Assembly: GCA_007135805.1 (NCBI GenBank)
Contig: SLID01000096.1
Coordinates: 1 to 38,277, forward strand
DNA from: Candidatus Omnitrophota bacterium
Lineage (GTDB): Bacteria; Omnitrophota; Gorgyraeia; Tantalellales; Tantalellaceae
Direction: 5' to 3'
Length of the DNA stretch: 38,277 nucleotides
Part shown: in pieces, positions 1-38,277 of the stretch
Layout of the letters: each line of letters opens with the position of its first letter
Position numbering within the stretch: the first letter of the stretch is position 1
Program-made: the position numbers and the translations under genes
The notes under the pieces: model-generated
Seen by the model: the letters and a program-made list of their open reading frames with translations, nothing else
What the model was told of the DNA's origin: nothing
Databases searched by the model: none

Positions 1-162
1 CACATATTAACAGCTATCCACAAAGAGAAAAAAAGAACCAAAAAAAGAGAAAATACTGCTACTATTTTTATGCTTCTTTAACCCATACCTTCGGTAACAT
101 TTATTAATGAGTCAACGGGCCCGTAACGGGCGGGTCCATCCCCCAACGCTCCGGTTCCGGGA

Positions 163-885
163 TCACATACTGAACCTTTCCCCAAGGTATATTTCCCTCG
201 CCTTGGGATCATTTATGAGCTCGTCTTTAGACCCGGAGATCAGTACCTGGCCCTCGTACATTATGTAAGACCTATCCGTTATGGTCAAAGTTTCCCTGAC
301 GTTGTGGTCCGTAAGCAGTATACCCAACCCCATATCTTTGAGTTCCCTTATAACCTCCTGACAATCATAAACCGCTATGGGGTCTATCCCGCTGAACGGT
401 TCGTCAAGCAGTATGAACATGGGATTCGTTACCAGCGTGCGCGTTATCTCAAGACGCCTTCTTTCCCCGCCCGACAGGGTATACGCTTTATTCTTCCTAA
501 GATGAGCTATTTTCAACTGGTTTAAAAGCCCGTCCAGCTGTCGGACCCTCTCTTTCCTCGGAAAACCCAGGGTCTCCATTATGGCCATAATATTTTCTTC
601 CACGGTCAGCTTACGGAATATGGAAGGTTCCTGGGAGAGGTAACCTATGCCGGACCTGGCCCTGCGGTGGATGGGAAGGCCTGTTATATCCTTCCTGTCG
701 AATATGACCTTACCCTTGTCAGGACTCACTATACCCGTAACCATATAGAATGTCGTTGTCTTGCCGGCGCCGTTGGGCCCCAGAAGGCCGACAACCTCAC
801 CCCTTTTCACGTTTATGCTAACTCCCTTGACAACGGCTCTGCCGCCGTATTCCTTCACCAGGTCCCTGGTCTCAAGTAAATGCAT
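163..885 (-). CDS. lptB: LPS export ABC transporter ATP-binding protein LptB
   Basis: 240 aa; Walker A GPNGAGKTT, signature LSGGERRRLEI, Walker B ILLDEPFSGIDP; LptB-typical length; adjacent to lptC/lptA-like gene. Confidence 0.95.
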   Translation of the reverse strand: MHLLETRDLVKEYGGRAVVKGVSINVKRGEVVGLLGPNGAGKTTTFYMVTGIVSPDKGKVIFDRKDITGLPIHRRARSGIGYLSQEPSIFRKLTVEENIMAIMETLGFPRKERVRQLDGLLNQLKIAHLRKNKAYTLSGGERRRLEITRTLVTNPMFILLDEPFSGIDPIAVYDCQEVIRELKDMGLGILLTDHNVRETLTITDRSYIMYEGQVLISGSKDELINDPKAREIYLGERFSM

Positions 886-948
886 ATCATCTCCCCTGAA
901 TATACGCTCCCTGGCTCAAAGATCTTTTCAGCCGTACCGGGCAAGCGT

Positions 949-1812
949 TCATATCATCATTTCATCGAATTTTTCTATTTCAGCCGGGTCGATAATTATC
1001 CTCGGCCTTCCCAAGAGCTGGGCGCTTTTAGTTCCCTCTGTGTAAACCGCCTTTTCGCTTATGGTGTAGGTATTGCCCTTCCTCACCGTGACATTACCTT
1101 CAGCCGTGACCTTTACCATTTTTTGCGTTTCCGGATCGAACTCGACCGTCAGGATATCCGCCATCAGCCTGCCCTCTTCGTCCTCAACTATCACGTTATC
1201 CCTGAACACCGCCAGGTTGTCGCCATACTTTACCTCAAGGGGACCGTCTGATCTCACGCGGGTACCCGGGTCTATAAAAACGTCTACGTTGGAATTAAGC
1301 TGAGCCCACCTCTCATCCGAATTAGCCCTGCCGCCTACACCGACCGCTCTCATCCCTTCACGGGTTATCTCTACGTATTCTTCTGTAGCTATCTCTTTAT
1401 CCTCCTGGGACCATCTGGCGCTTTCGGTCTTGAGAAAAAAGTCCTCGCCGGAAAAAACAAACACATTCCCAAGAAGGTCCACCTCGTCAAGTTCCCTCCT
1501 GTAGATCCCGGAATTCGATGAAAGATTTATTACCGAATCATCGCTGTAAGCCACGGCTTTGAGATTGCTCATGTGAATATCATCATCAATTATGCGCGCC
1601 GAATCCCCAGTAAGAGTCCATTGCCTGGCGCCTCTGGGACTTCGTCCCTCGATAGAGAACGAGGTGACGTTCTGCTCCACTTCGGGTTCGCTCCGCTGCG
1701 CGGACTCGCTTATCTCGCTCTCGGGGACAGCGGTTTTTGTGGCGGAAAAATAGAACCACACCGCCGCCGCAAGGACCGCTCCCGCGGCTATTTTTACAGT
1801 CTTTTTCCGCAT
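949..1812 (-). CDS. LptC-LptA (OstA-like) fusion protein, LPS transport
   Basis: 287 aa; N-terminal TM anchor, LptC-like segment (SFSIEGRSPRGARQWTLTGDSARI...LSSNSGIYRRELDEVDLLGNV), then OstA/LptA-like segment (GPLEVKYGDNLAVFRDNVIVEDEEGRLMADILTVEFDPETQKMVKVTAEGNVTVRKG...YTEGTKSAQLLGRPRI). Confidence 0.75.
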   Translation of the reverse strand: MRKKTVKIAAGAVLAAAVWFYFSATKTAVPESEISESAQRSEPEVEQNVTSFSIEGRSPRGARQWTLTGDSARIIDDDIHMSNLKAVAYSDDSVINLSSNSGIYRRELDEVDLLGNVFVFSGEDFFLKTESARWSQEDKEIATEEYVEITREGMRAVGVGGRANSDERWAQLNSNVDVFIDPGTRVRSDGPLEVKYGDNLAVFRDNVIVEDEEGRLMADILTVEFDPETQKMVKVTAEGNVTVRKGNTYTISEKAVYTEGTKSAQLLGRPRIIIDPAEIEKFDEMMI

Positions 1813-1824
1813 GATATACCTCCG

Positions 1825-2736
1825 TCACGCCGGCGGAGAACCTTCCCCGGGGGGAGCGGTCTTCCACCTTTTATGCACCCATACCCACTGTTCAGGGTAT
1901 TCGCGCGCGTATTTTTCAAGTAAGTCACTCCATTGCTGAGTGTATCGTCTTATCTCATCCTTGTCCCTGATCTTTTCAGGAACACGTATGGGTTTTTCCA
2001 TCACAATAGTATGTTTGTCGTTATCCCCCCTTACCACAAAGACCGGGACTATCGACGTTCCGGCGGTAGAAGCGATCTTGACAGGCGCGGTAGGAGTATG
2101 GGCCGGCTTTCCGAAAAAATCAACAAACACGCCGTCGATACTGTCCACATCCTGGTCGGGCACAATTCCCAGCACATTACCCTGTCTGAGTTCGGCAAGC
2201 ATCTTTTTTGGGGACTCGTCCCGGTATATGACCCGGGCGCCGAACCTTTCTCTCATCCCCACGATCATACTGTCATACTTCTCGAAATATATCCTTCTCA
2301 CTACGCACGCCCCCGGATACCCCAGGACTTTCATGCCTACACCGAGAAGTTCCCAGTTACCGAAATGGAACCCCAGCACAACAGCTCCCCTGCCTCCGGA
2401 CATGACCTCATCGAGATGTTCTTTTCCCCGCACTCCCTCTATAATACCGCTTACGCCGGAAGGCTTCATGTAAAGAAGCTTTATCCACTCGACACCGTTC
2501 TTGACAAAATTAACAAAGACCCGCTCCGCTGTTTTCACGTTACTTCCGCGGCGGTCCGGAAACACACGGTCAAGATTGAATACGGCCGTATCGCGGTACT
2601 TGCCGGCAAAACGGAAAGCCAGTCGCCCCAAACCCTCCGCGGCCCACAAGAGAAACTTAAGCGGTAACAACCTACTCAGGAAAAGAGCTAGCCTTAAGGC
2701 ATAGTATATGTAGTAACGACGGGTCTTTATCTTCAT
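1825..2736 (-). CDS. LpxL/HtrB-family lysophospholipid (lipid A) acyltransferase
   Basis: HFGNWE (HX4E) motif, GIVPDQDV, terminal WVWVHKRWK; start reassigned to MKIKTRRYYIYY (CAT at 2734-2736) to avoid overlap with queF. Confidence 0.88.
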   Translation of the reverse strand: MKIKTRRYYIYYALRLALFLSRLLPLKFLLWAAEGLGRLAFRFAGKYRDTAVFNLDRVFPDRRGSNVKTAERVFVNFVKNGVEWIKLLYMKPSGVSGIIEGVRGKEHLDEVMSGGRGAVVLGFHFGNWELLGVGMKVLGYPGACVVRRIYFEKYDSMIVGMRERFGARVIYRDESPKKMLAELRQGNVLGIVPDQDVDSIDGVFVDFFGKPAHTPTAPVKIASTAGTSIVPVFVVRGDNDKHTIVMEKPIRVPEKIRDKDEIRRYTQQWSDLLEKYAREYPEQWVWVHKRWKTAPPGEGSPPA

Positions 2737-2740
2737 GAAT

Positions 2741-3154
2741 CTACCGTGATGTTCCTGTTTCCTTGCGGGGATCATACTCAGCCTCAACGGTAGTCTTGAT
2801 CCCCCCTCTCACCCCGAAGATGCCCCTGACTTTCATGTACCGTGGAGAACACGTCCTGACAAGATCCTCCAGTAAACGGTTCACGACATGTTCATGGAAT
2901 ATGCCAAGATCCCTGTAAGCCAGCAAATATTCCTTGAAAGACTTAAGTTCAATACATTTCGCGTCCGGGGAATAATCGATCTCCAACCTGGCGAAATCCG
3001 GAAGTCCCGTCTTTGGACAAACACACGTAAACTCTTCCGTCTCAAAAAAAACATTGTACTGCTTGTCACTATACTCGTTGTCCCACGTACCTATACCAGG
3101 AAGCTCTATCTTCCTGATATCTCCCTGCAACGACTTGTAATCTTCTTTCCCCAT
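2741..3154 (-). CDS. queF: NADPH-dependent 7-cyano-7-deazaguanine reductase QueF
   Basis: EFTCVCPKTGLPDFARLEIDYSP...CIELKSFKEYLLAYRDLGIFHEHVVN typical QueF; start reassigned to MGKEDYKSLQ. Confidence 0.93.
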   Translation of the reverse strand: MGKEDYKSLQGDIRKIELPGIGTWDNEYSDKQYNVFFETEEFTCVCPKTGLPDFARLEIDYSPDAKCIELKSFKEYLLAYRDLGIFHEHVVNRLLEDLVRTCSPRYMKVRGIFGVRGGIKTTVEAEYDPRKETGTSR

Positions 3155-3195
3155 GTTCACCGCCTCTCCCACAGATATCCCTGAACCCGGCCTCC

Positions 3196-3903
3196 TCAGC
3201 GGATACCCATACATTTGTGCATCTGCCCCATCACGAACGTCTCATCCGAGAATTCTTTTTTTATGTATTCCTTAAAAAAGAACAACATCTCCTCATCAGG
3301 TCCCTTTATACTGCCGTTATCAGAAGTCACCGGCTGCAGAACGATCTGGGCGCGCTGTCCCCATTTTTTTAATATGCCTGACATCCTTTTTATGTCTTCA
3401 ATGACGGTACTATCGGAAACGACCGCTTTCACTATAAGCTGCGGGTTCCGGCAATGCTCCAGAAATTTCTCGTGGCGGTCCCATACTTGTTCGTTCATTA
3501 GCGTTGTGGACGGCAACTTTATATCCATAGCGACTATATCCACAAGATCGGCTATCTTAGCCATTTCCCCGGGAAGAGTTCCGTTGGTCTCAAGATAGAC
3601 GCTCTTTCTCGAGCTTTTCCTGAAAAGCTTGATGAATTCCTTTAAAAAATCCCCATAAAGCAGAGGTTCGCCGCCGGTCAGGACAAGCTCGTTGTAATCA
3701 TCGCCAAGATCCAGTATCTTTCCGAGAAGCGCCTCCTTCGTAAAGGACCTGTAACTATCCCGGACGGTATCGCAGTAAGCGCATGAAAGGTTACAACCAT
3801 GGAAACGCACAAAGAGCTGGCGTGAACCCATAAAGGTCCCTTCTCCCTGGTAAGAAACAAATATTTCAGATATCCTGGCTGACATACTTCCGTCCTTTGA
3901 CAT
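3196..3903 (-). CDS. queE: 7-carboxy-7-deazaguanine synthase QueE (radical SAM)
   Basis: ISEIFVSYQGEGTFMGSRQLFVRFHGCNLSCAYCDT with CX3CX2C radical SAM motif; LTGGEPLLY; next to queC/queD/queF. Confidence 0.93.
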   Translation of the reverse strand: MSKDGSMSARISEIFVSYQGEGTFMGSRQLFVRFHGCNLSCAYCDTVRDSYRSFTKEALLGKILDLGDDYNELVLTGGEPLLYGDFLKEFIKLFRKSSRKSVYLETNGTLPGEMAKIADLVDIVAMDIKLPSTTLMNEQVWDRHEKFLEHCRNPQLIVKAVVSDSTVIEDIKRMSGILKKWGQRAQIVLQPVTSDNGSIKGPDEEMLFFFKEYIKKEFSDETFVMGQMHKCMGIR

Positions 3904-4572
3904 TCAGGCTCCTTCACCGAGAACAGGGTCAGGCACCCCGGCCTCACGAAAAGCCCTTTCCCGGAACATGCAAGACTCACAGCTGCCGCAGGGACTTTCG
4001 CCGCCGGAATAACATGACCAGGTGAGTTCGAAAGGCACACCCAAACGTAAACCCTCCTCGACTATCCGCTTTTTTGTCATATTTATGATCGGTGTAACTA
4101 TCTCTACCGGCCTACCCTCGGCTCCGGACTTCGTGCCCTTACTGACCACATCCCGGTAACTGTCAAAAAAAGCTTCCCGGCAATCGGGATAATTTGAAAA
4201 ATCAAGCTGATGGGCGCCTATAAAAACAGCGCGGGCGCCTATGGTCTCGGCATATGAGACCGCGTAACTGAGGAACAGTATGTTCCTTGCAGGCACATAT
4301 GTTTCCGGTATCTCGCCTTGCGGTTTTCCGGCGTAACCGGGCACTTCCACACCCTCGTCAAGGAGCGCGCTCCCTTTCCACGGCAGTGATATATCGAGCG
4401 TCGTACACTCGATCCCGGCTTTTCGCGCCATCCGGAGAGCGCAGCTAACTTCCCTGGAAGCTTTCTGCCCGTATGAAAAGACCAGCGCGTAACACTCGTA
4501 TCGCTGTTTTGCCATATACAGCGTTACCGCCGAATCCATCCCTCCTGAAACAAGAACTATCGCTTTTTCCAT
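3904..4572 (-). CDS. queC: 7-cyano-7-deazaguanine synthase QueC
   Basis: VLVSGGMDSAVTLYMA PP-loop; C-terminal Cys cluster CYSGGESPCGSCESCMFR. Confidence 0.95.
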   Translation of the reverse strand: MEKAIVLVSGGMDSAVTLYMAKQRYECYALVFSYGQKASREVSCALRMARKAGIECTTLDISLPWKGSALLDEGVEVPGYAGKPQGEIPETYVPARNILFLSYAVSYAETIGARAVFIGAHQLDFSNYPDCREAFFDSYRDVVSKGTKSGAEGRPVEIVTPIINMTKKRIVEEGLRLGVPFELTWSCYSGGESPCGSCESCMFRERAFREAGVPDPVLGEGA

Positions 4573-4583
4573 ATTTCCGGCTG

Positions 4584-4961
4584 TTACACCCCGCTCCGAT
4601 CAGAATAAGAGGCGCTTGAATTATCGGTTTCCCAGACCGTTACGCCGGCAATGTCCAGATCGGGCCTTTCCACCCGCAAACTATCGAATATATACCGCGC
4701 GATGTTTTCCGATGTGGGGTTGACCGTTTTAAAATGCCCGACGTCATTGAGATATTTGTGGTCAAGCTTTTCTATTACCGCGTTAAGCGCTTTTTTGATA
4801 TCGTGAAAATCACAGACCATGCCCATTTCGTCAAGTTCGGGAGAGGAAACCGACACTCTGACCCTCCAGTTGTGCCCGTGAAGTTCCTCGCACTTCCCGC
4901 GATATCCTCTGAGATTATGGGCGCTTGACAACTTCGACTCAACACTTACCGTATACATCAC
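4584..4961 (-). CDS. queD: 6-carboxy-5,6,7,8-tetrahydropterin synthase QueD
   Basis: SSAHNLRGYRGKCEELHGHNWRV (CX3HGH), DFHDIKKALN, LDHKYLND, PTSENIARYIF. Confidence 0.93.
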   Translation of the reverse strand: MMYTVSVESKLSSAHNLRGYRGKCEELHGHNWRVRVSVSSPELDEMGMVCDFHDIKKALNAVIEKLDHKYLNDVGHFKTVNPTSENIARYIFDSLRVERPDLDIAGVTVWETDNSSASYSDRSGV

Positions 4962-5028
4962 AAACCTCCGAAAACCTCCCGGACACTAACGCCCGGATCA
5001 TCGATCCCACCAGAAGCGGCAGTAATCG

Positions 5029-5580
5029 TCAGGCCTGATCTTTAAAATACCTGCCAACAGTTTCCTCCCACTTTCCCCGCGCCTCTATGAGAAGGTCACA
5101 TACCTCTCGCACGGCGCCCCGTCCGCCGTTTTTACGGGTCACAAAATGGGCAAGTTCCCTGACCTCATCCATAGCGTTCGGCGGACATACAGCCAACCCT
5201 ACCCTTTTAAGAAGCGGGGCGTCTATGACATCGTCGCCCACAAAGCATATTTCACTCTCAGACACCCCGAATCGGCGGCATATGGGCTCCAAGGCCCTTA
5301 TCTTGTAGTGAAAGTTCTGATACACTTTGTCTATCTTGAGCTCTCTGGCCCGTTTGAAAACCACCCTCGAACCTTTGGCGGTCAATATGGCGCACCTTAA
5401 ACCCGATCTTTTCGCGAGTATTATTCCCAACCCGTCATTGACGTCAAAATTCTTCAGCTCCTCTCCGAAAGTACCATACACTATCCGGCCATCGGTCATA
5501 ACGCCGTCCACATCCAATACAAGGACCTTTATCTTACTTGCCCTTTCGACCACATCGGGTGAATAATCTTCCAAAATCAC
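5029..5580 (-). CDS. kdsC: 3-deoxy-D-manno-octulosonate 8-phosphate phosphatase KdsC (HAD)
   Basis: KVLVLDVDGVMTDGRIVYG; FNVNDGLGI-like FDVNDGLGI; FVGDDVIDAPLLKRVGLAVCPPNA. Confidence 0.93.
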   Translation of the reverse strand: MILEDYSPDVVERASKIKVLVLDVDGVMTDGRIVYGTFGEELKNFDVNDGLGIILAKRSGLRCAILTAKGSRVVFKRARELKIDKVYQNFHYKIRALEPICRRFGVSESEICFVGDDVIDAPLLKRVGLAVCPPNAMDEVRELAHFVTRKNGGRGAVREVCDLLIEARGKWEETVGRYFKDQA

Positions 5581-5610
5581 TTAATTCCTCCAATAAAGTT
5601 TTTCAGACCG

Positions 5611-6570
5611 CTAAACCAGGCCGGCTTCCAGGATATCCTGGACATCCAGGATCCCGAGAGGCCTGTTCTTATCGTCAACCACCGGTATCTCGTCTATTTT
5701 TTTCCGCCGCAGAACATCGAAGGCCTCAGCGGCCAGCCGGTCTTTTGAGATAGTTACCGGTGAACATGTCATAACATCTTTTACCTTGGCGGTGCGGATA
5801 TCGGCGCCCTGTTCAAAGTTCCTGCGAAGGTCCCCATCGGTGAAAATACCTATCAGTTTACCCTTACCGTCCACAACACTCGCCGACCCCGCGCGCATCT
5901 CGGTTATTTTTACCAGAACATCCTTCACCATGGTATTCCCGCCGACCACCGGTGTTTTCGTTATCGGGCGCATTATGTCCTCCACCCTGAGGATAAGCCT
6001 CTTGCCTAAACTTCCGCCGGGGTGGAACATGGCAAAATCCTGGGGTTGAAATTTCTTTTTCTCGATCAGGGCTATCGCCAAAGCGTCTCCAAGCGCCAGC
6101 ATGGCCGTCGTGGAAGTCGTGGGAGCAAGCCCCATCGGGCAGGCTTCCTTGTCTACGGAGCTATCCAGGACAAAATCGCTGTTGACCGCTAAAGTGGAAT
6201 CCTTGTTGCCGGTTATCGATATCAGCCCAGACCCGATCTTTTTTATTATCGGGATAAGACGCACGACTTCCTCGGTCTCGCCGCTATTCGAAAAAGCTAT
6301 TATAACATCATCCCTGGTAACACGCCCCAGGTCTCCATGCAGCGCCTCAGCCGGATGAAGGTACAAAGACGGTGTCCCGGTGGACGCCATGGTAGCGGAA
6401 ACCTTCTGGGCTATAAAACCGGGTTTACCCATACCCGTGACTATGGCCCTTCCTTTGCTTGAGGCCAGAAGATCCACCGCGTCGGTAAAATCCTCGTTTA
6501 ACTTGGAAACAAGTTTTGCCACGGCGCGGCTTTCGTTCATGAGTACTTTTTTAGCGATGGGTACGCTCAT
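5611..6570 (-). CDS. kdsD: Arabinose-5-phosphate isomerase KdsD (SIS + CBS pair)
   Basis: SIS domain GRAIVTGMGKPGFIAQKVSATMASTGTPSLYLHPAEALHGDLG; two C-terminal CBS domains. Confidence 0.94.
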   Translation of the reverse strand: MSVPIAKKVLMNESRAVAKLVSKLNEDFTDAVDLLASSKGRAIVTGMGKPGFIAQKVSATMASTGTPSLYLHPAEALHGDLGRVTRDDVIIAFSNSGETEEVVRLIPIIKKIGSGLISITGNKDSTLAVNSDFVLDSSVDKEACPMGLAPTTSTTAMLALGDALAIALIEKKKFQPQDFAMFHPGGSLGKRLILRVEDIMRPITKTPVVGGNTMVKDVLVKITEMRAGSASVVDGKGKLIGIFTDGDLRRNFEQGADIRTAKVKDVMTCSPVTISKDRLAAEAFDVLRRKKIDEIPVVDDKNRPLGILDVQDILEAGLV

Positions 6571-7397
6571 ATATTCCTTACCGCCTTTTCAATTCGCTCA
6601 ATTCCGTCCAGGATACCGCCAAGCCCGCTCATCTTCACCATGTTAGGACCGTCACTTTTCGCCTTTGAAGGGTCCATGTGGACTTCCATGAAAATGCCGT
6701 CGCATCCCACAGCCGCGGCGGCTCTTGAAAGCGGCTCTACAAACCTCGATTCGCCTCCACTCGAAATGCCCATACCGCCGGGCCTCTGAACCGAATGGGT
6801 AGCGTCATAAACCACCGGACATCCCAGCTCCGCCATCTTGACAAGTCCCCTGAAATCATTTATCAAAGTGTTGTACCCGAAACTTGTTCCTCTTTCCGTA
6901 AGCATTATGTCTTTTCCGCCTCCGGACCTTACCTTTTCCACCACGTTTCTCATCTCTTCGGGAGACATGAACTGGCCCTTTTTGATATTGACCGGCTTAC
7001 CCGTTCCGGCTGCCTCTAAGAGAAGATCTGTCTGACGGCACAAAAAAGCCGGTATCTGTATAACGTCAAGGATCCGGGCGGCCGGGGCCACCTGCTCTAT
7101 GGAGTGGACATCGCTCATCACGGGCAATCCGGTCTCATCTTTCAGCTCTTTCAGGATCCTGAGCCCTTCTTTCAATCCAGGCCCCCTGAAAGATGCCGCC
7201 GAACTCCTGTTGGCTTTGTCGAAACTGGCTTTAAAAACAAAAGGCATTTTACGCTCGGTAGTTATTTTTTTTAGTGCCTGAGCGTTTTCCATAAGGCCTT
7301 CGGCGGACTCTATCACGCACGGTCCGGCAAAAAGAACGATGCTTTTGCCGGGGCCCAGTTCCACTTCTCCGATCTTGACTATACTGCTGTTTTCCAT
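6567..7397 (-). CDS. kdsA: 3-deoxy-8-phosphooctulonate synthase KdsA
   Basis: LFAGPCVIES, FKASFDKANRSS, FRGPG, MLTERGTSFGYNTLINDFR, YDATHSVQRPGG. Confidence 0.95.
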   Translation of the reverse strand: MENSSIVKIGEVELGPGKSIVLFAGPCVIESAEGLMENAQALKKITTERKMPFVFKASFDKANRSSAASFRGPGLKEGLRILKELKDETGLPVMSDVHSIEQVAPAARILDVIQIPAFLCRQTDLLLEAAGTGKPVNIKKGQFMSPEEMRNVVEKVRSGGGKDIMLTERGTSFGYNTLINDFRGLVKMAELGCPVVYDATHSVQRPGGMGISSGGESRFVEPLSRAAAAVGCDGIFMEVHMDPSKAKSDGPNMVKMSGLGGILDGIERIEKAVRNI

Positions 7398-7415
7398 CGG
7401 TACCTTCTGTTCCCG

Positions 7416-8186
7416 CTACTTGTCTTTTTCCAACATGATCCGCCTGACCCTGTCCAGATCTTCCTGTGTATCCACTCCTATGGTCTCATGGCGCGTCTCG
7501 ATGGTCTTTATCTTATACCCGTGTTCCAGTACCCTGAGCTGTTCAAGCTTTTCGTCCATCTCAAGCATTGACCTTGGCAGGTTCCTGTAGGTAAAAAGAA
7601 AGTCCTTGGTGTACGAATAAAGCCCGATATGCTTGTAATATCCTCCCCGCAGACCGCTTCCGGTGGTGGCGGCGCTGTCACCGGCAGGACCGTCCGGCGC
7701 CATATAGGGTATGGGGCTTCTTGAAAAATAAAGAGCGAACCCCTTTCTGTCCACGACCACTTTAACAACCCCGGGATCATTTATATCCTCAGCCCGATCT
7801 ATCCTTTTTATGAGAGTAGCCATGAGCACGTTTTTCTCATACTCGAACACCTGAGCCAGCTGGTCTATCATAAGCGGGTCCACGAGCGGTTCATCCGCCT
7901 GGACATTTATGTAAACATCCGCGTCCACGGTAGCCGCTATCTCGGATATACGGTCCGTTCCCGAAGAATGGTCGGGAGAAGTAAATATCGCTTGCGCCCC
8001 GAAAGACTTGGCGGCTTTCAGCACTTTCTCCTTGTCACACGCGATCACGACCTCATCCACTGAATGCGCCTCGGAAACTCTTTCCCAGACATGCCGCAGC
8101 ATGGGTTTGCCGCATATATCGGCCAAAACTTTTTCTTTCAGCCTGGTCGAATGCCATCTTGCCGGAATAACAGCCACGATCTTCAT
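7416..8186 (-). CDS. kdsB: 3-deoxy-manno-octulosonate cytidylyltransferase KdsB
   Basis: VIPARWHSTRLKEKVLADICGKPM, INVQADEPLVDP, YFSRSPIPY. Confidence 0.95.
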   Translation of the reverse strand: MKIVAVIPARWHSTRLKEKVLADICGKPMLRHVWERVSEAHSVDEVVIACDKEKVLKAAKSFGAQAIFTSPDHSSGTDRISEIAATVDADVYINVQADEPLVDPLMIDQLAQVFEYEKNVLMATLIKRIDRAEDINDPGVVKVVVDRKGFALYFSRSPIPYMAPDGPAGDSAATTGSGLRGGYYKHIGLYSYTKDFLFTYRNLPRSMLEMDEKLEQLRVLEHGYKIKTIETRHETIGVDTQEDLDRVRRIMLEKDK

Positions 8187-8269
8187 CTCTACCTCTCCTT
8201 TTCGTAGATTTCCACTCCGGGAACAACGGTTGTCCTGATACCGACCCCGCCTTTCCAGGTCCCGTAGCT

Positions 8270-9268
8270 TTACCGTGAAGTTTCCTCTTTTAGTTTTCTG
8301 CTCAGCTCATCGCTTGCTACCGTCGCCGTGCCTATTTTTCCCACTACTATACCGGCGGCGCAATTAGCGATATGCGCCGCCACTATGGGACTCGCCCCGC
8401 TTACCAGAGAAAGCGTATATACCGCTATTACCGTATCGCCGGCCCCGGAAACATCAAAAACTTCCTGGGCGATAGTGGGTATCCGTTTCGGTTCCTCGCC
8501 CTTCTGTATTACCATCATACCGTGCTCCCCGAGCGTTAGCAACACTACTTCCAGTTTCAGCTTCTTGATAAGGGCCTCACCCGCGCGCGCCATTGAATCA
8601 CTGTCGGTGATGGCGAATCCCACGGCTTTCGACGCCTCGTGGTGATTGGGCGTTATTACACTGGCGCCCCTGTAATAAGAAAAGTGGTTCTCTTTGGGAT
8701 CTACCGCGACTATCTTTCCATGCCGTTTTGCCATAGGAATGATCGATTTAAGAAGTTCCGCAGTCACCACACCCTTACCATAATCCTCTATCACCACCCC
8801 GTCAAACTCCCTGATCCTTGAGCGCACATAATCCTTAACATGCGCCAGGTCATCACCGGAAAAATCACTGGTATCTTCTCTGTCTATGCGAACGACCTGC
8901 TGATGATGCGCTATAACCCTTGTTTTCAATATAGTCGGGCGGTTCCCATCCACGATCATACCCTCGGTGTCTATGTCTTTCTCTGACATCAGGCCCTTTA
9001 GGATCGAACCGTTATTGTCGTTGCCCACTATGCCTACGAGGGAGACCCGGGCGCCAAGACGCGAAAGATTACTGGCAACATTGCACGCTCCCCCGGGCAT
9101 GAAACCCTCACTCTTCACCCAGACCACGGGTACAGGGGCTTCCGGAGAAATGCGGGAAACCTCTCCCCATATGAACTGGTCCAGCAAGAGATCTCCTATT
9201 ACCAGAAGTCTTTTCCCGGAGAAATCCTTAACTACGCGATCAAAAGCGCGAAAACCGTATTCTTTCAC
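8270..9268 (-). CDS. RfaE1/HldE-kinase-domain-like (D-glycero-beta-D-manno-heptose-7-phosphate kinase)
   Basis: PfkB/ribokinase fold; VIGDLLLDQFIWGEVSRISPEAPVPVV, GGACNVASNL, DVSGAGDTVIAVYTL; no cytidylyltransferase domain. Confidence 0.88.
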   Translation of the reverse strand: MKEYGFRAFDRVVKDFSGKRLLVIGDLLLDQFIWGEVSRISPEAPVPVVWVKSEGFMPGGACNVASNLSRLGARVSLVGIVGNDNNGSILKGLMSEKDIDTEGMIVDGNRPTILKTRVIAHHQQVVRIDREDTSDFSGDDLAHVKDYVRSRIREFDGVVIEDYGKGVVTAELLKSIIPMAKRHGKIVAVDPKENHFSYYRGASVITPNHHEASKAVGFAITDSDSMARAGEALIKKLKLEVVLLTLGEHGMMVIQKGEEPKRIPTIAQEVFDVSGAGDTVIAVYTLSLVSGASPIVAAHIANCAAGIVVGKIGTATVASDELSRKLKEETSR

Positions 9269-9284
9269 TTCTTCTCCATTGTTC

Positions 9285-9614
9285 TCACAGGTGTGGTGTT
9301 ATCTTTGCCATAATCTCGGCTTTGGGCAAAGCCCCTACTGTATTTTCCACCACTTCACCGTTCTTGAACAGCTTTATAGCGGGTATATTCATTATGCCGT
9401 ACTCAGATGTGATGCCGGGAGAATCCTCAACATTCACTTTACAGACTTTGAGTACCCCTTCATTTTCAAGGGCTATCTCATCGACAATAGGCCCTATCAT
9501 TCTGCACGGTCCGCACCACTCGGCCCAAAAATCGACCAAAACCGGCAGATCAGATTCCAAAACCTCGGCCTTGAAATTAGCATCGGTCACATTTATAGTC
9601 TTGCTGTCGGACAT
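9285..9614 (-). CDS. trxA: Thioredoxin
   Basis: FWAEWCGPCRMIGPIVDEIA active site; start reassigned to MSDSKTINVT (9614) with GGAGG just upstream. Confidence 0.92.
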   Translation of the reverse strand: MSDSKTINVTDANFKAEVLESDLPVLVDFWAEWCGPCRMIGPIVDEIALENEGVLKVCKVNVEDSPGITSEYGIMNIPAIKLFKNGEVVENTVGALPKAEIMAKITPHL

Positions 9615-9702
9615 ATATCCTCCTTTGGGACTGTAGAACTGTGATAGAAATACACATAAAAATGCCCCGGAACCGGCCGGACAACATTTTTCAACAGCCC
9701 AT

Positions 9703-9731
9703 ATTATAATACCTTTATACTTATGGGGCAA
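9703..9731 (-). promoter_or_regulatory. Sigma70-like promoter upstream of trxA
   Basis: On minus strand TTGCCC (9731-9726), 17-nt spacer, TATAAT (9708-9703). Confidence 0.6.
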
Positions 9732-9743
9732 GAAGATTAGGTT

Positions 9744-9782
9744 AAAACGGGTCCCTGCGGGCAAAGGATCACCGCCCGCGGG
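9744..9782 (-). terminator. Putative intrinsic terminator after GT9 gene
   Basis: Stem CCC-T-GCGGGC (9753-9762) with GCCCGCGGG (9774-9782), 11-nt loop, followed on minus strand by a short T run (9747-9744); weak U tract. Confidence 0.45.
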
Positions 9783-9809
9783 GCCGTATCCATCAAATCC
9801 GGAATAGCG

Positions 9810-10832
9810 TCAACGGAAAAGTAGTTGTTCTGACGCTTCCACGACATCCTGGACCGATATGTTGGCGAGACATCTGAAACCCGATACGCAATTATGCGCC
9901 AGACAGGGAACGCATCCGGCGGGAGAATGAAGTATCATTGCCTTCCGACTGACCGGGGCCCACCGCGATGGGGAAAGTCCCGGATCGTCGCGGCCGAATA
10001 TGACCACAACAGGCGTTCCGACCGCGGCGGCCAGATGCGCCGGTCCCGAATCATTGGAAATAACAAGTCGGCACAGCGAAAAGAACGCGGCGAGGTTTTC
10101 AAGGTCAAGCTCACCGGTAAGGTCCAAAACTCGGGCTTCCGTAAGTTTGACAAGCTGCGCGGCGTCCCCTTTGCAGGACCCGTCTCCCACCATGACAATG
10201 TCGACCCCTCGTCTCCCGGACAGTATATCCGCTACAGCCGCAAAACGCTCTATGGGCCACTTCTTTGAAGGACAGCTGGAACCCGCGTGTATCGCCATCA
10301 CATCACCTGAAATCCCTGAGCTCGATAACAGCTTTTTTACCTTATCCAAAGCCCTCGCGGACACCGGGACATGAGGTTCCCGGTCGGCATCCCGCGTATC
10401 GAAACCCGCGGCCGATATCACGTCAAGATTGTAATCAACCTCATGCTTTTCCCCCATCTGCTTCAAATGAGGCACACGCTCCGTAAGAAGCCAGCCGAGT
10501 TTCCGTCCATAACCTACACGGCGGCGTATTCCGGAAGCAAAAAGGATCAGATGAGTCCTGTTAGACGGATGTAGCGCTATGGCGAGGTCAAATTTCCTTT
10601 TACGGATCTCACGTATAAAACTTAAATTGCGAAGCACGCCTTTGTGTTCACCTTTCTTGTCATAGGCCAGTACTTCATCAACATCTGTGCCGGGGCCGGC
10701 CAGCGCCCGGTTTTCCCCCGCTATCATAAAAGCTATGTAAGCATCAGGACATGCCCTGCGTACCTGCCTCACCGCGGGCAAGGATAATATAACATCTCCC
10801 ATACGATCGGTGCGGGTTATGAGTATCCTCAT
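9810..10832 (-). CDS. Glycosyltransferase family 9 (heptosyltransferase-like)
   Basis: MRILITRTDRMGDVILSLPAVRQVR; VISNDSGPAHLAAAVGTPVVVIFG; C-terminal 4-Cys segment. Confidence 0.9.
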   Translation of the reverse strand: MRILITRTDRMGDVILSLPAVRQVRRACPDAYIAFMIAGENRALAGPGTDVDEVLAYDKKGEHKGVLRNLSFIREIRKRKFDLAIALHPSNRTHLILFASGIRRRVGYGRKLGWLLTERVPHLKQMGEKHEVDYNLDVISAAGFDTRDADREPHVPVSARALDKVKKLLSSSGISGDVMAIHAGSSCPSKKWPIERFAAVADILSGRRGVDIVMVGDGSCKGDAAQLVKLTEARVLDLTGELDLENLAAFFSLCRLVISNDSGPAHLAAAVGTPVVVIFGRDDPGLSPSRWAPVSRKAMILHSPAGCVPCLAHNCVSGFRCLANISVQDVVEASEQLLFR

Positions 10833-11347
10833 GATGCCGCCTCCCGGGATAACGAACCCAGTGTTTTCCGGTAAATATCGAGGTCACGATCCGAAAAACA
10901 AACGTAAACTATGCGGTCAAATAGCTCTGAGTTTTTCAGGCCTTCACGCAAAGCTACGAGCGCCGCTTTTTCCGGAGGATATCCGTAAACCCCGGTACTT
11001 ATTCCCGGAAAAGCTATCGACCGCAGACCGTGTCCGGCCGCGAGGGCGAAACATGAACAGTAGCTCAACCGCAGAAGTTCTTCTTCACCTTTGGCGCCTC
11101 CTCTCCAGACCGGTCCCGGGGTATGGATTATTTTTTTCGCGCCGAGCCGGCCGGCCCCGGTCATGACCGCTTTTCCGGTCGGGCAACCTCCAATCTTTCG
11201 GCACTCTTCCATTACCGACGGCCCCGCCGCGCGGTGGATCGCTCCGTCGACACCGCCGCCTCCCGAAAGTTTCGTATTAGCCGCGTTGACTATGACGTCT
11301 ACGGTTTCCAGCACTATATCGCCTTTTTTTATCTCTATATTTCCCAT
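10829..11347 (-). CDS. Macro domain (ADP-ribose-binding / O-acetyl-ADP-ribose deacetylase-like) protein
   Basis: IEIKKGDIVLETVDVIVNAANTKLSGGGGVDGAIHRAAG...CPTGKAVMTGAGRL...IHTPGP...SIAFPGISTGVYGYP; start reassigned to MGNIEIKKGD (11347); 4-nt overlap with downstream GT9. Confidence 0.92.
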   Translation of the reverse strand: MGNIEIKKGDIVLETVDVIVNAANTKLSGGGGVDGAIHRAAGPSVMEECRKIGGCPTGKAVMTGAGRLGAKKIIHTPGPVWRGGAKGEEELLRLSYCSCFALAAGHGLRSIAFPGISTGVYGYPPEKAALVALREGLKNSELFDRIVYVCFSDRDLDIYRKTLGSLSREAAS

Positions 11348-11382
11348 GGCCGTTCGCTCCGATACCGCCACACACAAAAACT

Positions 11383-12357
11383 TTACCCCAAAACCTTTCG
11401 CGCGCTCTCGAAGACAAGCTCTACACCTATCATCGGTATACAGCCGTCTTTGAGACCTTTCGCGCAAAGAGCTTTCCCGCAGGGCCTGCAAGGCATGTCA
11501 GGAAAAAGTATTTCACTTTTTTCAGACAAAGGCCCGTAATTTTTCTCATTGGAAGGCCCGAAAATGGCCACAGTAGGGGTTCCTGCGGCACTGGCAACAT
11601 GCAAAGGTCCGCTATCATTGGTCAGGAGCATATCGCTGCGCCTCATAAGCTCATAAAGCGCCCCGATCGTCGTTTTTCCCGTGAGGTCCGCTACTATTTC
11701 CTTATCTCTTACACATGAGATAATGGACGCGGCGGTTGCCGCGTCTTCTTCCCCTCCCACGATAAACACCCTCAAACCGTATTCGCCGCCGAGAAGGTCA
11801 ATAATTTCCGCGTATTTCCGGGCAGGCCATCTTTTCATGTGGCTTTTGGCTCCGGGAGAGATAGTTACGATCCTCTTAGCGGGAGTGTTTTCCTCTTCGC
11901 CTAAAATTCCGGCAACTAACACCCTGTCCTGTTCCGAAACGGGTATCATGAAACCCGCGTGGCTTGAATTTCGGACGCCGAGCCCCTTTATGACCCTGAG
12001 ATGCATATCTCGCATATGTCCCGACTTACGGGCGAAGGGGATGAGTGGGACAGCCCTCCTGGCGCCCACCAGAAGGGGGACCAGCGAATTTTTTAGATCC
12101 ACCGCGATGTCGTACTTTTCTCTCCTCCAACCGATGATCTCGGCTATCCTTTGGGCCATACTCTGTCTTTTCCGGCGCACTGTGACCTTCCGCACGGCGG
12201 GATCCGGCCCGAATATGGACTTTCCGGACGGCCCTGAAACCACATCTATGACAGCGTCCGGGAAAAGCTCCCTGAGCTTTCTGAACACCGGTGTGGTGAG
12301 CACAATATCACCCACATTGCTCAAGCTTATGAACAGTATTTTTTTTACGTTATCCAT
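11383..12357 (-). CDS. Glycosyltransferase family 9 (heptosyltransferase-like)
   Basis: KKILFISLSNVGDIVLTTPVFRKLRELFP; LLTNDSGPLHVASAAGTPTVAIFGPS; start reassigned to MDNVKKILF (12357). Confidence 0.9.
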   Translation of the reverse strand: MDNVKKILFISLSNVGDIVLTTPVFRKLRELFPDAVIDVVSGPSGKSIFGPDPAVRKVTVRRKRQSMAQRIAEIIGWRREKYDIAVDLKNSLVPLLVGARRAVPLIPFARKSGHMRDMHLRVIKGLGVRNSSHAGFMIPVSEQDRVLVAGILGEEENTPAKRIVTISPGAKSHMKRWPARKYAEIIDLLGGEYGLRVFIVGGEEDAATAASIISCVRDKEIVADLTGKTTIGALYELMRRSDMLLTNDSGPLHVASAAGTPTVAIFGPSNEKNYGPLSEKSEILFPDMPCRPCGKALCAKGLKDGCIPMIGVELVFESARKVLG

Positions 12358-12403
12358 TAATAAACACAGGCGCCTTCTCGCCGGAAAAAAGACGGCGAAC
12401 ACT

Positions 12404-13456
12404 CTACTTGCTTTTATTTTCCCCGGAAAGTATTTTCGCGGCGGCCTTGAACACATCACGCGCCTCTATGGCCTTCATGCATACGTTTTCTTTATCGCAT
12501 GTCTCCACGTAGCAAGGTACATGGCAATCTACGGGCTTTCTTATTACCACGTTCATCCCCCTTCCCCTCTGCCCCGTTATCTCCGGAGAAGTAGGGCCGA
12601 AAATACCAATCGTCGGAACCCCGACGGCGGAAGCAAGGTGCAGAGGTCCCGAATCAGCGCTGACGGCAAGAACACAACCGGCAAATACCGCGGCAAGAGA
12701 ATTCATGCCGGTCTTTCCGGCCGCCGAAAAACACCGTTCAGTCCCTATCCTGCCGGCCACACTGTTCGCGAGACACCTGTCCGCGGGGGAACCTGTCACC
12801 ACTATCTCGACATCGTTAAAAGCGTCCAGTATCATCGAACCCAGCTCAACAAACCTTTCCTCGGGCCACCTTTTAGCGGCCCAGTTCCCTCCGGGGTTTA
12901 GAGCCACTCTCCTCAGATTTCCCGCGGAACCGGCACGGGTCAATATCCTGTCCGCTTCGCTCCTGTCGCCGGGAGAAAGAAAATATTCATACGTGCCATC
13001 CGCTTTTTCCACACCCAGGGCCCCGGCAAGCGCCAGTATCTGATCCGCCCTGTGCGCCGTACCGGAGGGTACCTCGACCGACATGGTAAGCGACGCTTTT
13101 TTTCCTGAATGTCCTATTCTTACGGGTATGCCGGCGGCAGCGGCCATCATGCCTTTAGTCCTGGAAGGCTTGAGAAAAAAACACATGTCGTAATTCTCTT
13201 TCCTGATCCTGCGGACAAACCCCACGATCCGGGGCAGGCTCAGAATGCCCATTCTCTCAGGAACGACGACAACGGAATGCACCCACGGATTCCGCTCCAA
13301 AAGCTCCGCGTATCTTTTAACCACAGCGCAGGTTATACGAGCCTCGGGGAACGACTTGGATAAAACCCTGAGAAGAGGAAAAGAAAATATTATATCTCCC
13401 AGCCAGTTAAGCTCGAAAACAAGTATACCGGAGATCTTGCCCGTATCATCTCTCAT
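12404..13456 (-). CDS. Glycosyltransferase family 9 (heptosyltransferase II-like)
   Basis: LVFELNWLGDIIFSFPLLRVLSKSFP; NPGGNWAAKRWPEERF; VSADSGPLHLASAVGVPTIGIFGPTSPE. Confidence 0.92.
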   Translation of the reverse strand: MRDDTGKISGILVFELNWLGDIIFSFPLLRVLSKSFPEARITCAVVKRYAELLERNPWVHSVVVVPERMGILSLPRIVGFVRRIRKENYDMCFFLKPSRTKGMMAAAAGIPVRIGHSGKKASLTMSVEVPSGTAHRADQILALAGALGVEKADGTYEYFLSPGDRSEADRILTRAGSAGNLRRVALNPGGNWAAKRWPEERFVELGSMILDAFNDVEIVVTGSPADRCLANSVAGRIGTERCFSAAGKTGMNSLAAVFAGCVLAVSADSGPLHLASAVGVPTIGIFGPTSPEITGQRGRGMNVVIRKPVDCHVPCYVETCDKENVCMKAIEARDVFKAAAKILSGENKSK

Positions 13457-14585
13457 TTTTTCCCCTTACACCGCCTCCCCGGCGCCAGCAGGCAAGCGCT
13501 CTTTCGTAGACTTCCATAGTCCTGGAAACAGTTTTTTGTAATGAAAATTCGCGAGCCCTTTCGCGGGCGGCGAGGGACAGCTTTTCAGCCAGATCTCCGC
13601 TGGAAATGACCCGGCGGATAGCGTCTGTAAGAGCGGGAACCGAACCCGGGGGGACTACAAGACCTTCCCTCCCGTCGGTCACTATCTCTGTAAGCCCCCC
13701 CACATCGCTTACCAGACAAGGTTTTCCGGCTGCCATCGCTTCCACGACCGCCAGACCGAATCCCTCTGAAAGAGAAGGCATGCAAAAAATATCCATCGCC
13801 GCCAGGTATTCCTGGAGGGGTTCAGGCCCGTCCACGAAAAAGACCCTACTCCGGACACCGTAACTTTCAGCCCGCTCCGCGAGATCTTTTTCTTCGGGAC
13901 CTGACCCTACCATCAAAAGATAAAGATCCTGTCTTTCCTTAGCTAACGACGCGAAAGCCTCGACCAGATAACGGAACCCCTTAACGGATGAAAACCGGCC
14001 TACGCTGCCTATTACTGCCGCGTCTACGGGTATTCCGGTCTTTTTAAGTGTTTCAGCCCTCGATCCGGGAGAAATATTCACACAGCGTTCCAGGTCTATC
14101 CCGTTGTATACAAGTTCCACCTTCTCCCGTGGTACCTTGAGTTCTGTGACAAGATGTTCCCTTACGCTTTCGGATATGGCTATAGTCCTATCGCCCCAAC
14201 AGGGCAGAAGTCTCCTTGACAATCTCGTATGCTTGAACCTGCCGTGGCATGTCGTAACATAGGGCGTACCCGCGGCCATTTTTACAACCTCCGCCATAAC
14301 CTGGGTAACACGTGTCTGGGCATGCACGAGATCGAAATCTCCGTCTTTGACCACTCGGATCATTCCAGGCAGGGCCCGCCACACGCGAGGCGAAAATTCC
14401 GCTTTTGTCCTTATATCGGCTTTTATATGCTGGACACCATACTCTTCAAGACCCCCGGCAAGTTGCCCTCCCGAGGAAAACACAGCCGTTTCCACCCCCG
14501 CCAGCTTCAGATGCCCGGCAAGTCCTACAGTGTAGGACGCTATTCCGCCCTTGTCGAGATGTGTAGTCGCTATTAAAACCCTGAT
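13446..14585 (-). CDS. Glycosyltransferase family 4
   Basis: GSVGRFSSVKGFRYLVEAF..., MPSLSEGFGLAVVEAMAAGKPCLVSDVGGLTEIV. Listed ORF begins at an internal GTG (14495); homologous-looking N-terminus (I)RVLIATTHLDKGGIASYTVGLAGHLK extends to an ATC codon at 14585-14583 behind GGAGGTGA. Confidence 0.8.
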   Translation of the reverse strand: MRVLIATTHLDKGGIASYTVGLAGHLKLAGVETAVFSSGGQLAGGLEEYGVQHIKADIRTKAEFSPRVWRALPGMIRVVKDGDFDLVHAQTRVTQVMAEVVKMAAGTPYVTTCHGRFKHTRLSRRLLPCWGDRTIAISESVREHLVTELKVPREKVELVYNGIDLERCVNISPGSRAETLKKTGIPVDAAVIGSVGRFSSVKGFRYLVEAFASLAKERQDLYLLMVGSGPEEKDLAERAESYGVRSRVFFVDGPEPLQEYLAAMDIFCMPSLSEGFGLAVVEAMAAGKPCLVSDVGGLTEIVTDGREGLVVPPGSVPALTDAIRRVISSGDLAEKLSLAARERAREFSLQKTVSRTMEVYERALACWRRGGGVRGKNER

Positions 14586-16696
14586 GTCTCTCTCACCTCC
14601 TCATCCGCCCGGCAGGCTAGATCTACAAGAGCTTGGTAAACCTCATCGACCTTCACAGAACTCATGCATTTGAGCCCTCGGGAACACGAAGTCTTGTAGC
14701 ACGGGGAACATTTCATGTTTTTCCGCAATATCTTTTTTCCGGCACAGACCGGACTATGCCTGTCCGGATCAGTCGGGCCGAATATCGCCACGAAAGGCGT
14801 ACCCACCGCCGCCGCGATATGCATCGGGGCGCTGTCGCCCGTAAGAAGGGCGTCACATCTTTTCAAAAGACTTATAAGGCGTCCAATGTCGGTTTTTCCG
14901 ACCGCGTCCAGCGGTTTCGCGGAAGTTTTTTTAAAAAATTCTTGTGATATTTCAATATCATCCTCGACACCTATAGCCACCACACGTATACCTTTTTTCG
15001 AAGCCAGCGTATCAGCCAATTCCGCCATCCGTGAAACGCTCCAGTTCTTGGTTTTCCAGCGCTTTGAGGCCGAAACACTTATAGCTACCAGTTTCTGTCC
15101 GCTCTTAAGCCATCCCGAACTTAAGAATTTTTCGACCCACTCCTCTCCGGATCTCCCGCTCCAGAGTTCCAGACGTTCATCGACTTTTGTAACACCCGCC
15201 AAAGCAAGCACCCGTGATTGGTGCTCCACCGGGGACAAGCTCCCACCGGGAAGAGATACTTTCCTGTTCAGGAGAAAACTAAACTTACCGTTGTCATAAC
15301 CATACCTCTCGGGTATGGCCGCCAAAAACGCCATCAAGTGGCTTTTCCGGTTATTTTGCAGGTCTATGGAAATATCGAAATCTTCCGACCGCAGCCTCTC
15401 CAGAAAGCTGAAAAATCCTGTCCCTCTTTCTCTCCCTCTGATATCGCAGGTAATCACCTCGTCCACATACGGGCATCCTTCAAGCACTCCACTAAAACGA
15501 AAGTCCACAAGGACCTTTACGACCGCGTCTTCATACTTTTTTCTTATCGCCCTCAGAGAAGGAACACTCAGGATCACATCCCCCAGAGAACTTATTTTTA
15601 TGACCAGTACATTTCTCCGGCTGAGAGCTTCGGTATAAACTTCTAGTTCCCGTTCCAGAGAGTCCTTGAGGGAGTACCGCCGCTCCACCTGCTCGCGGGA
15701 CGTTACGGCTATTCTGTCCATAAGTTCCGCGTCTTCAGCGTACATTATTATCTTCTTAGCCATGTCCAGCGGATCCATGGGAGAACACAACAGGCCGGTC
15801 ACGTTATCGGAAACATTCTCAACAACGCCGCCCACACACGTAGCGACTACGGGAACTCCCCTCGCCTGAGCCTCTATAACAGTCCTGCCGAAGGCCTCCT
15901 GCGCGGTACTGGCCGATACCAGGACATCCAGTTCCCCCATAACAGAAGCGACTTCCTCGCCGCTATCCTTGATTTCCACTATCTTGTCAATACCCAGCCG
16001 CCTGGCGGTAAGCTCAAGGTCTTTTATATACTCGGGATTGGCCGAGGAAATATCTCCCATCATTATCGCTTGCACATTACGCATCTTGCGCGAGACATAC
16101 GAAACCGCTTTAAGGAAATCCTTGTGCCCTTTGATCGGGGAGTACCTGGCCACCATGCCGATCCGGAAGATCTTTTTCGCGCGCTCCGAAGGAGCGCTGA
16201 ACGAGAACTCTTCAAGGTCCACTCCTCTCGAGACTATGGCCATCTTCTGAGTACTTACGCCAAAATTCTCGTTCATGTACCGCGCCATGGTCGTGTTGGC
16301 CACTATCACCGTTTTCCCCCACCCCATAACCCTGCTTATGAGATGCCTCCTGTAATGCCCGTGAGCGGTTGTTATAAAAGTTTTGCGCGTCGACCGCGCC
16401 GCGAAGTATCCAGTAAGAGCCGGTATCCTGCTCCTGGCGTGAACTATATCGATGTTCTCTTTTTTTATTATTTTTTTCAATTTAAGATAGGAGTAGAAAA
16501 CATGGAACGGGTTTTTACGCCCTACAGGAAGAGTGTAATGCCTCACCCCGGCGGCGGACAGGCTCCTGACCAGACGGCCTCCTCCCGAGACGACGACCGA
16601 CTTATGGCCCTTAATGGCAAGGAAACGGGCCACTTCTACCGCGCTTTTCTCAACACCGCCCACATTCAATTCGGGCACCAGCTGAAGAACGTTCAT
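14573..16696 (-). CDS. Two-domain glycosyltransferase: N-terminal GT4 fused to C-terminal GT9
   Basis: 707 aa; residues ~1-360 GT4 (MNVLQLVPELNVGGVEKSAVEVA...AFGRTVIEAQARGVPVVATCVGG), residues ~361-707 GT9 (RNVLVIKISSLGDVILSVPSLRAIR...LLTGDSAPMHIAAAVGTPFVAIFGPTDPDRHSP). Confidence 0.88.
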   Translation of the reverse strand: MNVLQLVPELNVGGVEKSAVEVARFLAIKGHKSVVVSGGGRLVRSLSAAGVRHYTLPVGRKNPFHVFYSYLKLKKIIKKENIDIVHARSRIPALTGYFAARSTRKTFITTAHGHYRRHLISRVMGWGKTVIVANTTMARYMNENFGVSTQKMAIVSRGVDLEEFSFSAPSERAKKIFRIGMVARYSPIKGHKDFLKAVSYVSRKMRNVQAIMMGDISSANPEYIKDLELTARRLGIDKIVEIKDSGEEVASVMGELDVLVSASTAQEAFGRTVIEAQARGVPVVATCVGGVVENVSDNVTGLLCSPMDPLDMAKKIIMYAEDAELMDRIAVTSREQVERRYSLKDSLERELEVYTEALSRRNVLVIKISSLGDVILSVPSLRAIRKKYEDAVVKVLVDFRFSGVLEGCPYVDEVITCDIRGRERGTGFFSFLERLRSEDFDISIDLQNNRKSHLMAFLAAIPERYGYDNGKFSFLLNRKVSLPGGSLSPVEHQSRVLALAGVTKVDERLELWSGRSGEEWVEKFLSSGWLKSGQKLVAISVSASKRWKTKNWSVSRMAELADTLASKKGIRVVAIGVEDDIEISQEFFKKTSAKPLDAVGKTDIGRLISLLKRCDALLTGDSAPMHIAAAVGTPFVAIFGPTDPDRHSPVCAGKKILRKNMKCSPCYKTSCSRGLKCMSSVKVDEVYQALVDLACRADEEVRETSGF

Positions 16697-16734
16697 AGAA
16701 ATACAGATCCTTCCCGGACAACTTACACCCGCGC

Positions 16735-18687
16735 CTAAAAAAGGCGGTAAAGCTTTTTTCTTATCAAACTACCGTCCAGGGGCAGGACGGGGCGATCCGC
16801 ACTTTCAAGAGCCCGGCGCGCCCCATCAGCTATATCAACGGGATCCACCAGGGCCAGGTATCCCCGCTCCGCCAGACGCGTAGTGAACCTTTCATACTTG
16901 GTCATCTTCCGCGCGGCTTTTTCCGGCATGAACACCAGTACACGTTTCCCGGAAGAGACCGCTTCGGATACCATGGAAATACTTTCACCGGAGACCACCA
17001 AAAGGTCGCATTTTTCCATCATTTTCCTGACAGTCCCGGGATCTTTATCGGAACTACCCATCACCAGGGTCCCGGTCCTCGAGTACCCTTTGAGCGTCTT
17101 TTCCGCCGCATGTTCCGCTTCGCGAGACGTGCGTCGTGACGTCGTCACATGCAAATACCCGCCGGAACCGTCACAGAAAGCCATGGCCTGCCGGAGAACG
17201 GTCTCCACGATCCTGCCGGGCATCCTGAAATACTTATTTTCCCCTCCTATCAAAACTCCGACATCCAGTTTTCCCTTTCTGCCGGGAGGGCCTTCCCCGC
17301 TGATCCCGAAAGAACCCGCGCCTTCAGCCCCAACAAGGTTCGGCGCGAGTTCCGTAACAACAACATTACTCTGTTTTTCCGCCTCCACGCCTTTCTCCGG
17401 TCGTATATCGTGACGGGGTATGATGACCAGGTCGAATTTCCCGCGGAGCGCTCGGCCCGGATCCAGCACAACCACACCACGAGCGTAATTTTCTATCTTG
17501 AGCATCCGGTTAACAGACGAAAGTCCCGATCCTGTACTTATAAATATGTCAGCGTACTCGCTCAAAAGCGCCTCGCAACTTTGTTTCGCGAGCGCCCACC
17601 GCAAAAGCGCGGGCCTGCCCTGAAAAGCCGGACCGAAGAAGGGCGACAGTCCTTTGAAAACCGATCTCCGAAAAACGTTCTTGAAATCCACGCTCACCGT
17701 CTTGACGCGTATATTGTCGGGGTCGTGTCCTTCGCTTTCTCTGTATTTTCTTATCTCGCTCACCACAGCCATCGACTGGTTAAGATGCCCTTTTCTGCCG
17801 TCATTCAGAACAACAACTTTTTTAACCGGGTTCATCTTCCACTTCTTGTGCATCCAGAACCATTGAGTGGGATCCTGGCGTATATGTTTCTCCAGAAGCC
17901 GGTTATACTTTTCCATGTAGGGCACGATGTCGTCATTCTTGCCTATCGACATGATCTCTTCCAGTATCAGCTCGTGATAAGGCCCTTTTCTGCGGTGTAT
18001 GAACGCGGGTAAAATAAGCGCGCCTTCTTTCTGTGCCAGCCGGTAAGGGCCGATAGCAGTAGAGGCGGGGCGTCCGAAAAGCTCAAGAAGTTCACCGTGA
18101 ACTCCCGCGTTCTGGTCCGCCAGTATACCGACGCTACTACCCTCTTTCAGCACCCTTATAAGCCTTTTTATATCGGTCCCTTTCCTCACTACTATGCTGC
18201 CTTTGGATTCCCGAAGTTTATTGAAAAGTTCGTTGAGTTTTTTCAGTTTCTGGTCCCTGGCCAGCACATAAAGAGGGAAACCTTTGGCCGCGCTCACCGC
18301 GAGGCTCAGCTCCCAGTTTCCGAAATGCGCCGATATCAAGATCATCCCGCGCGGGTTCTTCGCGGCGCTCTGTATCCTCTCAAAGTTCGTAACATGGACA
18401 TACTTCTCTATATAACGGGCATCCACTTTTGTCATCGCGATAAGTTCCGCGAAGATCTGCGCCGCGTGCGTGTAAGAACCTCTGGCTATAACCCGTATCT
18501 CTTCCGGAGACTTCTCATGACAGAAAGACGCCCTTATGTTGGAATAAGTAACCCTCTTTCTTTTACCGCTTAACATGTAAAAGATCCCGCTCAGAGACCG
18601 CCCCAGCCAGAGATTGAACCTCATAGGCATAAAGTGCAGAAAGCGGTTAAGCAGAAGTATCGCGAAAGACACTATCAAGTCCAGCAA
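16735..18687 (-). CDS. Fusion: LpxL-like acyltransferase + ELM1-like (DUF1022) domain
   Basis: 650 aa; N-term ISAHFGNWELSLAV...QWFWMHKKWK (LpxL/M-like), then KKVVVLNDGRKGHLNQSMAVVSEI...DIFISTGSGLSSVN...LIGGENKYFRM...LLVVSGESISMVSEAVSSGKRVLVF typical of ELM1/DUF1022. Confidence 0.82.
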   Translation of the reverse strand: MLDLIVSFAILLLNRFLHFMPMRFNLWLGRSLSGIFYMLSGKRKRVTYSNIRASFCHEKSPEEIRVIARGSYTHAAQIFAELIAMTKVDARYIEKYVHVTNFERIQSAAKNPRGMILISAHFGNWELSLAVSAAKGFPLYVLARDQKLKKLNELFNKLRESKGSIVVRKGTDIKRLIRVLKEGSSVGILADQNAGVHGELLELFGRPASTAIGPYRLAQKEGALILPAFIHRRKGPYHELILEEIMSIGKNDDIVPYMEKYNRLLEKHIRQDPTQWFWMHKKWKMNPVKKVVVLNDGRKGHLNQSMAVVSEIRKYRESEGHDPDNIRVKTVSVDFKNVFRRSVFKGLSPFFGPAFQGRPALLRWALAKQSCEALLSEYADIFISTGSGLSSVNRMLKIENYARGVVVLDPGRALRGKFDLVIIPRHDIRPEKGVEAEKQSNVVVTELAPNLVGAEGAGSFGISGEGPPGRKGKLDVGVLIGGENKYFRMPGRIVETVLRQAMAFCDGSGGYLHVTTSRRTSREAEHAAEKTLKGYSRTGTLVMGSSDKDPGTVRKMMEKCDLLVVSGESISMVSEAVSSGKRVLVFMPEKAARKMTKYERFTTRLAERGYLALVDPVDIADGARRALESADRPVLPLDGSLIRKKLYRLF

Positions 18688-19699
18688 TTAAACTCTCCTT
18701 TCCTTCGGTTATATCGATCTGTATATTTAGGGCCAGGGAAATATCCTCGATACCGGACATGTCCAGGTCCCTCATCTTAACCAGGTCCTTGCGGGTCGTG
18801 ACAATATTGTCGATCCCCGATGAAGCGCGGTAACGGCTTATCTCGTCCAGATCTTCCTGCCTGTACTTGTAATGGTCCGGATAAAAGAACTTTTTTTCCA
18901 CAACACAACCCATCCGGGCCATGATAGAGTCAAGGTAAAGCGGGTCGGCTATGCCGCATACAAGACATACCTTGCGCCCTTCAACAACATCAAGCCCGTA
19001 GGAAGAGCCGGTCAAGTCACGGAAAGACACGGGAAGATGCCTTGAAAGCATAACGGGCTTCTCTCCGGACTCGGCGGCGACGCGCTCTTTTATGCTCCGG
19101 ATCTCCTCCGGGGTAAAACCGTCGACCTTTGTAATGACTACCATATCCGCCCTGCGTAACGCGTCATGGGGTTCCCTAAGCGCTCCGGCCGGAAAAATAA
19201 AACCGTTACCAAAAGGGGCTCTCGCGTCCACAAGCAGTATATTAAGGTCCCTCGCTAACCTCCTGTGCTGGAAACCGTCATCCAGTATGGCCACATCCCT
19301 GCCGTCACGGGCGGCTTTCAACACATTTTTTACCCTGTCCTGGCCTTTATAAACAGGCACTTCCGGAAGTTCATCGGCAAGCATCCTGCATTCATCGTTA
19401 CCATATCCTCTTGTCAATACCGCCGGCTTTCTTTTGGAAGCGGTAAAATGATCGGCTATAAATATTGTCATCGGGGTTTTTCCGGTACCTCCAAGCGTCA
19501 GGTTGCCCACACTGACGACAGCGATAGGCGCTTTGTGAACACGCCTTATTCCCGAACGGTATCCGGCGCGGACCAGATACACACCTAAAGCGTATAAGCG
19601 TGAAAGTATCCTGAGAAAAAGTCCCGGGGGTTTGCCGCCCGTTTCGCCCGAATGGCCCGGGATAAGCACCTCAGGACAAGAAAAAACCAACTTAAACAC
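18647..19699 (-). CDS. lpxK: Tetraacyldisaccharide 4'-kinase LpxK
   Basis: VVSVGNLTLGGTGKTPMTIFIAD, LTRGYGNDE, ILDDGFQHRRLARDLNILLVDA. Confidence 0.94.
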   Translation of the reverse strand: MFKLVFSCPEVLIPGHSGETGGKPPGLFLRILSRLYALGVYLVRAGYRSGIRRVHKAPIAVVSVGNLTLGGTGKTPMTIFIADHFTASKRKPAVLTRGYGNDECRMLADELPEVPVYKGQDRVKNVLKAARDGRDVAILDDGFQHRRLARDLNILLVDARAPFGNGFIFPAGALREPHDALRRADMVVITKVDGFTPEEIRSIKERVAAESGEKPVMLSRHLPVSFRDLTGSSYGLDVVEGRKVCLVCGIADPLYLDSIMARMGCVVEKKFFYPDHYKYRQEDLDEISRYRASSGIDNIVTTRKDLVKMRDLDMSGIEDISLALNIQIDITEGKESLIAGLDSVFRDTSA

Positions 19700-20996
19700 C
19701 TCCGTGTTCCGCCTCGAAATGTCCCGGGTCGGAAATACAGCTCATTATGACCTCTACCGTTCTCTCAACCGCGCCGGAGTTCCCGGTAATGACGTCCCGG
19801 GACCTTTGTTCCATATCTTTCCTCTTCTCTTCGTCTTCGAGAAGCCGGGATAATACCTCCCCGAGAACCTCTTCTCCGGGAACCGTCAACGCCGCCCCGC
19901 TTTCCAGGAACGCCTCCGCGACTTCGCGAAAGTTGCGCATGTTGGGGCCGAAAACAACCGCTTTTCCCCATATACCCGCCTCAATAGGGTTCTGGCCGCC
20001 TTTTTTTGCCAAGCTCCCGCCTATAAATACCAGCGCAGCCAAACTGTATATATCCCTAAGATGCCCTATGGTATCCACTATCATCACATCGGCCCCGTCG
20101 ACAGTCCGAGAACACGGGGAAACTAAATCCGAAAAAAAACAGCATTTAAAACCCGCTCTCTCGGCGTATATCCTTACAGCGTCTTTTCGCTCTACGTGCC
20201 TGGGAGCTATTATAAACTTGATATCTTCGAACTTGCCGCGAAGCCCGCCGAAAGCGTCTATCAGATGTGTCTCTTCGGGAAAATGCGTACTGCCGGCCAC
20301 TATGGCCTTTTTTCCCGCGAGGAAAAGTTCTCTCACGCTCTCAACCTCGGGGGATATCCGGTCCGGACGTACCGCGTCGAACTTTATATTACCGGTAACA
20401 TGTACCGCTGAAGGCTCACAACCGAGAGTTTTGATCTTTTCGGCGTCCCGGTGAGTTTGAACACATACAGACGAAAGACACTTAAGCATTTTACGGGTGA
20501 TAAAACCGATCCTCTTGTAATTCCTGAAAGACCCGTCCGATATCCGCCCGTTGGCAAGTATGACAGGTATAGAACGTTTGGCCGCCTCCCGAAGCATGTT
20601 GGGCCATAACTCGGTCTCGACTATCACATACGCTCTCGGGTCCACTTTGTCAAGCACCCGGGAAACAACACATCTGAGGTCCACCGGATAGTAAAAAACC
20701 GCGTCAGCGCCGGAGGCGGCTTTTTTTATCATCTCGTTCCCCGTGGATGTGGTCGTGGAAATAACTACCGGGACATCGGGCATCACTTTTTTCATACCCT
20801 GTGAAATACGCGCCGCCACCAGAGCTTCTCCAACGCTGACAGCGTGTAACCACACGGGTTTTCTCAAGTGCGCGGCTTCAGCCGGAACACGCCCCAGTTT
20901 CTGCGAAAAACCTCTGTGAAACTTGCCCTTAAAGACCATTACCGGAAAATACAGGGTCATAAAAACAAGAAAGGAAATATCGTATAAAAATCTCAT
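19692..20996 (-). CDS. waaA: 3-deoxy-D-manno-octulosonic acid transferase (KdtA/WaaA)
   Basis: KPVWLHAVSVGEALVAARI, ISTTTSTGNEM, VETELWPNMLREA, FIGGSLAKKGGQNPIEAGIWGKAVVFGPNMRNF. Confidence 0.94.
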   Translation of the reverse strand: MRFLYDISFLVFMTLYFPVMVFKGKFHRGFSQKLGRVPAEAAHLRKPVWLHAVSVGEALVAARISQGMKKVMPDVPVVISTTTSTGNEMIKKAASGADAVFYYPVDLRCVVSRVLDKVDPRAYVIVETELWPNMLREAAKRSIPVILANGRISDGSFRNYKRIGFITRKMLKCLSSVCVQTHRDAEKIKTLGCEPSAVHVTGNIKFDAVRPDRISPEVESVRELFLAGKKAIVAGSTHFPEETHLIDAFGGLRGKFEDIKFIIAPRHVERKDAVRIYAERAGFKCCFFSDLVSPCSRTVDGADVMIVDTIGHLRDIYSLAALVFIGGSLAKKGGQNPIEAGIWGKAVVFGPNMRNFREVAEAFLESGAALTVPGEEVLGEVLSRLLEDEEKRKDMEQRSRDVITGNSGAVERTVEVIMSCISDPGHFEAEHGGV

Positions 20997-21079
20997 TTAT
21001 CTGTTCACCTCTTCGCGCTGCCCGCGCGGACGTGGAGCATTTAAGCGCCGGCTCGTCTCGAAAAATATCCCAGACGGCG

Positions 21080-21958
21080 TCAAGCCCTGGGATGCGCCGA
21101 CGAGTAAATCTCCTTGATACGCTGATCTCCCATGTGCGTATATATCTGGGTAGTCGAAAGGTTCTTGTGCCCCAAAAGTTCCTGGACACTTCTCAGGTCA
21201 GCGCCGTTATTTAAAAGATGCGTAGCGAAGGAATGCCTTATGGAATGCGGCGATATTTTCTCTCGGATGCTGAGTTGCCTGACATATTTGTCCACAATTC
21301 TCCGAACGCTTCTATCCGATATCCTGGCCCCGTTCTTGTTGAGAAAAACCGCCTGTGGGCCCGTTCTTCCTGACTTTTTGCCGTTCAGATATTCCCGCAA
21401 AGCCCTTTGAGCTTCTCCCCCCAGAAGCGCTATCCTTTCTTTCCTGCCCTTCCCCCTGAGTTTTACCACTCCCGCTATAAGGTCCACATCATCAGTATTA
21501 AGACCGACAAGCTCGCTGACCCTGGCCCCCGTTGAATAAAGGACCTCCATCATGGCCCTGTCCCTGACACCGAGCGGCATGTCGCGTGACGGCCTGGTCA
21601 CAAGAGCGGAGGTAGTCGCCACATCCATGAAAACCGGCAGTTTCTTGTCAATTTTGGGAGTGAAGACATTTCGCGAAGGATCGGAACTTATGTATTTTTC
21701 TCTCGACAGGAACCTGTAGAAAGATCGTATGGCCGATAGTTTCCTCACCACTGTCCTTTTGGAGTTTTCCCTTTTTTTGAGTTCAGCCAGGAACCTGCGT
21801 ATATCCAGATGACCCGCTTCTTCCGGCGGGACATTGTCCAGAAAAACGATAAAATCTTCTATATCCCTCCGGTAACCGCTGACCGTATGGTTTGAGAAAT
21901 TTTTCTCTATCTCCATGTAGTTGAGGAATTTTTTGAGAAGTCTGTTCACGATGATCAA
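21080..21958 (-). CDS. Tyrosine recombinase XerC/XerD
   Basis: N-terminal SAM-like domain; YSTGARVSELVGL, LRGKGRKER, HSIRHSFATHLLNNGADLRSVQELLGHKNLSTTQIYTH. Confidence 0.93.
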   Translation of the reverse strand: MIIVNRLLKKFLNYMEIEKNFSNHTVSGYRRDIEDFIVFLDNVPPEEAGHLDIRRFLAELKKRENSKRTVVRKLSAIRSFYRFLSREKYISSDPSRNVFTPKIDKKLPVFMDVATTSALVTRPSRDMPLGVRDRAMMEVLYSTGARVSELVGLNTDDVDLIAGVVKLRGKGRKERIALLGGEAQRALREYLNGKKSGRTGPQAVFLNKNGARISDRSVRRIVDKYVRQLSIREKISPHSIRHSFATHLLNNGADLRSVQELLGHKNLSTTQIYTHMGDQRIKEIYSSAHPRA

Positions 21959-24021
21959 GCCTCTTCAACTTTATTACCGTTTTCCGCACCCTGTCCGTTT
22001 TCTTCGGGAAGCTTCCGGGACGTGTACGTGCACCGGGGAAAATTGGTACAACCGTAAAACGCCCCTCTCCGGGACTTTCTTTCCACTAACTCTCCGCCGC
22101 AACCGGATTCTGGGCATTTCACCCCGGTAGTTATCGATTTTGAGTACCGACACTCCGGAAACCCCGAACAGCTCATAAATCGGCCCCTCCTCCCCCATTT
22201 TATCACCATTGGGCGGCCGCATTCGGAACAGACCTCATCGGTTTTCTCTATATCTTTTTTGACATCGCTCATCTTCTTTTTGGCTTCCTCGACGGTACGT
22301 GAAAACGGCCCGTAAAAATCGCGGATCACTTTCTTCCAGTCCTCATTTCCATCTTCCACACTGTCGAGTTCATTCTCCATCCTGGCGGTGAATTCGGGGT
22401 CAACTATCTCGGGGAAATGCTCAACCAGAAGGCCGTTGACAAGTACGCCAAGCTCGGTAGGAGCAAGACTTTTCTGCGCGCGCCTTATATAGTGGCGGTC
22501 GATTATGGTCCGTATTATCGGGGCATATGTAGAGGGACGTCCTATGCCTTTTTCCTCCAACTCTTTTACAAGAGAAGCATCGGTATATCTCGGCGGCGGC
22601 TTGGTGAAATGCTGATGGGGATCCAGTTTGACCAGGTCCACCTCTTCGCCTTTTTCAAGCTCGGGTATTTCTTCGACATTACTTCCCACTCCAGCGCCGT
22701 ATACCCTCAAAAATCCGTCAAAAACAAGTTTTCCCCCGCCAACCCTGAGCCCGTATTCACCGGCCGTCAGGGAAACTCCAAGGACCAGGTACATGGCGTG
22801 CTTCATCTGACTGGCTATAAACCTGTTCCATATGAGCCGGTAAAGTGTATATTCATCAGGGCTGAGGTGTTCCGCGACCTCATCCGGTTCCCTTAACGGC
22901 AAGGTGGGCCGTATGGCCTCATGCGCCTCCTGGGCCCGTTTTTTTGAGCGATACACCGGGGGCTTTTCGGGAAGATAGTCCGCGCCGTACTTCCCCGTGA
23001 CATACTCACGGGCCGCCGAACCGGCGTCATCCGCTATCCGCACCGAGTCCGTGCGCATGTACGTTATAAGCCCCACACTCCCGCCCGACCCCAGGTCAAT
23101 ACCCTCGTAGAGCCGCTGAGCGACCCTCATCGTCTTGGAAGCCGAAAAGTTAATTTTATTGAAAGCGTCCTGCTGCAATATAGAAGTCGTGTAAGGCGAT
23201 CTGGGATGGCTTTTCTTTTCTCTCCTCGAAACTTTTTCCACGACGAACTTTTCTTTTTCAAGTTCCGCCATTATCCGGTCCGCCGTCCGCCGGTCGGGAA
23301 TATGTATCTTTTCTCCTTTGTGTTTCGCGAGTTTGGCGGTAAAATCTCCGGACCCCCCTGTAATACCCTGCTTTCTGAGCAGAGCTTCGATACTCCAGTA
23401 TTCCTGGCTCTTAAATTTTTTTATTGCCTCTTCCCTGTCCACTATCAGGCGGACCGCCACCGACTGCACCCTTCCGGCAGAAAGCCCTCTGGTAACTTTT
23501 CCCCATAACAGCGGACTTATGGAATACCCGACTATACGGTCCAATATCCTCCTGGCCTGCTGAGCGTCTATTTTATTGGTATCAAGCTCACGAGGAGAGT
23601 CAAAGGCCTCCTTGACAGCGTTTTTGGTTATCTCGTCAAAACTTACCCTCAGAAATTCCACGGATCCCAGTTTCTTCTCAAGCTGGTTTCTTATATGCCA
23701 GCATATCGCTTCGCCTTCCCTGTCCGGATCCGCCGCGAGATACACGATGGAGCAGGAAGCCGCCTCTTTCCTTATGGGGGCGAGATATTTGCCTCTTCCT
23801 CGCACGACTATGTATTCGGGAGTAAAATCCTTTTCCAGGTCCACCCCCATTCTTGAAGCGGGGAGGTCGACAATATGGCCCATGCTTGCCATGACCTTGT
23901 AATTGCGTCCGAGTATCTTGTTTATAGTCCTCGATTTGGCGGGTGACTCCACTATGACAAGGAAACGTTTTTGTTTTTTTGCGCCGGTTTTCTTTTTCGC
24001 GCTTTTGCGTTTTTTTGGCAT
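21955..24021 (-). CDS. topA: DNA topoisomerase I
   Basis: VIVESPAKSRTINKILG, LAADPDREGEAICWHI, ITYMRTDS, two C-terminal CX2C zinc-ribbon repeats (CSECGRPM..., CPESGCGGEL...). Confidence 0.96.
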   Translation of the reverse strand: MPKKRKSAKKKTGAKKQKRFLVIVESPAKSRTINKILGRNYKVMASMGHIVDLPASRMGVDLEKDFTPEYIVVRGRGKYLAPIRKEAASCSIVYLAADPDREGEAICWHIRNQLEKKLGSVEFLRVSFDEITKNAVKEAFDSPRELDTNKIDAQQARRILDRIVGYSISPLLWGKVTRGLSAGRVQSVAVRLIVDREEAIKKFKSQEYWSIEALLRKQGITGGSGDFTAKLAKHKGEKIHIPDRRTADRIMAELEKEKFVVEKVSRREKKSHPRSPYTTSILQQDAFNKINFSASKTMRVAQRLYEGIDLGSGGSVGLITYMRTDSVRIADDAGSAAREYVTGKYGADYLPEKPPVYRSKKRAQEAHEAIRPTLPLREPDEVAEHLSPDEYTLYRLIWNRFIASQMKHAMYLVLGVSLTAGEYGLRVGGGKLVFDGFLRVYGAGVGSNVEEIPELEKGEEVDLVKLDPHQHFTKPPPRYTDASLVKELEEKGIGRPSTYAPIIRTIIDRHYIRRAQKSLAPTELGVLVNGLLVEHFPEIVDPEFTARMENELDSVEDGNEDWKKVIRDFYGPFSRTVEEAKKKMSDVKKDIEKTDEVCSECGRPMVIKWGRRGRFMSCSGFPECRYSKSITTGVKCPESGCGGELVERKSRRGAFYGCTNFPRCTYTSRKLPEENGQGAENGNKVEEA

Positions 24022-24127
24022 TACATATCTCCTTGAAATGATCCGCGAACTAAAGACATAGACCGCCCTGTAAGATCCCTGTGAGGAAAAAGGCCCGAGG
24101 ACACTTTTTGCCCCGCCTCAAAAAATG

Positions 24128-25249
24128 TCACACCACGCGGCGGGAATACATGGCCCCCGGCAGAGTCTTTATGTATCCTCCAAGTTCCAGAGAAATAAGA
24201 TCACCGTAAAGTTCCCCGGGAGATATCCCGGAAAAAACACTTATCTCGTCAATATGAGCCGCGGCCTTTTGAGGAATATACCCCAGCACCGACGCCTGGC
24301 GGGGCGTAATGCCTTCCTCTTTTTTCTCCGGCCCTTGCGGCTCGCCCGCAGTTACGGCCATCTCTAACGGTTGACCTATTTCATCAAGTATGTCATCAGC
24401 AGAAAGCACAAGTTTCGCGCCGTTCTGAATAAGAAGGTTCGTACCCGAAGAAGTCATACTGCCCAGAGGCCCCGGGACGGCGAAAACATCCCTTCCCTGC
24501 TCGAGAGCGTAATCAACAGTTATCAGCGCTCCGCTCTTTCTGGCCGCCTCCACGACGACCACTCCCCGGGACAAACCGCTAATTATCCTGTTCCTGCGGG
24601 GAAAAGTGTTTTTAGAGGGCGTAACCTCTGACGGGAATTCGGTTATAACGGCACCCGACTCTGATATCTTCTTTACAAGCTCCTCAGAACCTTTGGGGTA
24701 TAGATGCCTGAAACCCGTCCCCATTACGGCCACGGTCCTTCCCCCGCTCGTTAAAGCCCCCCTGTGAGCGGCCGAATCTATGCCTCTCGCCATCCCGCTT
24801 ATAACGGTCACCCCGGAAGCGGCCAGACTTCCTGACAAATCCCCGGCCGCCCTCATCCCATACAGGGAACACCTTCTCGAACCTACCATAGCCACCGTTA
24901 TTTCCTGTTCCCGGGGAAGACTTCCCCTGTAATATATCACCGGGGGCGGGTCGTATATCCCGGCGAGACTTGCCGGGTAATTCTCGTCCTCAACACACAG
25001 GACGCTTATACCCTCTTCACGTATATAGTCGATCTCTCTGTGAAAAGTCCGTGTCTCCCTGGCAAAGGCCACTTTTTCCGCGGCTTTAAGAGGCGCTCCC
25101 GAAACTTTGCTAAGCTGACGGTAACACATTGAAAATATCTTTTCCGTCCCGCCGGCATACTCTACCATCCTCTTTATGGCCAGGGGCCCGATGCCGTCTA
25201 TCAGATTAAGCGCTATTATGTCAACGCATTCGCGGCTTGGTCCGTTCAT
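24128..25249 (-). CDS. dprA: DNA-processing protein DprA
   Basis: VAMVGSRRCSLYGMRAA, SGMARGIDSAAHRGAL, VMGTGFRHLYPKG, FPRRNRIISGLSRGVVVVEAARKSGALITVDYALEQGRDVFAVPG; C-terminal winged helix. Confidence 0.95.
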   Translation of the reverse strand: MNGPSRECVDIIALNLIDGIGPLAIKRMVEYAGGTEKIFSMCYRQLSKVSGAPLKAAEKVAFARETRTFHREIDYIREEGISVLCVEDENYPASLAGIYDPPPVIYYRGSLPREQEITVAMVGSRRCSLYGMRAAGDLSGSLAASGVTVISGMARGIDSAAHRGALTSGGRTVAVMGTGFRHLYPKGSEELVKKISESGAVITEFPSEVTPSKNTFPRRNRIISGLSRGVVVVEAARKSGALITVDYALEQGRDVFAVPGPLGSMTSSGTNLLIQNGAKLVLSADDILDEIGQPLEMAVTAGEPQGPEKKEEGITPRQASVLGYIPQKAAAHIDEISVFSGISPGELYGDLISLELGGYIKTLPGAMYSRRVV

Positions 25250-26274
25250 CTTTCAAGGTTCTCCCTTTTAACCAGCTTGAGAAAAATATCCGTAAGCCGG
25301 GGGTCAAGTTTATGCCCTTTCTCATACTCCATTATGGCCATGGCTTCCTCAAAAGAGAAAGCTTCACGATAAGGCCGGTCAGCGGTAAGCGCCTCATATA
25401 TATCGGCTACGCTCAATATCCTGGCCTCCAGGGGAATGGCTTCTCCCGATGTACCGTTAGGATATCCCCTGCCGTCGTAATTTTCATGATGATTGCACAT
25501 TATCTCAACAACATCTTTAAAGAAATTCATCCTGCCCAGAAGGTCGGCTCCCCAGACAAGATGTTTCTTCACATGCTCGAATTCCTCCTGCGTGAGTTTG
25601 CCTTTCTTGAAAAGGACCCCGGGGTCCACAGCCAGTTTACCCAGGTCATGCAAAAGAGACGCTGTTTTGAGGTTCTCTATTTTTTTGGCGCTCAGGCCGG
25701 CTTCCCGGGCCAGACGTTCCGCGAAGAACATCGATCTCAAAGCATGTTTGGCTGTTTCCGGGTCGCACTTTTCGGATGCTTCAAAAAGAAGATGGGCGAT
25801 CTCTTCACGGACCTTTTTTACCTCTGGCCCATCTACCAGACACCCGGACGGACCGCACTCACCGGTTTTCCCAGGGCCAGCTCCCACGAAAAGGTACTGT
25901 TTTCCGTCACCATGGCTCGCGAGAGGCGCCACTGTCCATATAAACCCCTTCGTAAACCCTTTCGAAGTGACCACCGGAACGTTGAACTGCGAAAGTTTTT
26001 CTTCTTCCTTCATGGAGTCGAAAAGATCTTTTACCGGCTTTCTCTTGTCCTCCGGGATCAGGGTCTTTATCCAATCCTTCCCCAATATATCCTTTGGCTT
26101 ATACTCAAAAAACTCCAGGAATTTATGGCTCGTGAAATTTATACGGCCGGTCTCTCCTGTCGCCATTGAGACAGCGTTCATGTTCTTCAATATTTTCTCA
26201 AAAAGAAGACCGAATATCATCGCCTGAGAACCGCGCGACGCGTCATGTCCGCTCTTATTGTCTTCCATCAACAT
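25246..26274 (-). CDS. PAS + HD-GYP domain protein (putative cyclic-di-GMP phosphodiesterase)
   Basis: ASLLHDLGKLAV, HHENYDGRGYPNG (HD-GYP), DIYEALTADRPYREA; N-terminal PAS-like segment FEYKPKDILGKDWIKTLIPED. Confidence 0.88.
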   Translation of the reverse strand: MLMEDNKSGHDASRGSQAMIFGLLFEKILKNMNAVSMATGETGRINFTSHKFLEFFEYKPKDILGKDWIKTLIPEDKRKPVKDLFDSMKEEEKLSQFNVPVVTSKGFTKGFIWTVAPLASHGDGKQYLFVGAGPGKTGECGPSGCLVDGPEVKKVREEIAHLLFEASEKCDPETAKHALRSMFFAERLAREAGLSAKKIENLKTASLLHDLGKLAVDPGVLFKKGKLTQEEFEHVKKHLVWGADLLGRMNFFKDVVEIMCNHHENYDGRGYPNGTSGEAIPLEARILSVADIYEALTADRPYREAFSFEEAMAIMEYEKGHKLDPRLTDIFLKLVKRENLER

Positions 26275-26776
26275 CCAGTATCCTCCTTATCTCTCCCACC
26301 GTTTCAAGAGGAGAAAGACCGGTAGTATCCACCTGAAAACGCGCCTTAAGGTAAAATTCTTTCCTTTCCTCGAGAAGCTGCTTTATCTTTTCTACAGGAT
26401 CCTCAACATTCAAAAGGGGCCGGTGAGGCGAATCTTTTACCCTGCGATATATTTCAGCGGGATCGGCCCACAGACAAAAAATATGTCCCGACTGGCCGAG
26501 TTCCCTCATGTTTTCCGGATCCAGCACCACGCCTCCTCCGCAATCTATAACCTGTCCCGCTCCCGAACTAAAGAACGCTACCATCTCTTTCTCGACCTTC
26601 CTGAAAAACGATTCTCCCTTTAGCCGGAAAATATCGTTTATGGACATTTTTTCACGCCTCTCTATTTCGTCGTCTATCCCCACATAATCCATGGATAGCT
26701 GAGAAGCCAGCAACTGTGCCGTACGTGTCTTGCCCGTACCCATAAAACCTACCAGAACTATATTTTGTTTATCCAT
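26255..26776 (-). CDS. aroK: Shikimate kinase
   Basis: IVLVGFMGTGKTRTAQLLA, DDEIERREKMSINDIFRLKGESFFRKVE, DCGGGVVLD, RPLL. Confidence 0.93.
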   Translation of the reverse strand: MDKQNIVLVGFMGTGKTRTAQLLASQLSMDYVGIDDEIERREKMSINDIFRLKGESFFRKVEKEMVAFFSSGAGQVIDCGGGVVLDPENMRELGQSGHIFCLWADPAEIYRRVKDSPHRPLLNVEDPVEKIKQLLEERKEFYLKARFQVDTTGLSPLETVGEIRRILDVDGRQ

Positions 26777-26816
26777 ATATCCGGTACCATGTCTCGTTTT
26801 ATTTCCGCGGATCCGT

Positions 26817-27947
26817 TCAAATGTTTTTTACCGCCTCCAAGTAGGCTTTATGATTACGTCTTATCTCTTCCACCGAATCCGACCCGAATTTTTCCAAAAA
26901 GGCCGATGCTATCTCTATCGCGACTACCGCCTCCGCCACCACTCCGCATGCGGCTACAGCACAGGTATCCGACCTTTCTCTGGAGGCTCCGCTCTTACGC
27001 TTACTCTTCATATTTACCGTAGCCAGGGGAGACATAAGCGTCGCTATGGGCTTCATGAACCCCGTGACCATGATCGTCTGGCCATTAGTAACACCTCCCT
27101 CTACACCTCCGGCATTATTGGAACTTCTCCCGAAACACTTCCCGGCCCTGTTATAAGTTATGACATCGTGAACGTCAGATCCCATTGACCGCGCTGACTC
27201 CATTCCCCGGCCTATAGACACCGCCTTTACCGCGGGAATGGACATTAGGGCCCGGGCAAAAGCCGCGTCTATCCGGCGGTCCCATTGGGCGTAACTTCCA
27301 AGCCCCGGAGGGGCGCCGGAAACCATTACCTCGAAAGAGCCGCCGAGAGTATCCCCTTTTTCGGACGCCTTATCTATTTCCCGGCACATCGCTTTTTCGG
27401 CTTTGGGCTCGGCGCAATTCAACTTGCCGAAATTCCTTACGCGTTCTTTGATCTCTTGGAACGAAAGCTTTCCGACATCCGCCGAAACGGGCCCGACAGA
27501 GACCACATGGCTCAAAATTTCGATGCCGAACTCACGCAGCAAAACTTTAGCTACCGCCCCGGAAGCCACCCGAGAAGCTGTCTCCCTGGCACTGGCCCTT
27601 TCAAGCACATCACGGGCATCCTTAAACCCATATTTCATGACACCCGCCAGGTCGGCATGCCCTGGCCTCGGATCAAACACATCCGGGAGAGTGTTTATCT
27701 TGAAATCACGGTTCTTTATGAATATGCCGACCGGACTGCCAATGGTCACGCCTTTTCTGCAACCCGCGACTATATCGGCCCTGTCACATTCTATAGCCAT
27801 GCGCTTTCCCCTGCCGTACCCTTTCATCCTTCGTTTGAGGTCCCTGTCAATATCCCGGGCTGAAAGCGTTAAACCCGCTGGGACACCTTCAAGTATGGCC
27901 ATAAGACCTTTTCCATGAGACTCACCGGCAGTCATATATCTCAGCAT
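26817..27947 (-). CDS. aroC: Chorismate synthase
   Basis: MLRYMTAGESHGKGLMAILEGVPAG, RRMKGYGRGKRM, RPGHADLAGVMKYG, NNAGGVEGGVTNGQ; start reassigned to 27947 (listed ORF starts at an upstream TTG). Confidence 0.95.
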   Translation of the reverse strand: MLRYMTAGESHGKGLMAILEGVPAGLTLSARDIDRDLKRRMKGYGRGKRMAIECDRADIVAGCRKGVTIGSPVGIFIKNRDFKINTLPDVFDPRPGHADLAGVMKYGFKDARDVLERASARETASRVASGAVAKVLLREFGIEILSHVVSVGPVSADVGKLSFQEIKERVRNFGKLNCAEPKAEKAMCREIDKASEKGDTLGGSFEVMVSGAPPGLGSYAQWDRRIDAAFARALMSIPAVKAVSIGRGMESARSMGSDVHDVITYNRAGKCFGRSSNNAGGVEGGVTNGQTIMVTGFMKPIATLMSPLATVNMKSKRKSGASRERSDTCAVAACGVVAEAVVAIEIASAFLEKFGSDSVEEIRRNHKAYLEAVKNI

Positions 27948-28000
27948 ATCGACCCTCCCGAATACTTGTAGCGCAAGAACTGTTTCCCCGGCGCCGCCCG

Positions 28001-28768
28001 TCAAATCATAAAAAGGTACCGGATGATCTCATTACCCCTCAAAAGACTTACTACCGACGCTAAAGCGAGATAAGGTCCATAGGGGATGATATCGCTTCCG
28101 AACCTGACTTTCATAAAGATACCGGCACCCAAGCCGAAGATGGGCGCGAGAAAAAATGTCAGAACAACAAGCTGCCATCCCGTAAAGGCGCCGATCATGG
28201 CCATAAGTTTGACGTCACCTCCGCCAAGAGCTTCTCTCCGGAACATTTTTTCGCCGAGGAACCCCAGAAGGAACATGGATCCGCCTCCAGCCAGTATCCC
28301 CAGAAAGGAATCCTTAAAAGCCCCGAGCCATGCACCGGTCCCGGCAGGGTCAAGCGCGGTGTAGAACACGAGACCGATAAGTATGCCGGGCAGTGTTATT
28401 ATGTCGGGTATTTCCTGAGTTTCAATATCGATAAAGGTCACGGTTATTAGAGAAAGAACAAAGACCCAATAGAAAATGAACAGCGGATATTCCCGATAAA
28501 ACATAAAAAGCCCTACCCCGCTAAAAGCCGAAAGAAGTTCCACAAGGGGATATCTGACGGGTATCCCGCGGGCGCAGTCGCGGCATTTGCCTCTTAGGAT
28601 AATGTAGCTGAGTATCGGCACATTATCAAACCATCTTACGCGTTTTCCGCAGAAGGGACAATGGGACGGAGGGGTGACTATGGACCTCCCCAGAGGCAGC
28701 CTGTATACGCAGACGTTCAGAAAACTTCCGATTATCGCGCCGAACGCGAATATCACTAAATATTCCAT
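28001..28768 (-). CDS. Prepilin peptidase (PilD/GspO family)
   Basis: GSFLNVCVYRLPLGRSIVTPPSHCPFCGKRVRWFDNVPILSYIILRGKCRDC with CX2C pair; GGGDVKLMAMIGAFTGW. Confidence 0.93.
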   Translation of the reverse strand: MEYLVIFAFGAIIGSFLNVCVYRLPLGRSIVTPPSHCPFCGKRVRWFDNVPILSYIILRGKCRDCARGIPVRYPLVELLSAFSGVGLFMFYREYPLFIFYWVFVLSLITVTFIDIETQEIPDIITLPGILIGLVFYTALDPAGTGAWLGAFKDSFLGILAGGGSMFLLGFLGEKMFRREALGGGDVKLMAMIGAFTGWQLVVLTFFLAPIFGLGAGIFMKVRFGSDIIPYGPYLALASVVSLLRGNEIIRYLFMI

Positions 28769-29673
28769 CCGTATCGCTCTCTCATTTTTTCCGGAAGGGC
28801 GCTTCGCATAGCGGACATTACTTCGCCACGCGGGTACCCTTCACCGTTCCATATCCTGAAAGCAAGAGCCGCCTGATTGACCAGCATACCCAATCCTCCG
28901 CACACCGGAAGCCTTTTCTTTTTCCATTCAAGCTGTAACTCTGTAGTCCTGGCGTAAACAAGATCGTAAAGCGCCGCGCTAGTCGAACCGACTTTCGCCG
29001 GATCGAGAGGCATAGGATCATTTTCATCCGTCCCAAGCGGTGTGGCGTTTATTATGAGCGCGCACACCTTGGCCGCGTCGTGAACTTCCCGGGCCCCGGC
29101 CGATACCGCGGAACCCGGGCCAAAATCCGCCTCAAGACCAGAGACAAGCGAATCTGCCCTCTCTGGGACCGTATCGTACAATATTATCTTTGCGGGCCTG
29201 AAGTCCGAAGCCAGAAGCTGGAACGACAACGCGCGGGCGGCTCCGCCGGATCCGAGCATCAGGATATCCCTTCCCGCGATATCCCCATAGTCCAGCTTGA
29301 GATCCTCTTTCAAACTTTCAAGAAAACCTTCGCCGTCGGTATTAAAACCTTCGAGACATCCGGCATCTACCTTTATGGTATTGATCGCCCCCACCCTCAG
29401 GGCGAGTTCCTCTACATGATTGGATTTGTTGCCGGATATGAAATCACATGCCGTAACCTTATACGGCACAGTAACGTTCATACCGGAGATATCTCCCGCG
29501 CTTATCCCATTCAGAAAATCGATCACGAGAGACTGGTCAATATCGAATATCCTGTATTCCGCGCTTATGCCGAAATGCCCGAAGGCCGCGTTGTGCATAA
29601 GCGGGGAAAGGGAATAACTTATGTTACGGCCAAGAAGCCCATAGACGTGTTTTTTTTGTTTAGTTTCACCCAT
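28756..29673 (-). CDS. aroE: Shikimate dehydrogenase
   Basis: YGLLGRNISYSLSPLMHNAAF, MNVTVPYKVTACDF, GAINTI, NTDGEGF, LGSGGAARAL, NATPLGTD. Confidence 0.94.
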   Translation of the reverse strand: MGETKQKKHVYGLLGRNISYSLSPLMHNAAFGHFGISAEYRIFDIDQSLVIDFLNGISAGDISGMNVTVPYKVTACDFISGNKSNHVEELALRVGAINTIKVDAGCLEGFNTDGEGFLESLKEDLKLDYGDIAGRDILMLGSGGAARALSFQLLASDFRPAKIILYDTVPERADSLVSGLEADFGPGSAVSAGAREVHDAAKVCALIINATPLGTDENDPMPLDPAKVGSTSAALYDLVYARTTELQLEWKKKRLPVCGGLGMLVNQAALAFRIWNGEGYPRGEVMSAMRSALPEKMRERYGWNI

Positions 29674-29678
29674 ACGCG

Positions 29679-31250
29679 CTATGCCTTCCGGGCCTTACCT
29701 CGGAGGGACTTGGCGGTTTTCCGGGTTTTCCCTCCGTACCCGGATGAATGTACGCGGTTTATGGCGTTCACATAAGCCCTGAGGCTTGCCTCTATGACAT
29801 CTGTACTTGTTCCCCGGCCTACCACAATACGGCCGTCAAACTGTATCTTTACACTTGCCTCTCCCAGAGCATCCTTACCGCTGGTTACGGCGCCTACCCT
29901 GTAATCCACAAGCTTACCTTTCTCTCCGCTGGCCTTTTCAATGGCTTTAAAACAAGCATCTACGGGACCGTCCCCGGTAGCCCGGGCCTCTGTTTCCTGA
30001 CCCTGGTGATACAGTTTCACCGTAGCAACCGGCTTTGTCTTCTTGCCGCTTACAACCTCAAAATCCTTGAGCTTATACATTTCCTGAACAGCGTCAAGCC
30101 CCTCTTCCACTATTGCCGCGAGGTCATCGTCGTATATCTTCTGTTTTTTGTCGGCAAGATCCTTAAACCTTTTGAAAGCGGCGTCAATTTCGTCGCTTGA
30201 AAGAGAAAACCCCAGCTTTTTTATTCTGTCTGAGAAAGCATGTCTGCCCGAAAGTTTTCCGAGAACTATCTTACTGCCTTCGAATCCGACATCCTGAGGA
30301 CGTATTATCTCGTAGGTAACCCTCTTTTTCAAAACCCCGTCCTGGTGTATACCGGATTCATGGCAAAAAGCGTTCTCACCTATTATTGACTTGTTGGGCT
30401 GGACAATTATGCCGGTAAGCTTACTGACAAGCTTACTGGTCTTATAGAGTTCTTCTGTCTTTATATCGGTGTAAAGCCCCTTGAATATGTCTTTACGCAT
30501 CTTAATAGCCATTACGATCTCTTCAAGAGCGGCATTGCCGGCCCTTTCTCCCAGCCCGTTCACCGTACACTCCACCTGCCTGGCCCCATTTAGCACCGCC
30601 GCCAGAGAGTTACTCACCCCCAGCCCCAGGTCATTATGGCAATGAACGCTTATCACGGCGTCCTCGATGTTGGGGACAGTGTCCTTAAGCATTTTTATTG
30701 TGCTTCCGAACTCTACAGGTACGGCATACCCGACCGTATCAGGTATATTCACCGTGCGCGCTCCCGCTTTTATGACCTCTTCCACCACTTTGCGCAAAAA
30801 CCCCGGTTCCGTTCTCGAAGCGTCTTCCGGGGAAAACTCCACATCAGGAAGTTTCCTGCGCGCGTATTTAACCGCGTCAACAGCCGTCCGCAATATCTCT
30901 TCCTCGGCCTTCTTCAACTTATACTTCATATGTATCTTGGAAGTGGCCAGAAATACATGGATACGCGGTTTTTTCGCCTTTTTGAGAGCTTCGGCGGCAT
31001 CGTCTATATCTTTTTTCGTCGCCCGGGCCAAACCGCACACCACACTACGTTTTATATGCCGCGACACGGTCTTGACCGCCTCAAGATCCCCCTTGCTCGT
31101 CCTGGGAAAACCCGCCTCCATTATGTCGACACCAAGGTTCTCAAGCTGAAGAGCTATCTTCAGTTTTTCATTTACATTCAGACCGGCTCCGGGCGTCTGC
31201 TCCCCGTCTCTCAGCGTGGTATCGAATATCAGTATTTTCTCTTTTTTCAT
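29679..31250 (-). CDS. leuA: 2-isopropylmalate synthase
   Basis: [68 protein letters not shown]-terminal regulatory domain. Confidence 0.95.
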
Positions 31251-31271
31251 CGCCTCTAAGAGTCAGCGCGG

Positions 31272-32258
31272 CTACATCCAGGGCATCATACCGCGAAGCT
31301 CCTCCCCGACTTTTTCTATTTTGTGTTGTTTTTCTTCTTCGGTTATCCTGTTATAATTCTTCCTGCCCGTCTTGTTCTCATTTATCCATTCCTCGGCGAA
31401 AGTTCCCGACTGTACCTCTTTAAGTATTTTTTTCATTTCCTCACGGGTCGAGTCATTCACTACGCGCTTGCCCCTGGTTATATCACCGTACTCGGCGGTA
31501 TCAGACACCCGTTTTCTCATGCCGTAAATACCATATTTGTAAATAAGGTCCGTTATGAGCTTCAGCTCATGAAGACATTCGAAATAAGCAATTTCCGGCT
31601 GATATCCGGCCTCTACAAGCGTATCAAACCCGGCTTTTATCAATTCGGAGGCGCCTCCGCACAGTACTACCTGCTCTCCGAAAAGATCAGTTTCCGTCTC
31701 CTCCTTAAAAGTCGTTTCAAGAACACCCGCTCTTGTTCCTCCCAGAGCTTTCGCATAAGCCAGAGCCCTCTCACGCGCCTTGCCTGTCGCGTCCTGATGT
31801 ATAGCGATCAAACAAGGAACCCCTTTACCCTGTTCATACATCTCCCGGACAAGGGCGCCTGGCCCCTTCGGCGCCACCATAAAAACATCAACTTCCTTGG
31901 GAGGCACTATCTGTCCGAAATGTATGTTGAAACCGTGAGAAAACACCAACGAGTTACCCGGTTCCAGATTACCTTCGATAGACTCTTTATATACCGTCGC
32001 CTGTACATGATCCTGGGTAAGTATCTGGATAATATCGGCTTTTTCGGCCGCTTCCGCGGCAGGAAGGACATCAAACCCGTCCTTAACCGCCTGTTCGTGG
32101 TTGGCCGTCCCCTCGAGCTCGCTCACAACAACGTTTATCCCGCTGTCCTTGAGGTTAAGCGCCTGTCCCCTTCCCTGTATGCCATAACCTATAACAGCTA
32201 TCGTAAGATCTTTTATCACGCCCAGGTCGGCGTCATTATCGTAATACATCTTGGCCAT
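31272..32258 (-). CDS. ilvC: Ketol-acid reductoisomerase
   Basis: [76 protein letters not shown]-like [13 protein letters not shown]. Confidence 0.95.
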
Positions 32259-32337
32259 CTCTTTCTCCTTTTCTCTTTTGTTGTTGGTATAAGTGTTTCC
32301 CGTGAGCCTGGGATGGTCTTATGATCCATCCAGATCA

Positions 32338-32820
32338 CTATGCGTCGGATTGAAGAGCTATCTTTCCAGTGCGCACTATCTCCAATATCCCATATGGGCG
32401 TAAAAGCTCTACGAGCGCTTTTATCCTGTGTTCATCTCCTGACTCCTCGACGGTAACTGACTTCTTACCTATGTCTACTATCTCCGCTCCGGTGGAATCA
32501 ACCACTTGCACTATCTTCTCCCTGATATCCGTACTAGCGGCCTTGACCTTTACCAGGATGAGCTCCCTGTCAACATATTCGCCTCCGGTGAGGTCATATA
32601 CCGTTATAACCTCGATAAGCTTGTTGAGTTGTTTTTTTACCTGTTCCAGTATCTTCTCATCGGCGTCCACCACTATTGTCATTCTGGACACCTCCGGATC
32701 CTCAGTCTCCCCAACGGCCAGAGACGAAATGTTAAATCCCCTGGCGGAGAAAAGTCCTGAAATACGGGCCAGCACACCGAATTTATTCTCAACAAGAGCC
32801 GCTATTATGAATTTGGACAT
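32338..32820 (-). CDS. ilvN: Acetolactate synthase small subunit
   Basis: ALVENKFGVLARISGLFSARGFNISSLAVGETEDPEVSRMTIVVD ACT domain. Confidence 0.95.
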   Translation of the reverse strand: MSKFIIAALVENKFGVLARISGLFSARGFNISSLAVGETEDPEVSRMTIVVDADEKILEQVKKQLNKLIEVITVYDLTGGEYVDRELILVKVKAASTDIREKIVQVVDSTGAEIVDIGKKSVTVEESGDEHRIKALVELLRPYGILEIVRTGKIALQSDA

Positions 32821-32858
32821 GTTATCTCCTGATTTTTCGCTTTTTATCGTAAAGACCT

Positions 32859-34553
32859 TTAAGCAAGGCCGTGGATCATCCTGTCTATCGCTTCTCCGGC
32901 AGGGACCATCGGATAAACATTCTCTTCCCTTTCTATAACGAAATCCATCACCACCGGCCCATCCACCTCAAGGGCTTTCTCGATAGCCGCATCCACCTGG
33001 TTCTTCTCCTTAACGCGTATGCCGAGAGCTCCGTAACTTTCCGCCAGCTTCACAAAATCCGGGCAATACTTGTCAACGTCTTCCGCCAGACCGACAAAAG
33101 CGTATCTTTTTTTGTAAAAAAGCTCCTGCCACTGCCTCACCATTCCAAGCCAGCCGTTATTAAGTATGGCTATCTTGACCGGTAATTTCTCGATGACAGC
33201 GGTAGCCAGTTCCTGTATGTTCATCTGTATGCTGCCGTCGCCCGCTATGTCGAAGACCACCGCGTCAGGACACCCCACCTTCGCCCCTATCGCCGCGGGA
33301 AGACCGTATCCCATTGTACCCAACCCTCCGCTTGAGAGCCATGTGCGCGGGCGGGTGTAAGTGTAGAACTGGGCCGCCCACATCTGGTTCTGCCCCACTT
33401 CGGTACTGACGATGACATCCCGGCCTTTGGTGAGCTCACATATCCTCTCAACAACGTACTGTGGTCTCAGCTTATCGTCTTTACGGTATGTGAGAGGAAG
33501 TTGTTTTTTCCAGGAGCTTATTTTTTCGTGCCACTCGGGACATTCTTTTCTATTCACCACACTTGTAAGATCGGCTAATATACTTTTCGCGTCACCGATA
33601 ACCGGAATATCGACCTTCACGTTTTTGCCCACGCTGGAAGGGTCAACATCTATATGGACTATGGTGGACCTGGGGGCGAAGTCATCTATTCTTCCGGTAA
33701 CCCTGTCGTCAAACCTGGCTCCTACAGCGATTATAAGATCGGCCTCCTGAACGGCGTGATTGGCGTAGGCCGTACCATGCATACCCAGCATGCCGAGACT
33801 TAGAGGGTCGTCTTCGGGAAACCCTCCCAGCCCCATCATTGTAGTGGTGACCGGCAGATTGGACTTGCGGGCGAATCTTGTAAGTTCCTGTGACGCTCCG
33901 GAGAGTATAATGCCGCCGCCGGCGTAGATAAGCGGCCTCTGGCTTTTTTCTACGGCGTCGGCGATCTTTTTTATCTGCCCGGGATGCCCCTTCAAAACAG
34001 GGTTGTAACTTCTCATCTCAATGGTCCTGGGATATTCAAATTCGGCCTCAAGCATCTGAACATCAACGGGAAGGTCTATAAGCACGGGACCAGGCCTTCC
34101 CGTCCTGGCGATATGAAAAGCCTCCTTTACCGTACGAGCCACCTCGCTCACGTCTTTGATAAGATAATTGTGCTTGGTGACAGATCGTGTTATCCCTACT
34201 ATGTCCGCCTCCTGAAAAGCATCGTTACCTATAAGCACGGATTTTACCTGGCCGGTGATGGCTATCATCGGTATTGAATCCATATGAGCGGTAGCTATTC
34301 CTGTCACGAGATTGGTAGCTCCCGGGCCGGAAGTTGCCATACAGACACCTACCTCTCCAGTTGCCCTGGCATACCCGTCGGCAGCGTGTACCGCTCCCTG
34401 TTCGTGCCTTGTCAAATGGAAAGTTATGCTTTTTTCATCGTAAAGGGCGTCATATAATGGGAGAACTGACCCACCGGGATAACCAAAAATATGCCTAACA
34501 CCTTCTTTACAAAGACTTTTTACCAAAATTTCCGCGCCTTTTAATTTAGCCAT
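32859..34553 (-). CDS. ilvB: Acetolactate synthase large subunit
   Basis: [92 protein letters not shown]. Confidence 0.96.
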
Positions 34554-34678
34554 TTTCCCCTCTTAATTATATCATTATATAGAATACTTAAAGTACGCTT
34601 ATTTTCGCGGGCTTACCGTTCTATAAGCGCAAAACCCACCATGACCCAAAGGAGCAGTCCCGGGCCTACGGTCTTTTA

Positions 34679-34706
34679 AGTATAGCACAAAGCCCCCTCT
34701 TGTCAA
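34679..34706 (-). promoter_or_regulatory. Sigma70-like promoter for the ilvB operon
   Basis: Minus strand TTGACA (34706-34701), 16-nt spacer, TATACT (34684-34679), about 125 nt upstream of the ilvB start. Confidence 0.7.
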
Positions 34707-35125
34707 CCTTGGAGCAAATATACCAAAAACCATGTTTTCATGCCGCCCAACAGTCCAAAAACCTGTTCCTGCCCGTGAAAATATACCAAAAACCTCTTTT
34801 ATCTCTTTTGATCTGATCGGAACCTATCCCGCAAACACCCTCACAGACCATAAACAAGCTATCCCCCCCATAGTGTTATAGACGAGCTTTTCTGAAAAAA
34901 TCTTTCATCATATTTGTACCGGGCACCAGGCCCATCGTCAAAGTGCCCCTTTTTCCATCTTGATGTTTAGGATAGATACAAACAGGGCCATATGGCACCG
35001 GTGGCGAGATCCGGAAAGACCAAAAAGAAAAAGTGCACACACATACATATGTATATGATATGTTTCCGAAAGGGGAAAGTTCGCGAGGGGATGAAAGAGA
35101 TCCCTGATACTATCGCGGGGAAAAC

Positions 35126-37915
35126 TCAGGCAGAAATAAGCGCCCGGAGTTTACGCGCGTATTCTTCTTTCAGTTGGTTCGGGTTTACGGGCCTGCTCTC
35201 GGGAACGATCAGTATTACCATTCTTGCCAGGGGGTCGTATTGCCCGGATTTTATCATACCTATCCTGTCGGGGTCACGCACAACCGACCCGCTTGCCAGT
35301 TCCAGCACAAGTGTCAACATGGAAATAATGTCGATAACCGGTTCCTGTCCCGGGTATTCTCTGTAAAACTCGTTTATATTAGAGTTATCCACTCCGGCCA
35401 TAAACGGCATATTTTGCGGTTCGGTCTTAAGGTTACCAAGCTTCTCTTCGACCGTCGCCTGAGAAGCAAGTACCACGACGTTCGAAAGACCGGTCCCTGT
35501 ATCTCTGGCCGTCCGGAGTATGTCACGCTCAAGAACATCACTTCCGCTGTGGACAAGGACCACATTGTCCAAACCTATAGACCTCAAAGTATCGCCTATT
35601 CCTCTTAATTCCCTTAATAGCGGGTTCATGGCGTCATTTTGAGGATGTCCGCCTTTTCCCAGTCCGGGAACCCATTCTGTTTCAAGCCCGATTATAAGTT
35701 TCTGACCCATCCTCCGGGCCCTTCGCGCGAGAACGATGATCCCGGCTACCATGCCGTCGGCCTGTATTTGATCTATATTTTCTCTTACATGTTCTCGCCT
35801 TCTAGCTACCTCATCAGGTATGATTTCTGAACTACTGTCAAGCGCGACCAACGCGGCCTTTATGCTTTCAACCATCTCGGCAGTCGACCTTTTCCGGTCT
35901 ATAGATTCCAGAGCGGCGCCGTCCTTCGCCGAGGTCCTCGCGAAACCAACAAGCTCATTAGCGGCGCTTTCCCCTTCAGCGCGCCGGCTGTTCAGCGCCG
36001 TCTCCAGACGCCCCGTAATGCCCTCCTCTTCAAGCTGGCGGGACGCTTCAGCTTCACCTGAAGAGATCGGGGCCCGATCGGCCGAGTCCGGAACAATGCT
36101 CTCACCCGGCCCGGTTTCCGGAGCAACGTGAGGGTCTTCTGTTCTTTCTCTAGCAAAAATCGTTATAGACGTAAGCCTGTCCCTTTTTTGAAAAGATTCA
36201 ACAATGTTTTCCCCATTCATCGTCATCATCACATCGGCGCCACTATCAAATATGATAGCGTCTTTCATGCCCATGTCGGACAGGACCTTCTGAGCTTCCT
36301 TGAAAGTTATGCCCGACCTGTTTGACTCGCCGGGCACAACAACCGAAACAAGGTTCCCGTCATTATCGATACACACAATATTATGGGGGTTAACACCGCG
36401 CATGAACCCGATCTTTATAGTCCCCTCTTCTCTATTGATAAAAAATTTGCCGTAATCGACCTCTCCGGCCGACAAAACCTTTTCGTATCCCTTTTCATTG
36501 ATAAGATTTTCTTCAAGACTGTCCACCTGACCTTCAGTGAGAGGTGTTATAACCTCAGTCACCTCGCCTTTTTCAAGGCGATTCTCCTTATCCGCAAGAG
36601 GCAACTCAACCGGTTTCCCGCTAACGGCGTCACGCATGAGCTGTTCGACCGGATTGCCTTTTTTATCGTAAAACAGGTTAACCCCGAAATGCGCATTGGC
36701 TTCCGGTATGAACGGAAAATCCAGGTAATGCCTCACATCGTAACCATGCTCATAATTTTCGGCCAGGTCATACGGCTCTCCATCCTTAAGAATACCGATA
36801 CCGGCGTTTACGAAGAGTACCTCATCTCTGATGTTCGTGCCTGTACCCATCCTGATGATCTTGCCGTCCTGCAGATACTCTACTTCCTCTATACTGAAAT
36901 GTCCGTCGTTCCACATAACAAGCGACGGATATACCCTACTGTCTCCCTGATATATCCTGTAAAGCTCCTGTTCAATAGCGTATTTTCTGCCTTTAACAAC
37001 AGAAACAAGATGGGCATTGGCAAGTATGTTACCGTTACCCACAAAACCTAACACCTCCATATCGGGGTGATCTTTTTTAAATCGCTCAATGTGCTGGTCG
37101 ACGGTCCAGACATCTTTTCTGACATTTTCATGATCGGGAGCCAGATCCGGCACATCCCTGACCTCACCATCGGTTAGCTGGTATTTGAAATGTGACGGGG
37201 TCCTGTCCCTCAAAATTCCCCAGCTTTTCTCAATATCCGGCTGAAAAACGGGGAACACCTCAATACCGCTCGGAAACCTCGCGACAGCCATTTTTGTTTC
37301 CGTTGCGCGTTCGCTTCTGAAATCCCTGACATCCACATCGACCGCGGGAGCGCCTCGTCTCGAATCGGCGAGGGATATATCCGGCTGTACAAAAGTACCC
37401 GCGGCTCTCAGGGGCCTTCCCTCAAGGTCGAATTCTTTGACAGCGTAACTGCCGATAGTATAATCGTACCCGGCAAGCTCATTGGCTGAAATGTTAACGG
37501 CAGGCCTTATAAGAAGATTTACCGTTGTCTCAGGAGATATTCGTCTGTCCGCGATATACGGCACGATCAATGCTGAGGGATCTTGCGGATGCGGCCTGAC
37601 GTTCTCAAGATCAAAATTTTCCGCGGCCTCACCATACTCAATTTCAAGAACACGCCCCAGGTAATTCAAAAGGCGTTCCGTATCGGCGATCCCGGGCGAA
37701 AAATACCAGTCAGCGATAGCAAGCGCGATCCCTTTCTTTCCTATTATTTCCCTGGTCCCCGGCATCTGAAGAGAGCTCCATACCGCAAGCGTATCTGTAA
37801 CATTGTCCCGGAATGATATTTTTGAAAGCGGGTACAATGCTGATACATCCAGAACAAGAAAAGAAACCACTACTGTGATCGAGACCACTTTAAAAACCGC
37901 AGAACCTTTCCTCAT
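35126..37915 (-). CDS. Large putative secreted multidomain protein with diverged phosphodiester-glycosidase-like (NAGPA/DUF2233) segment
   Basis: 929 aa; N-terminal signal/anchor MRKGSAVFKVVSITVVVSFLVLDVSA; segment ~285-590 with GITFKEAQKVLSDMGMKDAIIFDSGADVMMTMNGE; acidic/Ser-rich linker ~590-640; separate C-terminal domain ~720-929; RBS GGAGGAAATTAATG. Confidence 0.7.
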   Translation of the reverse strand: MRKGSAVFKVVSITVVVSFLVLDVSALYPLSKISFRDNVTDTLAVWSSLQMPGTREIIGKKGIALAIADWYFSPGIADTERLLNYLGRVLEIEYGEAAENFDLENVRPHPQDPSALIVPYIADRRISPETTVNLLIRPAVNISANELAGYDYTIGSYAVKEFDLEGRPLRAAGTFVQPDISLADSRRGAPAVDVDVRDFRSERATETKMAVARFPSGIEVFPVFQPDIEKSWGILRDRTPSHFKYQLTDGEVRDVPDLAPDHENVRKDVWTVDQHIERFKKDHPDMEVLGFVGNGNILANAHLVSVVKGRKYAIEQELYRIYQGDSRVYPSLVMWNDGHFSIEEVEYLQDGKIIRMGTGTNIRDEVLFVNAGIGILKDGEPYDLAENYEHGYDVRHYLDFPFIPEANAHFGVNLFYDKKGNPVEQLMRDAVSGKPVELPLADKENRLEKGEVTEVITPLTEGQVDSLEENLINEKGYEKVLSAGEVDYGKFFINREEGTIKIGFMRGVNPHNIVCIDNDGNLVSVVVPGESNRSGITFKEAQKVLSDMGMKDAIIFDSGADVMMTMNGENIVESFQKRDRLTSITIFARERTEDPHVAPETGPGESIVPDSADRAPISSGEAEASRQLEEEGITGRLETALNSRRAEGESAANELVGFARTSAKDGAALESIDRKRSTAEMVESIKAALVALDSSSEIIPDEVARRREHVRENIDQIQADGMVAGIIVLARRARRMGQKLIIGLETEWVPGLGKGGHPQNDAMNPLLRELRGIGDTLRSIGLDNVVLVHSGSDVLERDILRTARDTGTGLSNVVVLASQATVEEKLGNLKTEPQNMPFMAGVDNSNINEFYREYPGQEPVIDIISMLTLVLELASGSVVRDPDRIGMIKSGQYDPLARMVILIVPESRPVNPNQLKEEYARKLRALISA

Positions 37916-38025
37916 TAATTTCCTCCACGCTACTTTTATTACTCTTCCACCAACTTAAAACTTTGAAAATGTACACCAAAAGAATAAAGACATCTAGGTG
38001 TTTAATGCTTTAACTTATTAGTTTT

Positions 38026-38054
38026 ATTCTAACCTCTATCTCCCTGGCAGTCAA
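38026..38054 (-). promoter_or_regulatory. Sigma70-like promoter for the 929-aa secreted protein
   Basis: Minus strand TTGACT (38054-38049), 17-nt spacer, TAGAAT (38031-38026), about 110 nt upstream of the start codon. Confidence 0.6.
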
Positions 38055-38097
38055 TATGTTACAATCTAGATATTTCATACCTAACATTGGCCCGGAA

Positions 38098-38203
38098 CTA
38101 CAACACCGTCATTACGAAGCACCTGGTGACATGCACCAAAGTCTACAACGCCGTCATTACAAAGCACCTGGTGACATGCACCAAAGTCTACAACGCCGTC
38201 ATT
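38098..38203. repeat. 45-bp tandem direct repeat (two full copies plus partial third)
   Basis: ctacaac(a/g)ccgtcattac(g/a)aagcacctggtgacatgcaccaaagt at 38098 and 38143; third copy starts at 38188 and diverges after cgtcattac. Confidence 0.92.
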
Positions 38204-38240
38204 ACGAGGAGCCCCTGAAGGGGGCGACGAAGTAATCCCA
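38197..38240. repeat. REP-like imperfect palindrome
   Basis: cgtcattacgaggagcccctgaagggggcgacgaagtaatccca; outer arms ATTAC/GTAAT and inner GCCCC/GGGGC. Confidence 0.75.
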
Positions 38241-38277
38241 TAAAATAAAAATATCCCGGAGGATGAACTCCCGATGA

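Follow-up and report, generated by a model that had tools for sequence, protein, structure and literature searches.

A phylum-wide LpxL-ELM1 fusion protein in Candidatus Omnitrophota, a candidate linked Kdo transferase and lipid A acyltransferase

Introduction

In the genome of a Candidatus Omnitrophota bacterium, one open reading frame joins a lipid A acyltransferase of the LpxL type to an ELM1 domain. The locus, found in a window of 38,277 nucleotides (the whole stretch of DNA that was analysed), raises the question of whether the fusion is genuine and which step of lipopolysaccharide assembly its second half may perform. Each of the two domains is of a known family. In the literature searched, no description was found of their covalent combination, its phylum-wide fixation or the variant with LpxK as partner, nor of the LPS or lipid A of Omnitrophota.

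The name "mitochondrial fission", by which the ELM1 family has long been known, is misleading. The original prediction on this locus considered that bacterial members have no settled function, a view that is now outdated. In Acinetobacter baumannii, mutants first linked the ELM1-like protein 2903/GtrOC1 to the Kdo3 step (PMC10936431); in December 2025 the same protein was described as KdoT, a CMP-Kdo:Kdo2-lipid IVA transferase that adds KdoIII (PMC12856342), and its key residues are present in the fusion. KdoT does not use Kdo-free lipid IVA as acceptor and cannot initiate, while tetra-acylated Kdo2-lipid IVA is preferred, with about 40% versus 20% conversion (PMC12856342). The arginines of its SRRT motif, R179 and R180, are located near the donor carboxylate, and R180A and R180Q lose most function; on the acceptor side D8, H13, H109 and D110 are individually dispensable, the D8A, H13A, H109A and D110A variants keeping activity (PMC12856342). 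Since a kdoT mutant is complemented by KdoT homologues from Rickettsia and Acinetobacter (PMC12856342), this function is not restricted to a single genus.

Two complete domains in one reading frame

The predicted continuous frame of 650 aa is present on the minus strand, running from 18687 to 16735 without internal stop (Table 1). The gene shares its first 41 nt with the 3' end of lpxK, an overlap that suggests translational coupling. In hmmscan against Pfam the protein matches exactly two families, Lip_A_acyltrans (161.6 bits against a cut-off of 22.3, E 3e-47, profile positions 16-294 of 295) and Mito_fiss_Elm1 (130.3 bits against a cut-off of 27, E 1e-37, profile positions 2-279 of 304), both far above cut-off; no match to Glycos_transf_N (PF04413), the domain of WaaA and family GT30, was obtained in the same search. 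The acyltransferase half is complete and carries its HX4E motif, as had been proposed. The linker is very short: QWFWMHKKWK closes the first half at about residue 284, and in the model the ELM1 fold has its first strand from residue 289, in agreement with the start at about residue 287 given by the original prediction. The genome of the window, a fragmented draft of 137 contigs, contains a single ELM1 domain and three Lip_A_acyltrans genes, and only this one of them is fused.

Residues 14-289 match the LpxL protein of solved structure (PDB 5kn7) with an E value of 1.3e-14 in phmmer, and the HX4E dyad (H121 and E126), R159 and D191 are invariant among 65 homologues. The fusion scores far below all NCBIfam equivalog and subfamily cut-offs for LpxL, LpxM or LpxP equivalence; thus the assignment is restricted to the broad Lip_A_acyltrans family. 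The E. coli LpxL enzyme acts on a Kdo2 acceptor.

AlphaFold2 models the full fusion with pLDDT 91.3 and pTM 0.87 (65 sequences) and the ELM1 half alone, as a GT-B fold, with pLDDT 93.9 and pTM 0.91 (74 sequences). The top PDB matches of this half in Foldseek are all GT-B proteins, among them UDP-GlcNAc 2-epimerases, MGD1, MshA and GT9 enzymes, with TM-scores near 0.5, and none of them is specific for a donor. The fold, given as GT-B-like in the original prediction, is thus settled by the model. Searching PDB sequences with a profile built from the ELM1 alignment gave no solved structure of an ELM1 relative.

Table 1. Coordinates of the fusion gene, its domains and motifs, neighbouring genes in the window, and LpxK-ELM1 loci in other genomes
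Feature	Coordinates	Strand	Remarks
LpxL-ELM1 fusion gene	16735..18687	minus	650 aa, TTG start
Putative ribosome-binding site AAGGAG	18695..18700	minus	directly 5' of the TTG start at 18687, read directly
Lip_A_acyltrans (LpxL-like) domain	17836..18669	minus	residues 7-284, PF03279
HX4E acyltransferase motif HFGNWE	18310..18327	minus	residues 121-126
ELM1 (Mito_fiss_Elm1, KdoT-like GT-B) domain	16843..17790	minus	residues 300-615, PF06258
NDGRKGH	17785..17805	minus	residues 295-301; D296 and H301 correspond to KdoT D8 and H13 by spacing
PRHD	17407..17418	minus	residues 424-427; H426-D427 are proposed counterparts of KdoT H109-D110
SRRT	17128..17139	minus	residues 517-520; R518-R519 correspond to KdoT R179-R180 (donor-carboxylate arginines)
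lpxK (lipid A 4'-kinase)	18647..19699	minus	directly upstream of the fusion
waaA/kdtA (Kdo transferase, Glycos_transf_N)	19692..20996	minus	two genes upstream of the fusion
GT4-GT9 fusion glycosyltransferase	14573..16696	minus	directly downstream of LpxL-ELM1
kdsB, CMP-Kdo synthetase (makes the proposed donor)	7416..8186	minus	TIGR00466 above cut-off
kdsA, Kdo-8-phosphate synthase	6567..7397	minus	TIGR01362 above cut-off
kdsD-like SIS-CBS arabinose-5-phosphate isomerase	5611..6570	minus	
Unfused LpxL	1825-2787		adjoins the LptC-LptA fusion
LptC-LptA fusion	949-1812	minus	LptC and LptA/LptD_N domain in 287 aa
ABC ATPase	163-885		adjoins the LptC-LptA fusion
LpxK-ELM1 loci	L085:6915-9071; L096:6921-9080; L073:2894-5134; L079:1813-3984; L147		

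Operon and neighbouring genes

Domain annotation of the window bears out the predicted location of the fusion between lpxK and LPS glycosyltransferase genes. The conserved gene order is topA-xerC-waaA-lpxK-[LpxL-ELM1]-GT4/GT9: lpxK lies directly upstream in 68 of the 69 fused loci that have upstream sequence, for 58, waaA is found within 3 kb, and in 65 fused loci GT4/GT9 genes follow at most 2.5 kb downstream. The window also holds an hldE-like kinase gene and several GT9 genes.

Other genes of the window show unusual architectures. The product of the gene directly downstream (707 aa) has a GT4 domain at residues 12-334 joined to a GT9 heptosyltransferase domain at residues 430-673, an arrangement found also at L085:9062-11212. 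A macro-domain protein (10829-11491, minus strand) is inserted amid the heptosyltransferase genes, and the central part of a 929-aa protein (35126-37915, minus strand) is a NAGPA phosphodiester glycosidase domain.

Distribution across the phylum

The LpxL-ELM1 fusion is a phylum-wide trait of Candidatus Omnitrophota. The protein finds matches in 192 of 193 genomes of the phylum, and among the matches listed most of the best ones are full-length, in a single open frame some 600-830 aa long. Among named genomes 80 loci were detected, 79 of them in Candidatus Omnitrophota, including Ca. Omnitrophus magneticus, Ca. Aadella gelida and Ca. Tantalella remota; they comprise 73 LpxL-ELM1 fusions (66 complete at both ends), 4 LpxK-ELM1 fusions, 2 loci cut by contig ends and 1 unfused gene. 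Sequence identity across the phylum is 30-47%, with near-invariant pocket motifs. Beyond Omnitrophota ELM1 is uncommon; in the phylum of a Geobacteraceae MAG discussed below it is present in 4 of 148 genomes.

An error of assembly or annotation could be suspected in a draft as fragmented as that of the window. Such an origin is practically negligible and an assembly artefact is ruled out, given that the same continuous frame recurs across independent assemblies, the 66 complete copies among the 80 loci included, and that a chromosome-level record (CP070837) carries the LpxK-ELM1 version. Relatives thus share the fusion instead of having two separate genes.

ELM1 is present in 177, WaaA in 179 and kdsB-type matches in 191 (185 above cut-off) of the 193 genomes. 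The 16 genomes in which ELM1 is missing include ten that also lack lpxK and six that have it, and in all six a contig end falls inside lpxK or the LpxL domain; no loss of ELM1 with a readable region downstream of lpxK was found among the 193 genomes. Two of the ten, G079 (two contigs) and G114, are without waaA, lpxK, ELM1 and a genuine kdsA, and their kdsB matches are weak; they possibly have no Kdo-lipid A, though acyltransferase-like matches persist. Since they lost ELM1 together with the pathway, they do not discriminate the ELM1 step. The exception to the fusion is G143, where the sole ELM1 gene stands unfused between fmt and a GT9 gene, away from lpxK.

A further genome, G102, had been a candidate for ELM1 without WaaA and was dropped, as its upstream stretch is masked with N. 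In another Omnitrophota MAG an ELM1 match of 326 bits (L141, G066:C39) stands far above its neighbours, and the contig is likely contamination.

The ELM1 domain and KdoT

The homology between the fusion and KdoT was judged from the Pfam family, the motif spacing and the published residue numbers. Each of the six KdoT residues that PMC12856342 discusses has a counterpart in the fusion (D296, H301, H426, D427, R518 and R519), and the spacing of 5 from D to H is identical in the fusion (D296-H301) and in KdoT (D8-H13). Among Omnitrophota-type rows (n=140, some duplicated between search routes), D296, H301, D427, R518 and R519 are each found in all 139 readable ones, and H426 in 138. ELM1 relatives from elsewhere, encoded by Roseomonas, Pseudomonas and Methylobacterium plasmids and by G216, keep the second arginine, while the HD pair is mostly missing. 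With these few comparators, the retention of HD in Omnitrophota suggests from sequence that their domain is KdoT-like. Conversely, much of the ELM1 family shares SRRT, also relatives outside LPS synthesis such as the one in a sphingolipid-like cluster of Roseomonas, and the motif does not by itself specify Kdo; moreover, as the KdoT variants D8A, H13A, H109A and D110A are still active, conservation of these sites is no proof of catalysis.

The family occurs in other settings too. On a Roseomonas mucosa plasmid (L037:918-8723) an unfused ELM1 gene is clustered with genes for an acyl carrier protein, a PLP aminotransferase, a fatty acyl-AMP ligase and an SDR; the cluster resembles sphingolipid synthesis and suggests that other ELM1 acceptors exist. 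Proteins of 780 to 866 aa have ELM1 towards the C-terminus (L036:3639-5981, L128 and L129), and in L036, the one that was scanned, the N-terminal half has no Pfam match. G216 has two ELM1 genes side by side, and the Omnitrophota genome G020 has two extra unfused paralogues (L136 and L137), one with SLRT and HS replacing SRRT and HD.

In some Omnitrophota the partner of the domain is different. A frame of 718-746 aa joins LpxK to ELM1 at L073, L079, L085 and L096, as well as in G002, which lies outside the class of the window; the identification is based on Pfam for L085 and on profile search for all. The genomes of the four L-loci have separate, unfused LpxL genes elsewhere. In the tree these four form a single clade (100/100), and a single origin is not rejected when G002 is added (SH-aLRT 93). 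Given the gene order lpxK-[LpxL-ELM1], the simplest route to this form would be removal of the LpxL segment and joining of the remaining parts in frame. Finally, in the Geobacteraceae MAG (L051) an unfused ELM1 gene directly follows lpxA-lpxB, and its product is nested in the clade of fused proteins to which that of the window belongs (99/99). This position points to transfer and loss of the LpxL portion, a reading that calls for the caution customary with MAGs. The ELM1 domain is attached to lipid A enzymes in three different ways, which argues for an action at the lipid A stage of the pathway.

Proposed function and alternatives

The ELM1 half is likely a glycosyltransferase of the inner core that acts on lipid A precursors, and its donor, judging from the residues shared with KdoT, is probably Kdo from CMP-Kdo, the kdsA, kdsB and kdsD genes of the window speaking in favour of it. 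Taken as a whole, the fusion is best read as a bifunctional enzyme in which both linked sites are active and the donor is Kdo, and we assign to this reading a probability of roughly 0.57. The protein would act at the inner membrane in late lipid A assembly. WaaA would add the first Kdo or Kdos to the lipid IVA that LpxK supplies; the C-terminal domain, as an inverting GT-B transferase of KdoT type, would then add a further Kdo beyond those of WaaA, with the carboxylate of this Kdo held by the SRRT arginines, and the N-terminal domain would place a secondary acyl chain on the same Kdo-lipid IVA through its HX4E site. The covalent linkage may keep these two acceptor-sharing steps together at the membrane, prior to core extension by the GT4/GT9 enzymes. 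The original prediction of a sugar transferase in lipid A or core assembly agrees with the operon, the GT-B model, the LpxK-ELM1 form and the unfused copy behind lpxA-lpxB; its proposal of acylated lipid A as acceptor does not hold as well, since KdoT prefers tetra-acylated Kdo2-lipid IVA (PMC12856342), so that Kdo-lipid IVA whose late acylation is pending or under way is a likelier acceptor than finished acylated lipid A.

Against the bifunctional reading, the retained WaaA could add all Kdo alone. As for the donor, a lipid A or inner-core glycosyltransferase using ADP-heptose or a UDP- or GDP-sugar would suit a family that is functionally broad, with ELM1 in the sphingolipid-like cluster of Roseomonas and in proteins of 780 to 877 aa without LPS partners; the GT-B proteins matched in the PDB do not point to a particular donor, and the hldE-like kinase gene is at hand in the window. 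Such a donor is nevertheless unlikely, because the GT9 genes of the window already cover heptose transfer, the sole biochemically defined ELM1 relative found in the searched literature is a CMP-Kdo transferase, and the H and HD residues on the acceptor side of KdoT, kept here, are lost in most of the non-LPS relatives examined. A more radical view would deny catalysis altogether and make of the ELM1 half a scaffold or regulator positioning WaaA, LpxK and LpxL, as plant ELM1 recruits dynamin-related proteins (PMC10936431) and the exchange of LpxL for LpxK would fit a tether; pocket motifs that stay near-invariant at the low identities observed across the phylum, together with arginines in SRRT that a pure scaffold would not need, render it very improbable.

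The bifunctional Kdo enzyme itself admits a sub-case, in which ELM1 adds the second Kdo and not an extra third one, the WaaA of Omnitrophota being monofunctional. Nearly all ELM1-bearing genomes have WaaA, and the action of E. coli LpxL on a Kdo2 acceptor would explain why the supplier of that Kdo is fused to the acyltransferase. Monofunctional WaaA enzymes do exist (PMC10936431), but A. baumannii KdoT cannot initiate and only KdoIII was added in vitro (PMC12856342), so that we keep this sub-case as a tentative one, with the odds against it.

As to the broader significance, it seems an even bet that Omnitrophota possess, phylum-wide, a covalent Kdo transferase/late acyltransferase (in one sublineage a Kdo transferase/4'-kinase), physically coupling inner-core Kdo addition with lipid A maturation in a way undescribed elsewhere. 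One Omnitrophota protein may then perform two neighbouring lipid A steps. In 2025 ELM1-like proteins were reassigned to inner-core sugar transfer; the LpxL fusion, the LpxK fusion and the adjacency to lpxA-lpxB give this assignment independent support and widen it beyond Proteobacteria to include an uncultured phylum. The fusion also yields specific predictions for Omnitrophota LPS, and it offers a natural single-chain enzyme for studying the order of Kdo addition and late acylation.

Comparison with known systems

The closest known counterpart of the second half is A. baumannii KdoT, which has in common with it the ELM1 family, the GT-B fold, the counterparts of D8/H13, H109-D110 and SRRT, and a core/lipid A context. 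However, KdoT is a separate single-domain protein of the core locus and works with GnaT, whereas the domain described here is joined to LpxL (or LpxK) in a lipid A operon; furthermore, H13 has been reported as not conserved outside Acinetobacter, while the Omnitrophota fusion keeps its equivalent. WaaA/KdtA (GT30) shares with the fusion the GT-B fold, the operon and CMP-Kdo as proposed donor, but it is encoded by a separate upstream gene and has the Glycos_transf_N domain that the fusion does not match. With LpxL/HtrB, the Kdo2-lipid IVA lauroyltransferase of the PDB 5kn7 family, the full Lip_A_acyltrans domain and the HX4E motif are common, the fusion differing by its additional C-terminal glycosyltransferase domain of 365 aa. 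Finally, the LpxK-ELM1 protein of the Omnitrophota sublineage has the same ELM1 domain and operon position as LpxL-ELM1, with the 4'-kinase LpxK as N-terminal partner in place of the acyltransferase.
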